Shown here: positions 1 through 64,000 of the stretch, in pieces | Layout: every line of letters begins with the position of its first letter | Numbering within the stretch: the stretch's first letter is position 1 | Origin: Halolamina sediminis | Lineage (GTDB): Archaea > Halobacteriota > Halobacteria > Halobacteriales > Haloferacaceae | Length of the DNA stretch: 64,000 nucleotides | NCBI RefSeq assembly: GCF_001282785.1 | Contig: NZ_CVUA01000001.1 | Coordinates: forward strand, 1,426,001-1,490,000 | Direction: 5' to 3' | The notes under the pieces: model-generated | Seen by the model: only the letters and a program-made list of their open reading frames with translations | Told to the model about the DNA's origin: nothing | The model's database searches: none | Program-made: the position numbers and the translations under genes

Positions 1-186
1 CCGGACCCAAAGACCACTTCGGCGGAATCCCGAACAGTGGGAAACCGCGGTCGATTGACCCCCGTCGCGGTCGTAGCTACCGGGGTAGTTCGACCGACGG
101 CCGTGGCTCGGGGCCCCTCGGCGCGGCGTTCCCCCCGTGGGCGACCCACCAGCGCGTATTTCCCGTGGGGCGCGTTACGGTGTCGT

Positions 187-729
187 ATGGCTGGAGATAG
201 ACTCACCGTCTCCCTCGACGAGCAGTCGCGGGAGGCCCTCGACGAACTCGTCGAACTGACCGGGGAGGGTCAGAGCGAGACGGTCCGGCGCGCGATCATC
301 TTCTACGCGGCGAACTTCCAAGTGGCGAACTCCGAGACCGATGTCGATCTGGAACAGTACCACCGGATGCTCTCCGGCGGCGAACACGTGCTCCTCGATA
401 TCGACTTCCTGCACGGCCTGCTCGACAACGTCGAACTGGAGAACGGCGAGCCCAGCCCGGAGTTCCAGGAGGTGATCGACCGGGTCGCCGAGTTCCACGC
501 CGACGAGTACCACACTCGCTTCAACAGCCTCGCGGACATCCTCGACTGGCTCTCGTTCTGTGGGTTCCTCACCGCTCGAAAGGCCGACGACGGCACCTAC
601 CACGTCGTGTTCCCGACCGAGAAGGTGAAGTGGTTCATGACTCGCTTCATCCAGCGGAGCACCGAGAAGCTCGACTTCGAGGTCGAAGTGTCCGAAGGTG
701 TCTCAAAAGTCCTTATCTCCGAGGTGTAA
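187..729 (+). CDS. Ribbon-helix-helix (CopG/Arc-type) transcriptional regulator, 180 aa
   Basis: Predicted DNA-binding regulator. The first ~45 residues (starting MAGDRLTVSLDEQ) read as a ribbon-helix-helix domain: a short beta strand followed by two helices rich in 'SREALDELVELTGEGQSETVRRAI'-like periodicity. The remaining ~130 residues are an acidic C-terminal domain seen in haloarchaeal RHH proteins and I cannot name its ligand. The frame stays open upstream to position 37, but that extension is Arg/Pro-rich and unlike haloarchaeal protein; the ATG at 187 begins directly at the RHH fold, so I use it. It lies in front of the hyuA operon with a 77-base gap before the small leader frame, so local regulation is possible but only inferred. 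Confidence 0.8.
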   Translation: MAGDRLTVSLDEQSREALDELVELTGEGQSETVRRAIIFYAANFQVANSETDVDLEQYHRMLSGGEHVLLDIDFLHGLLDNVELENGEPSPEFQEVIDRVAEFHADEYHTRFNSLADILDWLSFCGFLTARKADDGTYHVVFPTEKVKWFMTRFIQRSTEKLDFEVEVSEGVSKVLISEV

Positions 730-806
730 GTTCACACGGCTGCATACGCCGTACGTGAATCTCTTAATCACCCTTTTCCGGGGCGGATCATTGGTAGAGA
801 GTATCA

Positions 807-890
807 ATGACGAACGGAACACGAGCCGGCCGTCGGTCGCCGGCAGAGGTGGACGGACGACCGGGTAGCCGGCGGGAGGCGGGATCGTGA
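807..890 (+). CDS. Possible 27-aa leader ORF overlapping the hyuA start
   Basis: An ATG at 807 opens a short frame (MTNGTRAGRRSPAEV...) whose TGA stop at 888-890 overlaps the GTG start of hyuA as GTGA, the same kind of four-base overlap that links the other genes of this operon. The product is Arg/Ser-rich, not acidic, so it may be an untranslated leader rather than a peptide. An AT-rich element (cttaatca, about 762-769) lies ~40 bases upstream. Low confidence. Confidence 0.25.
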   Translation: MTNGTRAGRRSPAEVDGRPGSRREAGS

Positions 891-2881
891 CGGCGGCTGT
901 CGGTGTCGACGTCGGGGGAACGTTCACCGACGTGGTGCTCGTCGCGGACGGCACGCTCACGACGACGAAAGTCCCGTCGACGGCGGACCAGAGCGAGGGC
1001 GTCGTCCGGGGGATCGAGCAGGCCTGCGAGCAGGCCGGGATCGACCCCGCGGCGATCACCGAGTTCTCCCACGCGATGACTGTGTCGACCAACGCCCTCC
1101 TCGAAGGGGACGGCGCCGAGACCGCACTGGTGACGACCGAGGGGTTCCGGGACGTGCTCGAAATCGGCCGGCAGACCCGGCCGGATCTGTACGATCTCGA
1201 CGCGGAGAAACCCACGCCGCTGGTGCAGCGCCGGAACCGGTTCGAAATCCCGGAGCGGACGACGACCGACGGCGTCCGGACGTCGCCCGACGCCGGGGCG
1301 ATCGACGAACTGGTCGAGCGACTCCGGGACCGCGACGTCGAGAGCGTCGTCGTCTCCTTTCTGCACGCCTACGTCGACCCGAGCAACGAGCGGAGTGTCG
1401 CCGAGCGGCTCCGGGAGGAGCTGGACGTCTCGGTGTCGGCGTCCCACGAGGTGCTCAACGAGTTCCGCGAGTACGAGCGCACGTCGACGGCGGCCGTCGA
1501 CGCCTACGTCACGCCCGCGATCGACTCCTACATCGGCCGGCTGGAGGAGCGTGCGGCCGACCTCGGCCTGCCCCAGCCGCGCATCATGCAGTCCAACGGC
1601 GGGATCGCCGAGGCCAGCGAGATCCGACGCCACGCCGTCCAGACCGTGCTCTCCGGCCCTGCGGCGGGCGTGGTCGGCGCCAGCAGCACCGCCTCGACTG
1701 GCGAGGACGAGTTCGAGGGGTTCGTCACGTTCGACATGGGCGGCACGTCGAGCGACGTGAGCCTCGTCCGTGACGGCGGCGTCGAACGCACTACCGACAA
1801 CGAGATCGACGGCTACCCGATCCGGGTGCCCATGGTCGACGTGACCACTGTCGGCGCCGGCGGCGGGAGCATCGCGTGGGTCGACGCCGGCGGCGCGCTG
1901 CGCGTCGGCCCCAGATCCGCGGGCTCGGAGCCCGGCCCAGCCTGCTACGGGCGTGGCGGGACCGAGCCCACGGTGACGGACGCGAACCTCGTGCTCGGCT
2001 ACATCAGCGAGGAGACCCAACTCGGCGGCGAGCTCGGGCTGGACGTCGACGCCGCCGCCGCCGCGCTCGAACGGCTGGCCGACGAGGCCGGGCTGGGCTC
2101 GGCGCGTGAGGCCGCCGAGGGGGTGTTCCGCATCGCGAACGCCAACATGACGCGGGCGATCCGCTCGGTGACCGTCGAGCGCGGCCACGACCCCCGAGAG
2201 TTCGGCCTCGTCGCGTTCGGCGGCGCGGGCCCGATGCACGCCGCCGCGCTCGCGGGCGAACTCGACATCGGCACCGTCGTCGTCCCCCACGTCGGCGGCG
2301 TGCTGTCGGCGTACGGGCTGCTCGATGCCGACGAGACGTACGACGCCGTCCGCACCTACCAGACCCCGCTCTCGGCGACGACCGGCGAGGAACTCGCATC
2401 GGTGTACGAAGGGCTCGTCGGGGAGCTCCCCGTCGACGCCGAGGCCGACGACGTGACTGTCCGGCGGTCCGCGGACCTCCGCTACCGCGGGCAGAGCTTC
2501 GAACTCGAAATCGACGCCGGGCGCCCGGTCGACACCGACGCGCTCCGGACCGCGTTCGAGACGAGCCACGAACGCGTGTACGGCTACGCGGCCGCAGAGC
2601 CCGTCGAGGTAGTGAACCTCCGGGTCGCCGCCGCGGTTCCCCGGAGCGTCCCCGAGACGGCGCTGCCCGAGGACCGCTTCGAGAAGCTCGGCGAGCATAC
2701 CGCGGTGTTCGGCGGCGAGGAGTACACCACGCCCGTCTACCGCCGGCCGACGACGCCGGGCACCACGTTCGGCGGGCCGGCCGTGCTCGAACAGGACGAG
2801 AGCACGACCGTCGTGCCGCCGGCGTGGGAGGCGACCGTCAGGGAGAACGGCTCGCTCGTGCTGACGGAGGTGCAGCGATGA
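887..2881 (+). CDS. hyuA: Hydantoinase/oxoprolinase family subunit A (HyuA-type ATPase subunit)
   Basis: Cytoplasmic ATP-dependent amidohydrolase subunit of the HyuA/5-oxoprolinase/acetone carboxylase beta family (664 aa, usual length). The ASKHA-type phosphate-binding motif GVDVGGTFTDVVL is at the very N-terminus, and the second one (FDMGGTSSDVSLV) near residue 285 is intact. Family members, with HyuB, hydrolyse ATP to open hydantoin, N-methylhydantoin or 5-oxoproline rings. The GTG start at 887 is preceded by a purine-rich GGAGG-like sequence at about 875-879 and overlaps the stop of a short leader frame. It overlaps hyuB by ATGA (2878-2881), so the two subunits are translationally coupled. 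The exact substrate cannot be read from the sequence; the adjacent creatininase-family gene suggests a cyclic ureide or lactam. Confidence 0.93.
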   Translation: MTAAVGVDVGGTFTDVVLVADGTLTTTKVPSTADQSEGVVRGIEQACEQAGIDPAAITEFSHAMTVSTNALLEGDGAETALVTTEGFRDVLEIGRQTRPDLYDLDAEKPTPLVQRRNRFEIPERTTTDGVRTSPDAGAIDELVERLRDRDVESVVVSFLHAYVDPSNERSVAERLREELDVSVSASHEVLNEFREYERTSTAAVDAYVTPAIDSYIGRLEERAADLGLPQPRIMQSNGGIAEASEIRRHAVQTVLSGPAAGVVGASSTASTGEDEFEGFVTFDMGGTSSDVSLVRDGGVERTTDNEIDGYPIRVPMVDVTTVGAGGGSIAWVDAGGALRVGPRSAGSEPGPACYGRGGTEPTVTDANLVLGYISEETQLGGELGLDVDAAAAALERLADEAGLGSAREAAEGVFRIANANMTRAIRSVTVERGHDPREFGLVAFGGAGPMHAAALAGELDIGTVVVPHVGGVLSAYGLLDADETYDAVRTYQTPLSATTGEELASVYEGLVGELPVDAEADDVTVRRSADLRYRGQSFELEIDAGRPVDTDALRTAFETSHERVYGYAAAEPVEVVNLRVAAAVPRSVPETALPEDRFEKLGEHTAVFGGEEYTTPVYRRPTTPGTTFGGPAVLEQDESTTVVPPAWEATVRENGSLVLTEVQR

Positions 2882-4512
2882 GCGACGCCGAGGCGCAGAC
2901 CGAGGCGATCGACTCGGTCACGCTCGAAGTGTTCCGGAACGAACTGGAGAGCGTCGCCGAGGAGATGGGCCAGGTGCTGATCCGCAGCGCCTACTCGCCC
3001 AACATCAAGGAGCGACAGGACTGCTCGACCGCGCTGTTCGACGCGGACGGCCGGATGGTCGCACAGGCGGAACACATCCCAGTCCACCTCGGGGCGATGC
3101 CCGACGCCGTCGCCGCCGTGACGGCGAAGGATCCCGAGCCCGGCGACGCGTACATCCTGAACGACCCCTTCGAGGGCGGAACCCACCTGCCCGACGTGAC
3201 GATCGTCTCGACGATCGCACCGGCGGGCGAGATCGTCGGTTACGCCGTTACCCGGGCCCACCACGCGGACGTCGGAGGGATGACGCCGGGCAGTATGCCC
3301 GCCGGCGCCACCGACATCTACCAGGAGGGGATGCGCCTGCCCGGCGTGGCGCTGCGCTCGGGCGGCGAACTGAACGAGGACCTGATGGCGGTGATACTGG
3401 CGAACGTGCGCAACCGGACCGAGCGGCGGGCCGACCTGCGCGCTCAGCTGGCGGCCCACGACCGCGCCGAGGACCGCCTCGCGGAGCTCATCGAAGAGCA
3501 CGGCCGGGGCCGGGTCGAACACGCGTTCGACGCCATCATCGACTACTCCCGCGCTCGGATGCGCGACGAACTGGCGGCGTTCCCCGACGGCACCTACGAC
3601 GCGAGCGATGTGCTCGAAGGCGACGGCGTGACCGACGCGGACATCCCGATCGAGGTGTCGATCACCGTCGACGGCGCGACCGTCGACGTGGACTTCGCGG
3701 GCAGCGCCGAGCAGTGTGCCGGCAACATGAACGCGCCGCTATCGGTCGCAAAGAGCGCGGTGTACTTCGTCGTTCGGAGCATCACCGACCCCGAGATCCC
3801 GCCGAACCACGGGAGCTACGCCGACATCGACGTGGTCGCGCCCGACGGGACCGTCGTGAACCCGAACCCGCCGGCGGCCGTCGTCGGCGGCAACGTCGAG
3901 ACGAGCCAGCGGCTCACCGACGTGGTGTTCGCCGCGTTCGCCGAGGCGGTGCCCGAGCGCGTGCCGGCGGGCTCGCAGGGGACGATGAACAACCTCATCA
4001 TCGGCAACCGGGACCGCGACGGGTTCACCTACTACGAGACGATCGCGGGCGGGTTCGGCGCCCGCCCCGACAAGGACGGGATGGACGGCGTTCAAGTGGG
4101 AATGACCAACACGCTGAACACGCCGATCGAGGCGCTGGAGGCGGAGTACCCCTTCACCGTCGAGGAGTACGCGTTCCGGGAGGGCAGCGGCGGCGACGGC
4201 GAGTACCGCGGCGGGCTGGGGCTCACGCGCTCGCTCACCGTCGAGACCGATGCCGTCGTCTCGCTGTTGACTGAGCGCCGTCGCCACCGCCCACAGGGTG
4301 CGGCGGGCGGCGAGCCCGGCGCGCTGGGCGAGAACCTCGTCGACGGCGAGCCGCTGGCCGCAAAGACCACCCGGGAGATCGAGGCGGGAACCACCGTCAC
4401 GGTTCGGACGCCCGGCGGCGGCGGGTACGGCGACCCAGACGATCGGGCCGGGGCCGACCGCGAGGCCGACCGACTGGACGGGAAAGTGACCGACGACACG
4501 GAGGAGCGATGA
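2878..4512 (+). CDS. hyuB: Hydantoinase B / oxoprolinase family subunit B
   Basis: Partner subunit of HyuA (544 aa). It begins MSDAEAQTEAIDSVTLEVFRN, the usual HyuB start (D-P/S-VTLEVxRN, then EEMG..L.RSAYSPNIKERxD), and ends with the hallmark Gly-rich tail RTPGGGGYGDP near residues 517-527. The metal-site region GD..I.NDPF.GGTHLPDV near residue 96 is intact. Start chosen at the ATG overlapping the hyuA stop (ATGA); an in-frame upstream ATG at 2824 would extend far into hyuA. It is followed by another ATGA overlap with the creatininase-family gene, so the four genes form one tightly coupled operon. Confidence 0.93.
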   Translation: MSDAEAQTEAIDSVTLEVFRNELESVAEEMGQVLIRSAYSPNIKERQDCSTALFDADGRMVAQAEHIPVHLGAMPDAVAAVTAKDPEPGDAYILNDPFEGGTHLPDVTIVSTIAPAGEIVGYAVTRAHHADVGGMTPGSMPAGATDIYQEGMRLPGVALRSGGELNEDLMAVILANVRNRTERRADLRAQLAAHDRAEDRLAELIEEHGRGRVEHAFDAIIDYSRARMRDELAAFPDGTYDASDVLEGDGVTDADIPIEVSITVDGATVDVDFAGSAEQCAGNMNAPLSVAKSAVYFVVRSITDPEIPPNHGSYADIDVVAPDGTVVNPNPPAAVVGGNVETSQRLTDVVFAAFAEAVPERVPAGSQGTMNNLIIGNRDRDGFTYYETIAGGFGARPDKDGMDGVQVGMTNTLNTPIEALEAEYPFTVEEYAFREGSGGDGEYRGGLGLTRSLTVETDAVVSLLTERRRHRPQGAAGGEPGALGENLVDGEPLAAKTTREIEAGTTVTVRTPGGGGYGDPDDRAGADREADRLDGKVTDDTEER

Positions 4513-5294
4513 CCGACACACATAAACTGGAAGAACTCCCTTGGCCGGCAGTCGAACAGTACCTCACCGAGCGCGAGTCGCCGACGATTATCGTTCCGAT
4601 CGGCTCGACCGAGCAGCACGGCCCACACCTCCCGCTGGCCGTCGACGCATTTCAGGCGCGGGATCTCGCCGAGGAGATCGCGGTCGCGGCCGACGTGCTG
4701 ACGGCGCCGCTGATCCCCTACGGCGACGCGAACCACCACCTCGGCTTCCCGGGGACGATCTCGCTGTCGACGGAGACGGTGGTGTCGGTGCTCACGGACG
4801 TGTACGCCAGCCTCGCCGGCCACGGCTTCAAGAACGTCGTCACCGTCAACGGCCACCGGATCGCGAACCTCACCGCGATCGAGACGGCGATGCAACAGAG
4901 CGCGGCGCGACATCCCGACACCTCGTTCGCGGCGATCGACCCGCTCCGGCTCGGCATCTCTGTCCACGAGCGCCTCCGGGACGGCGACCCCGAGGACGGG
5001 ATGCACGGCGGCGAGTTCGAGACCTCGTTCATGCTCGCACGGTACCCCGACCTCGTCGACGAGGACGCCGTCGAGAAGGAGACCGCCGACCCCGGCCCGT
5101 ACGGGACGTTGAACCTCGTCGGCAACGACGACCGGGTGCTGACCCCGAGCACGGCCCACTCCCCCGAAGATGGCGACCTCGGCCACGTCGGCGACCCGAC
5201 GCTCGCGAGCGCCGGGAAGGGTGACGCGCTCTGGGCGGAGTTGGTCGCCGACGCCGCCGACTACATCGAGGCCGTCGAGGGGGGTACGGCATGA
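4509..5294 (+). CDS. Creatininase family amidohydrolase
   Basis: Metal-dependent cyclic amidase of the creatininase fold (261 aa, normal length). The signature PIGSTEQHGPHLPLAVDA (residues ~30-47) supplies the Glu, His and Asp metal ligands, and MHGGEFETSFML near residue 163 supplies the second conserved Glu. The usual NGHGGN loop reads NGHRIANL here, a variant, so the substrate may differ from creatinine. Members of this family open creatinine and also act on F420, mycofactocin and formamidopyrimidine substrates, so substrate assignment rests on context: with HyuAB (N-methylhydantoin-type chemistry) a creatinine-like or cyclic amide route is reasonable but inferred. ATGA overlaps at both ends. 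Confidence 0.88.
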   Translation: MTDTHKLEELPWPAVEQYLTERESPTIIVPIGSTEQHGPHLPLAVDAFQARDLAEEIAVAADVLTAPLIPYGDANHHLGFPGTISLSTETVVSVLTDVYASLAGHGFKNVVTVNGHRIANLTAIETAMQQSAARHPDTSFAAIDPLRLGISVHERLRDGDPEDGMHGGEFETSFMLARYPDLVDEDAVEKETADPGPYGTLNLVGNDDRVLTPSTAHSPEDGDLGHVGDPTLASAGKGDALWAELVADAADYIEAVEGGTA

Positions 5295-7231
5295 GCGACG
5301 TGACTGTCCACGACGACGTTGCGATCCCGCTCGCGGACGGCACCGTCCGCGCGACGCGACACGAGCCGGCGGTCGACGGCCCGCAGCCGGTCGTGCTCGT
5401 CTACACGCCGTACCACAAGGACGACCTCTCGGACACACGCTCGGACCCGATGGTCGGCTCCCTCGTCGACGCTGGCTACGAGGTGGTCGTCGCCGACGCC
5501 GTCGGGACAGGTGCTTCGGACGGGCTGGTCGACCAGCCGTTCACCGCCGACGAGGGCCGTCACGGCGCCGCCGTCGTCGAGTGGCTCGCCGACCGGTCGT
5601 GGTCCAACGGCCGAGTGGGTATCGTTGGGAAGTCCTACCCCGGGACGACGGCGCTGGAGATCGCCGCGGAGAACCCCGACGGGCTGGCGGCGATCGTCCC
5701 GATCCACGCGCCCGCCCGGATCTACGACGCCTACTTCGACGGGGGCACACTGGCGTTCCTGCGCACCTGCGGCCAGTGGGCGCCGAACTTCGAGTACCTC
5801 CCGCTCCAGCCCCCAGCGAACCGCACGGTCGAGGGGTGGGCCGATCGGTGGAACGACCGACTCGACGCGCTCGAGGACCGGGAGCCGTTCCTCTTCCAGT
5901 ACCTCGACCACCTCGAGAAGGACGAGTACTGGGCGGCGAAGGACGTCCCGATCGGAGATATCTCGGTCCCCACGCTCGCGGTCGGCGGCTACCGCGACGC
6001 GTTCGGCGGCGGGACGCTCGACTACGCCGACCGCATCGATGCGCCGACGGAGGTGATCCTTGGCCCGTGGCGTCACGCGATGCCCGAACAGGGCGAGACA
6101 GCCCGAATCGACTTCCTCGGCGAGATGGAAGCGTGGTTCGACCACCACCTCCACGACGGGGGCGACCGGGAGTCCCGCCCCGAAATCCGCTACTGGACCG
6201 AACGCCCCGCCGACGAGGATCGCCTCGCTGGCGAATGGCGGGCCCGCGAGACGTGGCCGACGGCCGACGACGACGCTGTGGGGTTCGATCTCGGTCGGGA
6301 CGGGCTCTCGACGGACGGCTCGTCGGCGGGCACCACCGACCGCTGGGAGGTCGACTACAGCGTTGGAACCGCCTCGATCGGCTTCGAGATCCCGGGCGGG
6401 ACGGATCTGGACACGACGCCCGACGACGATCGGTCGCTCACCTACGAGACCGCTCCGCTCGAGGACGCCTTCGAGCTGACGGGTAGCGGTGAGGTGGGTC
6501 TGGAGATCGTCCCGGACGGCCCGACCCAGCTCGTCGCGGTCCGCGTCGTCGACGTGGCGCCGGACGGAACCGGCCGACTGGTCACCCACGGCGTGACCCG
6601 GGCCGAACTCGATGGCGAGGTCGACCCACTCGGTGAGCAGGGGGCGACCCCCGAGCCGCTGACGGCGGGAGAGCCCCACAGCATCGACGTGTCGCTGCGG
6701 CCGACCTCCCACGTGTTCGAGCCCGGGCACACGCTCCGGGTCGCCGTCAGCGGCGCCTTCTTCCCCTACGTGTCGCCGCCCGACGGCAGCGCCGGGTTCG
6801 CGCTCTGGACGGCGGGTTCGGCGTGTCATCTCCCCGGCCAGTTCCACGACGGCAGCCCGACGTTCGACGACGGCGCCGCGTTCGATCCACCGCAGGACGT
6901 GTACGAGGAGCCGACGGCGCCGGACTGGGAGACGGCCGTCTCACACACCGACGACACGGTGACGGTGTCGCTGGAACAGTCCTACTCGAAGTCACTCTCG
7001 GGGGCGACGTTCGAGTACGAGACCGCGACGACGGCGAGCGTCGAACGCGGGACGCTCGAAACGGAGACCATGGATCGCCGGACGGCGACGACGCTCTCGT
7101 TCCCGACCGAGTCGATCCAGTCGGAGGTCCACAGCTCGGTGACGCGGTCGTTCGCGTCGATGCAGTACGGCGTCGACCGCGAGGGCGAGGCGCTCTACCG
7201 TGAGCGGAAACGGGCCGCGGTCGATCGCTGA
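5291..7231 (+). CDS. CocE/NonD family alpha/beta hydrolase (X-Pro dipeptidyl-peptidase S15-like)
   Basis: Serine hydrolase of the CocE/NonD (cocaine esterase, alpha-amino-acid esterase, PepX) family, 646 aa. The nucleophile lies in GKSYPG with Ser115; the hydrolase core covers about residues 10-290 and the jelly-roll C-terminal domain (X-Pro_dipeptidyl C) about 330-540. There are roughly 95 further residues after the jelly roll, Thr/Ser/Glu-rich, longer than typical CocE. No signal peptide, so cytoplasmic. It is the last gene of the hyuAB-creatininase operon (ATGA overlap at 5291), suggesting it cleaves an ester or amide in the same substrate. A triple hairpin repeat follows as probable terminator. 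Confidence 0.9.
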   Translation: MSDVTVHDDVAIPLADGTVRATRHEPAVDGPQPVVLVYTPYHKDDLSDTRSDPMVGSLVDAGYEVVVADAVGTGASDGLVDQPFTADEGRHGAAVVEWLADRSWSNGRVGIVGKSYPGTTALEIAAENPDGLAAIVPIHAPARIYDAYFDGGTLAFLRTCGQWAPNFEYLPLQPPANRTVEGWADRWNDRLDALEDREPFLFQYLDHLEKDEYWAAKDVPIGDISVPTLAVGGYRDAFGGGTLDYADRIDAPTEVILGPWRHAMPEQGETARIDFLGEMEAWFDHHLHDGGDRESRPEIRYWTERPADEDRLAGEWRARETWPTADDDAVGFDLGRDGLSTDGSSAGTTDRWEVDYSVGTASIGFEIPGGTDLDTTPDDDRSLTYETAPLEDAFELTGSGEVGLEIVPDGPTQLVAVRVVDVAPDGTGRLVTHGVTRAELDGEVDPLGEQGATPEPLTAGEPHSIDVSLRPTSHVFEPGHTLRVAVSGAFFPYVSPPDGSAGFALWTAGSACHLPGQFHDGSPTFDDGAAFDPPQDVYEEPTAPDWETAVSHTDDTVTVSLEQSYSKSLSGATFEYETATTASVERGTLETETMDRRTATTLSFPTESIQSEVHSSVTRSFASMQYGVDREGEALYRERKRAAVDR

Positions 7232-7291
7232 TTTTCGGCGAGGACGTTTTCCGCGGCTGCTCGGCGTTCGAACGCGCCGCTTCTCAGGGGT

Positions 7292-7508
7292 GGTTACAAC
7301 ACGAGTACGGCGGAGTGTTCGTTGCCGGCGCACGGAGGCGCCGGCAGGAACTTCGCCGTGTTGGTTACACACGATTACGGCAGAGTGTTCGTGGCCGGCG
7401 CACGGAGGCGCCGGCAGGAACTTCGCCGTGTTGGTTACACACGATTACGGCAGAGTGTTCGTGGCCGGCGCACGGAGGCGCCGGCAGGAACTTCACCGTA
7501 TCGGTTAC
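7292..7508. repeat. Three tandem copies of a ~70-bp hairpin-bearing repeat plus a fourth partial copy
   Basis: Copies begin with ggttac at 7292 (71 bp, divergent), 7363 and 7433 (70 bp each, nearly identical), and a fourth ggttac at 7503 falls on the stop codon of the ABC ATPase read on the minus strand. Each copy holds a perfect 8-bp stem, GCCGGCGC-acggag-GCGCCGGC, at 7324-7345, 7394-7415 and 7464-7485. The array fills the gap between two convergent genes, so a bidirectional terminator role is the simplest reading. It is not a CRISPR: there are no spacers. See the similar array at 42760-42899. Confidence 0.95.
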
Positions 7509-8557
7509 TCTGACGGCGTCTGTTTCGGCTCGACCTCGTGGCACTCGGTCATCCGCACCGCGTCGTCCGCCGAGGGTACCTCGCGCCACTCGGGGTCGAC
7601 CTCCGTGCAGTGCTCGGTCGCGATCGGACACCGCGGGTGGAACCGACAGCCGCTCGGCAGGTCGACCGGCTCGGGCACCTCCGAACCGATCCCCGAACTC
7701 CCGAGCGGCTCCCGCGGGTCCGGGGAGGGGATGCTGTCGATCAGCGCCTTCGAGTAGGGGTGTTTCGGGTCGTCGACGATCCCGTCGGCGGCGCCCATCT
7801 CGACGAGTCGCCCGAGGTACATCACGCCGATGCGGTCGCTCAGGTAGCGTGCTGCGCCGATGTCGTGCGTGATGATAAAAAAGGAGATGTTGCGCTCCTC
7901 GCGGAGCTCGTCGATCAGGTCGAGCACGCGGGCCCGGACGCTCGCGTCGAGCATGCTCGAGGGCTCGTCGGCCACGATGAACTCCGGATCGAGCACCAGC
8001 GCCCGCGCGAACAGCACGCGCTGGAGCTGGCCGCCGCTGAGCTCCTCCGGGTAGCGGTCGAGGAAGTCCGCCGCGGGCAGGAGGTTCACGTCCTCCAGCG
8101 CGCGGTGGATGCGGTCGTCCTGCTCCTCGTCGTCGGTGATCCCGTGGATCTCCATCGGCTGGCGCAACAGCCCACGGACGGTCCGCTTGGGGTTGAGCGC
8201 CTCGAACGGGTCCTGATAGACGATCTGGAGGTGCTGGCGCATCTCCTGCATCTCGCTGCCCGACAGCGACGCGAGGTCGGTCCCCTTGAACCGGATCTCG
8301 CCGGCGGTCGGCTCGATCACCCGAAGCAGTGTCTTTCCGAGCGTGGTCTTCCCGCAGCCGGACTCGCCGACGACGGAGAAGATCTCCCCCTCCTCGATGG
8401 AGAGGCTCACGCCGTCGACGGCCCGGACCCGCTTCTCGTCGGCGAACAGCGACTCGAGCCACCCCGTGCTCTTCACGAAGTGTTTCTCGAGGTTCCGGAC
8501 CTCGAGGATCGGCTCCTCGCCCCGCTCCGCCCGGGTGGCGGTCGACTCCGAGCTCAT
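7505..8557 (-). CDS. dppF: Peptide-type ABC transporter, ATP-binding protein (DppF/OppF-like)
   Basis: Cytoplasmic ATPase of an oligopeptide/dipeptide importer (350 aa). Walker [15 protein letters not shown] is near residue 64, the signature LSGGQLQRV mid-protein, and Walker [13 protein letters not shown] follows it. A C-terminal Oligo_HPY extension carries the paired Cys motif [14 protein letters not shown] typical of Opp/Dpp ATPases. Start ATG at 8557 overlaps the stop of dppD (ATGA). It is the last gene of a five-gene minus-strand operon. Its TAA stop is part of the tandem repeat downstream. The family also includes nickel and glycoside importers, so 'peptide' is by family resemblance. Confidence 0.93.
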
Positions 8558-9606
8558 AGCTCCGACACCTCCTCGTGGTGGAAGCAGGCGGTCTCGTGGG
8601 CCTCGCCCACCGATTCGAGGGGTGGCTCACCGTCCCGGCAGTCCTGAGTCGCCAATGCACACCGCTCGGCGAACCGGCAGCCGGTCGGCGGGTCACGGAG
8701 ATCCGGGGGCGTCCCCTCGATCGTCTCGACCTGCTCGGGCGGCCGTCGCGGATCGATGAGGCTCCGGAGGAGCAGCGCGGTGTAGGGGTGTTTCGGCGCG
8801 TCGTACAGCGCCTCCGCAGGCGCGCTCTCGACGATCTTCCCGCCGTACATCACGCCGATGCGGTCCGAGAGCTTCATGATGGCCGCGAGGTTGTGCGAGA
8901 TGACGAGCATCCCGAAGTTCAGGTCGGCTTGCAGCCGCTGGAGCATGTTGAGCACCTCCGCCTGCACGATCACGTCGAGGGCGGTCGTCGGCTCGTCGGC
9001 GATCAGCAGGTCGGGCTCGCAGGCGATCGCCATCGCGATCGCGGCGCGCTGTTTCATCCCGCCGGAGAGCTCGTGGGGGTACTGCTCGGCCACGTCGGGC
9101 TGGAGGTTCACCTTCTCCAGCAGCTCGCGGACGCGCCCCTCCCGCTCGTCCTCCGGGACGACGTCGTGGACCCGGAGGGGCTCCTTGATCTGTGCCCCGA
9201 CGGTTTTGACGGGGTTGAACGCGTTCTGTGCGCCCTGATAGATCATCGAGATGTCGGCCCACTGCACGTCCTTGACCTCGGACTTGGGGAGCTGGCCGAT
9301 CTCGCGTCCCTCGAACCGGATCTCGCCTTCGACGATGTCACCCTGTGGCGGGAGCGCCCGGATGAGGCTGAGCCCGAGCGTCGACTTCCCGCAGCCGGAT
9401 TCGCCGACCAGCCCGTACGTCTCCCCGCGGGCGATATCGAAGTCGACGCCGTCGACGGCCCGAACGGGCACGTCGGCCTCGTCCTCGCTGTAGTACGTCG
9501 AGAGGTTCCGGACCGACAGCAGCGTCTCCGCGGCGTCGGTCGGTCGTTCCTGTGTCTGCGTGCTCATGTCCTGTGTGCGTGATCGGTCGCCTTCCTGTCG
9601 GTCCAT
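8554..9606 (-). CDS. dppD: Peptide-type ABC transporter, ATP-binding protein (DppD/OppD-like)
   Basis: Second ATPase of the importer (350 aa). Walker [15 protein letters not shown], signature [13 protein letters not shown], Walker [13 protein letters not shown] and the C-terminal [14 protein letters not shown] Cys motif are all visible. I keep the first ATG at 9606 because it overlaps the dppC stop by one base (TGATG), an arrangement that favours coupled translation; an internal Met (MSTQTQERP, start 9567) is a possible alternative because the first 13 residues are poorly structured. It is coupled downstream with dppF (ATGA). Confidence 0.92.
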
Positions 9607-10514
9607 CAGTCGTCACCCCACGTCCGCCGCTGGAGTCGGGGGTTGAGCACCTCGTCGAGCGCGCTGCCGACGAGGATGAAGCTGAACGCCGCGAGCACAA
9701 TGCCGAACCCGGGGAGGATCATCCACCACCAGGCGCCGCTGCTCAGTGCGGCCTGCTTCTGGGCGAAGTACAGCATCGTCCCCCAGGAGATGCGGGCGGT
9801 GTCGCCCAGCCCGAGGAAGCCGACCGCGGCCTCCATCAGGATGGTGTACACCATCTGGAGGATGCCGTTCGCGAACACGACCGGCAGGATGTTCGGGAGC
9901 ACCTCCTGTCGCATGATCCGGACGTCGGAGGCGCCCAGCGCCTCGGTCGACTCGACGAAGTCGTTCTCGCGGACGCTCAGCGTCTTCGCCTTGATCGTCC
10001 GGGCGGGGATCGGCCACGAGAGCAGCGAGAGGATCAGGATGATGTTCCAGACGCTGCTGCCCGCGTAGGCCGCGAACACGACGACCAGTACGAACGGGGG
10101 GAACACGAGGCTCATGTCGATCGCCGTCGTGATCCACCGCCCGATGCGGCCGCGGTAGTAGCCCGCCGGGACGCCGATCAGCGTCGCCGCCAGCGTCGCG
10201 ACGACGCCGCTGACGACGCCGACCAGCAGCGAGATCCGGCCGCCGTAGAGGAACCGGGAGAGCACGTCCCGGCCCAGATCGTCGGTGCCGAACAGGTGTT
10301 CCGCCGAGGGGGGTGCAAGCGCCTTGCCGACGCCGTAGGCCTCCGGATCGTACGGCGCGATCAGTGGGGCCGCGACGCTGATGAAGACGATCGTCCCCAG
10401 CAGCAGCGTTCCCAACAGCCCCTTGCGGTTGGTCAGGAACGCCCGCAGGAACCGCCGGAAGCGATCGAACCGCCTGCTCGATCCCCCGCCGGCCGTCTCC
10501 TCGGTCGTGCTCAT
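9606..10514 (-). CDS. dppC: Peptide-type ABC transporter permease (DppC/OppC-like)
   Basis: Inner membrane permease, 302 aa. It begins with a short hydrophilic region, then TM1 (LLGTLLLGTIVFISVAA), the OppC N-terminal domain with the family phrase 'HLFGTDDLGRDVLSRFLYG', and the BPD_transp_1 domain with about five further TM segments. An EAA-like loop (EALGASDVRIMRQEVLPN) contacts the ATPases. It follows dppB after 34 bases and is fused by one-base overlap to dppD. Standard length and complete. Confidence 0.93.
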   Translation of the reverse strand: MSTTEETAGGGSSRRFDRFRRFLRAFLTNRKGLLGTLLLGTIVFISVAAPLIAPYDPEAYGVGKALAPPSAEHLFGTDDLGRDVLSRFLYGGRISLLVGVVSGVVATLAATLIGVPAGYYRGRIGRWITTAIDMSLVFPPFVLVVVFAAYAGSSVWNIILILSLLSWPIPARTIKAKTLSVRENDFVESTEALGASDVRIMRQEVLPNILPVVFANGILQMVYTILMEAAVGFLGLGDTARISWGTMLYFAQKQAALSSGAWWWMILPGFGIVLAAFSFILVGSALDEVLNPRLQRRTWGDD

Positions 10515-10548
10515 CCGTCCACCTCCGTCGTTGTCGTCTGTTGCCCAA

Positions 10549-11535
10549 TCATTCGCCGCCTCCGATCCGTGGATCGATGATCGTGTAGAGGATCTCCGCG
10601 AGGAACATCGACCCGAGCACCATGACGGCGAGGAAGAAGAACGTCGCCTGGATGACCGGGTAGTCCCGCGCCAACACCGCCTCGAACATCAGCTGTCCCA
10701 TCCCGGGATAGCTGAACACGGTTTCGACCAGCACCGCGCCGCCGGCGAGCCGCCCGATCTGGAACCCCAGCTGGGTCAGCACGGGCGGAAACGCCGGCGG
10801 AACGGCGTGGCCGAACAGCACCTGCCGTTCGGAGAGCCCCTTGCTCTCGGCGATCTTGATGTAGTTCTCCGGCAGGATGTCGAGCAGGCTCCCCCGCATC
10901 AGGAACGTGTAGCCGGCGAGGAAGTACGCCGACATCGTCACCACCGGCAGCACCGTGTGGTACGTCAGGTCGACGAAGTACGCGAAAAACGATGGGTGTG
11001 TCGCGCTGCCCGTCGCCCCCGAGATCGGGAAGATCGGGATGACGTAGCCGAAGACGAACACGAGTAGGATCGCCAGCCAGAACGTCGGGATCGAGCGGAA
11101 GAACAGCGAGGACTGCGTGATGAACAGGTCCTCGCGCTCCCCGAAGTTCCAGGCCGCGAACGCGCCGAGGGGGATGCCGATGACGACGCTGATGGTGACG
11201 CTCGCGCCCATCAGGTACAGCGTCCGCGGCAGCCGCTCGACGATGAGGTCCATGACCGGGGTCGGATATCGGGCGAACGAGACGCCGAAATCGCCAGTGA
11301 GGGTGTTCGCTAGGTAGAGCAGGAACTGTTCCCAGATGGGCCTGTTCAGCCCGAACTCTTGGAGCAGCTGCTGACGGGCTGCCTCGGTGAAGCCGGGGCC
11401 GACGAACCGCGTGGTCGGGTCGCCGGGCATCACCCGGGGGATCGCGAAGTTCACCGCGAGGATCGCGGCGAAGGCGGCGAGATAGTTCCGGACCCGCGTG
11501 GCGATGTACGCTTTCTTCGAAGACGTGTTTGCCAT
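10549..11535 (-). CDS. dppB: Peptide-type ABC transporter permease (DppB/OppB-like)
   Basis: Second permease, 328 aa with six predicted TM segments. The DppB N-terminal signature is present (ATRVRNYLAAFAAILAVNFAIPRVMPGDP, from about residue 12), as is the EAA-like loop KIAESKGLSERQVLFGHAVP. The start ATG at 11535 lies 23 bases after the stop of the substrate-binding protein gene, so it belongs to the same transcript. No missing segments are seen. Confidence 0.93.
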   Translation of the reverse strand: MANTSSKKAYIATRVRNYLAAFAAILAVNFAIPRVMPGDPTTRFVGPGFTEAARQQLLQEFGLNRPIWEQFLLYLANTLTGDFGVSFARYPTPVMDLIVERLPRTLYLMGASVTISVVIGIPLGAFAAWNFGEREDLFITQSSLFFRSIPTFWLAILLVFVFGYVIPIFPISGATGSATHPSFFAYFVDLTYHTVLPVVTMSAYFLAGYTFLMRGSLLDILPENYIKIAESKGLSERQVLFGHAVPPAFPPVLTQLGFQIGRLAGGAVLVETVFSYPGMGQLMFEAVLARDYPVIQATFFFLAVMVLGSMFLAEILYTIIDPRIGGGE

Positions 11536-11558
11536 TCGTTAGAGAGTGGAGGGCGACG

Positions 11559-13241
11559 CTACTTGGGGTCGAGCTGGACCATCGGGCCGCTGCCGGGTTC
11601 GAGCCCGTAGGGGCTCTGCATCCCGTAGCGGGGGATCGGGTTGAAGTTCTCCCAGGCGCTGGAGCGCATGCCGTGGAGCAGCTGCGGGTAGTAGAGGACG
11701 ACCCACGGGAGCTCGTCGGTGAGGATGTCCTGTGCGTCGTAGAGGTACTCCTGACGCTGCTCGGGATCGGTCGCGCGCCGCTGCTGGCGCATGAGCTCGT
11801 CGAACTCCTCGTTGTGGTACTGGCTGGTGTTGAGCGTCCCCTCCTCCTCGAACACCGGGGAGAGGAACGGGTCCGGGTCGAACCAGACGCGCCAGGTGTT
11901 GAGCGTCAGGTCGTAGTCCTGCTCGACGGAGACCTTCTGAGTGTGGGCGTTGGACTCCATCGAGTTGACCTCGACGCTGATGCCGACCTCGCCGAGCTGG
12001 CGACGGAGCACCTCCGCGATGCGCGGCCAGTTCCCCGTGTTCTGGATCGAGATGACGAGTTCGAGTGGGTCGCCCTCGGGCGTCACCCGCCCGTCGCCCT
12101 GCTGTTCGTACCCGTTCTCGGAGAGGATCGTCCGGGCCTGCTCCTGATCGTGGGCGTAGCTGTTCGTGTCCGAGTTGTGGTAGAACTCCAGTCCCGGCGG
12201 GACCGGCGAGTAGCCCGGCGTGGCATAGCCGGCGTTGACCAGCTCCGCGACGGTCTCGCGGTCCACCGCGTACGCCATCGCCTCGCGGAGCGCCCCGTCC
12301 GAGAGCGGGGACCGGTTGGTGTTGATGCCGATGTACGTGACGTACGTCGAGCCGCCCTCGACCACTTCGAGGTTGTTCGCGCTCTCGATCTCGTTGACGT
12401 ACTGCCCGGGCTGGAGGCGCAGCATGTCGCCACTGCCCTCCTTCATCGTCAGTACCTGCGAGTCTGTCGAGGAGATGATCTCGATGCTCACGCTCTCGTA
12501 GTCCGGGATCTCACCCCAGTACTCCTCGTCGACGGAGAAGTTGATGAACTGGTCCTGTTCGCGCTCCTCGAACACGAACGGGCCGCTGCCGATCGGGTCC
12601 TCGGTGTTCGAGACCTCCGTGGGGTTGTCGTACTCCGACCAGATGTGCTTCGGGATGACGAGCCCGAGGTCGGCGAGCACCAGCGGGAGCGCCGCGTACG
12701 GCTGAGTCAGCGGCGTCGTCACGGTGTGCTCGTCCTCGACGGTGATCTCGCTCGGCTCCGCGATGACGCTCGACAGCGAGCCGAGGTACGGCCACTCGTA
12801 CTCCTTGATCGACCGGAACGTGAACGCGACGTCCTCCGCGGTCAGGGGCTCGCCGTCGTGCCAGGTGATCCCGTCCTGGATCGTCCAAGTGTAGGTGGCG
12901 CCGTTGTCCGAGGTCTCCCAGTCTTCCGCGATGTGGCCGATTGCCTGCCCCTCGGCGTCGACGCTCGTCAACGGCTCGTACATCATCCGAGCGGCGTCGT
13001 AGTCCGGGATGGTGAGCCACCCCAGCGGGTTGATGTTGTTTACGCCGCCGGGCCAGATGACTGAGAGCTCGTCGTCGGCGGAGCCGCTCCCGCTGGTCGG
13101 TGTTCCGTCCGTCGTTTCGGTGCCGTCGCCCCCCGGACTGCCGGCACAGCCAGCCAGCATCGCTGCGGCGGTGCTCGCACTCGTCGCCTGCAGGAAGCGG
13201 CGGCGATCGAGACTGATCTCGTCGGTGATGTCGTCGTTCAT
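11559..13241 (-). CDS. ABC transporter substrate-binding protein, SBP family 5, Tat lipoprotein
   Basis: Extracellular solute receptor of the importer (560 aa). The N-terminus carries a twin-arginine signal (LDRRRFLQATSASTAAAMLAGC) with lipobox LAGC, so it is predicted to be exported folded and anchored by a lipid on the Cys. An acidic Thr/Ser/Gly linker follows, then the SBP_bac_5 domain (about residues 60-530), including YEPLTSVDAEGQAIGHIAEDWE and the domain-closing ITWHDGEPLTAEDVAFTF. First gene of the operon SBP-dppB-dppC-dppD-dppF. Family 5 receptors bind peptides, nickel, sugars and other solutes, so the ligand is not determined. Confidence 0.93.
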   Translation of the reverse strand: MNDDITDEISLDRRRFLQATSASTAAAMLAGCAGSPGGDGTETTDGTPTSGSGSADDELSVIWPGGVNNINPLGWLTIPDYDAARMMYEPLTSVDAEGQAIGHIAEDWETSDNGATYTWTIQDGITWHDGEPLTAEDVAFTFRSIKEYEWPYLGSLSSVIAEPSEITVEDEHTVTTPLTQPYAALPLVLADLGLVIPKHIWSEYDNPTEVSNTEDPIGSGPFVFEEREQDQFINFSVDEEYWGEIPDYESVSIEIISSTDSQVLTMKEGSGDMLRLQPGQYVNEIESANNLEVVEGGSTYVTYIGINTNRSPLSDGALREAMAYAVDRETVAELVNAGYATPGYSPVPPGLEFYHNSDTNSYAHDQEQARTILSENGYEQQGDGRVTPEGDPLELVISIQNTGNWPRIAEVLRRQLGEVGISVEVNSMESNAHTQKVSVEQDYDLTLNTWRVWFDPDPFLSPVFEEEGTLNTSQYHNEEFDELMRQQRRATDPEQRQEYLYDAQDILTDELPWVVLYYPQLLHGMRSSAWENFNPIPRYGMQSPYGLEPGSGPMVQLDPK

Positions 13242-13585
13242 TGTGTTACTTTGTGGTGGTCGCAGTTGTCGAACTGTAGGACTGCGTGAACTGGGTGGTA
13301 CACAGTATCACTCAGTACGAGAATGCATACCACGTCCGTTAAAGGTAGTTGTGAGCGCTGAATACCTCTGAGTACTCCGCTATCGCTTGTATGAATCGTT
13401 CATATTTGTCCGCGAACCCCGACAGCTGGATTCACGCGATTGCCCCGGGAAACCCAACGGGCAGCGCGGGTACCACCCGCGCGATACCGGGTGCCGGGAG
13501 ATGCAGCGCCTGCTGAACGTCCGTGGGGAGGTGAAGCGGCTCGTCGTCGAGTTCGGCGAGAAGTACGGCGACGGGTCGCCGAGCG
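13242..13585. other. 344-bp gap: promoter region of the importer operon, a hairpin and a coding-like fragment
   Basis: The left part is upstream DNA of the minus-strand importer operon; an AT-rich element (minus acctttaacgg, about 13334-13345) is a weak TATA candidate ~100 bases before the start. A perfect 8-bp stem with a 3-base loop (GCGCGGGT-acc-ACCCGCGC) lies at 13464-13482. From 13501 a plus-strand frame beginning MQRLLNVRGEVKRLVVEFGE shows strong G/C third-position bias for about 28 codons and then decays into the reverse of the permease gene; it may be the remnant of a lost gene. No complete gene is supported. Confidence 0.5.
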
Positions 13586-14401
13586 CTAGAGGTCCCGGCG
13601 CGCGAACAGCCGAGCGCTCGCCCCGACGAACAGCGCGGCCGCGGCGACCAACACCGCCGCCCCGAGCAGGTCGTACTCCCCGCCCACGAGCACCGCCGAC
13701 GGGTCGAGGTACCACGTCGGCGTCACCGCACCGACCCGACCGTAATCGGTCACCTCCAGCACCGACTCGAACAGCCACGAGGCGAACACGAGCGCGATCG
13801 CGATCCGGCCCGCAGTCCGGCTCCGGCCGATCACGACGCCCAGCAGCAGCCCTACTGCTCCCCAACACAGCAGGTACGGGATCGAGAGCGCGTGGAACGC
13901 GAATAATTCTCCGAGCGGGAGCGACTCGCCAACCGCCGACGCCGAGACGGCCAGCACCAGTGGGACCACGGCGTTGGCGACGACGATCGGCACGAGCAGC
14001 GCGAGAAAGTTCCCCAGCAGGACGCTCCCCCGCGAGACGGGCGCCGCGAGCAGCGTGTCCATCCGGTCGGTCTCCATGTCGCCCGCAACCGAGCCGGCGG
14101 CGGTGTAGGCCACGTAGCCCGCGAGGCCGACCAGCCAGCCGAACGTGTAGTACTCGCCGGCGAGCAGCCCCGACAGCGACGCGAGGCTCTCGAACCCCAG
14201 CAGCTCGACCAGCACGGGCGGCATCGCGTCGAGCAGGGCCTGCAGTTCCTCGCCGCCGACAAGCTCCGGCCCGACCCAGACGAACAGTGCGCCGTAGGCA
14301 GCGAGCAGCGCCGCGACGACGGCGCTTGTCCGCAGTCGCTCCCGGGCCTCGAACCGGGCGACAGTCTCCACGGTCGACCACCAGCCCGGCACTCCAGTCA
14401 C
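13586..14401 (-). CDS. ABC-2 type transporter permease
   Basis: Integral membrane component of an ABC exporter (~271 aa, about six TM segments). It resembles the neighbouring permease: both have a first TM after a short cytoplasmic N-terminus, a 'MPPVLVELLGFESL' amphipathic stretch, then the motif GDMETDRMDTLLAAPVSRG that matches GDVETGRIDTLLAAPISRE in its partner. I chose GTG 14401 because it overlaps the upstream permease stop (GTGA); an ATG at 14425 adds only a Gly/Pro-rich tail inside the previous gene. The pair with the ATPase suggests a heterodimeric ABC-2 exporter whose substrate is unknown. Confidence 0.85.
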   Translation of the reverse strand: MTGVPGWWSTVETVARFEARERLRTSAVVAALLAAYGALFVWVGPELVGGEELQALLDAMPPVLVELLGFESLASLSGLLAGEYYTFGWLVGLAGYVAYTAAGSVAGDMETDRMDTLLAAPVSRGSVLLGNFLALLVPIVVANAVVPLVLAVSASAVGESLPLGELFAFHALSIPYLLCWGAVGLLLGVVIGRSRTAGRIAIALVFASWLFESVLEVTDYGRVGAVTPTWYLDPSAVLVGGEYDLLGAAVLVAAAALFVGASARLFARRDL

Positions 14402-15186
14402 GAGAGGTCCACCTCCCGGAACCACGCCGCGCTCGCGGCGAGCAGGACCGCCGTCGCGACGAGCAGGATCCCGGCGCCCCCGCGGTCGTACTCGCTCGCG
14501 GTCAGGACCGCCGTCGGATCGTAGTACCGCATCGGCGCGACGGCGCCCAGCCAGCCGAGGTCGCTGCTCGTCGCGATCGTCTCCAGCAGGAACGTCCCGA
14601 CGATCCCGGCCGCGGCGACGCCCTCGGCGACGACCCGTTCCGGCGCCGTCACCGACGCGAGCGTCCCGAACGCGCCACAGCAGAGGAAGTAGGGGACCGA
14701 GAGCGCGTGGACGGCGACGAGGTCCGCGATCGCGATCGGCTCGCCCACGAACCGCGTGGCGGTGAACACCGCCGCGAACACCGCGGCGTTCGCGAGCAGG
14801 ATCGGCGAGAGGAGAGCGAGGAAGTTCTCAACCAGCAGGCGTTCCCGGGAGATCGGCGCCGCGAGCAGCGTGTCGATCCGCCCCGTCTCGACGTCGCCGG
14901 CAATCGCCCCGCCGGCGGCGTAGGCGACGTACGCGCCGAGGCCGATCAGCCAGAGGAACTGGTAGAGCTCGATCGCGAGGAACCCTTCCATCGTTCCCAT
15001 CTGCTGGAGGTCGAACGTCTCCACGAACGTCGGGGGGAGCTGTTCGGCCAGCGCGGCCATGTCGACTTCGCCGAGCAGCCCCGGCGCGAGCAGCGCCATC
15101 ATCGCCGCGAACGCCGCCAGCCCGCCCGCAAGCGCGAGCGACCCGAGCAGTCGCTTCTCCACCTCGTAACGTGCCGTCTCAAGCAT
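14398..15186 (-). CDS. ABC-2 type transporter permease
   Basis: Partner permease, 262 aa from the ATG at 15186 (MLETARYEVEKRLLGSLALAG). The sequence upstream in frame is Arg/Pro-rich and lies inside the ATPase gene, so the internal start with an 8-base overlap is preferred. It has about six TM segments and the ABC-2 hallmark GDVETGRIDTLLAAPISRE between TM3 and TM4. It is clearly paralogous to the downstream permease and probably arose by duplication. Confidence 0.85.
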   Translation of the reverse strand: MLETARYEVEKRLLGSLALAGGLAAFAAMMALLAPGLLGEVDMAALAEQLPPTFVETFDLQQMGTMEGFLAIELYQFLWLIGLGAYVAYAAGGAIAGDVETGRIDTLLAAPISRERLLVENFLALLSPILLANAAVFAAVFTATRFVGEPIAIADLVAVHALSVPYFLCCGAFGTLASVTAPERVVAEGVAAAGIVGTFLLETIATSSDLGWLGAVAPMRYYDPTAVLTASEYDRGGAGILLVATAVLLAASAAWFREVDLS

Positions 15187-16150
15187 CCTCGGCCTCCGCC
15201 TCGACCCGTTCGACGGTCTCCTCGGCGTCGGTGTCGTAGAACCGCATGAACACGTCCTCCAGCGGCGCCTCCTCGATGGCGAGGTCACGGAGGTCGTGGT
15301 CGAGCAGCGCCCGGAGCAGCGGCTCGTACCCGCCGGTGTACGTGAACGAGACGGCGGTGAGGCCGTCCGCTCGGTCGGCGTCCCCGTCGTCCCCCAACTG
15401 GGTCCGACCGCCGACGGTCACGTCGTGGGCGCCCGGGAGGTCGAACGCCCCCTCGTCGGGGCTGTCGCCCAGCGTGACCCGGACCTGCTTGCCGCTGCGG
15501 TCCAGCAGCGAGTCGACGGTCGACACCTCGACGAGGCGGCCGTCCCGGATGATCCCCACGCGGTCACAGACCTTCCGGACCTCGCTCAGGATGTGGGAGG
15601 AGAAGAAGAACGTCGTCCCACGCTCGCGCTCGGTCCGGACGAACTCCAGGAACGTCTCCTGTTTCAGTGGGTCCAGTCCCGAGGTGGGCTCGTCCATGAT
15701 CAGCAGGTCCGGGTCGTGCATGAACGCGAGCACGATCGCGAGCATCTGTCGGTTCCCGCGGGAGTAGTCGCCGACGGGGCGGTCGAGCGGCGGGTGGAAC
15801 AGTTCGAGCAGTTCGTCGCTGCGTGTGTCGCCCCTGAGCGCGCCGTGGTACTCGAGCAGCCGCCGGCCCGTGACGCGCTCGTCGAAACCGGGCTCGCTCG
15901 GCAGGTAGCCCACGCGGGCCCGGGCCTCGCGCAGCGCCGCGGCGTCCGCCACGTCGGCGCCGAGCACCGCCGCCGAGCCCCGGGTGGGCGACTGGAACCC
16001 CAGCAGCGTCCGGATAGCGGTGGTCTTCCCGGCGCCGTTCGGGCCGAGGAAGCCGAACACTTCTCCCTCCTCGACGGAGAGGGTGAGGTCCTCGATCCCC
16101 CGCACGTCGCCGTAGTACTTGGTCAGACCGTCGGTCCGGATCGCGGGCAT
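15179..16150 (-). CDS. ABC-2 exporter ATP-binding protein
   Basis: Cytoplasmic ATPase (323 aa) with Walker A GPNGAGKTTAIRTLLG, the signature-type loop YSRGNRQMLAIVLAF (SRGN rather than LSGG) and Walker B LLIMDEPTSGLDP. The C-terminal ~90 residues are the DUF4162-like regulatory extension common in ABC-2 ATPases. Start chosen at the ATG at 16150 (MPAIRTDGLTKYYG), the normal beginning of this family; ten more residues are possible. It is first in the operon ATPase-permease-permease. The substrate could be a lipid, drug or peptide; nothing in the context decides. Confidence 0.9.
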   Translation of the reverse strand: MPAIRTDGLTKYYGDVRGIEDLTLSVEEGEVFGFLGPNGAGKTTAIRTLLGFQSPTRGSAAVLGADVADAAALREARARVGYLPSEPGFDERVTGRRLLEYHGALRGDTRSDELLELFHPPLDRPVGDYSRGNRQMLAIVLAFMHDPDLLIMDEPTSGLDPLKQETFLEFVRTERERGTTFFFSSHILSEVRKVCDRVGIIRDGRLVEVSTVDSLLDRSGKQVRVTLGDSPDEGAFDLPGAHDVTVGGRTQLGDDGDADRADGLTAVSFTYTGGYEPLLRALLDHDLRDLAIEEAPLEDVFMRFYDTDAEETVERVEAEAEDA

Positions 16151-16210
16151 ACCCGTAGACGCGGGGGGATGCACAATCAAGATACCGCCGGATGGAGGCC
16201 GGACGGCGGC

Positions 16211-16711
16211 TCAGTCGAACGACTTCTCGAACACGAGGATATCGAGCGCTGCCCCCGCCACGTCGGCGGTCGTCGACCCCACGCGCTCGAAGCCGTTGGC
16301 CTCGTAAAACGCGTGAGCGGGCTCCTGACGCCCGGTCGTCGAGAGGACGAACCGCTCGTACTCGTGCTCGCGAGCGCGGGCTTCGAGCTCGTCGTACATC
16401 GTCTGCCCGATCCCCTCACGGTGGTGGTCGGGGTGGACGTGCATGCGCTTGAGCTCCGCGGCTCCCTCGGGATCGACGAACTCCGAGACGACGCCTTTCG
16501 GCGGCCGGAACGCGCCCGTGGCGAGGATCGCTCCGTCGTCCTCGCCGACGAGGAACTCCCCGCCGGGGTCGACGTACTCGGCCAGGATGTCGTCGTCCTC
16601 GAGTTCGGGCACATCCTCGAAGTAGGCGTCGGCGGAACGGAGGGCGGCTTCGACGGTCTCGTCGACGGCGTCGCGGTCGGCGGGGCGGAAACGGCGAATC
16701 GAGAGGGACAC
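16211..16711 (-). CDS. GNAT family N-acetyltransferase
   Basis: Acetyl-CoA dependent acetyltransferase (166 aa). The acetyl-CoA binding region reads MHVHPDHHREGIGQTMYDELEARARE (motif A, R/Q-x-x-G-x-G/A form), followed by motif B with FVLSTTGRQEPAHAFYEANGFERVG. GTG at 16711 (SLSIRRFRPADRDAV) is the natural start; a longer frame adds a basic stretch. It is divergent from deoxyhypusine synthase (140-bp gap) and separate from the exporter operon. The substrate cannot be predicted. Confidence 0.87.
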   Translation of the reverse strand: MSLSIRRFRPADRDAVDETVEAALRSADAYFEDVPELEDDDILAEYVDPGGEFLVGEDDGAILATGAFRPPKGVVSEFVDPEGAAELKRMHVHPDHHREGIGQTMYDELEARAREHEYERFVLSTTGRQEPAHAFYEANGFERVGSTTADVAGAALDILVFEKSFD

Positions 16712-16851
16712 ACTGATCGTACGCAGGCGGCGCCTTTGCACCTTCGCTTCGCGGCAGACCGACGGATCGGTGCTGTCCCGGATCGACGCTCACGGCCGCA
16801 CTGGCCGGGCGAACCCACGCAGTTCAAGAGTCCCGGCCAGCTACCGCCAGT

Positions 16852-17829
16852 ATGGACGAAGACGAGAGCCACGAACACGTCGTTCCGGGCAGCGAGACCG
16901 AGCCCGGCGGCGAGACGGTTCGGGGCTACGACTTCCGCGGCGAGTTCGACCTCGGCGAGATGCTGGAGGCCTACGCGACGACCGGGTTCCAGGCGACTCA
17001 CCTCGCCGAAGCCGTCGACATCGCGAAACAGATGCGCGAGGAGGACGCGAAGATCTACCTGACGCTGACGTCGAACATCATCTCCTCCGGGCTGCGGGAG
17101 GTCGTCGCCTACCTCGTCCGCGAGGGGTTCGTCGACGTGATCATCACCACCTCGGGCTCGCTGACCGAGGACGTGATCAAGACCGAGAAGCCGTTCAAGA
17201 TGGGCGAGTGGGACGCCGACGAGGCCGAGCTCCGCGAGGAGGGGATCAACCGCCTCGGCAACATCTACGTCCCCTCGGATCGCTACGTCTGGCTCGAGGA
17301 GTACCTCTACGACTTCTTCGACGACTTCTTCGCCGAGGAGAAGGTCCGCACGCCGACGGCGTTCTCCCGCGAACTCGGGGAGACGCTCGACGACCCGGAC
17401 TCCGTGCTCAAGCAGGCCGCCGACAACGACGTCCCCGTCTACTGCCCGGCGCTCAACGACGCCGAAGTCGGGAACTTCCTCTACTACTACCGCAAGCAGC
17501 ACGACACCGACATCGGCATCGAGATCATGGCCGACTACGACGACCTGATCGAGAACGGGATGCTCGCGGACACCACCGGCCTGCTGGTCGTCGGCGGCGG
17601 CGTCCCCAAACACCACGCGATCATGACGAACCTGTTCCGCGGCGGCGCCGACTACGCCGTCTACATCTCCACCGGGATGGAGGGCGACGGCTCGCTGTCC
17701 GGCGCGCCGCCGAACGAGGCGGTCTCGTGGGGGAAGATCAAGGAGGAGGAGACCAACTACACGCAGGTGCAGGCCGAGGCGACGCTGGTGTTCCCGCTGT
17801 TGGTGGCGGGCGCCTTCTCAGACGCCTGA
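16852..17829 (+). CDS. dys: Deoxyhypusine synthase
   Basis: Catalyses NAD-dependent transfer of an aminobutyl group from spermidine (or of agmatine in archaea) to the lysine of aIF5A, the first step of hypusine formation in the cytoplasm. The protein is 325 aa. The catalytic lysine lies in EAVSWGKIKEE (Lys295), and the NAD-binding segment TSNIISSGLREVVAYL and GVPKHH near the C-terminus are conserved. An AT-rich stretch (cagttcaagag) about 26 bases before the ATG fits a leaderless promoter. It is monocistronic or linked loosely with the alcohol dehydrogenase 50 bases downstream. Confidence 0.95.
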   Translation: MDEDESHEHVVPGSETEPGGETVRGYDFRGEFDLGEMLEAYATTGFQATHLAEAVDIAKQMREEDAKIYLTLTSNIISSGLREVVAYLVREGFVDVIITTSGSLTEDVIKTEKPFKMGEWDADEAELREEGINRLGNIYVPSDRYVWLEEYLYDFFDDFFAEEKVRTPTAFSRELGETLDDPDSVLKQAADNDVPVYCPALNDAEVGNFLYYYRKQHDTDIGIEIMADYDDLIENGMLADTTGLLVVGGGVPKHHAIMTNLFRGGADYAVYISTGMEGDGSLSGAPPNEAVSWGKIKEEETNYTQVQAEATLVFPLLVAGAFSDA

Positions 17830-17879
17830 GGCCAACCGCTACGGACGGCTTTTTGCGCGTTCCGACACCATCCGCGAGC

Positions 17880-18917
17880 ATGGACGCCGCAGTGTTCTAC
17901 GGCGAACGTGACATCCGCGTGGAGGACCGCCCCGAACCCGAGATCGAGAGCCCGACGGACGCCGTCGTCCGGGTGACCCACACCGCAGTCTGTGGCTCGG
18001 ACCTCTGGCCCTACCGCGGCTATCAGGACCGCGAGGCGGGAACGGGAATCGGCCACGAGCCGATGGGAATCGTCGAGGCGGTCGGCGACGACGTGACCAG
18101 CGTCGAGCCGGGCGATCGCGTGTTCGGCCCGTTCTCGACGAGCTGCGGGGAGTGTGAGTTCTGCCGGAAGGGACTCCACACCTCCTGTGTCGAGGGTGGC
18201 GGCTGGACCGGCCCCGACAGCGGCGCCCAGGCCGAGTACGTCCACACCGAGCACGCCGACGGCACCCTCATTCGCGTGCCCGACCGTCACGCCGACGACG
18301 AGGCGACGCTGCGGTCGCTGCTCCCGCTGACCGACGTGATGTGTACGGGCCACCACGCCGCCGTCAGCGCGGGCGTCGAGGCCGGCGACACGGCGACCGT
18401 GATCGGCGACGGCGCAGTCGGGCTCTGTGGCGTCGCGGCCGCCACGCGACTGGGCGCCGAGCGCGTGATCGCGATGGGCCACCACGAGGACCGCCTCGAG
18501 ATTGCCGAGGAGTTGGGCGCGACCGACACGATCAGCGCCCGCGGCGAGGAGGCCGTCGAGCGCGCCACGGAGCTCACCCACGGCGGCGCGAACCACGTGC
18601 TGGAGTGCGTCGGCGCGCAGTCCTCGATGGAGACCGCCTTCGAGGTCGCTCGCCCCGGCGGCACCGTCGGCTACGTCGGCGTCCCCAGCGGCGTCGAGAA
18701 CGCCGAGTTCCTCGGTACCGCGTTCGGGAAGAACGTCAGTCTCGAGGGCGGCGTCGCCCCGGTCCGGGCGTACGCCGAGGAGCTGATGGCCGACGTGCTG
18801 CAGGGGACACTCGACCCCTCGCCGGTGTTCACCAAGGAGGTCGAGTTGGGTGAGATCGACGAGGGGTACCGCGCGATGGACGAGCGCGACGCGGTGAAGG
18901 TGCTGGTGAAGCCGTAA
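17880..18917 (+). CDS. Zinc-dependent medium-chain alcohol dehydrogenase
   Basis: NAD(P)-dependent oxidoreductase of the MDR family (345 aa). The catalytic zinc ligands are present in AVCGSD (Cys) and GHEPMG (His-Glu), and the structural zinc loop CGECEFCRKGLHTSC is complete. The Rossmann fingerprint is GDGAVGLCGV. The 'GIDEGYRAMDERDAVKVLVKP' end is typical of the threonine/glucose dehydrogenase subgroup, but the substrate is not determinable. The ATG at 17880 is preceded ~28 bases upstream by ctttttg, a haloarchaeal TATA-like element, so the gene probably has its own promoter. Confidence 0.92.
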   Translation: MDAAVFYGERDIRVEDRPEPEIESPTDAVVRVTHTAVCGSDLWPYRGYQDREAGTGIGHEPMGIVEAVGDDVTSVEPGDRVFGPFSTSCGECEFCRKGLHTSCVEGGGWTGPDSGAQAEYVHTEHADGTLIRVPDRHADDEATLRSLLPLTDVMCTGHHAAVSAGVEAGDTATVIGDGAVGLCGVAAATRLGAERVIAMGHHEDRLEIAEELGATDTISARGEEAVERATELTHGGANHVLECVGAQSSMETAFEVARPGGTVGYVGVPSGVENAEFLGTAFGKNVSLEGGVAPVRAYAEELMADVLQGTLDPSPVFTKEVELGEIDEGYRAMDERDAVKVLVKP

Positions 18918-19006
18918 GTCACCGTTTTCTGATCACTGGCGCGCTCGTTGGGAGCCGTCACCGGCGGCGGATAGTTTTTCACCGATGACGGCCCAGTCAA
19001 ACACGA

Positions 19007-21280
19007 ATGTCGGAGCTCCTCGACGCGGCCGTCGCCGCGTTCCTCGCCGTCGACGATCCCTCCCTGCTCGCGGCCGACCGTATCGACTCGCTACCTGCCG
19101 GCGTCGACGAACCCCCCGTCACGGCCGCCCGCGAACGCCTCGAAGCGTACGACTCGCTGGTGACCAACGACGGGCGGGTGCTGCTCCCGCTGCACGAGGC
19201 CGACTCCGCGGAACTCACCGGCGAATACGTCGAATACCGCCCCGGCGGGCTCGCACCGTCGTACGTGTACCACGACACCGGGAAGGACGCGGGGGCGCGG
19301 CTGGACGCCGGCGCCATCGGCGGGACGACGGTCGGCTGGCGGCTCCGCTTCTGGACCGACGCATACGAGCCGGCGACGCCGCCGTCGTACACGGCTGAGT
19401 CGGGGGATGAGACCGAATCGGCGGTGCGTGCCGAGCCCATCGACACGATGGACGGCGACGAGCGCGCGGCGTTCGCCGACGAGCTCGTCGACTCAGTCGA
19501 GACGCTCCGGGAGCGGGATCGCGAGGACACGCGGGAGCTGCTGGCCGACCGTGGCTACCGCCACGTCTGCCGGACCGAGGGCGGCATCGAGGAGACGATC
19601 TACACCGGGCGGCGGGTCACGCAGTCCGACGGCACCGTCCACGTGTTCGCCATCCCCGAGGACGACGACCAGCGGCGGATCGACATCCCCGGCGAGCACG
19701 GCATCTACCCCGACTCGGAGGTGCTCGTACTCCCCAACCCCGACGCGTCGACGGTCTGGATCGACCGCGAGGAGACGCCGTTCCCGATCGAGGCCCGCGT
19801 CGCGACCGTCGAGGACGGCGCCGTCGGGCTCTCCTTCTTCGACGACCGGGCCCCCGACGAGTCCGAGCTCCGGCGCTTCCTCGCCGACGACCGCGCGGTG
19901 TTCTCGGTGCTGGCGCTGCTGAACGGCGTCCCCTACGACCGCGAGCGTGCCGGGATCGAGGCGGTCCGGTCGAACCCCGAGAAGTGGGACGTGCTCACCG
20001 GCCAGCGCTCGCTGGGGTTCACCCCCGATTTCACCGTCGGTCTGGACACCGACCTCGAACTGAACGAGTTCCAGACGCTGGCTGCCTCACGCGCGCTCCG
20101 GGCCCGGGACGTCTACTGCATCCACGGGCCGCCGGGGACGGGGAAGACCCGGACGCTGATGGCGGTCGTCCAGCAGGCCGTCGCCGACGGCCAGCGCGTG
20201 CTCGCTTGTGCCCACTCGAACCAGGCGGTCGACAACCTCCTCGTCGGCGCCAGTTCGGCCGCCGAGCCGGATCCGGGGACGCTGCACGCGATGGCCGTCG
20301 ACGACGACCACGGGGAGATCGAGATCCGCCGGGTGGGCCATCCCGAGAGCGACCTCGTCGCGGAGCGGTACACCGGCGGCGCCGTCGGCGAGGCGGACGT
20401 CGTCGGCGCGACGACGAGCATGGCTAGCCAGTTCGACGTCGACGAGTTCGATATCGCCGTACTCGACGAAGCGACCCAGGCGTCGATCCCGGCGAGCACC
20501 ATCCCCTACGCGTGTTCGGAGCGGCTGGTGCTCGCGGGCGACCACAAACAGCTCCCGCCGTTCGCCTCGGACGAGCTCGAACAGCGCGAGGCAGAGGTCT
20601 CGCTGTTCGAGCACCTCCTCCAGACGTACGACGACGGCGTCCGGACGATGCTGCGCCGGCAGTACCGCATGCACGAGGCCATCGTCGAGTTCCCCGACGC
20701 CGCGTTCTACGGCGGTCGGCTGGAGACCGCCGATCGGAACCGCGACTGGACGATTGACGGGCTGGACCCCCTCGTCGGATACGACGTCGCCGGCGGGGAG
20801 GAGCGGACCGCCGGGAGCTCCTACCGGAACCCGGCGGAGGCCGAGATCGTCGCCGACGAGGTCGAACGCCTCCGTGAGCACGGCCTCGTCCAGTCGGACA
20901 TCGGCGTCATCACGCCGTACTCGGGGCAGATCGGCTGTATCGAGAACGCGCTCGCGGGCCGGGACGTCCGGACCAGAGGTATCGAGGTCGACACCGTCGA
21001 CTCGTTCCAGGGCAGCGAACGCGAGGCGGTCGTGCTCTCGCTCGTCCGGTCGAACGACCGCGGGGGCTCCGGCTTCCTCACGTTCGGTGACGAGGGCGAG
21101 CGCCGGCTCAACGTCTCGCTGACTCGGGCGAAACGCCGGCTCGTGGTCGTCGGCGACTTCGAGACGCTCGGAACGGTCGCCGACCACCGCGATCCCGAAG
21201 CGTCCTGCGCGGACGTGTACGCCGAGCTTCGGGCACGGCTCCCGATACGGCCCGAACCCCCCGCTCCCGACGGCCACTAA
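19007..21280 (+). CDS. UPF1/DNA2/NAM7-like superfamily 1 helicase
   Basis: Predicted SF1 RNA/DNA helicase, 757 aa. Residues ~1-350 form an N-terminal region of unknown fold, acidic and with no recognised motif. The helicase core then shows Walker A GPPGTGKTRT (near residue 374), motif Ia CAHSNQAVDNLL, motif II VLDEATQAS, motif III LAGDHKQLPP, motif IV RQYRMHEAIVEFP, motif V VDTVDSFQGSEREAVVLS and motif VI NVSLTRAKRRLVVVGD. All are intact, so it should be an active NTPase. A TATA-like tagttttt at about 18972-18979 lies ~32 bases upstream of the ATG. Confidence 0.93.
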   Translation: MSELLDAAVAAFLAVDDPSLLAADRIDSLPAGVDEPPVTAARERLEAYDSLVTNDGRVLLPLHEADSAELTGEYVEYRPGGLAPSYVYHDTGKDAGARLDAGAIGGTTVGWRLRFWTDAYEPATPPSYTAESGDETESAVRAEPIDTMDGDERAAFADELVDSVETLRERDREDTRELLADRGYRHVCRTEGGIEETIYTGRRVTQSDGTVHVFAIPEDDDQRRIDIPGEHGIYPDSEVLVLPNPDASTVWIDREETPFPIEARVATVEDGAVGLSFFDDRAPDESELRRFLADDRAVFSVLALLNGVPYDRERAGIEAVRSNPEKWDVLTGQRSLGFTPDFTVGLDTDLELNEFQTLAASRALRARDVYCIHGPPGTGKTRTLMAVVQQAVADGQRVLACAHSNQAVDNLLVGASSAAEPDPGTLHAMAVDDDHGEIEIRRVGHPESDLVAERYTGGAVGEADVVGATTSMASQFDVDEFDIAVLDEATQASIPASTIPYACSERLVLAGDHKQLPPFASDELEQREAEVSLFEHLLQTYDDGVRTMLRRQYRMHEAIVEFPDAAFYGGRLETADRNRDWTIDGLDPLVGYDVAGGEERTAGSSYRNPAEAEIVADEVERLREHGLVQSDIGVITPYSGQIGCIENALAGRDVRTRGIEVDTVDSFQGSEREAVVLSLVRSNDRGGSGFLTFGDEGERRLNVSLTRAKRRLVVVGDFETLGTVADHRDPEASCADVYAELRARLPIRPEPPAPDGH

Positions 21281-21465
21281 TCGGGTCCCCCAGGTGGTTC
21301 CTCACGCCGGCGGCGTGATCTGACGGGCCAGAGTTAACTGCCTCAAGTCCGGACCGTCGGATAGGGCAATGTCGTCAGTCAGAACTGTCCAGGATAGAGG
21401 GGGTCCCGTACTTCCCGCGGCCGGTAACGGCGGTGGGGGGCGACTCCGGATCGAGGTACGCGACG

Positions 21466-22899
21466 ATGGTTGATCCCGTCGCCGCGAGCCGGCTGCAGTT
21501 CGCGGTCACGACGATCGTCCACATCATCTTCCCCGTGATGAGCATGGGGCTCGCGCCGTTTCTGATCTACTTCACCTGGAAGGAGATCCGGACGGGCGAG
21601 GCGATTTACGAGCGGCTGCGGCGGTTCTGGGTCAAGATATTCGCGGTCAGCTTCGTCGTCGGCACCGTCACCGGGCTCGTGCTGGAGTTCGAGTTCGGCA
21701 CCAACTTCGCGGCGTTCTCGACGTTCGCGGGCGAACTGTTCGGCGGCCCGCTGGCGACGGAAGGGATGATGGCGTTCATGCTCGAGGCGACGTTCCTCGG
21801 CATCTTCCTCTACGGTCGCGATCGCGTCTCCGACGCGTTCTACTTCCTCGCAAGCGTCGCAGTCGGGCTGGGAACGTGGCTCTCGGCGGTGTGGATCCTG
21901 ATCGCGAACTCCTGGATGCAGACCCCGCGGGGGTACGAACTGGTGAACGAGGGCGGGCAGGAGGTCGTCCACCTCACGGATCCGATGGCGGCGTACCTCA
22001 ACCCCCGGTTCCAGTACATGTTCGTCCACATGCAGAACTCGGCGGTGGAGTCGGTCGCGCTCTTTATGGCCGGCGTCGCCGCCTACTTCGTGTACAAACA
22101 CCACGTCCGGGGCCAGGAGATCGAGAACCCCGCGTTCTGGGTGAAGACGCTCAAGATCGCGATCGTCGCGCTCGCGATCACGGCGCCGCTGCAGGTGCTC
22201 CACGGCGACCTGTACGCCCGGCACGTGTACGAGACCCAGCCACAGAAGTTCGCCGCGATGGAGGCGCTCTGGGAGACCGACACGTACGTCCCGGAGTACA
22301 TCATCGCGTTCCCGACCGACCCCTCGCACATCCTCGACCCGCGGGCGAAGGAGCTGTTCGGGATCGGCATCCCCGGCGGCGCGTCGTGGCTCGCCAGCGG
22401 CGGGAACCCGCAGGCGGAGATCAGCGGGCTGAACTCTTTCGAGACGGCGGCGCCGCCGGTCGCGATCGTGTTCTGGGCGTTCCGCGTCATGGTCGGGCTG
22501 GGGTTCTGGTTCATTCTGCTCGCGTTCTGGGCAGCGTTCCGCTGGTACCGCGGTGATCTGGTCGACGACGACCTGCTCCACAAGGCGTTCATGGGCTCGT
22601 CGCTGCTGGGGATCGTCGCCGTCGAGACGGGCTGGATCGTCACCGAGGTCGGCCGGCAGCCGTGGCTGATACAGGACGTGCTGCTGACCGAGTCTGGCGT
22701 CTCGCCGAACCTCACCGGCGCGGAGGCGACGTTCACGCTCGCCGGCTTCGTCGGCGGCTACGCGCTGCTGTTAGTGCTGTACACCTACGTGATCCGGCGG
22801 ATCATCAAGCACGGCCCGCCCGAGATCGACGAGGGCAGCGTCGATCCCGATGCGGGCACTGACGCCCCGCCGGAGGCGGAGGTGAGCGTCGATGATTGA
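21466..22899 (+). CDS. cydA: Cytochrome bd-type quinol oxidase subunit I
   Basis: Membrane subunit of a bd oxidase that oxidises menaquinol and reduces O2 (477 aa, ~9 TM). The heme b595 His is in ASRLQFAVTTIVHIIFP, the quinol-site sequence EVGRQPWLIQDVLLT is present, and the Q-loop is short, as in the CioA-like type. Start ATG at 21466 (MVDPVAASRLQF) gives the normal N-terminus; the upstream in-frame extension is unsupported. It overlaps cydB by 8 bases. Bd oxidases have high O2 affinity, useful in poorly aerated brine. Confidence 0.95.
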   Translation: MVDPVAASRLQFAVTTIVHIIFPVMSMGLAPFLIYFTWKEIRTGEAIYERLRRFWVKIFAVSFVVGTVTGLVLEFEFGTNFAAFSTFAGELFGGPLATEGMMAFMLEATFLGIFLYGRDRVSDAFYFLASVAVGLGTWLSAVWILIANSWMQTPRGYELVNEGGQEVVHLTDPMAAYLNPRFQYMFVHMQNSAVESVALFMAGVAAYFVYKHHVRGQEIENPAFWVKTLKIAIVALAITAPLQVLHGDLYARHVYETQPQKFAAMEALWETDTYVPEYIIAFPTDPSHILDPRAKELFGIGIPGGASWLASGGNPQAEISGLNSFETAAPPVAIVFWAFRVMVGLGFWFILLAFWAAFRWYRGDLVDDDLLHKAFMGSSLLGIVAVETGWIVTEVGRQPWLIQDVLLTESGVSPNLTGAEATFTLAGFVGGYALLLVLYTYVIRRIIKHGPPEIDEGSVDPDAGTDAPPEAEVSVDD

Positions 22900-23887
22900 C
22901 CTCGCCGGCGAGCCGCTCTTTGGCCTGCCGCTGCCCGCGATCTGGTTCGGGCTCGTGTTCTTCGTGCTGGGGATGTTCCTCTTCCTCGACGGGTTCGACT
23001 TCGGGATCGGGATCCTGTTCGCGACTCGCGAGGACGACCACGAGAAGGAGACGCTGCTGGCCGCGATCGGCCCGTTCTGGGACGGCAACGAGGTGTGGCT
23101 CGTGGTGTTCGGCGGCGCGCTGTTCGCCGCCTTCCCGTCGGTGTACGCCAACCTGTTCAGCCGCTACTACCTGCTGATGTTCGCGATCCTCGCCGCACTC
23201 GGACTCAGGGGGCTCGCCCCGGAGATGTACGAGGAGCGCGAGGACGAGCAGTGGCGGCGCTACTGGGGCTACTCCTTCGTCGCCGGTAGCGCGCTGACGC
23301 CGTTCCTGCTCGGGATGTTCGCGATCAACTGGCTCACCGGCGTCGGCGGGATCGTCTCGATTCCGGGCCTACTCGGCGGGCTCGCGGTCGTCGCGCTGAC
23401 CGTCGCCGACGGCGCCGCCTTCCTCGGGCTCAAGACCCGCGGCTCGCTCCGGGACGACGCCAGCCGGTACGGGATCCGCGCGGTCGCCGCCTACGTCGGC
23501 CTCGTCGCGCTCACGCTCGCGGCGATCTACGTCACGACGCCGGGCCTGCAGTCGGCGCTGCTCTCGGTACCCGTAATCGGGCTGGTGCTGCTGTCGGTCG
23601 CGCTGGCCGCGGGCTACGTCGTCGCCACGCGGCAGGGGCAGTACCACGCCGCGTTCGCGACGGTCGCGGGGCTGGTCGCCGCGCTGGTGGGCGTGATCGC
23701 GACCGCGATGTTCCCCGCGATCGACCGCGCGGCCGGGGTTTCGGTCGCGGAGGGGATCGTCTCGACGCTCCCGCTGAACCTGATGACGATCATGATGGCG
23801 TTCCTGCTCCCGATCGTCCTGTCGTACTTCGGGGTGCTCTACTCCGTGTTCAGCGGCCCGATCGACGCGGAGGCGTCGTATGGCTGA
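22892..23887 (+). CDS. cydB: Cytochrome bd-type quinol oxidase subunit II
   Basis: Partner subunit of CydA (331 aa, eight to nine TM segments). It starts with the CydB signature GLVFFVLGMFLFLDGFDFGIG, followed by WDGNEVWLVVFGGALFAAFP, both typical of the family. It overlaps cydA by 8 bases and the downstream small gene by 8 bases, giving a three-gene coupled operon. Confidence 0.95.
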   Translation: MIDLAGEPLFGLPLPAIWFGLVFFVLGMFLFLDGFDFGIGILFATREDDHEKETLLAAIGPFWDGNEVWLVVFGGALFAAFPSVYANLFSRYYLLMFAILAALGLRGLAPEMYEEREDEQWRRYWGYSFVAGSALTPFLLGMFAINWLTGVGGIVSIPGLLGGLAVVALTVADGAAFLGLKTRGSLRDDASRYGIRAVAAYVGLVALTLAAIYVTTPGLQSALLSVPVIGLVLLSVALAAGYVVATRQGQYHAAFATVAGLVAALVGVIATAMFPAIDRAAGVSVAEGIVSTLPLNLMTIMMAFLLPIVLSYFGVLYSVFSGPIDAEASYG

Positions 23888-24116
23888 GGCCGACGACGCG
23901 TCGGCGTCCCCGAACCTCGGCTCCCGGATCGTCGTGACGTGGGCCGAGCTCACCGTTGTCGGCCTGGCGGGCGGCATTCTCGGGACGACCGTCGGCGGCC
24001 CGCCCGCGCTGGTGGTGTACTTCGCGACGACGCTGCTGTCGGTGGGGATCTTGCTGTACAACGTGAACGTACTGGCACAGCGCTCGATCGACGCCCGGCT
24101 GGGCGCAGACGGGTAG
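23880..24116 (+). CDS. Small two-TM protein of the bd oxidase operon (possible third subunit)
   Basis: 78 aa, with two predicted membrane spans (VVTWAELTVVGLAGGILGTTV and ALVVYFATTLLSVGILLY) and an acidic N-terminal tail. It overlaps cydB by 8 bases, so it is translated with the oxidase. Its position and size resemble the small accessory subunits (CydX/CydH/CydS-like) that bacterial bd oxidases carry, but the sequence is not obviously homologous to them. Role as a structural subunit is inferred from context. Confidence 0.75.
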   Translation: MAEADDASASPNLGSRIVVTWAELTVVGLAGGILGTTVGGPPALVVYFATTLLSVGILLYNVNVLAQRSIDARLGADG

Positions 24117-24142
24117 TTCGGAACTGGTGGAGTTCTTGGCCG

Positions 24143-24159
24143 GTTCGAGATTCTCGAAC
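24143..24159. promoter_or_regulatory. Perfect palindrome GTTCGAGA-T-TCTCGAAC
   Basis: A 17-bp perfect inverted repeat (8-bp arms, one central base) in the 111-base gap between the cyd operon and the kinase gene. A related half-site (gttcggaac) lies at about 24117-24125. A one-base loop makes it a poor hairpin, so it is better read as a regulator site than a terminator. An AT-rich cgtttatc (about 24195-24202) sits ~29 bases before the kinase start and may be the TATA box. Confidence 0.45.
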
Positions 24160-24227
24160 TGTCTAGAAATTTTGACTGACTGGTCGGCCACCGTCGTTTA
24201 TCCGTCCCCCCGTCCAACGCGGAGGTG

Positions 24228-25058
24228 ATGGAGCTGCGGAAGGTCGTCCGGGGGAGTCCGGATTGGGGCCGGATCGAGGCGGTCGTCCGCGAGCTCGCGG
24301 AGCGGTACGACCGCGAGTCGGTCCACGTCCGCTTCCTCGACGCCGACAACTGGCTCTCCACGCCGCTGGTGCTCGACGACGAGTACTTCGTGAAGCTGGT
24401 GACCGAGCAGAACTCCTTGGTCCACGCGCTGTTCACCGCGACCCGGAACCTCGGCGCGTTCTCCTCGGGCACGGAGGGGTTTTTCGGCCACTACGGCACC
24501 CCCTACCAGATGGCCGAACACGAACTGGCGGCGACCGAGCGCCTGCGCGAGGTGGGCGTGAACGCCCCCGAACCGATCGAGGCGCTGGAGGTCGAAGGGA
24601 TGGGGGTGCTGGTGATGGAGTATCTCCCCGAGTTCGACACGCTCGACGGGCTCGACGAGGCGCGGGAACGCGAACTCGCCCCCGACGTGTTCGCGGCGCT
24701 CCGGCGGATGCACGACCACGGGCTCGCTCACGGCGACCTGCGCGCGGAGAACGTGCTCGTGGTCGAGGGTGAGATCTACGTCATCGACGCCACCAACGTC
24801 CGCGAGGACGAGGGGGGCGGGGCGACGATGGCGGCGGCCCGATCCTACGACCTCGCGTGTGCGCTCGCGGCGTTGGAGCCGCTGATCGGCGCGAAGGCGG
24901 CCGTCGGCGCGGCGCTCGATCACTACGACGAGGACGAACTGCTGGCGGCGCGGGAGTTCCTCGACTTCGTCTCGGTTCGTCCGGACCACACGTTCGCGGC
25001 CGCGGCGCTGAAAGGTGAAATCGAGACGCGGGCGGGCGAGGCCGAGCGCGGCGGGTAG
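24228..25058 (+). CDS. RIO-like serine/threonine protein kinase
   Basis: Small atypical protein kinase, 276 aa. An N-terminal winged region is followed by a kinase fold: the ATP-anchoring Lys is in YFVKLV, the catalytic loop is HGDLRAENVLV (HxDxxxxN), and the metal-binding Asp lies in VIDATNV in place of DFG. There is no glycine-rich P-loop of the eukaryotic type, as expected of RIO/Bud32-type kinases. The GTG at 24225 directly precedes the ATG at 24228; either could serve. It is convergent with the M14 gene (14-base gap). The substrate is unknown; family members act in ribosome maturation or tRNA modification. Confidence 0.82.
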   Translation: MELRKVVRGSPDWGRIEAVVRELAERYDRESVHVRFLDADNWLSTPLVLDDEYFVKLVTEQNSLVHALFTATRNLGAFSSGTEGFFGHYGTPYQMAEHELAATERLREVGVNAPEPIEALEVEGMGVLVMEYLPEFDTLDGLDEARERELAPDVFAALRRMHDHGLAHGDLRAENVLVVEGEIYVIDATNVREDEGGGATMAAARSYDLACALAALEPLIGAKAAVGAALDHYDEDELLAAREFLDFVSVRPDHTFAAAALKGEIETRAGEAERGG

Positions 25059-25072
25059 TCGCTGTCGGCGGC

Positions 25073-26095
25073 TCAACTCGGCCGTTCGGGCATCGTCCCC
25101 GACTGCTCGCGCTCGTAGGCACGCCGGGTCGGATCGTCGAGCTCCACGAGGTGGATCAGCGGGTTCCCCGGGTAGACGAGCGGGTTCTCCAGCTTCCCGA
25201 CGAGCAGCCCCGTAAACGGCGCATCGACGTCGACGACGTCCGTCTTGAACGGGCTCGAGATGCTGCAGACGGTGTCACCCGCCTCGACGAGATCGCCGCT
25301 GTCGTAGTGCATCTCGACGAGCCCCCCGACGTCGGACCGGAGCCACGTCTTCTCCTCCGCCGTGACGATCGTGCGCCAGCCCGGCCGGTGGACGGCCTCG
25401 GTCGGGTAGACGGCGTACTCCGCGAACACGCTCGCGACGCCGTCCAGCGCGCGGTCGATGAACCGTCGCTGGAACCGGTGGGCCTCCCCCATCTCGACGG
25501 TGATCGTGGGAACCCCGGCAGCCGTCGCCTCGCGACGGAGCGTCCCCGACGCCCCTTCGCTGTCGATGACGACGTTCGAGCCGAACGCACGTGCGAGCCG
25601 TGGAGTGCCCTCGTTGCCCATGTCCGCGCGGACGTGGAGCATGTTCGTCCGACCCCGGGTCGACGTGTGAAAGTCGAGCCCGACGTCGCAGGGGGCGACA
25701 AAGTTCCGGAATATCTCGTCGGCCATCCGCTTCGCGCTCGTGGAGCCAGCCTTCCCGGGGAACGAACGGTTGAGGTCGCGGTCGTAGACGGGGAGATACC
25801 GCTGCTGTGTGGCGAAGCCGGGGACGTTCAACACGGGCATACAGACGAGCGTGCCGTGGAGGTTCGTGTGGTCCCACTCGTAGGCCACCTCGCGCACGAC
25901 CTCGATACCGTTCAGCTCGTCGCCGTGGGAGGCCGCCGAGAGGAACACCGTCGGCCCCTCGTGCTCCCCGTTGACGATCGAGACGGGGATGCGAACTGGG
26001 TCGCCGAGGTACGTCTCGCTGATGCTGTACCGGATGTCCGCATGCTCTCCGGGCTCGACCCGGCCGCCGTTGTACGTGAACGCCCCGTCAGTCAT
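25073..26095 (-). CDS. Succinylglutamate desuccinylase/aspartoacylase (M14) family protein
   Basis: Zinc carboxypeptidase-fold deacylase, 340 aa. Zinc ligands fit HGDELNGIEV (HxxE) and the later DLDFHTSTRGR (His), with catalytic TVEMGEAH near residue 200. The C-terminal ~100 residues form a small beta-rich lid domain typical of COG3608 proteins. Start at ATG 26095 (MTDGAFTYNGGRVEPGEH) is chosen; the upstream in-frame part is basic and unlikely. It is divergent from the RimK-fusion gene (129-bp gap). The pairing of this family with RimK-retropepsin proteins recurs in other genomes and suggests a shared pathway, possibly removal or addition of amino acids on a small molecule or protein tail. 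Confidence 0.9.
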   Translation of the reverse strand: MTDGAFTYNGGRVEPGEHADIRYSISETYLGDPVRIPVSIVNGEHEGPTVFLSAASHGDELNGIEVVREVAYEWDHTNLHGTLVCMPVLNVPGFATQQRYLPVYDRDLNRSFPGKAGSTSAKRMADEIFRNFVAPCDVGLDFHTSTRGRTNMLHVRADMGNEGTPRLARAFGSNVVIDSEGASGTLRREATAAGVPTITVEMGEAHRFQRRFIDRALDGVASVFAEYAVYPTEAVHRPGWRTIVTAEEKTWLRSDVGGLVEMHYDSGDLVEAGDTVCSISSPFKTDVVDVDAPFTGLLVGKLENPLVYPGNPLIHLVELDDPTRRAYEREQSGTMPERPS

Positions 26096-26224
26096 CGACA
26101 CGTCCTTAGAGGGCAGCAGGTAAAACAGGGCCGTCCGGACGGCGCGTGGACGCCGCTGTATGGTGCCCATACGGGGGGTGGACTATCGGCATCGTTTAGT
26201 CGCTATCGGGCGAGTATCTCGACA

Positions 26225-27547
26225 ATGGACGACTCTGTCTCGGTCGGCGTTCTCAGCCTCCACAGCAGCAAGGAGACGAAAGCGATCCTGAACGCGGTGG
26301 AAGCGCTCGGTCACACGGGCGTCTGGATCCGGGAGAACAACCTCTGTGTGGAGATCGAGGACGGGACGGCGACGCTGGAGCCGGCCGTCGACGTGATCGC
26401 GAACCGGCTGCTGCTCTCGAAGACCGAACAGCCCGCGGAGCTACTCGGGCTCGCGCTGTCGCTGAGCCGCCTGCAACCGATGCTGAACCGCCCGCGGAAC
26501 GTTCTCACGGCGTTTCACAAGTTCGCGACCGCGACCGCGCTCGTGGGCTCGGAGGTCCACCTGCCGGACGCCACGCTCGCACTCGACCCCGACAAGCTGA
26601 ACGACGAGAAAGCGAAGTACGGCGACGAGGTCGTCTACAAGACCGCGATCGGCACCCACGGCGGCGGGACGTGGAAGATCGGCGCCGACGAGCGGGTGAA
26701 CCCCCGCGTCGGCGACCGGTACGCGTTCCTGCAGGAGCTCGTCGATCGCGACGGCGACCGCCACCGCGACCTCCGCGTGTACGTCGTCGACGGCGAGATC
26801 GTCGGAACGATGCGGCGCTACGCGCCGGAGAACGACTGGCGGACGAACGTCGCCCTCGGCGGCGCCGTCGAGGGCGTCGACGATCTCCCCGAATCGGCAG
26901 CGGCGATGGCGCTGGACGCGGCCGACGTCGTGGGGCTGGACTACGCGGGCGTCGACCTCGTGGAGGGTGAGAACGGTTGGCACCTCCTCGAAGTGAACCC
27001 CACTGCGGGGTTCAAGGGGCTGTTCGAAGCGACCGGCGTGAGCCCGGCGCCGCTCATCGCGAAGCTCGCCATCGAGACGGCCGGCGGTGAGGTGGACGAC
27101 GAGCGGGTCGCCGAACTCGCGACCGAACTCGACGACTCGACGCCCGCGACCGTCGACACCGAGCCCGACAGACAGTCCCCGGACGTCACGACCATCGGCT
27201 ACACGGAGGACGTGCTCGTCTCCGGCACCAGCGGCACCGAGCGAATCGTCGGGAAGTCAGACACGGGCGCGGCACGCACGAGCATCGACACGCGGCTCGC
27301 GGCGAAGATCGGCGCTGGGCCGATCAAGTCGATGACGAAAGTCCGCTCCGGGAGCGTCAAATCCGGGAAGGCTCGGCCGGTCGTCGACATCGTCGTCGGC
27401 GTCGGCGGCGACCGCCACACCGTCGCCGCGTCGCTGGAGGATCGCGGCCACATGGACTACCCACTGTTACTCGGCCGGGATATTCTCCAGCACTACCAAG
27501 TGGACGTTCGGCGGCGCTCGGACGTCGACGAGCCGAACGAGGAGTAG
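26225..27547 (+). CDS. RimK-type ATP-grasp ligase fused to a retropepsin-like (RimB/Zn-protease family) domain
   Basis: A 440-aa fusion. Residues ~10-290 are a RimK-like alpha-L-glutamate ligase: ATP-grasp with FHKFATATALVGSEVHLPDA, VYKTAIGTHGGGTWKI, and the metal-binding GLDYAGVDLV...LLEVNPTAGFKG. Residues ~325-430 are a retropepsin-like domain of the RimB/ATP-dependent zinc protease type: the active-site Asp is Asp346 in GKSDTGAARTSI, followed by PVVDIVVGVGGDRH and PLLLGRDIL. Predicted function is ATP-dependent addition of glutamate (or similar) to an acceptor plus processing. Start ATG at 26225 leads directly into the fold. It is divergent from the M14 protein. Confidence 0.9.
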   Translation: MDDSVSVGVLSLHSSKETKAILNAVEALGHTGVWIRENNLCVEIEDGTATLEPAVDVIANRLLLSKTEQPAELLGLALSLSRLQPMLNRPRNVLTAFHKFATATALVGSEVHLPDATLALDPDKLNDEKAKYGDEVVYKTAIGTHGGGTWKIGADERVNPRVGDRYAFLQELVDRDGDRHRDLRVYVVDGEIVGTMRRYAPENDWRTNVALGGAVEGVDDLPESAAAMALDAADVVGLDYAGVDLVEGENGWHLLEVNPTAGFKGLFEATGVSPAPLIAKLAIETAGGEVDDERVAELATELDDSTPATVDTEPDRQSPDVTTIGYTEDVLVSGTSGTERIVGKSDTGAARTSIDTRLAAKIGAGPIKSMTKVRSGSVKSGKARPVVDIVVGVGGDRHTVAASLEDRGHMDYPLLLGRDILQHYQVDVRRRSDVDEPNEE

Positions 27548-27633
27548 CGACTCACCCGACTGGCGGCCCTTCGCCCCCTACCGGCCGCCGACCGGCAGGG
27601 TTTTTCACGCTGACGCCCCCACTTTGCGTACAC

Positions 27634-29160
27634 ATGAGTAGCGAACCCTACATGCACTACATCGACGGCGAGTGGGTCGAGGGCACCGGGAGCGAGACGT
27701 TCACCAGCGAGAACCCCGCCAACGGCGAGACGCTCGGCGAGTTCCACCGCGGCACTGAAGCGGACGTCGACGAGGCGATCGCCGCCGCCGACGACGCGTT
27801 CGAGGAGTGGAAGGAGCTCTCCCACATCGACCGCGCGGAGTACCTCTGGGACATCTACCACGAGCTCAAGGAGCGCCACGAGGAGCTCGGCGAGATCGTC
27901 ACCAAGGAGTGTGGCAAGGAGATCTCCGAGGGGAAAGCCGACGTGACCGAGGCGTGGCACATGGTCGAGTGGGCCGCGGGCGACGCGCGCCACCCCAAGG
28001 GCGACGTGGTCCCCTCCGAGATCCCGAGCAAGGACGCCTACATGCGGCGCAAGCCCCGCGGCGTCGTGGGCTGCATCACGCCGTGGAACTTCCCGGTCGC
28101 CATCCCGTTCTGGCACATGGCCGTCTCGCTGGTCGAGGGCAACACCGTCGTCTGGAAGCCCGCCGAGCAGACGCCGTGGTGTGGCCAGATCATCGCCGAG
28201 ATGTTCGAGGAGTCGGGCATCCCGGACGGCGTGTTCAACATGGTCCAAGGGTTCGGCGACGCCGGCGCGGCGATCACCGACGACGGTCGGATCGACACTG
28301 TCCTCTTCACCGGCAGCGCGGAGGTCGGCCACGAGATCGCCTCGCAGGTCGGCGGCGAACCCGGCAAGCTGGCGGCGTGTGAGATGGGCGGGAAGAACAA
28401 CATCGTGGTCACCGAGGAGGCGGACCTCGACGTCGCGGTCCACTCGGCGACGATGAGTTCATTCAAGACGACCGGGCAGCGCTGTGTCTCCTCCGAGCGC
28501 CTCGTCGTCCACGAGGACGTCTACGACGAGTTCAAGGAGCGCTTCGTCGAGAACGCGAAGAACGTCGCCGTCGGCGACCCGCTCGACGAGAACACGTTCA
28601 TGGGGCCACTGATCGAGGAGGAGCACGAGGAGAAGGTCTCGAAGTACAACCAACTCGCGAAAGACGAGGACGTGAACGTGCTCGTCGACCGCGAGGAACT
28701 CGACGACGAGGAGATCCCGGACGGCCACGAGGACGGCCACTGGGTCGGCCCGTTCGTCTACGAGGCTGACCCCCACGACGACCTGCGCTGCACCCACGAG
28801 GAAGTGTTCGGGCCCCACGTCGCCCTGCTGAAGTACAGCGGCGACATCGAGGACGCGGTGGAGATCCACAACGACACCGAGTACGGCCTCGCCGGCGCGG
28901 TCATCTCCGAGGACTACCGCCAGATCAACTACTACCGCGACAACGCGGATGTCGGGCTGGCGTACGGCAACCTCCCCTGCATCGGCGCGGAGGTCCAACT
29001 CCCCTTCGGCGGCGTGAAGAAGTCCGGCAACGGCTACCCCAGCGCCCGGGAGGTCATCGAGGCCGTCACCGAGCGCACCGCCTGGACCCTGAACAACTCG
29101 AAGGACATCGAGATGGCACAGGGGCTGAGCGCGGACATCAAGACCGGAAACGACGAGTAG
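27634..29160 (+). CDS. NAD(P)-dependent aldehyde dehydrogenase
   Basis: Cytoplasmic aldehyde dehydrogenase of the ALDH superfamily, 508 aa (normal length). The catalytic Cys is in the GQRCVSSERLVV motif, the general-base Glu lies in CEMGGKNNIVV, the Asn in TPWNFPVAIPFW and the NAD site in FTGSAEVGHEIA. The substrate is not set by the sequence; haloarchaeal relatives include succinate-semialdehyde and 2,5-dioxovalerate dehydrogenases. A TATA-like ggtttttca (~27604) is 30 bases upstream of the ATG. Tandem repeat-like sequence follows the stop. Confidence 0.93.
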   Translation: MSSEPYMHYIDGEWVEGTGSETFTSENPANGETLGEFHRGTEADVDEAIAAADDAFEEWKELSHIDRAEYLWDIYHELKERHEELGEIVTKECGKEISEGKADVTEAWHMVEWAAGDARHPKGDVVPSEIPSKDAYMRRKPRGVVGCITPWNFPVAIPFWHMAVSLVEGNTVVWKPAEQTPWCGQIIAEMFEESGIPDGVFNMVQGFGDAGAAITDDGRIDTVLFTGSAEVGHEIASQVGGEPGKLAACEMGGKNNIVVTEEADLDVAVHSATMSSFKTTGQRCVSSERLVVHEDVYDEFKERFVENAKNVAVGDPLDENTFMGPLIEEEHEEKVSKYNQLAKDEDVNVLVDREELDDEEIPDGHEDGHWVGPFVYEADPHDDLRCTHEEVFGPHVALLKYSGDIEDAVEIHNDTEYGLAGAVISEDYRQINYYRDNADVGLAYGNLPCIGAEVQLPFGGVKKSGNGYPSAREVIEAVTERTAWTLNNSKDIEMAQGLSADIKTGNDE

Positions 29161-29193
29161 AGCCGGCGACCGAATAGGGAGCCACCGCTCTAC

Positions 29194-29283
29194 TCTCGTT
29201 TTCGCTTGCGACGACTGATGCGACCTCGTGTGCGTTTCAGCGCGCACGGTCTGTCGGATCTCGTCTTCGCCTGCGACGACTGA
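29194..29283. repeat. Two imperfect copies of a 25-bp element flanking a hairpin
   Basis: The 25-bp segment at 29194-29218 is repeated at 29259-29283 with few changes (tctcgttttcgcttgcgacg versus tctcgtcttcgcctgcgacg, both followed by actga). Between them gtgtgcg-tttcag-cgcgcac forms a stem with one G-T pair. It lies between the ALDH stop and the TATA region of the histidine kinase. It may be a terminator; the copies are not associated with any coding frame. Confidence 0.6.
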
Positions 29284-29338
29284 GAGATCCACCCCCCGCC
29301 TTTTTGCCGATACGGCCGCTTTGTCGTACAGAACAGCG

Positions 29339-31555
29339 ATGCACGATCCCGGCGGCGCGATCCGCGTTTTGCACGTCGACGACGACCCGGACCTCGCGGA
29401 TCTGACGGCGACGTACCTCCAGCGCCAGAACGATCGCATCGCCGTCGAGACGGCCATCGGCGCCGACGAGGCGCTCGACCGACTCGACGACGGCGTCGAC
29501 TGCATCGTCGCCGACTACGAGATGCCGGGGTGCTCCGGGATCGAACTGCTCGAAACCGTGCGCGCCGACTACCCCGATCTCCCCTTCATCCTCTACACTG
29601 GGAAGGGGAGCGAGGAGATCGCCAGCGACGCCATCTCCGCGGGCGTCACCGACTACCTCCAGAAGGAGGGCGGCACCAGTCAGTACGCGGTGCTCGCCAA
29701 CCGCGTCGTCAACGCTGTCGAGGCCGTCCGCTCAGAGCAGCTGCTCGCCCGCCGAACCCGCCGGCTGGAGCGCCTGATCGACAACCTCCCGGGGATGGTG
29801 TACCGCTGTCGGAACGAGCCCGACTGGCCGATGGAGACCGTCGAGGGCGAGGTCGAAGAGCTGACGGGTTACGAGGCGGACACCCTGGAGCGCGGCGACG
29901 TGATCTGGGGGGAAGAGATCCTCCACCCCGCGGACCGCGAGGAGATGTGGGAACGCGTGCAGGCGTCGATCGCCGACGAGGGCACGTTCGAGGTGAACTA
30001 CCGCATCCGGACGCGTGACGGCGAGACGCGCTGGATGTGGGAGCGCGGCCGCGGGGTGTACGAGGACGGCGACCTGATCGCAATCGAGGGGTTCATCACC
30101 GACGTAACCGAGCGCGAGCACCGCGAGAAACGGTTAGAGGAGACCACCGCACGGCTGGAGGCGCTGTTCGAGCAGTCGCCGGACATGATCAACGTCCACG
30201 ACGCCGAGGGCACGATCTACGAGCCCAACGCCCGGCTGTGTGAGAAGCTCGGCTACGAGCGGGAGGCCCTGATCGGCATGAAGGTCTGGGAGATCGACTG
30301 CTCGATCGACTCCGAGTCGGCCGCCGAGATCTGGGCGCGCATGGAGCCGGGCGACAGCCGTCGGTTCGAGGGAGAGTACGAGCGTGCCGACGGCTCGACG
30401 TTCCCCGTCGAGGTCCACATCCGGCGCATCGACGGCGACGACGAGCCGCTGTACGCCGTCATCAGCCGGGACATCAGCGAGCGTCGGCAGCGCGAGCGCG
30501 ACCTCGAACGCGTTCGCGAGGAGTACGAGGAGCTCATCGACGGGATGAACGACACGGTGTGGGTCATCAGCACCGACGCGGAGTTCCTCGCGGTCAATGA
30601 CGCCGCCGTGGAGCGGCTCGGCTACAGCCGGGAGGAGCTACTGGAGATGGGCCCCCACGACATCGACCCGGAGACGGACCCCGACGAGATCTCGGCACTG
30701 ATCGAGGGGATGCTCGAGGACGGGACGCAGGTGTTCGAGACCGTCCACGAGACCAGAGACGGCGAGCGGATCCCCGTCGAGATCAGTTCGAGCCCGATCC
30801 GCTACCGGGACGAGACCGTGATCCTGAGCGTCGGTCGGGACATCTCGGCCCGGAAGGAGCGCGAGCGCCGGCTCGAACGGTTCGCGTCGATCGTCTCCCA
30901 CGACCTTCGAAACCCCCTCAACGTCGCGGAGGGCCGGCTCGAACTAGCCGCCGAGGAGTGTAACAGCGAGCATCTCGGTCACGTCGGCGACGCCCACGAG
31001 CGCATGAACGCGCTGATCGACAGCCTCCTCAGCCTCGCTCGCGAGGGCGAACTCGCGGCGGACCCGGCGCCGGTCGACGTCGCCGACGTCGTCGAGAGCG
31101 CGTGGGCGACTGTCGCCACCGGCGACGCCGAACTCCGGGTCGCTGTCGAGGGGACGATCGCCGCCGACCGGAGTCGACTGTCACAGCTGTTCGAGAACCT
31201 CTTTCGCAACGCTGTGGAGCATGGCTCTACTACCAGTCAGACGGAGTCTGACGATGCCGTGGAGCACGGCGCCGCTGACGATGGGACACAGCCCGGTGAC
31301 GTGGCCCCCGGGCCCGGCGTTACCGTCACCGTCGGCGAACTCGACGGCGGGTTCTTCGTGGCGGACGACGGCCCCGGCGTCCCCGAGAACGAACGCGAGT
31401 CGGTGTTCGAGACGGGCTACTCTACCGGGGAGGGGATTGGCTTTGGCCTCCCGATCGTCGAGCAGGTGGCGGAAGCCCACGGCTGGTCAGTCCGCCTCGT
31501 CGAGAGCGAGGGCGGCGGAGCGCGCTTCGAGTTCACCGGGGTCGACGGTCGCTGA
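29339..31555 (+). CDS. Hybrid signal-transduction histidine kinase: REC-PAS-PAS-PAS-HisKA-HATPase
   Basis: 738 aa, no transmembrane segment, so a cytoplasmic sensor. An N-terminal receiver domain (residues ~8-120) holds the phosphoacceptor Asp59 in VADYEMP. Three PAS domains follow (~140-255, ~262-390, ~400-512), each with typical GYxxxxL or GYEREA motifs, which may bind a redox or light cofactor. The HisKA phosphoacceptor is His521 in SIVSHDLRNP, the N-box is ENLFRNAVEHG and the G-boxes are DDGPGVP and GEGIGFGLPIV. An acidic Ser/Thr-rich insertion follows the N-box. The ATG at 29339 starts at the REC fold; the upstream in-frame extension is not coding-like. The gene ends one base before the HTH-10 gene on the other strand. 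Confidence 0.93.
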   Translation: MHDPGGAIRVLHVDDDPDLADLTATYLQRQNDRIAVETAIGADEALDRLDDGVDCIVADYEMPGCSGIELLETVRADYPDLPFILYTGKGSEEIASDAISAGVTDYLQKEGGTSQYAVLANRVVNAVEAVRSEQLLARRTRRLERLIDNLPGMVYRCRNEPDWPMETVEGEVEELTGYEADTLERGDVIWGEEILHPADREEMWERVQASIADEGTFEVNYRIRTRDGETRWMWERGRGVYEDGDLIAIEGFITDVTEREHREKRLEETTARLEALFEQSPDMINVHDAEGTIYEPNARLCEKLGYEREALIGMKVWEIDCSIDSESAAEIWARMEPGDSRRFEGEYERADGSTFPVEVHIRRIDGDDEPLYAVISRDISERRQRERDLERVREEYEELIDGMNDTVWVISTDAEFLAVNDAAVERLGYSREELLEMGPHDIDPETDPDEISALIEGMLEDGTQVFETVHETRDGERIPVEISSSPIRYRDETVILSVGRDISARKERERRLERFASIVSHDLRNPLNVAEGRLELAAEECNSEHLGHVGDAHERMNALIDSLLSLAREGELAADPAPVDVADVVESAWATVATGDAELRVAVEGTIAADRSRLSQLFENLFRNAVEHGSTTSQTESDDAVEHGAADDGTQPGDVAPGPGVTVTVGELDGGFFVADDGPGVPENERESVFETGYSTGEGIGFGLPIVEQVAEAHGWSVRLVESEGGGARFEFTGVDGR

Positions 31556-31556
31556 C

Positions 31557-32219
31557 TCACGCGTCGACGTCCAGCACCGCGGCCATCACCCGGCTCTCGG
31601 CTTTCCGCAGGTGTTCGGCGGCCGTCGACGGCGACACTCCGAGCGCCGCCGCCACGTCCTCGATCGAGCCGCGCCGGGGGCTGTCGTAGTAGCCGGCGTC
31701 GACCGCGGCCGCGACCGCCTCGCGCTGGCGTTGGGTCAGCCCGGAGTCGAACAGTTCACGCCGGCGGTCGTACTCGCCGACGCGGAGCACCTCGGTCCGC
31801 ATCTCCTCTGGGAGTTCTTCCAGCGCCGGCCGGATCGCACCCGCCGTCCCGACCAGCGTGACCGTCGCGGTCCCGTCGCTGGCGAACTCGATCGGCGGGA
31901 CGACCATGATCCCCGTCCGGGAGATCGCGTCGAGGATCTCCTCGTCCCGATCGGGCGTCTCCTGTTCGACGAACGCGTAGAACGTCCCGTTCTCCGCCGG
32001 CGTGAACGCCCACTCGAGCACCGAGGGCGCAGCCCGGAGCATCCCGGCGAACGCTTCGGGCTCGCCGTCGACGCGGTACAGCAGCGTGTCCCGGTCCGGC
32101 CCGGAGCGGTCCTCGTGGAGCAACACGTCGCGCTCGATGGTGTCGGAGTCACAGATCGCCTCGTGGACAGGGTTGATCGTCTCCTCGGAGAACGCGACGC
32201 GCAGCCGGACGTACTTCAT
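31557..32219 (-). CDS. HTH-10 (bacterioopsin activator-type) transcriptional regulator
   Basis: Haloarchaeal regulator of the Bat/HTH-10 family, 220 aa. The N-terminal ~150 residues (MKYVRLRVAFSEETI...) form the ligand/sensing bat-like domain. The C-terminal HTH starts at LTQRQREAVAAAVDAGYYD, the family signature, and ends with SPSTAAEHLRKAESRV. Start ATG at 32219 is supported by a TATA-like element 31 bases upstream. It is convergent with the histidine kinase and divergent from the orphan NuoCD gene. A paralog with the same layout is at 51133-51783. Confidence 0.9.
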   Translation of the reverse strand: MKYVRLRVAFSEETINPVHEAICDSDTIERDVLLHEDRSGPDRDTLLYRVDGEPEAFAGMLRAAPSVLEWAFTPAENGTFYAFVEQETPDRDEEILDAISRTGIMVVPPIEFASDGTATVTLVGTAGAIRPALEELPEEMRTEVLRVGEYDRRRELFDSGLTQRQREAVAAAVDAGYYDSPRRGSIEDVAAALGVSPSTAAEHLRKAESRVMAAVLDVDA

Positions 32220-32245
32220 CGACCACGGGGTCTGCCCGCTGGCGC

Positions 32246-32254
32246 TTAAAAATA
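32246..32254 (-). promoter_or_regulatory. TATA-like box for the HTH-10 gene (minus TATTTTTAA)
   Basis: The AT-rich run in otherwise GC-rich DNA is centred 31 bases before the ATG of the regulator on the minus strand, the spacing expected for a leaderless haloarchaeal transcript. It is ~57 bases before the GTG of the plus-strand NuoCD gene and is therefore more likely to serve the regulator. Confidence 0.6.
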
Positions 32255-32306
32255 CCCGGTCGAGTGCGGCAGAACACGCCAGTGGAGGGCGCCCCAACCC
32301 CGGCTC

Positions 32307-33998
32307 GTGCCTCAGCAATCGCCGGTTATCGAGACGGTCGACGCCGAGCCGGACCCGCTGCTCGCGGACGCTCGACGGAGCATCGCCGACGCCGGTGTGG
32401 CCGGCGCCGTCGTGGACTCGCGGGCGATCGGCGACATCCCGACGCTGGAGATCCGCGGCGACCGTGTCCCGGCCGTCCTCGACGCGGTCCGGACGGGGCT
32501 CGGGCTCGATCACTGCTCCTGTGTGGTCGCACAGGAGTACGACACCCACGCCGAGAGCGTCTATCTCCTCCGGGCGTACGACGACCCGACCCGGGAGCTC
32601 GGCGTCGCCGTGCCGGTCCCCCTAGAGGAGAAGGTGAGCCACTCCGGCGCAGATGCGTTCCGGACGATCGACTGGCACGAGCGCGAAGCGTACGACCTGC
32701 TGGGGATCGAGTACGAAGACCACCCCGACCTGCGGCGGATTCTCCTGCCCGAGACGTGGCAGGGCCACCCGCTGAGCCGCGACTACGACGGGGACGGCCC
32801 GCAGATCGTGCCGCTCCGGGAGAACGAGGGGCGACTCACGGACGCCGAGGGGCAGGAGGCCGCCGACGGCGCGGAGACGATGCTCCTCAACGTCGGTCCC
32901 CACCATCCCGCGACCCACGGCGTGATGCACCTGCAGACCACGCTCGACGGCGAGCAGGTCGTCGACGTGGAGCCCGACATCGGCTACATCCACCGCTGTG
33001 AGGAGCAGATGTGCGAGGCCGGGACGTACCGCCACCAGATCATGCCGTACCCGGACCGCTGGGACTGGAGCGGCGCCGGCCTCTGTAACGAGTGGGCGTA
33101 CGCCCGGGCAGCCGAGGCGCTTGCGGACATCGAGGTGCCCGAGTACGCACAGCTACTCAGGACGCTCACCGCCGAACTCAGCCGGATGCTCGGCCACTTC
33201 CTCGCGATCGGCGCCTACGCGCTCGACGTGGTCGGCGACTTCACGGCCACGTTCATGTACGCGATCCAGGAGCGCGAGCGCATCCAGAAACTGCTGGAGG
33301 ACGTGACGGGCCAGCGGCTGATGTTCAACTACTTCCGGCTCGGCGGGGTGGTCTGGGATCTCCCCGATCCCCGCGACGAGTTCTTCGACGACGTGCGGGC
33401 GTTCCTCGAAGGGCTTCCCGAACGACTTCGGGAGTATCACAGCCTCCTGACCGAGAACGAACTGCTCCAGATGCGGACCGTCGACACCGGCCACCTCCCG
33501 CCCGAGACCGCAAAGCAGTACGGCTGTACGGGGCCGGTCGCGCGCGGCTCGGGCATCGACTACGACGTTCGCCGGGACGACCCCTACGGCTACTACGACG
33601 AACTCGACTGGAACGTCGTCACCGAGGACGACTGTGACAACTACGCCCGACTGCTCGTTCGGCTGCGCGAACTGGAGGAGTCCGCGACGATCGTCGATCA
33701 GTGTGTCGACCTGCTCGAAGACTGGCCCGAGGCGGACCGGACGATACAGGCCAGCGTCCCGCGGACGGTCAAGCCCGACGACGGCGCCGAGGTGTACCGG
33801 ACCGTCGAGGCCGCGAAGGGCGAACTCGGGATCTACATCCGCAGCGACGGCACCGACCAGCCCGCGCGCTTCAAAATCCGCGGCCCCTCGTTCTCGAACC
33901 TGCAGGCGCTGCCGGAGATGACCACCGGCGAGATGCTGCCCGACCTGATCGCGACGCTTGGGAGTCTGGACACGATCATGGGCGAGGTCGACCGGTAG
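32307..33998 (+). CDS. nuoCD: NADH-quinone oxidoreductase-like subunit C/D fusion (orphan NuoCD)
   Basis: A fusion of the 30-kDa (NuoC) and 49-kDa (NuoD) subunits of complex I, 563 aa. NuoC part about residues 60-160 with [24 protein letters not shown]; NuoD part about 195-563 starting [17 protein letters not shown], where the conserved His at the quinone site is present. In haloarchaea this fusion normally sits inside the nuo operon; here no other nuo gene is adjacent (regulator and zinc-ribbon HTH genes flank it), so it is either a paralog or an isolated locus. GTG start at 32307. It would act at the membrane arm junction, passing electrons to menaquinone. Confidence 0.9.
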
Positions 33999-34199
33999 CG
34001 TCCGGACGGTCGATCCACACCGGGGCTGCCCGGCTCCAACCGCTCCAGAATCACACGGTCGCCGGGTACTCCGCTTCCACCGTCTCGATATCGGCGGGAG
34101 GAACGGTCGAAGCGTCTCCGCAGTGACTGACGCCCGACCGAAAGTGTCTGCTCGTTTCGCTGAATAACGACGGAGCGTCGATCGGGGCCGAATCGGGAA

Positions 34200-35084
34200 T
34201 CAGGCGGACCGATCGGCGTCGAGCACGTTCAGGTCGTCGTCGAGCGTCACCGTCAGCGCCTCGCCGTCGAGTTCGATCGTCACCTCGAAGCGCTGGGGCT
34301 GCTCGCCGACGAGCTCGATCGCGTCGTCGGAGACACACCACGACAGCGTCCAGTACGGCCGTTCCGACAGCGAGACGCCGTGTTCGCGGTGGAACCCGAC
34401 CACCACGCTGTCGTCAAGCAGCGCGAGGCCGACCGCCGAGCAGAGCTGGTGGTTACACTGCGAGCAGCGGTGGGTCGCCGTGATCGACCCCCCGAGACAG
34501 CAGTCCTCGGCGCGCTCGACGGTGGTTTCCATCCGCCCGCTGCACTCCGGGCAGACGCCGTCTTTCGCGAGACAGTGGAGGTGGCGGACGCGCTGGTCGA
34601 ACGCCGCGAGTACCTCCTCGTCAGTCCGGTCGGTGAGCCCCCCCGGCGGGAACGCGTACTCGCCGTGGCCGTAGCCGCAGTCGGGACAGGCGATCGAGAG
34701 GCGCTCGTCCTCGTAGGTCGCCCGGAGATCGGCGCCGCAGTTCACGCAGGGGTCGCCCACGTCGATGGGGTCGAGCGTCGGGTGCTCCGTGAACGAGCCC
34801 GCGAGCACCGCCTGCACCACTTTCTCGCCGGCGTGGCGGAGTTCGTACCCGTCCTCGACTTTCCGGACGAACTGGTCGGTCAGCTTGTCGAGGTGGTAGT
34901 TGAACTGCGCGCTGTCGCGCATCCCCACGACCTCTCGCAGCGCCGAGAACCGCACCGGCGAGTCGTCAGCGGTCCACAGCGCTTCGAGGATCGCGAGCCG
35001 CGTCTCGTTGGCCACGAGCCCGAACGCGTCGGCGGGCTCGACGCCCTCGTCACCGCCCTGAATCGGCCCGATCCGTTCGCTCAT
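34200..35084 (-). CDS. ArsR-type HTH regulator with zinc-ribbon C-terminus
   Basis: Transcriptional regulator, 294 aa. An N-terminal winged helix (residues ~15-100; AFGLVANETRLAILEALW... and MRDSAQFNYHLDKL, typical of the ArsR-like HTH_20 domain) is followed by a C-terminal region with several Cys pairs: CVNCG...CPDCG, CPEC, and CSQCNHQLC, likely zinc-binding. A paralog (about the same layout, starting at 52886) is present in this window. ATG at 35084 is the start. The gene is convergent with NuoCD (201-bp gap, no supported gene there). Confidence 0.85.
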   Translation of the reverse strand: MSERIGPIQGGDEGVEPADAFGLVANETRLAILEALWTADDSPVRFSALREVVGMRDSAQFNYHLDKLTDQFVRKVEDGYELRHAGEKVVQAVLAGSFTEHPTLDPIDVGDPCVNCGADLRATYEDERLSIACPDCGYGHGEYAFPPGGLTDRTDEEVLAAFDQRVRHLHCLAKDGVCPECSGRMETTVERAEDCCLGGSITATHRCSQCNHQLCSAVGLALLDDSVVVGFHREHGVSLSERPYWTLSWCVSDDAIELVGEQPQRFEVTIELDGEALTVTLDDDLNVLDADRSA

Positions 35085-35163
35085 ACGGCAAATCCGGCGG
35101 CGAACCCGAAAAAGTGTTCGGTGAACTGCATTTATGTAAAATTCCTGATTCGACTGCCGCCGG

Positions 35164-35439
35164 TTAGAGCCGGACACAGGTGTCCGTCTGCGGGAGGCAG
35201 AAACGGGTGTCCCGGGATGCACGCCGGCGGGTGGCGACGACGCCGGCGACGGCGCCGATGCCGAGACCGACCGCCAGCCCCGTGAACAGTGCAGGCGACG
35301 TGACCGCGGTGAACAGCCCGCCGAGCAGCACGACGCCCATGAGCAGCGTTCCGGCGAGCATCCCCGAGGAGGTGCCGAGCCGCGGCTTCCGCGTGCCCGG
35401 AATCGTGGATCGTGGCGTGGGTGGGTTAGGTCCCGTCAT
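35164..35439 (-). CDS. Hypothetical small membrane protein (two TM)
   Basis: 91 aa. After a Pro/Thr-rich, basic N-terminus (MTGPNPPTPRSTIPGTRKPR) two hydrophobic segments of ~20 residues are seen (MLAGTLLMGVVLLGGLFTAV and ALFTGLAVGLGIGAVAGVVA), followed by a Cys-containing basic tail. High third-position GC supports coding. No family recognised. It is upstream of the zinc-ribbon regulator, separated by 79 bases. Confidence 0.6.
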   Translation of the reverse strand: MTGPNPPTPRSTIPGTRKPRLGTSSGMLAGTLLMGVVLLGGLFTAVTSPALFTGLAVGLGIGAVAGVVATRRRASRDTRFCLPQTDTCVRL

Positions 35440-35552
35440 ACATGTGCTACAACGGGCGCCGACGCCATTACGGTAAGCTGAACGACATTTCTGTAAGCGG
35501 CGTTACTGAAACGGATTTCAGGCGTTCTCCGAGGATGCCGACCGCGCGCTTC

Positions 35553-35663
35553 TCACTCCTCGCCGTCCCAGTAGTCGACGGTCGCGTCCCGGTCGTAGTA
35601 GCCCGACACGTCGCGCTCGCCGAAACGTGGGCATGAGAGGTGTTCCGTCAGTTCGTCCGACAC
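35553..35663 (-). CDS. 36-aa small protein with a single Cys remnant of a zinc knuckle
   Basis: A GTG at 35663 opens a 36-codon frame (MSDELTEHLSCPRFGERDVS, then SGYYDRDATVDYWDGEE) with haloarchaeal codon usage and acidic composition; an in-frame stop lies just upstream, so it cannot be longer. Small CPxCG zinc-finger proteins are common in haloarchaea and this one carries CPRFG where a second Cys would be expected, so it either lost zinc or works differently. It overlaps the preceding gene by 16 bases and is probably cotranscribed. Confidence 0.45.
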   Translation of the reverse strand: MSDELTEHLSCPRFGERDVSGYYDRDATVDYWDGEE

Positions 35664-35965
35664 CGCCCGTCCCGATCAGCCTGACTCTGCACGAGCCATC
35701 CCCCTTCCATCGTCGCTTCACGTGTCGTGTAGATGATTTTCGTCTTCTCAGTGATCTCGTCGCCGTCGGCCGATTCGACTCTGAAAGGAACATCCATCGA
35801 ATCCCCACAGCACCCGACATCGACGAACTCCTCGAACTCGGCACCCTCGGCTGGTTCGACAACCCTTCGAAGATAGTTGCGATACCGATCGGTGTCGATC
35901 TGATCGCGACCCCACTCTGACAACTCCTCGGGGTACGAAATGACGACACGAGTAGCGACAGTCAT
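35648..35965 (-). CDS. Conserved-type hypothetical protein, 105 aa
   Basis: A single soluble, acidic domain starting MTVATRVVISYPEELSEWGR. Predicted beta-alpha content, with a CCGDSMDVPFRV Cys pair and a C-terminal TREATMEGGWLVQSQ. I recognise no family. Start ATG at 35965 is chosen because the in-frame upstream part is not coding-like. It overlaps the 36-aa ORF by 16 bases, so the two form a small operon. Confidence 0.65.
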   Translation of the reverse strand: MTVATRVVISYPEELSEWGRDQIDTDRYRNYLRRVVEPAEGAEFEEFVDVGCCGDSMDVPFRVESADGDEITEKTKIIYTTREATMEGGWLVQSQADRDGRCRTN

Positions 35966-36095
35966 ACACGAACGTAGCAGATCTAGCGGTAAAGACGTTC
36001 TCCCCACTGTAGAGAGACCTCAGCAGAGCCATGAAGCGCCGCCCCCCTTTCTCCTTCCGCCAACCGTTTTCCCGCCCGCGTCCCCACCCAGAAAT

Positions 36096-37196
36096 ATGGA
36101 CCTGCAGACACTCGTCGACGCGGCTTCGACGCGCGACTGGGACACCGACCCCGAGGGAACGGTTTCGATCGCCGTCGTCGGGCTGGGGAACTATGCCCGG
36201 AACGTCTCGGTTCCGGCGATCGAGGCGGGCGACTACGCCGAGGTCGGCGCCGTCGTCTCCGGCGACTCCGAGAAGGCCGAGCGCGTCGCCGACGAGCACG
36301 ACGCCGTCCCGCTGAGCTACGAGGAGTACGCCGAGGGCGAGGCCGTCGACGCCTACGACGCCGTCTACGTCGCGACGCCGAACCGCATCCACCTCGACCA
36401 GATCCGCACCGCGGCGGACCACGGGAAACACGTGATCTGTGAGAAGCCGCTGGAGGCGACGACCGAACGCGCAACGGCGGCCGTCGACGCCTGTGAGGAC
36501 GCCGGCGTGACGCTGATGACCGCCTACCGGATGCAGGCCGACCCCGTGATCCGCGCGCTCGGTTCGTTCGTCTCGCGGGGCGGCATCGGCGAGCCGACGA
36601 AGGCGATGGGCGAGTTCACGTTCCCCGTCCTCGCCGGGTCGAAGGGGCCCGAGCAGTGGCGCCTCGACGCCGAACTCGCGGGCGGCGGCGCGCTGATGGA
36701 CGTTGGCGTCTACCCGCTCAACACGATGCGGTTCCTGCTCGGCGCGGATCCGGGGTCGGTCGAGGCGATGGCCCGCGCGAGCGAGCCGTTCGGTGACCGC
36801 CCGGACGACCCCGACAGCCCGCGCTTCGCCGACGAGCACGTCCACGTCCTCGCGTCGTTCCCCGAGGGCGTCGTCGGCGAGTTCACCGCGAGTTTCAGCG
36901 GCGAGGCGGACTCGTGGCTGGAGCTAGTCGGTAGCGACGGCCGGGTCCGGGTCGAGAACGCGTTCGTCCCCGGCGGCGATCGGACCGTCCGGCTGAACAC
37001 CGCCGAGGGCGACGTGGAGCTCTCCGGCGTCGGCGCCGACGAGACCCGCGAGGAGTTCGACTACTTCGCCCACTGCGTGCTGACGGGGACGCCGCCCGAA
37101 CCCGACGGTCACGACGGGCTCACGGACGTCGCGATCATGGGTGCGATCTACGAGGCCGCCGAGTCGGGCGAGCGGGTGACGCTTACCCGGCGCTGA
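36096..37196 (+). CDS. Gfo/Idh/MocA family oxidoreductase, D-xylose 1-dehydrogenase-like
   Basis: NAD(P)-dependent sugar dehydrogenase, 366 aa. The N-terminal Rossmann fold shows AVVGLGNYARNVSVPAI, the substrate pocket has the EKPLEATTE (E-K-P) motif, and the GGGALMDVGVYPLN segment binds substrate. In length and sequence it resembles haloarchaeal Gfo6-type glucose-fructose/xylose dehydrogenases (D-xylose 1-dehydrogenase of the oxidative xylose pathway). No other xylose-pathway gene is adjacent, so the substrate is inferred. A TATA-like cgttttccc lies ~26 bases upstream of the ATG. Confidence 0.85.
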   Translation: MDLQTLVDAASTRDWDTDPEGTVSIAVVGLGNYARNVSVPAIEAGDYAEVGAVVSGDSEKAERVADEHDAVPLSYEEYAEGEAVDAYDAVYVATPNRIHLDQIRTAADHGKHVICEKPLEATTERATAAVDACEDAGVTLMTAYRMQADPVIRALGSFVSRGGIGEPTKAMGEFTFPVLAGSKGPEQWRLDAELAGGGALMDVGVYPLNTMRFLLGADPGSVEAMARASEPFGDRPDDPDSPRFADEHVHVLASFPEGVVGEFTASFSGEADSWLELVGSDGRVRVENAFVPGGDRTVRLNTAEGDVELSGVGADETREEFDYFAHCVLTGTPPEPDGHDGLTDVAIMGAIYEAAESGERVTLTRR

Positions 37197-37466
37197 TCAG
37201 CGTCGGAAGGGTGGAGAGGGCGGGGGAGGCGGATGATGTCGGACCGGGTGGCCCCCGTGGTCGGTCCGACGGTGCGCCGATGGTGGCGGACCCCTCGCCA
37301 CGCGGTCGGACGCGGTGTTGAGTTGTCGACGTTACGGCGAGAAAAGCGCCGTGTCGGTCGACGGCTGCACGTAGCCGGGAGAACGGCATAAATCCACGGG
37401 TCCCGGCCCTGCCGTCGGCGACCACTGGGGCGAACACGTAAGTCGATCCGGGGCAATCCCGAGCGT

Positions 37467-38192
37467 ATGACCGACGCAGCGATCGTGACCGGTGCGGCCA
37501 GTGGGATCGGGCGCGCGACCGTCGACCTGTTCCGGGAGCGCTACGACCTCGTCGCGGGGATCGACGTCGACGACGCGATCGCGGAGGTCGCCGCCGAGTT
37601 CGACGACGTCCGGGGGTACGTCGCCGACGTGCGCGACCACGAGCGCGTCCACGAGATCGTCGACGACGTGGAGGCCGACGCCGACGTGGTCGCGGTCGTC
37701 AACAACGCCGCGATCTCCCGGGACGTGTGGATCGGCGACCTCGGGCCCGATGAGTGGGACGAGGTGCTGGACGTGAACCTCACTGGACAGTACAACCTCG
37801 TCCACGCCGCCGCACCACGGATGTACGAGCGCGAGCGCGGCGCCGTCGTCAACGTCTCCTCGGGCGCCGGCAAGCAGGGCTCTGCCAGCGGCGGCGTCCA
37901 CTACTCGGCGTCGAAAGCGGGCGTGTTCGGGCTCACGAAGGGGCTGGCCAAACAGCTCGCCCCCCACGTCCGGGTGAACTGTGTCGTCCCGGGGCTGATG
38001 GACACGCCGCTGACGACCGACTCGGGGCTCTGGACGGACGCGGGCATCCGGGAGTTCACCGAGGAACTGCCGCTTGCCCGGCTCGGGGAGCCGGGGGAGG
38101 CAGCCGCCCTGATCGACTTCCTCTGTTCTACGCGGGCGAGCTACATGACCGGCGCCGTCGTCGACGTCGACGGCGGCGCCGGGCTGGTCTGA
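37467..38192 (+). CDS. Short-chain dehydrogenase/reductase (SDR)
   Basis: NAD(P)-dependent classical SDR, 241 aa. TGAASGIG cofactor motif near residue 8, NNAA (VVNNAAISRD) and the catalytic Ser-Tyr-Lys in VSSGAGKQGSASGGVHYSASKAG. The tail GAVVDVDGGAGLV is the usual C-terminal SDR motif. Substrate undetermined. The 270 bases in front hold no gene; AT-rich candidates are the acgtaag near 37440 (~27 bases upstream) and cataaat near 37389. It is convergent with the M28 gene with only five bases between stops. Confidence 0.9.
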   Translation: MTDAAIVTGAASGIGRATVDLFRERYDLVAGIDVDDAIAEVAAEFDDVRGYVADVRDHERVHEIVDDVEADADVVAVVNNAAISRDVWIGDLGPDEWDEVLDVNLTGQYNLVHAAAPRMYERERGAVVNVSSGAGKQGSASGGVHYSASKAGVFGLTKGLAKQLAPHVRVNCVVPGLMDTPLTTDSGLWTDAGIREFTEELPLARLGEPGEAAALIDFLCSTRASYMTGAVVDVDGGAGLV

Positions 38193-38197
38193 GGTGG

Positions 38198-39925
38198 TCA
38201 GGCCCCCGCGACGAACGCTTCGGCGGCCTCGGTCGCGTTCCGGATCCGGTGGCGCAGCCGAGTGACCTCCCGGGTCAGGGTGGTCTCCGCGAAGCGTTCC
38301 CTGCGGCGCGTACCGTCGACGCCGGCGGCGCGGCGAAGCTCCGGCAGCGGCTCGTGGGGGAGCGCCGGCTCCTGATCGTAGTCGCGGACGCTCGTGTACA
38401 GTGCGGGGATCAACTCGTTCCCCAACGTGACCTGCAGGTCCTCGGCCGCCGCCGCGGCGTCGGAGCCGACGGCGTCGAGCCGTTCGATCCGCTCGTACGC
38501 CGCTTCCAGCGCTGCCTCCAGCGCGTCGAGGTCCTCGTGGACGCCGTCGAACGATCGGCCCGTCTCGGCCTCGATTTCGGCGAGCTGCTCGCGGATGTCC
38601 GCGGCCGTCGCCCGGTAGTCGTGGGGGAGCGACGGTGACGCACAGAGTCGGCTGGCCAGCGTGATCGCGATCCGGGTCTCCTCGGCCAGCACGCCGACGT
38701 CGACCTTATCCCGGGTGTCCTCGGGCGTGTGCCACCACCAGCCGCCGCCGACCGGGCCACCCTCGCCGCCGGGCTCCATCCGGGCTCCAGAGAGCAGCGA
38801 GGAGAGCCCGGCGCCCCAGAACGACTGATCCGAGTTGCGTGCCGGCCGATCGTCGCCGAGGAACCCCGCCTCCCCGCCCTCGAGCAGCGGCAGGTCGCCG
38901 GCCGTCTCCAGCACGTCGAGGTGCTCGTCGCCGAGTTCGGCCATCTCCTGGTGCCAGAGCCCGTCAGCGCCCCGCAGCCCGTTCAGGTCGAGGTGGTAGT
39001 AAGCAACGCCGTTCTCCCGAAGGTCGAGCCACTCTCGGTCGGCCCACCAGGCGCTGCCGGCGTAGCGCCCCGTCGAGTGGGCGGGCCAGAAGCCGAACAC
39101 CAGCCCGCGGGCCGGGGGGTCGTCAGCGGCGATTCGGGCGAGTTCGAGCGTCGCCGCCATCGCCGTCGCGTTGTCGGTGATCCCCTCGTACCACGAGTCG
39201 ACGTGGTTACCGACGACCAGATAGCGGTCGCTCTCGGTGCCGTCGACCCGGCCGACGGGGCAGGGCAGCGTCGTGAGCTCGGTTGTGACCTCGGTCGTCA
39301 CCGTCGCCTCGACGGGGCCGGCCTCACAGCGCGCCAGTAGCCAGTCGCCGGCGTCGTCCCCGATCTGGGCCACCGGCAGCGACGGAAGCTCGGCGTCGTC
39401 GTCGAGCCCGGGCGTCCCCCAGACCGGCGTGACGATCATCTCGTGGAGCTGCTCGGGGTTGACGGACTGGTAGATCACCGCCGCCGCGCCGGCGTCGTCG
39501 AGCAGCGCGATCGGTTCGGGGGTGGGCAGCCCGGTCGTGAACACGATCTTCCCGTCCAGATCAGCGTCGGCGACGGTCTCCTCGGTCACGTCGTCGAGCC
39601 GGACCACCTTCCCCGAGACGCCGCTGGGGGGCGTGCTCGCGCCGAAGGAGGCCGTGATCGCCTCGTCGAAGGTCTTCCGGGTGGGCGCGGTCACGTCGAC
39701 CCGAGCGTCCTCGGGGAGACTGATGTACCCCTCGAACTCGTGGAGTTCGGCCTCGCAACCGTACTCCCGGAGCGTCTCGACGACGTACTCCGCGGCCTCC
39801 CACTCGTCGTCGGTGCCGGAGATGCGCTCGGTGCCGTCGAACGCGTCGACGTGCCGTTCGAGCGCCTCGGGGTCGACACGGTCTCGTCGCTGCGCTTCGG
39901 TCTCTCTATCGACCGGTTCGATCAT
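38198..39925 (-). CDS. M28-type peptidase homolog lacking the usual Glu pair
   Basis: 575 aa, no signal peptide. An N-terminal part with a PA-like insert (about 110-220) is followed by an M28 co-catalytic zinc fold: GNHVDSWYEGITDNATAMAATLELARI supplies the first metal His/Asp. The segment that in active M28 enzymes reads (D/E)-E-x-G-x-x-GS reads FWPAHSTGRYAGSAWWAD here, so the Glu pair is replaced. The late conserved HTPEDT is present. Cytoplasmic aminopeptidase-like or inactive peptide-binding role. Start at ATG 39925 is fixed by the shared TATA palindrome ~25 bases upstream. Confidence 0.85.
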   Translation of the reverse strand: MIEPVDRETEAQRRDRVDPEALERHVDAFDGTERISGTDDEWEAAEYVVETLREYGCEAELHEFEGYISLPEDARVDVTAPTRKTFDEAITASFGASTPPSGVSGKVVRLDDVTEETVADADLDGKIVFTTGLPTPEPIALLDDAGAAAVIYQSVNPEQLHEMIVTPVWGTPGLDDDAELPSLPVAQIGDDAGDWLLARCEAGPVEATVTTEVTTELTTLPCPVGRVDGTESDRYLVVGNHVDSWYEGITDNATAMAATLELARIAADDPPARGLVFGFWPAHSTGRYAGSAWWADREWLDLRENGVAYYHLDLNGLRGADGLWHQEMAELGDEHLDVLETAGDLPLLEGGEAGFLGDDRPARNSDQSFWGAGLSSLLSGARMEPGGEGGPVGGGWWWHTPEDTRDKVDVGVLAEETRIAITLASRLCASPSLPHDYRATAADIREQLAEIEAETGRSFDGVHEDLDALEAALEAAYERIERLDAVGSDAAAAAEDLQVTLGNELIPALYTSVRDYDQEPALPHEPLPELRRAAGVDGTRRRERFAETTLTREVTRLRHRIRNATEAAEAFVAGA

Positions 39926-39945
39926 ACCCCGTGGTGGACCGACGG

Positions 39946-39955
39946 AGCTATAGCT
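39946..39955. promoter_or_regulatory. Shared palindromic TATA box AGCTATAGCT for two divergent genes
   Basis: A perfect 10-bp palindrome in a 51-bp intergenic region. Its centre (39950.5) is 25.5 bases from the ATG at 39925 (minus) and 26.5 bases from the ATG at 39977 (plus). Both distances match the TATA-to-start spacing of leaderless haloarchaeal transcripts, so one box can direct transcription both ways. Confidence 0.7.
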
Positions 39956-39976
39956 ATTTGGGAGCCAGCAGTATTC

Positions 39977-41122
39977 ATGCAGTACGTTAGCACTGACGGT
40001 GTGTATCACCCCGACGGGGAGACCGTTGACGGGAGCGTCGTCTGTATCGAGGACGGCGAGGTCGCCGCAGTCCGGGACAGTCCCCCGACCGACGCCGAGG
40101 CGCTGTACGACGGCCCGGGGTACGCGCTGCCCGGGTTCGTCGATGCCCACTCCCACGGCCCGATCCGCCCGGGCGAGGGCGACCAGTTGGGACAGATGCG
40201 CGCCGATCCCGCAGTGCAGGCGGTCAGGGCCGCGAACAACCTCCGTCGTGACCTCCGGGCCGGGACGACGACGATGCGAACCATGGGCTGTGAACATCGC
40301 CTCGACCTCCGGCTCCGGGCGTCCGAGCGCACCGGCGAACTCGACGCGCCGCGGCTGCTCCCCTGTGGCGGCCACCTGACGCCGACGAACGGACATGGCC
40401 ACGCGCTGACCGCGACCGACGGCCCCGAGGCGTGCCGGCAGCGGGTCCGGGAGCTGCTCGCCGCCGGCGCCCACCACGTGAAGTACTTCGCGACCGGCGG
40501 GGTCTCCTCCGGCGCTGGGAGCCTCGACCGTGCGCCGTACTCCGACGCCGAAGCCGAGGCTATCGTGAGCGAAGCCCACCGACAGGGCGTCCACGTCGCG
40601 ACCCACGCCCACGGCGGCGCCGGCGCGCGGCAGGCGATCGAGGCCGGCGTCGACACCGTCGAGCACGCCGCCGCGTTCGACGCCGAGCTGGTCGACCTGC
40701 TCGCCGGGAGCGACGCCCACGCCGTCGGGACGTTCAGCATCCTCCACGACCCGTCGGGCATCGTCGGCGGCGACGCGGACGACGCGGACGTGATGGCCCG
40801 GGTCGAGGAGGCCCGCGCCAGCGAGCGGGAGAGCTGGGAACGCCTCCTCGACGCCGACATCGCTGTCGCTGTCGGCACCGACAGCATGCACGGGAACCTC
40901 GCGGACGAGGCCGCCCATCTCGTCGACTACGGCGCCAGCGCCGAGACGGCGGTGCGCGCGATCACGAGCGAGGCCGCCCGCGCTGCCCGCGCCGCGCGGG
41001 CAGGGACGCTCGACCCCGGCAACCGGGGGGACGTGGTGGTCGTCCCGGAGCATCCCGCCGAGAACGTCGCGACGCTCGCCGAGCCGGTGGCGGTGGTCAA
41101 AAACGGGGAACGCGTGGTCTGA
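39977..41122 (+). CDS. Metal-dependent amidohydrolase (prolidase-like, imidazolonepropionase/Sgx family)
   Basis: Cytoplasmic hydrolase of the amidohydrolase superfamily, 381 aa. Metal ligands: DAHSHG (HxH), a carbamylatable Lys in HHVKYFATGG, HAHGGAG, HAAAFD and the catalytic Asp in GTDSMHG. The layout fits the Xaa-Pro dipeptidase-like amidohydrolases (Sgx9260 type). Start ATG 39977 follows the shared TATA palindrome at ~26 bases. It shares a promoter with the M28-type gene, pointing to a joint peptide-processing role. Confidence 0.87.
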   Translation: MQYVSTDGVYHPDGETVDGSVVCIEDGEVAAVRDSPPTDAEALYDGPGYALPGFVDAHSHGPIRPGEGDQLGQMRADPAVQAVRAANNLRRDLRAGTTTMRTMGCEHRLDLRLRASERTGELDAPRLLPCGGHLTPTNGHGHALTATDGPEACRQRVRELLAAGAHHVKYFATGGVSSGAGSLDRAPYSDAEAEAIVSEAHRQGVHVATHAHGGAGARQAIEAGVDTVEHAAAFDAELVDLLAGSDAHAVGTFSILHDPSGIVGGDADDADVMARVEEARASERESWERLLDADIAVAVGTDSMHGNLADEAAHLVDYGASAETAVRAITSEAARAARAARAGTLDPGNRGDVVVVPEHPAENVATLAEPVAVVKNGERVV

Positions 41123-41135
41123 TCGGTGCGTGGCC

Positions 41136-41312
41136 CTACACGTCGAAGAACGGTGCCAGCACCGAGAGGAACCCCAGCAACACCCGGATGAACGTTCCGG
41201 GCGTATTGATGCTGTCCCAGTGTAGGCCAAGCAGCACCGGCATCGAGAACGTTGCGCCGATGATGACGGACTGCAACAGGACGATGAACTGTACCAGCTC
41301 GTCGTGCGACAC
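41136..41312 (-). CDS. Hypothetical 58-aa membrane protein
   Basis: Read on the minus strand from GTG 41312: MSHDELVQFIVLLQSVIIGA, then ATFSMPVLLGLHWDSI, and FIRVLLGFLSVLAPFFDV at the end, giving two hydrophobic segments. An in-frame TGA just upstream fixes the start. An AT-rich ctaaat element lies ~22 bases upstream. Codon usage is coding-like. No family recognised. It is convergent with the amidohydrolase (13-base gap). Confidence 0.55.
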   Translation of the reverse strand: MSHDELVQFIVLLQSVIIGATFSMPVLLGLHWDSINTPGTFIRVLLGFLSVLAPFFDV

Positions 41313-41383
41313 GTGTCAGGTGGAACCGGGATTTAGCAGGATGCGTTTCCCAGCACACAGGTCGTCTCGGACACGCTACCGAC

Positions 41384-42412
41384 TCAGGGGCGGATTACTA
41401 CCTTCCCGATCACGTCGCGTTCCTCGATGGCGGCGTGGCCCTCCGCGACGCCATCGAGGGGGAGTACACGGTCGATCCGGGGTTCGAGCTCGCCGTCGGC
41501 GACCAGCGGGAGCACGTCCCGGAAATCCTGACGGTTCCCCATCGGCGCGCCCCGGATCTGGCGGTGGTGTTGGTACACCGAACGGATGTCGATGTCGGGG
41601 TCCGGCCCCGAAGTCGCGCCACAGATCACCATCCGTCCGCCCATCGCGAGGCTGTCGATCGACTGCTGCCACGTCGCCTGCCCGACGTGGTCGGCGACGA
41701 GGTCGACGCCCCGGGCGTCGGTCAGCTCCATCACGGCCTCCTCGAAGGCGACGTCGGTGTAGTCGATCACCTCGTCGGCGAGTTCGCCGACGACCGCAGC
41801 CTTCTCGTCGGTCGACGTGGCGGCGTACGTCGTCGCGCCGAGGCGCTCGGCAATCTGGAGCGCGGCGTTCCCCACCCCGCCGCTGGCGCCGAGGATCAGC
41901 GCCGTCTCCGCCGGCCGGAGCTCCCCGGCGGTGACGACCATCCGCCAGGCGGTCGTGAACGTCACCGGCATCGCCGCGGCGGTGACGAAGTCGAGTGAGT
42001 CCGGCTTGGGTTCGAGACACCACTCGGGAACGACGGCGTACTCCGCGAGCCCGCCCGGCCGGTCCTCGCCGATGATCTCGTACGCGTGGCACATCGTGTG
42101 CTCACCGTTCAGACAGTACTCACACTCCCCGCAGGTGACGCCAGGGTAGACGACGACCGACTCGCCGACCCACGACTCGTCGGCGTCCTTGCCGACGGCG
42201 TCGACGACGCCGGCCATGTCGCTGCCCGTCCGCTTGGGGAACTCGCCGTCGTCCTCGGGGTGGCCCTTCCGGGCGAACACGTCGAGGTGGTTCAGCGCGA
42301 CTGCTTCGACGGCGATCCGGACCTCGTTCGGGCCGGGCTCTGGCGTCTCGGTCTCGACGACCGAGAGCGCGTCTTCGGGCGAGCCGTACTGAGTTATGTG
42401 TGCAGTTCGCAT
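41384..42412 (-). CDS. MDR-type NAD(P)H:quinone oxidoreductase-like alcohol dehydrogenase
   Basis: Medium-chain reductase, 342 aa. The structural zinc loop CGECEYCLNGEHTMC is complete, but the catalytic zinc ligands are replaced (ALNHLD for a Cys and GSDMAG for GHE). The NAD(P) fingerprint GASGGVGNAALQIAERLGA is intact. This combination suggests a reductase of the crotonyl-CoA/quinone type rather than a zinc alcohol dehydrogenase. Start ATG 42412 (MRTAHITQYG) is the natural MDR beginning; the upstream in-frame part is basic and dismissed. Substrate unknown. Confidence 0.88.
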   Translation of the reverse strand: MRTAHITQYGSPEDALSVVETETPEPGPNEVRIAVEAVALNHLDVFARKGHPEDDGEFPKRTGSDMAGVVDAVGKDADESWVGESVVVYPGVTCGECEYCLNGEHTMCHAYEIIGEDRPGGLAEYAVVPEWCLEPKPDSLDFVTAAAMPVTFTTAWRMVVTAGELRPAETALILGASGGVGNAALQIAERLGATTYAATSTDEKAAVVGELADEVIDYTDVAFEEAVMELTDARGVDLVADHVGQATWQQSIDSLAMGGRMVICGATSGPDPDIDIRSVYQHHRQIRGAPMGNRQDFRDVLPLVADGELEPRIDRVLPLDGVAEGHAAIEERDVIGKVVIRP

Positions 42413-42515
42413 ACCTCCGCGTGGGTGAGTGAGGGCAAAAAGGCGCGGGTGGAGGCGATCGGCGGCGTGACGGACCGCCGACGACTTTTTCATCCGTCGG
42501 CGAATACTGTCGTGT

Positions 42516-42737
42516 GTGAAAGAACGTATTCAGAAGACGATCCGACGCGCACAGTTCGCCGCCGCGGGCGCCGCCATCGGTGGCGGTCTCGGGGGGCTGG
42601 TCGGGAAGAACGCCGCGAGCACCGCTGCCGGGTTCGGCGCGCTGATCGGTGCGACGATCGCCGAGAAAGTCGGCCCCACGCAGGAGATCAAAGAGCGGTT
42701 CCGTCGCGGTGCCGACGCCGGCGAGGTTTCGGAGTAG
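42516..42737 (+). CDS. Small glycine-rich hypothetical protein, 73 aa
   Basis: A central glycine/alanine-rich stretch (AAAGAAIGGGLGGLVG, then NAASTAAGFGALIGATIAE) resembles glycine-zipper membrane-inserting segments, flanked by basic/acidic ends. GTG start at 42516. TATA-like actttttca is about 29 bases upstream. It is convergent with the AOR gene through the tandem repeat array. Function unknown. Confidence 0.65.
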   Translation: MKERIQKTIRRAQFAAAGAAIGGGLGGLVGKNAASTAAGFGALIGATIAEKVGPTQEIKERFRRGADAGEVSE

Positions 42738-42759
42738 CCACCTCGGCTCTTTTCAGGAG

Positions 42760-42899
42760 TCGCCGGCTGCTCGCCTCGGCGACACCGTCAGTCCTCGCCG
42801 GCTGCTCGCCTCGGCGACACCGTCAGTCCTCGCCGGCTGCTCGCCTCGGCGACACCGTCAGTCCTCGCCGGCTGCTCGCCTCGGCGACACCGTCAGTCG
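42760..42899. repeat. Four tandem copies of a 35-bp repeat
   Basis: Copies at 42760-42794, 42795-42829, 42830-42864 and 42865-42899, essentially identical (the last ends g instead of c). Plus-strand unit starts tcgccggctgctcgcctcgg. Each contains an inverted pair (cgccg...cggcg). Read on the minus strand, the first copy contains the TGA stop codon of the AOR gene. The array sits between convergent genes. No spacers and no variation, so not a CRISPR. Confidence 0.95.
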
Positions 42900-44830
42900 T
42901 CGGCGGGTGCCGCACCGCCCGCCGAGACACCGGTGCCGGGGCCGATGTCGATCCCTAGCTCGTCGAGCTTCTCGTCGGGGACGACACCGTCGATCCAGCC
43001 GCGGTGGTCGTAGTACTCTTCCTTCATCGCGTCCAGTTCACAGAGCTCGCCCGAGATCCCGCCGCCGGCGGGCACCGCATCCTCGGCGCCCTCGACGAAG
43101 CGGTCCGGAAGCGAGTCGTCGTCGCCGTCGAAGCCGGCGAGGTTGTTGTAGTAGCGTTCGAGGTTGTACACGCGCTCGCCGGCCTGCATCAGCTCCTCCT
43201 CGCCGACGGAGCGGCCGGTCATCCCGTTGTACTGGTCGATGTACTCCTCGATCCCCTCCGCGAAGGCGTTGAACTTGCAGATGTCGAAGGAGTCCGAGAT
43301 GGCGTGGAGGTCCTGGAACGTCGCGGTGAGCTCGCCTTTCCCCTCCCACTCGGTCGGGTCGACTTTCTCCGGAATACCGAGGATCTCCGCCGCGGGCGTG
43401 TAGCCGCGCAGGTGGCAGGCGCCGCGGTTCGAGGTGGCGTAGCCGATCCCCATCCCCTTCAGGCCGCGGGGGTCGTACGCCGCGATCGACTGCCCCTTCA
43501 CGTCGAGGCGGCAGTCGTGGGCGTCGATCTCGGCGGCGGCGCGCTTCTGCCCCTCCGCGAGCAGCTCCGCGAGCTCGGTGTCGCGGGTCGCGATCTTCTC
43601 GAGCATCTCGACCATCGCGTCCACGTCGCCCCAGTCGAGGGTCTCGTCGAACTCGTCGAGATACCCCTTCTCGGCGGCCTCCATCGCGAACGCGAGCATG
43701 TTGCCGCTGTCGATCGTGTCGATCCCGTAGTCGTTACAGCGGTCCATCAGCAGCGCGACCTTGTCCCGGTCGTCGTTCATCGAGTTCGGGCCGAGCGCCC
43801 ACGCGGACTCGTACTCGTAGGACTCCATCCGGATGTTGAGGTCCTGTCCCTTGTGGTGGACGTCGACCTCGACCTCCTTCTTGCAGGCGACCGGGCAGGA
43901 GTGACACGTCGGGTCGTTGACGAGGATGTTCTCCTCGACGTTCTCCCCGGAGACGTTCTCGGAGTCGATGTTCGGTTCGTCGGGCTCCTCCTCGGCCTCC
44001 ATGCTGGTGGAGGTGAAACGGCCGTTCCGGGTCGGGAGCCCGTCCATCTCCTCGGTGAGGTTCATCAGCACGTTCGTCCCGTACACCGAGAGCCCGCCCT
44101 CGTTGGGCGCGGTCACGTCGGACTCCTGAATCGCCTGCATCGCCGCCTTGTGGCCCGCCATGAACGTCTCGCGGTCGGCGGGCTTGGGCATCTCCGTGCC
44201 CGATTTGACGACGACGGCCTTGACGTTCTTCGACCCCATCACGGCGCCGGTGCCGCCCCGGCCCGAGGCGCGGTCGTCCTCGTTGATGATGCAGGCGTAG
44301 CGCACGCCGTTCTCGCCGCCGGGGCCGATCGCCATCGCAGAGAGGTTCTTCCCGTAGGCGCCGTCGACCTCCGCCTCCAGGGTGTCGATCGTGTGGTGGA
44401 TCCCCTCGCCCCAGAGGTGGCTCGCGTCCCGGAGTTCGACCTCGCCGTCCTCGACGACGGCGTACACCGGCCCGTCGGCCTGCCCCTCGAACAGCAGGCC
44501 GTCGAAGCCGGCCCACTTGAGCCGGGCACCGCTCCACCCGCCGTGGTGGGAGTCGGTCACCGTGTCCGTCAGGGGGGACTTGGTGACGACCGCGATCCGA
44601 CCGCTCATCGGGGTCTGGGTCCCCGTAAGCGGCCCGTTCATGAACGCGAGGAGGTTCTCCTCGCCCAGCGGTTCGACGTCGGGCCCGTTGTCGAACGCGT
44701 ACTTCACGCCGAGGCCGCGCGCGCCGATGTACTTGCGCGCGTCCTCGTCGTCGATGCTCTCGTAGCCGACATCGCCCGCGTTCAGGTCGATGCGGGCGAC
44801 GCGGTCTTGGAAGCCGCCGAGATCAGTCAT
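42893..44830 (-). CDS. aor: Aldehyde ferredoxin oxidoreductase (tungsten/molybdenum enzyme)
   Basis: 645 aa, complete. It oxidises aldehydes to acids with a tungsto- or molybdo-bispterin cofactor and a 4Fe-4S cluster. The Fe-S Cys lie in CHSCPVACKK (two of the set of four) and the later DICKFNAF region; the pterin-binding segments RGLGVKYAF and GGTGAVMGSKNVKAVVV are present. Start ATG 44830 (MTDLGGFQDRVARIDL) has a TATA-like gtatgtaag ~25 bases upstream; longer frames are unsupported. Its neighbours include a MoaD/SAMP-like gene, consistent with cofactor sulfur supply. Confidence 0.94.
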   Translation of the reverse strand: MTDLGGFQDRVARIDLNAGDVGYESIDDEDARKYIGARGLGVKYAFDNGPDVEPLGEENLLAFMNGPLTGTQTPMSGRIAVVTKSPLTDTVTDSHHGGWSGARLKWAGFDGLLFEGQADGPVYAVVEDGEVELRDASHLWGEGIHHTIDTLEAEVDGAYGKNLSAMAIGPGGENGVRYACIINEDDRASGRGGTGAVMGSKNVKAVVVKSGTEMPKPADRETFMAGHKAAMQAIQESDVTAPNEGGLSVYGTNVLMNLTEEMDGLPTRNGRFTSTSMEAEEEPDEPNIDSENVSGENVEENILVNDPTCHSCPVACKKEVEVDVHHKGQDLNIRMESYEYESAWALGPNSMNDDRDKVALLMDRCNDYGIDTIDSGNMLAFAMEAAEKGYLDEFDETLDWGDVDAMVEMLEKIATRDTELAELLAEGQKRAAAEIDAHDCRLDVKGQSIAAYDPRGLKGMGIGYATSNRGACHLRGYTPAAEILGIPEKVDPTEWEGKGELTATFQDLHAISDSFDICKFNAFAEGIEEYIDQYNGMTGRSVGEEELMQAGERVYNLERYYNNLAGFDGDDDSLPDRFVEGAEDAVPAGGGISGELCELDAMKEEYYDHRGWIDGVVPDEKLDELGIDIGPGTGVSAGGAAPADD

Positions 44831-44996
44831 AGGTAATGCTCGTTCCTTACATACGGCCTGTTCGGTGTTAGTCGTTCTCACAACGGCGTAACTGCTACCG
44901 GTTACTTAATCCGGGAGGGAGGCCGCTGCATCCCCTTGCTGTCTCGCGGTTTCTCCTGTCGGGAGCTTTATGACCGTCGGCGTGTCACTCGGGGGT

Positions 44997-45380
44997 ATGG
45001 AGACGGTCTCACTCGGCGCGCCGGAACCGATCCTCGACTCGTTGCCCGGCGACGACGACGCGCGACAGGACATGCGCGAGGCGGTCGCGGGCTGGGAGCG
45101 CCGCATCAACGACGCCATCGAGGCCGCCGAGGACGACGACGAGGCGGTGGGGTACGTGCTCGACGCCGTCGAGCGCCTCGAGAGCCGGATGGAGCGGTTC
45201 GACGAGTTCGTGCCGGAGCTCCGGGCGTGGGGGCAGTCGCCCATCTACGCGATCTCGTGGCGGAACCTCTACGCGGAACTGATCGCCCAGCTGTACGACC
45301 ACGACGACCTCGGCGACGCGCTCGACCGCCGGCGCAATCAGCGCCTCGTCGAGGACGGGATCCGGTTCGGTGGGTCATGA
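44997..45380 (+). CDS. Hypothetical acidic helical protein, 127 aa
   Basis: Starts METVSLGAPEPILDSLPGDD, followed by mostly charged helices (EAVAGWERRINDAIEAAEDD, VGYVLDAVERLESRMERF). The ATG at 44997 is preferred over 44970 because a TATA-like ctttatg sits 28 bases upstream of it and would fall at the start of the longer frame. It overlaps the MoaD-like gene by ATGA, so the two are cotranslated. No family recognised. Confidence 0.7.
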   Translation: METVSLGAPEPILDSLPGDDDARQDMREAVAGWERRINDAIEAAEDDDEAVGYVLDAVERLESRMERFDEFVPELRAWGQSPIYAISWRNLYAELIAQLYDHDDLGDALDRRRNQRLVEDGIRFGGS

Positions 45381-45655
45381 ACGTCGAACTCCGGTTTTTC
45401 GCGACGTTCCGGCAAGCGGTCGGGCAGAAAGTCGTCGAACAGGAGTACCCCACGGGGACCACGATCGGCGAGGTGCTCCACGATCTGGAAGCCGAGTACG
45501 AGGGGCTTTCCGGCCAGCTGATCGAGGACGGCGACCTGCGCCCCCACATCAACGTCCTCAAAAGCGGGCGCGAGGCGCTGCATCTCGACGGGATGGAGAC
45601 CGAGCTGGAGGACGGCGACCGGCTCAGCATCTTCCCGCCGGTCGCGGGCGGGTAG
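45377..45655 (+). CDS. MoaD/ThiS-like ubiquitin-fold protein (SAMP3-like)
   Basis: 92 aa, ending in PPVAGG, the C-terminal Gly-Gly used for thiocarboxylate or isopeptide formation. The sequence (MNVELRFFATFRQAVGQK...LSGQLIEDGDLRPHINVLK) closely resembles the SAMP3 type of small archaeal modifier proteins and MoaD. Two roles are possible: sulfur carrier for molybdopterin, or protein modifier (sampylation) attached by UbaA. Location beside AOR and the downstream MoaD-associated gene favours the cofactor role. Confidence 0.85.
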   Translation: MNVELRFFATFRQAVGQKVVEQEYPTGTTIGEVLHDLEAEYEGLSGQLIEDGDLRPHINVLKSGREALHLDGMETELEDGDRLSIFPPVAGG

Positions 45656-45657
45656 CG

Positions 45658-45924
45658 ATGGAGCGGACCAAGGAGTTCCGCGGCATCTCCGTCCGCCTCG
45701 CACGGAACTACCTGGAGAACCTCGGCGGCACCGCCGTCGACGACACGACCGTCGAGGGCGACGGTTGGCGCGCCGACCTCTCGGCGGAGAAAGTGAGCAT
45801 CGGGCCGTCGCTCCAACTCACGGAGGTCACGATCGCGTTCGAGGCCGACGAGGCGTTCGGCGAGGGACGCTTCGAAGAACTGATCGAAGACTTCTCGCGG
45901 AAGGCGATGCGGGCGGGGGGGTAG
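45658..45924 (+). CDS. MoaD-associated small protein, 88 aa
   Basis: Starts MERTKEFRGISVRLARNYLE two bases after the SAMP-like gene. Predicted alpha-beta fold (ISVRLARNYLENLGG...DGWRADLSAEKVSIG...LQLTEVTIAFEAD). It may match the C-terminal domain that is fused to MoaD in some bacterial MoaD-related proteins, but I am not certain. It probably works with the MoaD-like protein. It is convergent with the next gene with no gap. Confidence 0.65.
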   Translation: MERTKEFRGISVRLARNYLENLGGTAVDDTTVEGDGWRADLSAEKVSIGPSLQLTEVTIAFEADEAFGEGRFEELIEDFSRKAMRAGG

Positions 45925-46275
45925 TTACTCCGAGAGGCTGTCGAGCACCCGCTGAGAGAACTCGACCTCGCTCATCTCCCCCGAGTCGAGCGCCGCGAAC
46001 CAGTCGGCGTCGGCGCGCCACGAGCCGACTCGCTCGTCGTCGAGGTCGGTGACCGTCGCGACAACGTTCCGGACCGGCCAGTCGCGCTGCTCGAACAGCT
46101 CGCGGAAGTCGTTCACCACGTCGCCGACCTGCTGGTGGGGGATCTCGCCGTGCTGATCGGCGGCGGCGGACTGATAAGTGAGTTCGTAGGCGCCGTCCTC
46201 GACGGCGAGAGACTGGAGGTAGCAGCCGTGATTGGTCAGGCGGGATTCGAGGGCGAACGTGCGGTCGTCGTCCAT
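45925..46275 (-). CDS. Hypothetical protein, 116 aa
   Basis: MDDDRTFALESRLTNHGCYL begins an acidic soluble alpha-beta protein ending SQRVLDSLSE. ATG at 46275 is the start; further upstream in-frame sequence is not coding-like. It is exactly convergent with the preceding gene (stop codons adjacent). No family is recognised with certainty. Confidence 0.65.
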   Translation of the reverse strand: MDDDRTFALESRLTNHGCYLQSLAVEDGAYELTYQSAAADQHGEIPHQQVGDVVNDFRELFEQRDWPVRNVVATVTDLDDERVGSWRADADWFAALDSGEMSEVEFSQRVLDSLSE

Positions 46276-46405
46276 CGACGGAGGGTAGGGCGGCCCGGGG
46301 ATAGTCGTTGCCCCGACGGAACCACAGGTTTTGATGGGGGACGAGCGAATAGCTCGTTGACAGGATGGTCCCCGATCGATGCCGACGGCGCGGAGGTGCT
46401 TGGTG

Positions 46406-47860
46406 ATGGAGGAGATACTGATCCACGACGCGACGGTGTTGACCGTCGACGACCGGAACCGACTGTACGAGCGCGGGACGGTCCGCATCGAAGACGGCGA
46501 GATCACGGAGGTCCGGGAGAGCCGGGACGCCGATCGTGACGCGGACGCCGATCACGTCGTCGACGGCGAGGGGAAGCTAGCGATGCCGGGGCTGGTCAAC
46601 GCTCACACGCATCTGGAGCTGACGCCCTTGATCGGCGCGTTCAGCGACCTCGGGCTGGGGGAGATGATGGGGAGCATGACGGCGGTCTACGAGCGGTTCG
46701 CGGAGGGCGACCTCTCCTACCTCGCCGACGCCGGCGCCGAACTCGCGGCGCTGAACTTCCTCCTCGGCGGGGTGACGACCGTCAACTCGATGGACGTGCG
46801 GCCGGCGACGGGGGCGGAAACGTTCGGCGAGGCCGGACTCCGGGGGTTCTTCGGGCAGGCGATCACCGACTTGTTCGTCGACGTCCCGGTCGACGAACAG
46901 TTTGCCCGAGCTCGGGCGTTCGTCGAGGAGTACCACGACAGCTACGACGGCCGCATCCGGGCGACGATCTGTCCCCACGACGACTGGTCCTGTTCGCGGG
47001 AACTCTGGGAGCGGACCGCCGATCTCGCGGCCGATTACCCGGACCTCTCCGTCCACACCCACCTGCTCGAACTCGACGAGAGCAACACGATGGCCCGGGC
47101 GAACGACGCCGCGGACTCGCTGGGGCTGCTCGAGGAGGTCGGGCTCCTGAACGAGCGACTGATCGGCGCTCACTACCGCGTGGCCAACGACGAGGACGTC
47201 CGACGGACCGCCGAGTCGGGCGCGTCAGTCGCCCACTGCCCGTCGGTGTTCTGCTACTGGAACCCGGACCCGGAGATGCAGTGGACGCCGGTGCCCGAAC
47301 TCCGTGAGGCGGGCGTCGACGTCGGGCTGGGCATCGACGACCACTACTGGCACGACTCCTACGACCTGTTCGGCGAAGCGAGACAGGCCCGACTCGCTGC
47401 GAACCTGAAGCGGGAGGCCGGGCAGTACAGCTCGATGGAACTGGTCCGGATGCTGACGATCGAGGGCGCTCGTGCGCTGGGCGTCGGCGACGAGATCGGG
47501 AGTCTCGAATCCGGGAAGCGGGCCGACGTAATCCTGCTCGACGTCGACGCGCCGAAGTTCACCCCGCTGACCAACGTCCCCGCACAGGTCGTCAACAACG
47601 CCTCGGCCGCCGACGTGGAGACGGCCATCGTCGACGGCGAGTTCGTACTCCGCGACGGCGACGTGGTGACGATGGACGCCGAGGCCGTCCAACAGCGGGC
47701 GACCGAGGCCGTCGAGCGATTCGCTGCCGAGTCGGGCTGGGAGATCGGTCTCGGCGGCGCCGACCCACCCGGACCGCGTCGGCTACTCTCGGATCTCCCC
47801 AAGCGGGGTCCAGCCCGGCTGCTCTCCCGGCTCGCGATCCAGTCGCTCCGCGATCGGTGA
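46406..47860 (+). CDS. Amidohydrolase family protein (TRZ/ATZ chlorohydrolase-like deaminase)
   Basis: Metal-dependent hydrolase or deaminase of the amidohydrolase superfamily, 484 aa. Zinc ligands: NAHTHLE (HxH), HTHLLELDE (His), AHYRVAND (His) and the GIDDHY Asp. The family deaminates or dechlorinates nitrogen heterocycles such as S-adenosylhomocysteine, guanine or cyanuric-type rings. ATG at 46406 is chosen (GTG at 46403 also possible). A small inverted repeat (acgagc-gaata-gctcgt, 46341-46357) lies 49 bases upstream. Substrate not determinable. Confidence 0.87.
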   Translation: MEEILIHDATVLTVDDRNRLYERGTVRIEDGEITEVRESRDADRDADADHVVDGEGKLAMPGLVNAHTHLELTPLIGAFSDLGLGEMMGSMTAVYERFAEGDLSYLADAGAELAALNFLLGGVTTVNSMDVRPATGAETFGEAGLRGFFGQAITDLFVDVPVDEQFARARAFVEEYHDSYDGRIRATICPHDDWSCSRELWERTADLAADYPDLSVHTHLLELDESNTMARANDAADSLGLLEEVGLLNERLIGAHYRVANDEDVRRTAESGASVAHCPSVFCYWNPDPEMQWTPVPELREAGVDVGLGIDDHYWHDSYDLFGEARQARLAANLKREAGQYSSMELVRMLTIEGARALGVGDEIGSLESGKRADVILLDVDAPKFTPLTNVPAQVVNNASAADVETAIVDGEFVLRDGDVVTMDAEAVQQRATEAVERFAAESGWEIGLGGADPPGPRRLLSDLPKRGPARLLSRLAIQSLRDR

Positions 47861-47872
47861 GCGTTCTGCGAG

Positions 47873-47882
47873 AAAATTTAAG
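47873..47882 (+). promoter_or_regulatory. TATA-like element before the SufS-SufU gene
   Basis: An AT run (gaaaatttaaga region) in GC-rich DNA, centred about 30 bases before the ATG at 47907, the spacing of leaderless haloarchaeal transcripts. Confidence 0.55.
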
Positions 47883-47906
47883 ACGGTTGGAAGGTATGGT
47901 GGTCTC

Positions 47907-49547
47907 ATGTCCCCACAGGTTGCGCGGATCCGCGAAGAGTTCCCCGTCCTCGAACGCGAGGTGAACGGCGAGCCACTCACCTATCTCGACAACGCCGCAA
48001 CCACCCACACGCCCCGGGAGGTGTACGAGATCTTCGAGGAGTTCTACGCCGGTTACAACGCCAACGTCCACCGCGGCATCCACGAACTCAGCCACGAGGC
48101 GTCGCTCGCGTACGAGGACGCCCACGACCGGGTGGCCGAGTTCGTCGGCGCCAGCGGCGGCCGCGAGGAGATGATCTTCACCCGCAACACGACCGAGAGC
48201 ATCAACCTCGTCGCCCACGGGCTCGCCCTCCCGGAGTTCGGCCCCGGCGACGCGATCGTCACCACCGAGATGGAGCACCACGCCTCGCTGGTGACGTGGC
48301 AGCAGGTCGCCGAGCGGACGGGCGCGGAGATACGCTTCGTCCACGTCACCGACGACGGCCACGTCGACGTGGAGCACGCCAAGTCGCTGATCGACGACGA
48401 CGTGGCGCTGGTGTCGATCCCGCACGTCTCGAACGTGCTCGGGACCATTACCCCGGTCCGGACGTTCGCCGACTTGGCCCACGATGCCGGGGCGGTGTTG
48501 GTCGTCGACGGTGCCCAGTCCGCGCCGACCCGCCCCGTCGACGTGGAGGCGATGGGCGCGGACTTCTTCGCGTTCTCGGGACACAAGATGGCCGGGCCGA
48601 CCGGGATCGGCGGGCTCTACGGCCGCAAGGAGCTGCTCGAAGGGATGGAGCCGTTCCTCTACGGCGGCGAGATGATCCAGCACGTCACGTTCGACCGCTC
48701 GACGTGGAACGGGCTGCCCTGGAAGTTCGAGGCCGGCACGCCGCCGATCGCGGAGGGGATCGCGCTCGCGGCCGCGGTGGAGTACCTCGACGACCTCGGG
48801 ATGGAGTGGGTGCGCGACCACGAGAACCGCCTCGCGCAGTACGCGCTCGAACGCCTCCACGAGCGCGACGACGTGGAGACGTACGGCCCGGGTCCGGGCG
48901 AGGAGCGCACCGGGCTGGTGAGCTTCAACGTCGACGGCGTCCACGGCCACGACCTCTCCTCGGTCCTGAACGAGCGCGGGATCGCGGTCCGCGCGGGCGA
49001 TCACTGCACCCAGCCGCTCCACGACCGCCTCGACGTGCCCGGCTCGGTCCGGGCGTCGTTCTACGTCTACAACACCACCGAGGAGATCGACCGCCTGCTC
49101 GACGCGATCGACGACGCCGAGACGAAAGTCGACGCCCACCTCCGGAACCGCTACGCGGACCGGCTGTACGAGCACCACCGCGACCCCCACAACACCGGCG
49201 GCCTCGCCGAGCCGTCGCTGGTGAAGTCCTCGGAGGAGACCACCTGCGGCGACGACGGTGAGTTCCACGTCGACGTGGCGCCGGACGGGACGATCGAGGG
49301 CGTCGGCTTCGAGAGCGAGAGCTGTGCGGTGAGCCGGGCGGTCGCGAGCCTGATTAGCGAGTACTTGGAGGAGCGGACCGTCGAGGACGCCGCCGAGATG
49401 GAGGGGGAGGTGGCGGCGATGCTCGACGGCCAGTTCCCGGAGCTCCGTCGGGAGTGTGTGGTCGGCCCGGAAGAGGTGATCCGGGAGGCGGCCCGGGAGT
49501 ACCTGTCGGGCGGACAGACCGTCGAGGGGTCGGCGTCGGCGACGTAG
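47907..49547 (+). CDS. sufS: Fusion of cysteine desulfurase (SufS-type) and SufU/IscU-like scaffold
   Basis: 546 aa. Residues ~1-405 are a SufS-type class-II cysteine desulfurase: PLP Lys227 in FSGHKMAGPTG and the catalytic Cys367 in RAGDHCTQP (family form RAGHHC, so the first His is Asp here). Residues ~413-540 are a SufU/IscU-like domain with three conserved Cys: Cys447 in TTCGDD, Cys473 in SESCAVSRAVAS, and Cys517 in RRECVVG. SufU normally accepts sulfur from SufS; here both are in one chain, which would pass persulfide directly. The enzyme would feed Fe-S cluster or thio-tRNA synthesis. Sulfur transfer to the nearby MoaD-like protein is an attractive possibility but unproven. Confidence 0.92.
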   Translation: MSPQVARIREEFPVLEREVNGEPLTYLDNAATTHTPREVYEIFEEFYAGYNANVHRGIHELSHEASLAYEDAHDRVAEFVGASGGREEMIFTRNTTESINLVAHGLALPEFGPGDAIVTTEMEHHASLVTWQQVAERTGAEIRFVHVTDDGHVDVEHAKSLIDDDVALVSIPHVSNVLGTITPVRTFADLAHDAGAVLVVDGAQSAPTRPVDVEAMGADFFAFSGHKMAGPTGIGGLYGRKELLEGMEPFLYGGEMIQHVTFDRSTWNGLPWKFEAGTPPIAEGIALAAAVEYLDDLGMEWVRDHENRLAQYALERLHERDDVETYGPGPGEERTGLVSFNVDGVHGHDLSSVLNERGIAVRAGDHCTQPLHDRLDVPGSVRASFYVYNTTEEIDRLLDAIDDAETKVDAHLRNRYADRLYEHHRDPHNTGGLAEPSLVKSSEETTCGDDGEFHVDVAPDGTIEGVGFESESCAVSRAVASLISEYLEERTVEDAAEMEGEVAAMLDGQFPELRRECVVGPEEVIREAAREYLSGGQTVEGSASAT

Positions 49548-49604
49548 TCGGGGACGCCGTTCGTCGCCGCAGTACCGTGGACGGTCGCCGTTCCGGTTAG
49601 GTCC

Positions 49605-51041
49605 TCATCTCGCCCGGACGCGGAGGCGGACGGGCTCCGCAGGCCGGGTGTTGGCACTCGCCTGCACCGACAGCGACTCCGTCTCCCGTTCGAACGCGAA
49701 CCGCCGGAGCAGCGTCGCGGTCGCGAGCCGGAGCTCCTGCCGAGCGAACCGCATCCCGATACAGTGACGCGGGCCGCCGCCGAACGGGAAGTACGCGTAC
49801 TCGGGACGCTCGCCGACCGCGGGGCCGGCGGTGTCGTCGCCGTGGACGGTTTCGCCGTCGACCTCGCGGAGCCAGCGCTCGGGGCGGTAGCTCTCGGGTT
49901 CGTCCCACCACTGCTCGTCGCGGTGGACAGTCCACGGCGAGAGGGTGAGTACGACGCCTTCGGGAACCCGGTAGCCGCCCAGTTCGACCGGCTCGGTCGG
50001 TTCGCGGAAGAACGAGTGGACCGGCGGGTAGCGCCGCAGTGCCTCGTCGACAGCCGCGGTCAGCGCGGGGCAGTCACGGATCTGGGCCGCCGTCGGGTCG
50101 TCGTCGAACGCGGCTACCTCCTCGTAGATTCGTTCCTGCATCTCGGGCCGGCCGGCGAGACAGTAGAGCGTGTACGTCAGCCCCAACGCGCTCGTCTCGT
50201 GGCCGGCGAACAGGAACGTGACGGCGTTGTCCACCAGCTCCTCGTCGTCGATGGCGCCCATCTCCGCGGCCGCGACGAGCGTCCCGAGCAGGTCGTCGGC
50301 CTCGCCCGGGTTCGACGGCAGATCCCCAGCACGTCGCTCGGCGACGAGGTCGCGGATCGTTGCCCGGAGCGCGTCGAGGCGCCGGTGGTAGCGTCGCCGC
50401 GTCGGCGTCGGCACCCACTCGGGCAGGAACGACCCCAGCCGCGAGGTGTCGAACCGTTCGGTGATGCTCTCGGCGGCCGCACGGACTGTTTCGCGCTCGT
50501 CGTCGATGTCGTCGCCGAGGAGGCTCTCTGCGAGCACCGAGAACGCGTAGCCGGTCGCCGCCGTGTGGGCGTCGACTACGTCGCCGTCGTTCCACGAGTC
50601 CGCGGTCGCCCGTGCGTGCTCGACCATCGAATCGCCGTACGCCTCGATCCGCTCACGGAAGAACGCCGACCGGACCGCGGTTCGCTGCTCGCGCCACTGC
50701 TCGCCCTCCGAGAGGAACAGTCCCTCGCCCAAGAGGCGGCCGAGCTGCTCCTGGGGCATCTGCCCCTTGACGTAGCGGTCGTGATCGTCGACGAGGATTC
50801 GCTCGATCGCCGCCGGGTCGCTGACGACGTAGGACTCGGTGCCGAACACGTCGTACCGAGCGACGCCGCCGTACTCGGCCGACTGGCGCTCGTAGAACGC
50901 CAGCGCGTCGTCGGCCAGCGAGTGGACGTTCCCCAACACGGGGAGGCCATCCGGCCCCGGCGGTTTCCCGGTCGTCAGACCGCCGTCGTCCGGGCTCTCC
51001 GTCTGCCGGTCGCGCTCGCCGTCGGGAACCGTCTCGGTCAT
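49605..51041 (-). CDS. Cytochrome P450
   Basis: 478 aa, cytoplasmic heme monooxygenase. The heme ligand is Cys427 in FPFGGGPRHCIGMRFARQE; the I-helix has FAGHETSA with the conserved Thr, ExxR is EALRRYPPVH, and the PERF-like region is PESYRPERWL. It needs ferredoxin and a reductase not present here. ATG at 51041 follows a Thr/Asp-rich tail; a Pro-rich region (KPPGPDGLPVLGNVHSL) before the fold is typical of CYP102-like or eukaryotic-style N-termini. Divergent from an HTH-10 regulator across a perfect palindrome, which suggests regulation by that protein. Confidence 0.93.
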   Translation of the reverse strand: MTETVPDGERDRQTESPDDGGLTTGKPPGPDGLPVLGNVHSLADDALAFYERQSAEYGGVARYDVFGTESYVVSDPAAIERILVDDHDRYVKGQMPQEQLGRLLGEGLFLSEGEQWREQRTAVRSAFFRERIEAYGDSMVEHARATADSWNDGDVVDAHTAATGYAFSVLAESLLGDDIDDERETVRAAAESITERFDTSRLGSFLPEWVPTPTRRRYHRRLDALRATIRDLVAERRAGDLPSNPGEADDLLGTLVAAAEMGAIDDEELVDNAVTFLFAGHETSALGLTYTLYCLAGRPEMQERIYEEVAAFDDDPTAAQIRDCPALTAAVDEALRRYPPVHSFFREPTEPVELGGYRVPEGVVLTLSPWTVHRDEQWWDEPESYRPERWLREVDGETVHGDDTAGPAVGERPEYAYFPFGGGPRHCIGMRFARQELRLATATLLRRFAFERETESLSVQASANTRPAEPVRLRVRAR

Positions 51042-51077
51042 ACCCGTCTGTTGGGGACCGGGACGACTGACAGTTTG

Positions 51078-51093
51078 CACGGATCTATCCGTG
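51078..51093. promoter_or_regulatory. Palindromic operator candidate CACGGAT-CT-ATCCGTG
   Basis: A 16-bp perfect inverted repeat (7-bp arms, 2-bp spacer) in the divergent intergenic region of the P450 and HTH-10 genes. Its centre is 44.5 bases from the P450 start at 51041 and 47.5 bases from the regulator start at 51133. It sits upstream of the likely TATA positions of both genes, a placement typical of an activator site. Confidence 0.6.
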
Positions 51094-51132
51094 TCTTCAA
51101 AACTGAAGGTGGTGGCGCCTCACGGCAGCCAC

Positions 51133-51783
51133 GTGCGGTACGTCCACGTCCAGTTCCGGTTCCCGCCGGAGTTTCGACACCCGATGCACGCCTACCTCGA
51201 CGAGGGTGAGGGCTGGCGCTCGGAGCTCCTGACCTGGCGACGGCTGCCCGACAGGACGTTAGTGACGCTGTTTCGCGTGACCGCCCCGCGGGAGCCGTAC
51301 CTCGATCGGCTGCGGGCGATCGACCCGATCGATCGGTTCGAGACGGCGCCCGGCGACGACGGGTTCTACCTCAAGGCCCACGAGCGACTCGGCGGGCCGC
51401 TGGAGTCGTTCCTCGCCGCGTTCACTGACACGGATTTCCTCTCGGTGCCGCCGGTCGTCTATCGGTCGGGCGGGCGGCTCTCCTTCGGCGTCGTCGGGCC
51501 GCCGGGCCAGCTTCGCGGGGCGCTCGAGTCGGTTCCGGACCCGATCGACGCCGATATCGATCGCCTCGGGCCCTACGCCGGCGGGCGCCGACTCGCTGGC
51601 GTCGACCTGACCGACCGCCAGCGAGAGGCCCTGCGGGCCGCTCGGCGGGTCGGGTACTACGACGTGCCGCGAACGGGTGCGGTCGCGGACGTGGCCGCCG
51701 AACTCGACTGTTCGTCGTCGACCGCGGGCGCCCACCTACGGAAGGCGGAAGCGGCGTTGGTGGACGCGTTTCTGGCGGAGTGA
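51133..51783 (+). CDS. HTH-10 (bat-type) regulator beside the P450
   Basis: Transcription regulator, 216 aa, paralogous to the gene at 31557-32219. The N-terminal domain starts (M)RYVHVQFRFPPEFRHP, matching MKYVRLRVAF of the paralog. The C-terminal HTH shows LTDRQREALRAARRVGYYDVP and SSSTAGAHLRKAEAALV. I choose the GTG at 51133 over the GTG at 51091 because the latter would place the start inside the palindrome and because an AT-rich ttcaaaact (51096-51104) lies ~31 bases before 51133. Predicted local regulator of the P450. Confidence 0.82.
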   Translation: MRYVHVQFRFPPEFRHPMHAYLDEGEGWRSELLTWRRLPDRTLVTLFRVTAPREPYLDRLRAIDPIDRFETAPGDDGFYLKAHERLGGPLESFLAAFTDTDFLSVPPVVYRSGGRLSFGVVGPPGQLRGALESVPDPIDADIDRLGPYAGGRRLAGVDLTDRQREALRAARRVGYYDVPRTGAVADVAAELDCSSSTAGAHLRKAEAALVDAFLAE

Positions 51784-51797
51784 GTCGCTCCGACCGA

Positions 51798-52577
51798 TCA
51801 CTTCGGCGGCCGAAGCCGGTAGTAGCGGCGATTGAGGTCGTACATGTACCCCTCGCGCATCGTCTTCAGCACCGCGTAGCTGACCGCCGCCGCGACTGGG
51901 GGAAGGATGAAGGTGAGATCGAACAGCAGCGGCGGCGACATCGGCACGAGGTTTTTCGCGGAGTACACCGCTATCGTGAACGCGAACACGGTGCCCCCGA
52001 CGCCAATCGCCGCCCAGAACGGCTGCTCGACCGGCCGGCGGGCGCTGCCCTTGTTGAGGAACGGCACCATCGAGATCGCGCCGACGATCACCACGTTCGC
52101 GAGCACGCCGTAGGTCTTGTCGCTCACGACTTTTTCGCCCCCGAGGACGGTGAGCTCGGGGTTCAGCGGCCCGAGCTTCAGGAGGCCGAACGACCAGTAG
52201 AGGTACCAGTCCGGCAGGATGATCGCCGGCGTCACACTCCGGTTCGCGGGGTTGCCGATGTGGGGTGGGAGCGTCGCCGCCAGCAGCAGCAGCATGCCCA
52301 CGAAGAAGCTCGTCAGCGCGAGGTTCCGGATCAGCTCGTGGGGCCACGTCGGGAACGCGAGTACGTCGCGCTCCACGTAAGTGGACTCCTCACGCAGGTC
52401 CTGATCCTCGCGGCGGGCTCGCTCGAAGTACTCGTACGTGAGGCGGGGGAGGCCGACCCGTCGACGCTTGCGCTCGCTCCAGGTCGGCGTGTCGTCGTCC
52501 GGCGGGACGACGTTCGTCCCCGCGCCGTCGGTTCGTGGCTCGTCGTCGGTCCGTTCGTCCGGTGTGTTCTCTGGCAT
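51798..52577 (-). CDS. Cytochrome b C-terminal-domain protein (PetD/subunit IV-like)
   Basis: 259 aa, with an acidic hydrophilic N-terminal ~80 residues and four predicted TM segments afterwards. The quinol-site PEWY motif of cytochrome b occurs as PDWYLYW (near residue 122). It matches the C-terminal half (subunit IV) of cytochrome b6/bc complexes. Neither the N-terminal heme-binding half nor a Rieske protein is next to it, so the partner is elsewhere or missing. Start ATG at 52577. Convergent with the HTH-10 gene (14-base gap). Confidence 0.85.
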   Translation of the reverse strand: MPENTPDERTDDEPRTDGAGTNVVPPDDDTPTWSERKRRRVGLPRLTYEYFERARREDQDLREESTYVERDVLAFPTWPHELIRNLALTSFFVGMLLLLAATLPPHIGNPANRSVTPAIILPDWYLYWSFGLLKLGPLNPELTVLGGEKVVSDKTYGVLANVVIVGAISMVPFLNKGSARRPVEQPFWAAIGVGGTVFAFTIAVYSAKNLVPMSPPLLFDLTFILPPVAAAVSYAVLKTMREGYMYDLNRRYYRLRPPK

Positions 52578-52885
52578 CGCTGTGGGGGGTGGAACGGTTC
52601 GAACGCCGTCGCTCGACGGCGTCGGGCAGTGCGTTTAGCGTAGACCGTCGGCGGGTGGAGGGCCGAACGGGTTCCTGCTGTGATTTCTCGCGTTGAGTGC
52701 GTACGAGTGGGGGGACCGTAAGCGCTCGCAGGAACGATTTCCTGTTCAGAAAATTATGTTTGGTGGGAGTGAACGCACGGACCTATCAGAACGAGGGGCG
52801 TCGGAACCCCTCGTCACCCGGGCCCGGCCGTCGCCCTGAAGCGGTTCCAGAATACTGATTGTCACCGAGACTGGATATCGAGGCT
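52578..52885. other. 308-bp divergent intergenic region with a hairpin
   Basis: Region between two divergently transcribed genes. It has an 8-bp perfect inverted repeat with 8-base loop, ACGAGGGG-cgtcggaa-CCCCTCGT, at 52791-52814, ~72 bases before the zinc-ribbon HTH start; an AT-rich aaaattatgttt at about 52750-52761; and gaatactg near 52850-52857, ~32 bases before that start, the best TATA candidate. No gene seen. Confidence 0.55.
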
Positions 52886-53755
52886 ATGGCGCTCGAACGC
52901 CGGCCCTCGGACGAGGCGGAGAACGTGTTCGGCCTCCTCGCGAACGAGGTCCGGATCGAGATCCTCCGGGCGCTCTGGGCGGCCGCACCCGACCCCCTCG
53001 CGTTCTCCGAGCTTCGGGACCGTGTCGGCGTCGAGGACTCCGGGACGTTCAACTACCACCTGAACCAGTTGCAGCCGGCGTTCGTGACCAAAGACGGCGG
53101 CTACCGGCTGAGCTACGCCGGTCGGCAGGCGGTCGGGAGCATGGTCTCCGGGCAGTTCGACGCGGCGGACGCCGGCGATCTCGGTCCCGTCCCGGCCGGT
53201 GACTGCATGCACTGCGGCGAGACCACCGAGGCGACGTACGACGACGGGTTCTTCGTCGTCGACTGTCCGGCGTGTGAACAGCTGGTCGTCAAGATGTCGA
53301 CGCCGCCGGTCCTCGTCGCGTCGACGGAGCCCGAGCGGCTCCCGTCGGTGGTGAGCAAGCACGTCCTGACGCGGACCGAACGCCTGAGCCGGGGGTTCTG
53401 TACGCTCTGTGGCGGCCGAGTGGACGCCTCACTCACCATCGATTCCGACGAGGAGTCAGTGACCTATCGGTCGGAGCTCGACGTTCGGTTCGAGTGTCGC
53501 GAGTGCGGTTCCGAACCGCGGCTGAACGTCGCGGCGGTGCTGTTGGAGGACCCCGCAGTCGTCTCGTTCCTCCACGATTCGGGCATCGATCTTCAAGAGA
53601 CGTACGTGTGGGAGCTCCAGTCGCTACTGGACCCCGAGGCGGCCGTCGTCGGCCGCGAGCCGCTCGAACTCCGGCTGACGTTCGAGATCGACGGTGCGGC
53701 GCTCACGGTCGTCGTCGACGAGTCGGCAAGCGTCGTCGAGTACGAACGTGTCTGA
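52886..53755 (+). CDS. ArsR-type HTH regulator with zinc-ribbon C-terminus (paralog of the 34200 gene)
   Basis: 289 aa. Winged helix (residues ~10-95: [20 protein letters not shown]... and [14 protein letters not shown]) followed by Cys pairs CMHCG, CPACE, CTLCG and CRECG, probably zinc-binding. The sequence follows the same order as the gene at 34200-35084. I choose ATG 52886 over the TTG at 52859 because the HTH domain begins after [16 protein letters not shown]. Regulon unknown. Confidence 0.83.
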
Positions 53756-53781
53756 AGGGGGAGCGTCGGCGGCTCAGCGGC

Positions 53782-54861
53782 TCAGTCCTCGAAGACGAAC
53801 GTGCCGTCTTCTTGCACGACCTCGCCGTCGACCTCGATGCGGGAGTCCTCGCTCATGTCGACGATCATGTCCATGTGGACCGCGCTGTCGTTGCGTTCGC
53901 GGTCGTCGGGGACGGTCCACTCGTAGGCGCGGCCGATCGCCATGTGGACGGTGTCGCCCATCTTCTCGTCGAACAGCATGTTGTAGGTGAACTGGTCGAT
54001 GTCGCGGTTCATCCCGATCCCGAGCTCGCCGAGGTAGCGCGCGCCCTCGTCGGTGTCAAGCATCTCCGTCAGCACGTCCTCGTTCTTCTCGGCGGCGTGG
54101 TCGACGACCTCCCCGTCCTCGAAGGTGAGTCGGACGCCCTCGACCTCGCGACCCTGTGCCATCAGCGGCTTGTCGAACAGGACCTCCCCTTCGACGCTGT
54201 CCTTGACTGGGGCGGTGTACACCTCGCCGCCGGGCATGTTCTTCTCGCCGTAGTCGTTCTGAGGGAGCATCCCGTCGACGCGCATCGTCACGTCGGTCGT
54301 GTCGCCGGAGACGATCCGGACCTCGCTCGCGTCGTCGAGGATCTCCACCATCTGGGCCTGGAACGCACGTTGGGCCTCCCAGTCTTTGTCGATGGCCGAC
54401 CAGACGAACTCCTCGTAGGCCGGCGTCGACATCTCCGCGTCCTGTGCGTTGCCCGGCGCGGGGAACGCGGTCGTGACCCACCGGGTGTCCATCCGCGCCT
54501 CCTGAACGGGCTTGTTGGCCGCGGCGAACGCCGCGTTCGTCTCCGGATCGATGTCGCCGGTCTCGTGGGTGTTGGTCGCGCCGCCGACGTTGATCATCAC
54601 GTCGGTCTCCTCGGTCATCGCGAGCACGTGCTCCGAGAGCTCGACGTCGTCGGGGTCGATCGCCCGCCGGTACGCCCTGCTCGCGCGCTGGCTGACCAGC
54701 CGGGTCGACGCGTTCGCGCCGACCTCGCCCAGCTTCTCGGCGACGGCGACCAGCAGCTCCTCGGCCACCGGCGGCCCGCTGACGGCGACGTTCTCGCCGG
54801 CAGAAACGTCGGTGCAGTGGTCGACGAGGATCTCCGCGTGTCGCTGGATACGGTCGTCCAT
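53782..54861 (-). CDS. M29 family aminopeptidase
   Basis: Thermophilic-type leucyl aminopeptidase (family M29), 359 aa. The metal ligands are in MGDTVHMAIGRAYE and NDSAVHMDMIVDM, and the N-terminal segment GENVAVSGPPVAEELLVAVAE fits. It removes N-terminal residues from peptides in the cytoplasm. Start ATG 54861 begins MDDRIQRHAEILVDH; a longer frame is unsupported. Convergent with the zinc-ribbon HTH gene (26-base gap). Confidence 0.9.
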   Translation of the reverse strand: MDDRIQRHAEILVDHCTDVSAGENVAVSGPPVAEELLVAVAEKLGEVGANASTRLVSQRASRAYRRAIDPDDVELSEHVLAMTEETDVMINVGGATNTHETGDIDPETNAAFAAANKPVQEARMDTRWVTTAFPAPGNAQDAEMSTPAYEEFVWSAIDKDWEAQRAFQAQMVEILDDASEVRIVSGDTTDVTMRVDGMLPQNDYGEKNMPGGEVYTAPVKDSVEGEVLFDKPLMAQGREVEGVRLTFEDGEVVDHAAEKNEDVLTEMLDTDEGARYLGELGIGMNRDIDQFTYNMLFDEKMGDTVHMAIGRAYEWTVPDDRERNDSAVHMDMIVDMSEDSRIEVDGEVVQEDGTFVFED

Positions 54862-55025
54862 GAGGGATCGCTGGGTGGCGAGGGACCTAAAAGATGTCAG
54901 AACTACGTTCGGTACCGCGGTCAACGATTAGACGACACTCGGAGGGGTGTCGGCGGCAGTCGACAAGCGGCGGAGGGGGTCGCCGTTCCGAACCGTTCTC
55001 GTCCCTCGACGGCGACGCCGGGGCG

Positions 55026-55205
55026 TTAGGCCCGGAACTCCCCGTGTTTCAGGCCGAGGAAGAACGCGACGATCGAGAAGACGATCATCGACGGCAGGAC
55101 CATCATGAACACCGTCGAAGGGGTCATCATCGACGTGAGCGCGACCGTCGCGACCGCGACGATCACGACGAGCGGCGCCACCGAACGCGTGAAGTCGAAC
55201 TCCAT
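55026..55205 (-). CDS. Small membrane protein, 59 aa
   Basis: MEFDFTRSVAPLVVIVAVAT, then ALTSMMTPSTVFMMVLPSMI and VFSIVAFFLGLKHGEFRA give two closely spaced hydrophobic segments and a hydrophilic end. This layout is common among conserved small haloarchaeal membrane proteins, but no function is known. ATG at 55205. Monocistronic; the 164 bases upstream of the next gene (M29) hold nothing else. Confidence 0.7.
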   Translation of the reverse strand: MEFDFTRSVAPLVVIVAVATVALTSMMTPSTVFMMVLPSMIVFSIVAFFLGLKHGEFRA

Positions 55206-55341
55206 ACGGGTCGTTGTGGCTCGACAGACAAATCGGTTGAGAAAGCGGAGGCGGCCGCCGTCGAAAGCGCCGGGGAGTACCAGCGTCCACGTTTCGGCCC
55301 GTGACTGTTTTCGCTTGCCGCGTCCCCGGCCCACGGCGGGC

Positions 55342-56892
55342 TCACATCTGTTGGGCTCGCGACCGGATCTCGGCGTCGAACCCACGCATGAACTCGTCGA
55401 CGGTGTTGCCCATGAGCATCACCGGCAGCCCCTCGTCGACGAGGCGGTCCAACAGCCTCGAAGGCTCCGTGTCGAACCCCAACTCGGTCACGTCACACGC
55501 CGTCTCCGCGGCGAACACCGAACTATCGCGGCCCATCACGTAGCCGGCGTCGATGACGTCATTTGCGGCGAGGTGATCGAAGTACGAGACGAAGGATGCG
55601 GTTCGGCCCCGTCGATCCGGCCGCAAGAAGAGAAACGGCGTGATTCGATCGGAGTCCGGAAGCGCCTGTCTGACCGCCTCAGTGCTCTCGACGTCGTTTA
55701 CTTCCGCGGCGTTGAACACGCGACCGCCAGGGACTGCGGTCCAACTCGGCTGGATCTGTGAGAGGTAGGAGTCGATCTCCGGGTCCGCTAAGGGTGGTTC
55801 GTCGACGGCTTCGAGGGTGTCGTTGACCGCGTGAACGGTCTCGGCCCCAAGGAGCCCCTCGTGTCGCTCGGGGACGTCGACTTGCTCGATCGTACTCCCG
55901 GTCGCGGTAACCTCCGCCTCCAAGTACTCGTAGATGACCGGGTGTTGCTCCCCGCAGACGACGTGGGTGTCTTCCGGGATCGACTTCGCGAACGACCGGG
56001 CGATCTCGGCGCGGCTCTCCCCGAGCGTGTCCTGGTGGTCACGGCGGACGTTCGCGAGGACGACCACGTGTGGGTCGAGGAACTTCTCGTTGATCAAGCG
56101 GGTCGTGTACTCGGTGATCCCCTGGTTCTCGAAAACCGCGACGTCGTCGGGTCTGTGTCTCGCGAGCTTGGGGACGTACTCCTGGAAGACGGAGATGTTC
56201 TCGTACAGCGTCGTCCGCGGTCCTTGGCGGTTCAGCGGAATCGCCGTCCCGTTGTGGATGAGGTGTGGTTGGTTCCCGGTGATCTTCGCCAGCGTGTCGT
56301 AGCCGCGGCGGACGAACACGTCGTTGAGCCGGCGGGTGGTCGAGGACTTCCCCCGGATACCGGAGACGACGATCCGGGTGTCGATCTCGCCGATCGTCCG
56401 ACGGTGTTTGAACCCACGAACGGGTAGTGTCACCAACGACCTCAGCGCCGGGCGAAGGGAGGTCGATCCGACGGTGAACGGCGAGGCGTGTTCGCCGTCC
56501 TCGGCGACGAGATAGCTCGTCGTCGTTGTCCCGGCGTACGTACAGAACGTTTCCGCGGCGGCTTCGGCGTCGGCTCGAGTCTCGTAGACGCCCGCCGACC
56601 GCACAAGCACGTCGCCGTCGTCCGCCAGCAGCCATCGATAGCCCTCGTCCGCCCCAACCGTCCGGTACTGGGCGGTGGTGACGATCTCCGCGGCCCGTCG
56701 GCCGCCGAACCTGCGCTTAGGCTCGTTCTGGATCATCGAGGCCGCCGCACGAACGTGATCGATGGCCGACTGTGCCGCCTTGGAGGACTCGAAACTGCGC
56801 GGCGCGTGGCGCAACTCCAGTTCGCGGCCCCGAAGCCGCCAGTGCCAGCCGTCGTCGTCGGTGTACACCTCGAAGCTGGGCTCTAACCTCAT
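55342..56892 (-). CDS. capB: Poly-gamma-glutamate synthase CapB/PgsB with two YegP-like repeats
   Basis: 516 aa, the ATP-dependent amide ligase that polymerises glutamate. The first ~140 residues contain two ~45-residue YegP/DUF1508-like repeats (SFEVYTDDDGWHWRLRG..., YRTVGADEGYRWLLADDGD...), not part of bacterial CapB. The Mur-ligase-type ATP site is GIRGKSSTTRRLNDV (residues ~174-188), followed by ITGNQPHLIHNG and VANVRRDHQDTLGESRAEIA. It overlaps capC by ATGA (56889-56892) and is last of the operon. Sampled GC (about 62% in a capC line) is lower than in housekeeping neighbours. Confidence 0.9.
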   Translation of the reverse strand: MRLEPSFEVYTDDDGWHWRLRGRELELRHAPRSFESSKAAQSAIDHVRAAASMIQNEPKRRFGGRRAAEIVTTAQYRTVGADEGYRWLLADDGDVLVRSAGVYETRADAEAAAETFCTYAGTTTTSYLVAEDGEHASPFTVGSTSLRPALRSLVTLPVRGFKHRRTIGEIDTRIVVSGIRGKSSTTRRLNDVFVRRGYDTLAKITGNQPHLIHNGTAIPLNRQGPRTTLYENISVFQEYVPKLARHRPDDVAVFENQGITEYTTRLINEKFLDPHVVVLANVRRDHQDTLGESRAEIARSFAKSIPEDTHVVCGEQHPVIYEYLEAEVTATGSTIEQVDVPERHEGLLGAETVHAVNDTLEAVDEPPLADPEIDSYLSQIQPSWTAVPGGRVFNAAEVNDVESTEAVRQALPDSDRITPFLFLRPDRRGRTASFVSYFDHLAANDVIDAGYVMGRDSSVFAAETACDVTELGFDTEPSRLLDRLVDEGLPVMLMGNTVDEFMRGFDAEIRSRAQQM

Positions 56893-58106
56893 GAGTTCGT
56901 CTCCCTCCGGTGAGAGTGTGCACCCGACTCGGCGCCGTCCGTACTTTCAGAGACGTTCAGTATCGAGCGGTCGTTGATCGCGGCCTCGTCCGGTTTGAGG
57001 TGTGCAGTCCGTTCGACGATGGCAAAGCAGATCGCCACGATCGTGACGCCGACGATCGCCTCCGGCGCGCCGAACTGCCGGGGGAACCCCCTCGGCAGCA
57101 CTGCTCCGGTAATACGCGCCAGACAGAGCAACAGGACGAAGGCACCGAACTGCAGCGGCACGAACTGCCACCGGCTGGACGGCTGTGTAACGTGGGCGTT
57201 GTAGGCGTTGACGCCGGCGAGGATACCGACGAAGTACGCCGACAGCCCACGGCTGATCTCGAACTCGATGGACAGTGGCACCGCAGCCACGATGCCGAAC
57301 GCCGCGCCGAGGCCGACGAGAACCCGCCCGTACAGCAGCGTCGAGTAGTGAACCGCCTGTATCGCGACGTAGGACAGGATCAGGAGACAGACGTACAGGT
57401 AGACGAGCCGTCGGTCGGCCAGTGAGTAGATCCCGAGCAGCGCGACGGAGACGACCCCGATCCGTACGTCGTACCGTTCCCTGACCCGCTCCGACAGCAG
57501 CATCCCGATGGCGAACAGCAGCACGGTCACCAGCCGAGGCAGGATAACGGGCGACAGCCGATCGGACACCGCGATCCCCTTCCAAGTCGCGACATCTGCG
57601 GTGCGGGAGTACAGCGTCGGCGGCGTACCCGTCGCCAGTACCGGCGCGAACTCCGCTGAGACGAGATACCACCCCAACCCGAACAGACAGACGAACAACA
57701 CACACGCGGTGACGAGGTCCCAGCGTCGCGTTTCGGGGTCCAGTTGGTGGTAGTTGTACGCCGCGAGACCCGGCAGGATGCTCCCGACGAACACCACCGT
57801 CTGGAACACGTTCTCGACCATTACGCCGAGAGTCAGCAGGATCGTTACGGGTACGAGGCTCCCGATGAGGATGGCCGCGAGGAGTTCGTCACGACCGTAA
57901 ATGAGGGTCCGGTCTTTGAGCAGGCGGAGCCCAATGTAGGCGAGAGCGGCGCTCAATGCGTAGATCGGCAGCATCACGAAGTTCTTCAGTGTGTACACGG
58001 CGAGTACCGGGATCGCGATGGTCCCGCCGAGGCGGTAGCCGTACACCTGTGTCAACCCCGCGACCGCGAGCAGCCCGAACGCGGTGACCGTGACGGCGAC
58101 GATCAT
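56889..58106 (-). CDS. capC: Poly-gamma-glutamate membrane protein CapC/PgsC, duplicated
   Basis: 405 aa, about ten or more TM segments. Bacterial PgsC is near 150 aa; here two PgsC-like units are seen. The first has YGRDELLAAILIGSLVPVTI and VGSILPGLAAYNYHQLDP; the second has YGRVLVGLGAAFGIVAAVPL and YFVGILAGVNAYNAHV, both matching the PgsC phrase YGRRKFAAMLI plus VPGLIAN. The last ~40 residues are hydrophilic and Ser/His-rich. It overlaps capA by ATGA at 58103-58106; start ATG 58106 chosen because the upstream in-frame part is within capA. Role: the synthase/export channel with CapB and CapA. Confidence 0.85.
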   Translation of the reverse strand: MIVAVTVTAFGLLAVAGLTQVYGYRLGGTIAIPVLAVYTLKNFVMLPIYALSAALAYIGLRLLKDRTLIYGRDELLAAILIGSLVPVTILLTLGVMVENVFQTVVFVGSILPGLAAYNYHQLDPETRRWDLVTACVLFVCLFGLGWYLVSAEFAPVLATGTPPTLYSRTADVATWKGIAVSDRLSPVILPRLVTVLLFAIGMLLSERVRERYDVRIGVVSVALLGIYSLADRRLVYLYVCLLILSYVAIQAVHYSTLLYGRVLVGLGAAFGIVAAVPLSIEFEISRGLSAYFVGILAGVNAYNAHVTQPSSRWQFVPLQFGAFVLLLCLARITGAVLPRGFPRQFGAPEAIVGVTIVAICFAIVERTAHLKPDEAAINDRSILNVSESTDGAESGAHSHRRETNS

Positions 58107-60196
58107 CTCCAAGTCACCGTCCCGTCGACTGGCACTGCACGCACTGTCGTCCCCGACGGTCCACGCACGACATCGTACTCCCGGCCACCGCTCGTCTCGG
58201 GTGGCTCCCACTCGATCAGGCTCAGTCTGTCGAACGCCGCCCGGAGGACCTCGATACCGTCCGGCGGCGAGAGGAAGACAAAGACGTTGACGTGGGTCGC
58301 CCCCGGCGGCCGTTGCAGTTCGTAGCTGAACTCCGCCCACTCACGGTCCGTCGACGGGAGCGCCCTCTCTCGCCGCCGGAAGGAGCTGCCGGCAGTATCG
58401 TCGTACCACGAGACGAGCAAGACGAGCTCCCCGTCGGCGTTCGTTCGGTACGTCCCCGACAGGGTGAACTCGTCGTTGGTAACCGGAAGGCGGTTTCGCG
58501 GGGACAGGATCGCTCGGTTGTTGTTCGCCTGTACGCGAACCAGTTCGACACCGCCGGAACCGTCCGGCCCGATCGGCTGGTCGGAGGCGCGTGACTCCCG
58601 CCCGTAGCGCCACAGCGTCCCCTCATAGCGGTCCCCGTCGACGTCGAGATCGTCGAACTCGCCGGTAACGAACCGCTCACGCCCGAGTTGGGTCGTCCCG
58701 TCGGAACTGGCGATCCAGCCCCGAACGCGACGCTGAATCCCGCCCCGGAGTGTCAACGGCTGCTTCGACGGCGGCTCCGCCGTCGGTTGCCACCGTACGG
58801 TGCCGTCGGTGAGCCTGAACGAGTCGTCAGAGTAGCCGGCGAGTTCCCACAGTAGCCGGTCCCGGAGGGACCCAGTCACCCCCCGCGGAACGTACCCCTC
58901 CAACAGGATCGGTTCGATCCGGGCGTTCCGTACACCGTCGGCGGTGACGTCCACCCGAAGCAGCAACGATCGGTACGTCGTCCACAGGTTTTGATCGAAG
59001 AAGAGGTTCCCCAGCGACCATGCGACCAGGGCCCCTCCCCGCGTCTCGAAACCGCCGGACACGTGCGGGTGATGGTTGACGACGAGGTCCGAGCCCGCAT
59101 CGATCGCGGCGTCGGTGAGCGCACGGATCTCGGCTGTCGGCGTTCGTTGGTACTCCTCGCCGCCGTGGATCTGTGTCACGACGACGTCCGCTCGCTCGGT
59201 CGCCACGCGGACGCTGTCGCGGACGGACTCGTCTGTCCCACGGAGGACCCCCGCATCGTCGGGGACAGTGAGCGTCTCGCCCTCCTGTTGGACTGTGTAG
59301 GTTTCCTCGGACTGTTCGGCTGCCCAGTCACGCTCGTACTGCTGGCCTGCGGTCGTGGTCGCGGAGACGAACCCGATCGTCAGGTTGCCACGATCGAGAA
59401 ACGCCGGCTCGGCCGCCGCTGCCGGGTCGAACCCGGCCCCGGAGTGTGCGATCCCCGCGGTGTCGAGTGCGTCGATCGTCTCCTCGAGTCCCGGAGTGAG
59501 GGCATCGAACGCGTGTGTGTTCGCCAGCGCGGCGTAGTCGACGCCGGCATCCGCCATCGACGCGGCGGCGACCGGGTGACTCGTGAAAACGTACGCCTTC
59601 GAGGGGTGTCGCCACGGAGCCGTCGTCAGTGGCGTCTCCAGGTTGACCGACGTGACGTCGGCGCCCCGGAAAATCGGCTCGACGGACCCGAGCAGCCGGC
59701 CGTGTGAGTCCCGACGGTCACTCCCGTGGAGTTGGTAGTGTGACTGAAGGGGGTCAGTGTTCTGCCTGTAGTACCGGCGCCCGAACATCACATCCCCACC
59801 GAAGACCATACTCACGCTGCCGTCTTTCCGCCGTAGACGGACGTCGACCGTCGAGCCGGGCGCCACGGCTCGAGTCACCGATGAGTACCCCTCGCGGGTG
59901 AACTCCATCCAAGCCGGCCCCCCATCGAGCCGTATCTCGTAACTTCCGTCCTCAGCAGTCACGGTTCGCCCGACCGGCTCCCCGTCCCGATACGCGACGA
60001 CGGCGACGTTTGAAACACCGTCGTCGTCGTACACCGTCCCGGTAGCGGTCGTTGACCCGTCCCCACCAGAAACGGCCGTTCGGAGCCGGCCGGAACAGCC
60101 CGCGAGCCCGAACAGAGTACAGCCTGCCACCCCCAACAGTTCTCTTCGTCGCAATCTACCGGCTATCGCAGGTAAAGCAAAATATGTGTTGTGCAT
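58103..60196 (-). CDS. capA: Poly-gamma-glutamate CapA-family lipoprotein
   Basis: 697 aa, first gene of the capsule operon. N-terminal export signal with Arg-rich n-region and lipobox (RLRRRELLGVAGCTLFGLAGC), so lipid-anchored outside. A carboxypeptidase-regulatory-like beta domain follows (about 52-120), then the CapA metallophosphatase-like domain (about 130-430): GGDVMFGR, VTSVNLETPL, ALANTHAFDA, IHGGEEYQ, VNHHPHVSGG and SLGNLFFD. The last ~250 residues form a beta-rich C-terminal domain. Bacterial CapA is ~400 aa, so the extra domains are unusual. It ends with ATGA overlap to capC. Confidence 0.9.
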   Translation of the reverse strand: MHNTYFALPAIAGRLRRRELLGVAGCTLFGLAGCSGRLRTAVSGGDGSTTATGTVYDDDGVSNVAVVAYRDGEPVGRTVTAEDGSYEIRLDGGPAWMEFTREGYSSVTRAVAPGSTVDVRLRRKDGSVSMVFGGDVMFGRRYYRQNTDPLQSHYQLHGSDRRDSHGRLLGSVEPIFRGADVTSVNLETPLTTAPWRHPSKAYVFTSHPVAAASMADAGVDYAALANTHAFDALTPGLEETIDALDTAGIAHSGAGFDPAAAAEPAFLDRGNLTIGFVSATTTAGQQYERDWAAEQSEETYTVQQEGETLTVPDDAGVLRGTDESVRDSVRVATERADVVVTQIHGGEEYQRTPTAEIRALTDAAIDAGSDLVVNHHPHVSGGFETRGGALVAWSLGNLFFDQNLWTTYRSLLLRVDVTADGVRNARIEPILLEGYVPRGVTGSLRDRLLWELAGYSDDSFRLTDGTVRWQPTAEPPSKQPLTLRGGIQRRVRGWIASSDGTTQLGRERFVTGEFDDLDVDGDRYEGTLWRYGRESRASDQPIGPDGSGGVELVRVQANNNRAILSPRNRLPVTNDEFTLSGTYRTNADGELVLLVSWYDDTAGSSFRRRERALPSTDREWAEFSYELQRPPGATHVNVFVFLSPPDGIEVLRAAFDRLSLIEWEPPETSGGREYDVVRGPSGTTVRAVPVDGTVTWR

Positions 60197-60500
60197 GCAG
60201 CCTTACTGTTCGCTCCGAAACGAATTCCGCAGGGCTCGAACTACAGAGGGCGGGCAGAAACATCTGTATATGTGTTACTTTCGGGGGTCGGTCGGTGGAG
60301 AACCGACCTAGTCGGGTGGACGTCCCATCGGCTACCGAAACGGGTCCCGCCGGGGCACACTTGAAGCCGTATCGGCCGTGCCGTGCGGCCGGACGGCGAG
60401 GAGGCGGCGAAAGGAGCGACGGCAGGAAACGGTGGCGAGTACGGGACGCCGCGGGAAAGAGTAAGAACTCCAAACCCCTTGCGCGCCGGTAGAATTCGAG
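60197..60500. other. Gap between tRNA-Ala and the capsule operon
   Basis: About 304 bases without a supported gene. The segment holds the upstream region of capA (minus strand). AT-rich gtatatgtgtta (near 60267-60278) is a TATA candidate but lies ~75 bases from the capA start, so the leader may be long. Short frames in both strands are Arg/Pro-rich and not coding-like. No copy of the tRNA 3-prime end was found here. Confidence 0.5.
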
Positions 60501-60572
60501 TGGACTCGCGGGGATTTGAACCCCGGGCCTTCCCCGTGCCAGGGGGATGATCTACCACTGATCTACGAGCCC
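60501..60572 (-). tRNA. tRNA-Ala (GGC anticodon)
   Basis: 72-nt tRNA on the minus strand. Acceptor stem GGGCTCG pairs with CGAGTCC including the G3-U70 wobble that is the alanine identity element; anticodon arm TCCCC-CTGGCAC-GGGGA gives anticodon GGC; T-arm region GGGTTCAAATCCC. The discriminator base is A and CCA is not encoded. No intron seen. Confidence 0.97.
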
Positions 60573-60600
60573 TCGTCGCACTCAATCGTACCGCGGTCGA

Positions 60601-60608
60601 ATTATTAA
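60601..60608 (-). promoter_or_regulatory. TATA-like box for tRNA-Ala
   Basis: An AT-rich attattaa (minus TTAATAAT) centred about 32 bases upstream of the tRNA 5-prime end, in the usual position for an archaeal tRNA promoter with a short trimmed leader. Confidence 0.6.
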
Positions 60609-60815
60609 GGGCTTCGATGCCCGGACGGCGTGGGGGAGGTCCACACCGGCATCGTCGACGCGGATGGAAAGCCATTAAGCCCCTCGACGGCCACCCTCCG
60701 TTGGGAACAGCACGGCCGCAAATCTGACTCGCTCGGACCGACCGAGCTTGGGATTGCGGAAGTGTACCGACGTGTAGTCGGTCTTTTCGCGGTCAGTGCC
60801 GTTCCAACTCAGACA

Positions 60816-61283
60816 ATGGCACGAATGCATACACGCCGCCGCGGGTCGTCCGGTTCGGACGCCCCTGCGGCAGACGAGCCGCCGGAGTGGAGCGACGTCG
60901 ACGCCGAGGAGATCGAATCCCGCGTCGTCGAACTCGCAGAGCAGGGCCACGACCCCAGTCAGATCGGCCTGAAACTGCGCGACGAGGGCGTGAAGGGCAC
61001 GCCCATCCCGGACGTCAAGCTGGCGACCGGGAAGAAAGTCACCGAGATCCTCGAGGAGAACGACGCCGACGCCGACCTCCCCGAGGATCTGCGGAACCTG
61101 ATGGAGCGCGCAGTCCGCCTGCGCAAGCACATGGACCGGAACCCGCAGGACGCCCAGAACAAGCGCGCCCTGCAGAACACCGAGTCCAAGATCCGTCGCC
61201 TGGTCAACTACTACCAGGGCGACGAGCTCGACGCCGACTTCGAGTACGACTACGAGACCGCCGAAGAGATCCTCGAAGGCTAA
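60816..61283 (+). CDS. rps15: 30S ribosomal protein S15 (uS15, archaeal S13e-like)
   Basis: 155 aa. Begins MARMHTRRRGSSGSDAPAA, with the archaeal/eukaryal N-terminal extension, then the S15 core (LKLRDEGVKGTPIPDVKLATGKKVTEIL and NPQDAQNKRALQNTESKIRRLVNYY). ATG 60816 gives the expected N-terminus. The gene starts an operon with the RecJ-like, Pcc1 and rps3ae genes. The last base of its stop is directly followed by the next start. Confidence 0.95.
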   Translation: MARMHTRRRGSSGSDAPAADEPPEWSDVDAEEIESRVVELAEQGHDPSQIGLKLRDEGVKGTPIPDVKLATGKKVTEILEENDADADLPEDLRNLMERAVRLRKHMDRNPQDAQNKRALQNTESKIRRLVNYYQGDELDADFEYDYETAEEILEG

Positions 61284-62423
61284 ATGTCGAAAGCGCGCCC
61301 AGTCGAGGAGCCACTCGCCGAAACCCTGTCGGCGGCCCCGTTCGTCCGGGTCGCCGCCGCCAGCGACGGCGACAGCCTCGCGGCTGCCGGCCTCCTCGCC
61401 CGGGCGTGTGCCGGGACCGACACCCCGTTCCAGCTCCGCCTCGATGACGCCCCGAACACCGAGGACGCCGTCACCGTCACGATCGGGCCGACCGCCGTCG
61501 ACGGCGACGCGACGCTCGACCGGCCGGCGAGCCCGACCGCGTTCGAACTGGCTCGCCGTCTCGGCACCGGTCCGGACCCGATCCTCGCCCTCGCCGGCAC
61601 GATCGCCGCGGGCGAGACCGTCGAGTCGGCCGACGCGGCGCTCGACGCCGCACGCGACTCGGCGCTGATCGACCGACAGCCCGGACTGGCGCTCCCCACC
61701 GAGGACGTGCCGACCGGGCTCGCCGCGTCGACGCTGCTGCACGGCCCGTTCTCGGGCGACGAGGACGCGGCGGCCGCGCTGGTCGCCGAACTCGACGCCG
61801 GGGGCGAGGCACACGCGGCCGGCGACGACGACGGCAGCGGCGGGGCGTTCGACCGTCGACTCGCCTCGCTGGTCGCCGTCGACACGGTGGCCGCCGAGGG
61901 AGCCGCCGAACGCGCTGCGACGCAGGTCGAGCGCGCGCTCCGCCCGTACGTCACGCCTGACGCGCCGTTCCGCACGCTCGGCGGCTGCGCCGACGTGCTG
62001 GACGCCGTCGCGCGGACCGCCCCGGCCGCCGGCATCCCGCTGGCGCTGGGCGAGGGGTCCGACGACACGACCGACGCCGCGCTCGCGGCGTGGCGGAAGT
62101 ACGGCGCGGCGGTCCACGGCGGGCTGCGGTCGGCGACGACTCGCCGGCACCACGGCGTCTGGCTCCTCGATATCGAGGATGCCGACCCCGCGGTCCTGCC
62201 GGCGGTCGCCCGCCTCGCGCTGGCGTTCCGCTCGCCGGAGCCGGTCGCGCTCGCCGTCACCGACGGCGCCGCGGCCGCCGCCGGCGAGTCGGGGATCGAG
62301 AGCGCCGTCACGACCGCCACGAGCGCAGTCGACGGCACTGGTCACGGCACGGAGACGACTGGCTGGGCGCGTTTCGACAGCGACACCGAACAGTTCACGG
62401 ACGCGTTCCGGGAGGCGCTATGA
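61284..62423 (+). CDS. RecJ/Cdc45-like DHH-fold protein (probably degenerate)
   Basis: 379 aa, starting one base after rps15. Position in the rps15-(RecJ-like)-Pcc1-rps3ae operon matches the archaeal RecJ-like/GAN locus. The N-terminal segment AAASDGDSLAAAGLLARA corresponds to the D-x-D of the DHH phosphoesterase motif, but a clear DHH triad is not visible in the expected place, so the nuclease may be inactive, as in Cdc45. The rest is Ala/Asp-rich, with GGCADVLDAVART and YGAAVHGGLRSATTRRHHGVWL near the C-terminus. Role: partner in replication or repair, inferred from locus. Confidence 0.7.
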   Translation: MSKARPVEEPLAETLSAAPFVRVAAASDGDSLAAAGLLARACAGTDTPFQLRLDDAPNTEDAVTVTIGPTAVDGDATLDRPASPTAFELARRLGTGPDPILALAGTIAAGETVESADAALDAARDSALIDRQPGLALPTEDVPTGLAASTLLHGPFSGDEDAAAALVAELDAGGEAHAAGDDDGSGGAFDRRLASLVAVDTVAAEGAAERAATQVERALRPYVTPDAPFRTLGGCADVLDAVARTAPAAGIPLALGEGSDDTTDAALAAWRKYGAAVHGGLRSATTRRHHGVWLLDIEDADPAVLPAVARLALAFRSPEPVALAVTDGAAAAAGESGIESAVTTATSAVDGTGHGTETTGWARFDSDTEQFTDAFREAL

Positions 62424-62662
62424 GCGGGGATCGCCACGAGGCGACGATCGCCACCACCCACGACGACGCGGGAACGGTGGCGGCCGCGCTCGCTCCCGAC
62501 AACACCGATGCGATGACGACGACCGTCGACGGCGACACGGTCCGGACCGCCATCGTCCGCGAGGACGCCGGCGGGCTGGCCGCCTCCGTCGACGACTACG
62601 TCGTCAACCTCACCGTCGCCGACGCCGTCTGCGAGACGGCTCGGGACACTACTCAACCATGA
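62420..62662 (+). CDS. pcc1: KEOPS complex subunit Pcc1
   Basis: 80 aa, dimerising subunit of the KEOPS complex that makes t6A37 in tRNA. Starts MSGDRHEATIATTHDDAGTV, followed by ALAPDNTDAMTTTVDG and SVDDYVVNLTVADAV, the usual Pcc1 pattern. It overlaps the RecJ-like gene (ATGA) and rps3ae (ATGA), so the four genes are cotranslated. The other KEOPS subunits are not in this window. Confidence 0.85.
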   Translation: MSGDRHEATIATTHDDAGTVAAALAPDNTDAMTTTVDGDTVRTAIVREDAGGLAASVDDYVVNLTVADAVCETARDTTQP

Positions 62663-63288
62663 GCGAGACATCCACCAAGATCGAAGGTAAACGATGGTAC
62701 ACCGTGCTCGCGCCCGAGCAGTTCGACCGGGCCGAGATCGGTGAGACCGTCGCGGAGGAACCGAACCAGGTCGTCGGCCGAACCATCGAGACCACGCTGG
62801 GCGAGATGGAGGGCGACCAGGGACAGAACAACAGCAAGCTCACGTTCAAGATCAACGACGTGGGCAGCGACGCCGCCTACACCGAGTTCATCAAGTACGA
62901 GCTCACGCGGGACTACCTGCGCTCGCTGGTGCGCCGCGGCGCCTCGAAGGTCGCTGCCACCGTCACGCTGCTGACGACTGACGACTACCGCGTCAAGATC
63001 CAGCCCGTGGCGCTGACGACCCAGAAGGCCGACCGCTCGCAGGAGCAGGCCATCCGCTCGGTGATGACCGACATCGTCGAGGAGGCCGCCGAGGAGCGCA
63101 CGTTCGAGCAGCTCGTCGACAGCGTCGTCGAGGGCCGAGTGTCCTCGGCCATCTACGGCGAGGCCAAGGAGATCTACCCGCTGCGCCGCGTCGAGGTCCA
63201 GAAGCTGACTCTCGAAGCCCGACCCGAGGAGGTCGCGGCCGAGGAGGAAGCCTCTGTGGACGTGGACGAGGAAGACGTCGAGGAGTAG
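62659..63288 (+). CDS. rps3ae: 30S ribosomal protein S3Ae (eS1)
   Basis: 209 aa, archaeal homolog of eukaryotic S1/S3A. Starts MSETSTKIEGKRWYTVLAPE, with VGRTIETTLGEMEGDQGQNNSKL, KIQPVALTTQKADRSQEQAI and a highly acidic C-terminal tail (Glu/Asp-rich). ATGA overlap with pcc1. Last gene of the ribosomal operon. Confidence 0.95.
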   Translation: MSETSTKIEGKRWYTVLAPEQFDRAEIGETVAEEPNQVVGRTIETTLGEMEGDQGQNNSKLTFKINDVGSDAAYTEFIKYELTRDYLRSLVRRGASKVAATVTLLTTDDYRVKIQPVALTTQKADRSQEQAIRSVMTDIVEEAAEERTFEQLVDSVVEGRVSSAIYGEAKEIYPLRRVEVQKLTLEARPEEVAAEEEASVDVDEEDVEE

Positions 63289-63389
63289 CCCTCGTTTCGG
63301 CGGATTCACGCGCTTTTTCGCTTTTTCACCGGTCGCGAGCGGCGTCGCCGGCCACGCGCCCGACCGTCGCCGATCGGGGGCGTCGAGAG

Positions 63390-63830
63390 CTACTCGCTCG
63401 CCGTCGGCGTTCGGTCCTCGACGATCACTCTCCCCACCATCCCGCCGCTCTCGTGGGGGATACAGAAGTAGTCGTACTCGCCGGGGATCTCGAACGTGTG
63501 GGTGAACTGGTCGCCGTTGCTCAGCGCGCCCTGGGTCCCGTTGCTCCAGGCCTGCCGGGCGGCGTCCTCGCTCTCGTAGCCGCCGGTCGCGAAGAACTCG
63601 GCGCCGTCGGGGAGCGACGCCTCGTAGGCGGTGACCGTGTGATCGCGGGTGCCTGTGTTCTCCCAGACGACCTCCTCGCCGACGGCGACGGTGACTGTCG
63701 GCGGGTCGAACGAACTCGGTCGCATCCCCACGTCGAACTCGGTGTTCTCGCCCCGCGTCAGCCCGAGACAGCCCCCGAGACTCGCCGCGGCGGCAGCCCC
63801 GGCGGCGGCAAGGTAGCGTCGGCGGTCCAT
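63390..63830 (-). CDS. Halocyanin-like blue copper lipoprotein
   Basis: 146 aa. Tat-like signal and lipobox in MDRRRYLAAAGAAAAASLGG then C, so exported and lipid-anchored. The plastocyanin/azurin fold (about 40-140) has the copper His in TGTRDHTVTAY and the Cys-His-Met set in YFCIPHESGGMVG. The role is electron transfer between respiratory complexes at the outer face of the membrane. Start ATG 63830. It is divergent from the archaetidylserine synthase start. Confidence 0.9.
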   Translation of the reverse strand: MDRRRYLAAAGAAAAASLGGCLGLTRGENTEFDVGMRPSSFDPPTVTVAVGEEVVWENTGTRDHTVTAYEASLPDGAEFFATGGYESEDAARQAWSNGTQGALSNGDQFTHTFEIPGEYDYFCIPHESGGMVGRVIVEDRTPTASE

Positions 63831-63921
63831 ATCTCGGCCTTGGAGGTCGAGCGATTTAGGCGCCGTGATTCCGTCACCCCGAAGGTAAACACGTAAACCG
63901 CCGCCGTGTTTCCGGTCGCCC

Positions 63922-64000
63922 ATGCGCTTGCGGTCGCTCGGCCGTCTCGGTCCAGCCGACGCCGTCACCGTCGGGAACGCCGCGCTGGGGTTTCTCGCGG
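63922..64000 (+). CDS. Archaetidylserine/CDP-alcohol phosphatidyltransferase, 5-prime end only
   Basis: Frame from ATG 63922 runs off the window: MRLRSLGRLGPADAVTVGNA, then ALGFLA. The beginning 'GRLG-ADAVTVANAALGFLA' is the usual start of haloarchaeal archaetidylserine synthase (CDP-alcohol phosphatidyltransferase), a membrane enzyme that links serine to CDP-archaeol. Only 26 codons are seen. Confidence 0.65.
   Translation, partial: MRLRSLGRLGPADAVTVGNAALGFLA

Follow-up and report, generated by a model that had tools for sequence, protein, structure and literature searches.

Some CapB-type Mur ligases of haloarchaea and methanogens carry an N-terminal pair of YegP/DUF1508 repeats

We describe a CapB-type protein from Halolamina sediminis in which two YegP/DUF1508 repeats fill the first ~125 of 516 residues in front of a Mur-ligase core, an arrangement present in no fewer than 27 of the 392 genomes sampled from the order, with 29 fused open reading frames (ORFs), and also in methanogens. 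We establish the fusion itself, its predicted fold, its placement in a single clade, its spread and the overlap of capB with capC. The CapB-YegP fusion is a widespread and apparently so far undescribed domain architecture. It links DUF1508, whose function is unknown, with an enzyme whose chemistry can be predicted, and gives haloarchaeal CapB a front end that differs from that of the bacterial enzyme. We tentatively favour a model in which the protein serves an archaeal CapA-CapC-CapB system of the poly-gamma-glutamate type as its ATP-dependent ligase, equipped with a YegP docking or regulatory module; polyglutamate synthesis by this CapB is a prediction. The window analysed is a stretch of 64,000 nucleotides, with the following features:

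55342-56892, minus strand: capB-type gene, 516 aa, DUF1508 pair and Mur-ligase core (translation, Pfam/NCBIfam)
56737-56877, minus strand: DUF1508 repeat 1, residues 6-52, beta-beta-beta-alpha, W16 and W18 invariant in a 24-row alignment
56527-56664, minus strand: DUF1508 repeat 2, residues 77-122, W87, L96 and F116 invariant in the same 24 rows
56389-56457, minus strand: basic, somewhat amphipathic helix, residues 146-168, between the DUF1508 pair and the P-loop (model, hydrophobic moment, linker charge)
55345-56382, minus strand: Mur-ligase core, residues 171-516, with the P-loop GIRGKSST (178-185) and NVRRDHQDTLG (TIGR04012, fold, invariant columns)
56889-58106, minus strand: capC-type membrane protein, 405 aa, two PF14102 stretches (Pfam, E 9.6e-25), 4-nt overlap with capB
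58103-60196, minus strand: capA-type protein with a PGA_cap domain (Pfam, PF09587, E 1.6e-59), 4-nt overlap with capC

The genes stand in the operon-like order capA-capC-capB, capB being third, behind its two partner genes, and the start of capC was placed at M79 of its ORF from comparison with relatives. The 4-nt overlap of capC and capB recurs in 21 named fused loci and in seven methanogen loci. Archaeal CapC is mostly about 380-405 aa long (most of the loci L031-L110 and L151-L157), compared to 159 aa in the methanogen locus L158, and the long form, which fused and unfused loci share, resembles a tandem duplication. Directly downstream of capB (55026-55205, minus strand) a small hydrophobic DUF7333 protein is encoded, with no known link to capB. 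A CapA is present somewhere in the genome in 12 of the 19 fused-CapB genomes tested and in none of the other seven, 14 of the 19 having loci linked to the regulator described below. Since B. subtilis is reported to make polymer from PgsBC without PgsA (excerpts of PMC6029982), we do not regard a missing CapA as an argument against function.

The sequence-only reading had proposed a CapB preceded by two YegP-like repeats, and this identity is borne out by profiles, internal repetition and predicted fold, which all agree. PF07411 matches residues 1-142 as two stretches (E 1.3e-5, 25.5 bits; cut-off 22) and scores 21.4 bits, just short of the cut-off, on the whole chain. The NCBIfam profile HVO_2922 (NF041908) matches residues 6-51 (E 2.9e-5) with 24 bits, far under its equivalog cut-off of 90 bits. 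Of the 29 fused N-termini 24 were scanned, five being set aside as near-identical, over-extended or partial. A DUF1508 hit was obtained for 18 of the 24 at E<=0.01 and for 21 at E<=10; among 40 unfused haloarchaeal CapB scanned, from a set of 46, there was none at E<=1. Comparison of the repeat 1 profile with that of repeat 2 gives a probability of 97.7 (E 1.5e-12), the top value among 32 control stretches of the window CapB being just 4.1. A chance DUF1508 match is ruled out by the difference between fused and unfused proteins and by these controls lacking a repeat signal.

AlphaFold predicts residues 1-150 as two beta-beta-beta-alpha units, with a mean pLDDT of 68.5, block means of 66-89 across the repeats and low confidence at residues 62-78 and from 131 onward. 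On this predicted model the module shares the tandem fold of solved YegP proteins, VIA-align giving Z 13.0 to E. coli YegP (2k8e) and 12.9 to 2k49 (SO3888), both UPF0339, with the remaining rows at Z 4.7 or less save 7b5h at 7.1. Matches at Z under 5, including HIV-1 RT and ribosomal proteins, were taken as noise. The 7b5h match, to chain AD of a baseplate of the Anabaena contractile injection system, extends over 96 residues and is below the caution level of 8, yet far above the lower-ranked rows. Searching the sequences of solved structures with residues 1-142 returned 3bid (UPF0339) at E 0.73, ranked under three unrelated chains and not significant.

The remainder of the chain, residues 139-516, is predicted as a Mur ligase fold closest to FolC (1w78; Z 23.9, 328 residues aligned), the FolC/MurF fold being matched at Z 23-24. 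The Mur central and C-terminal domains are recognised by predicted structure, PF08245 reaching only 15.7 bits, under its cut-off of 24. TIGR04012 (PgsB) matches residues 161-336 (E 4e-25) with 88.4 bits, under the equivalog cut-off of 222.7 bits, so that the window CapB is a homologue and not a scored equivalog. P-loop and catalytic-region residues are invariant among 46 haloarchaeal CapB.

The statement that bacterial CapB begins directly with the Mur-ligase domain needs correction, a predicted transmembrane helix preceding it at residues 1-23 of B. subtilis PgsB (excerpts of PMC6029982). No such helix was detected in the 60 residues before the core of haloarchaeal CapB, fused or unfused, where the top 19-residue hydropathy is 0.66 in the window CapB and does not exceed 1.49 among the 29 fused or 1.06 among the unfused proteins. 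We had considered that the YegP pair replaces the bacterial anchor; the anchor is missing from unfused haloarchaeal CapB as well, so the pair does not stand in for it specifically. The linker with the pre-P-loop helix is positively charged overall. The hydrophobic moment before the P-loop averages 0.52 in fused and 0.54 in unfused CapB over core backgrounds of 0.31 and 0.30 (sd 0.11-0.12), a modest signal of about 2 sd that is equal in unfused CapB. We suggest that this basic amphipathic helix, common to both kinds of haloarchaeal CapB, may hold the ligase at the membrane, standing where bacterial PgsB is predicted to use its transmembrane helix and being preceded, in fused proteins, by the YegP pair, and that the Mur core would add glutamate at the inner membrane face beside CapC.

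The fusion is by no means confined to the window. In the order sample 114 of the 392 genomes match the window protein somewhere, many solely to DUF1508 or to remote Mur ligases. Eighty fetched loci and the window yielded 82 CapB ORFs, 29 being fused (27 genomes; two partial) and 53 others (seven fragments), unfused CapB thus outnumbering fused ones in the same halophile order. Fused ORFs were chosen by eye from match starts. The fetched loci come from the matches listed and omit weak or partial ones: G026, G009, G196, G219, G135:C8, a second match in G038 and the majority of those to DUF1508 only in long frames. The ORF at L097 is probably the other half of the fused L096, split by contig ends, and L061 is without capC because the contig stops there. 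Carriers of the fusion include Halorubrum aquaticum, Natronomonas gomsonensis, Halopenitus persicus (two copies), Haloferax gibbonsii, Halohasta salina, Natrinema mahii and Halobellus rufus. A contig scan with two tight peptide patterns, which returned haloarchaea only, missed the methanogens and is no guide to bacteria, gave 22 named loci, 21 of them fused. The fusion also occurs on three haloarchaeal plasmid records, annotated as 'hypothetical protein' on two and as 'Mur ligase family protein' on one.

Outside the order the fusion is carried by methanogens. Of 294 genomes sampled from the phylum 19 have a strong CapB match, and the eight of these lying outside the order all carry MCR_alpha, identifying them as methanogens. 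In seven of the eight the N-terminal pair is present, being detected at E 6e-21 to 1e-17 by a profile built from residues 1-125 of 24 haloarchaeal modules, which matched none of 140 shuffled copies. The Pfam DUF1508 model picks up repeat 1 of these seven proteins only weakly, at E 0.003 to 0.06 and never reaching the cut-off, and gave no match on the one full methanogen chain scanned. Two genes merged by a sequencing error were rejected as an explanation, the same junction being present in 29 ORFs of 27 genomes and in seven methanogen genomes. The sequence-only reading had held that the fusion being common and already described would count against it; the fusion is indeed widespread, which was unforeseen there, and a description was not found in the literature searched, most subscription papers lying outside that search. 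Excerpts of PMC11915815 make no mention of it; they call CapB ubiquitous among Halobacteria and report it from a few Methanosarcinales. The former is at odds with our sample, where a match of any kind is confined to 114 of 392 genomes at most. DUF1508 itself appears in papers on Mycoplasma hominis and on an Erythrobacter phage.

DUF1508 occurs in several further arrangements. The CapB of L092 has another DUF1508 pair at the C-terminal end, and L031 contains two fused capCB pairs about 5 kb apart in the same direction, coming from two different subclades. In L084 and L087 capB is broken into two ORFs, possibly a pseudogene or a sequencing error. A stand-alone DUF1508 gene near an unfused capB was seen at one locus only (L051, about 5 kb off), using the fused-N-terminus profile, which may miss typical DUF1508. 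Proteins with a hydrophobic N-terminal part combine DUF7139 with five or seven DUF1508 stretches (L160:2667-4319 in the H. sediminis genome itself, five; L088:4492-7290), and in L089:7857-10934 there are eight DUF1508 stretches, with DUF7139 not matched.

A tree of the ligase core, built from 74 of the 82 ORFs, unites 27 fused and seven unfused rows in one clade (100/100) and requires two state changes, one gain and one loss of the module being the simplest reading of this core tree. For a second tree eight rows were removed (near-duplicates and L079 with its shortened start) and eight methanogen rows added. The seven unfused rows adjoin the fused L092 in the first tree and stand apart from it in the second, leaving their exact place unsure. 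In the second tree methanogen CapB separate the fused haloarchaeal proteins from the remaining haloarchaeal CapB, which makes the fused state contiguous. The root is not fixed, since rooting by the methanogen CapB of L158 failed (branch 6.8), and either gain or loss at the base would fit. The CapB cores of L034 and L038, from genomes of different families, are nearly identical (dS 0.02) and their N-terminal modules differ at dS 0.25, which suggests a recent transfer with recombination between module and core.

The properties of the module bear on its function. Its net charge is negative in all 29 fused proteins, and its mean identity of 0.39 compares to 0.66 for the core, the module being the less conserved part in every one of the 253 pairs formed by 23 fused rows. 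In each of ten chosen pairs dN is below dS, indicating that the module is under purifying selection there. Fast divergence with dN below dS, acidity and absence from most haloarchaeal CapB in our view point to an adaptor meeting a changing partner instead of a catalytic or polyanion-binding part, and the YegP pair is probably a docking or regulatory module and not part of the catalytic machinery. We imagine a cytosolic, self-contained pseudo-dimer that would dock a lineage-specific protein partner or tune the synthase.

The same observations weigh on other roles. The sequence-only reading had offered three, namely binding of the growing polyglutamate, sensing of salt and positioning of CapB on its membrane partner, and only positioning on a partner survives as a candidate. 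A role in place of the substrate domain found at the N-terminus of MurC-F, with the growing polyglutamate chain as ligand, would suit the location of the pair, bacterial MurC-F carrying a precursor-binding domain at that end (excerpts of PMC11915815); the uniformly negative charge is poorly suited to a polyanion ligand, although there may be a local basic patch, and the absence of the module from all 40 other haloarchaeal CapB scanned, the seven unfused rows within the fused clade and the lower conservation than in the core weaken this proposal further, making it quite unlikely.

The pair might instead drive CapB oligomerisation. HVO_2922 reportedly forms homodimers and DUF1508 units appear to work in twos, as in that protein, and tandem YegP structures match the whole pair; a tandem pair can, however, satisfy its own interface within one chain, so that a second chain is not needed, and we consider oligomerisation unlikely. 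A salt or stress sensor could be imagined from HVO_2922, a putative YegP protein, being listed as perchlorate-induced in Haloferax volcanii (excerpts of PMC12175516); the distribution lends this no support, unfused CapB being commoner than fused in the same halophilic order, and such a role appears very unlikely. The module could also be a tolerated passenger, merely aiding folding or solubility in high salt: fast divergence and acidity fit this as they fit an adaptor, and the unfused rows within the clade fit a passenger as well. Retention of the module in haloarchaea and methanogens, the invariance of W16, W18 and W87 across 24 haloarchaeal rows, the ten pairs with dN below dS and the coupling of a repeat 1 motif to a neighbouring regulator all speak against it, so that we regard a mere passenger as highly improbable.

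This coupling, which was no part of the sequence-only reading, suggests what the partner of the docking or regulatory module may be in one subclade. A small response regulator is encoded upstream of capC on the same strand at 16 of the 29 fused ORFs and at none of the 53 other CapB ORFs, some of the latter being fragments or lying at contig ends; L084, one of the others, has a receiver protein on the opposite strand about 3.5 kb away. The gap between regulator and capC is 34-124 nt (15 measured). All 16 regulator-linked fused proteins have the motif GRGFGW in the first hairpin of repeat 1, which is found in none of the 13 other fused proteins. The 15 complete regulator-linked proteins form one subclade (97/97), so the association counts as one evolutionary event. 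No regulator stands next to capC at the window locus, at the 12 other fused ORFs or at the seven methanogen loci. Among the named loci 13 have GRGFGW and 12 of these the regulator, the contig of the thirteenth, L127, beginning too near capC to tell; these loci overlap with the order sample and therefore are no independent test of the link. One regulator-linked locus, L114, belongs to Haloferax gibbonsii.

The one regulator scanned contains a receiver domain and no other domain. Of 15 aligned from the order sample 14 have 124-145 aa and one is a 67-aa fragment, and all full-length ones keep a DVMMP stretch, which we take to be the phospho-acceptor site. A protein matching a PAS/GAF histidine kinase query (one of them scanned by Pfam) lies within 5 kb at 15 of the 16 regulator-linked loci. 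A receiver-only regulator without an output domain should act by contact, and the CapB module is a candidate target, which is speculation. The most specific version, a phosphorylated single-domain regulator docking to repeat 1 via the GRGFGW hairpin and directly switching the polymer synthase on or off, is rather improbable in our judgement; if true, it would mean a two-component output acting on an enzyme and not on DNA, and direct signalling control of capsule synthesis is suggested for this one subclade.

Comparison with known systems places the window protein next to CapB/PgsB (TIGR04012) of the CapBCA/PgsBCA systems, with which it shares the Mur-ligase core, the P-loop and an operon with CapC and CapA. 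In contrast to B. subtilis PgsB it has the YegP pair and lacks the predicted transmembrane helix, and its CapC of 405 aa with two PF14102 stretches differs from B. subtilis PgsC, predicted to form five helices in about 150 residues (excerpts of PMC6029982). With YegP/UPF0339 proteins (PF07411; 2k8e, 2k49, 3bid) the module has in common the tandem beta-beta-beta-alpha repeats of 2k8e and 2k49, matched at Z of about 13, while being fused to an enzyme and divergent in sequence, with 13-14% identical residues when aligned by structure. HVO_2922 of Haloferax volcanii likewise is an archaeal DUF1508 protein, a small one with a single repeat judging from the 54 positions of NF041908, whereas the window CapB carries two repeats in one chain with an enzyme. 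The haloarchaeal DUF7139-DUF1508 multi-repeat proteins, such as the one in L160, also have tandem DUF1508, combined with DUF7139 and a hydrophobic N-terminus and without a ligase match. FolC and the cyanophycin synthetase CphA have the Mur fold in common with the window CapB. An ATP-grasp domain is itself an enzyme domain. CphA is likewise a Mur ligase that makes a polymer and has gained an extra domain at the N-terminus, of the ATP-grasp type (excerpts of PMC11915815), where the window CapB has the YegP pair.
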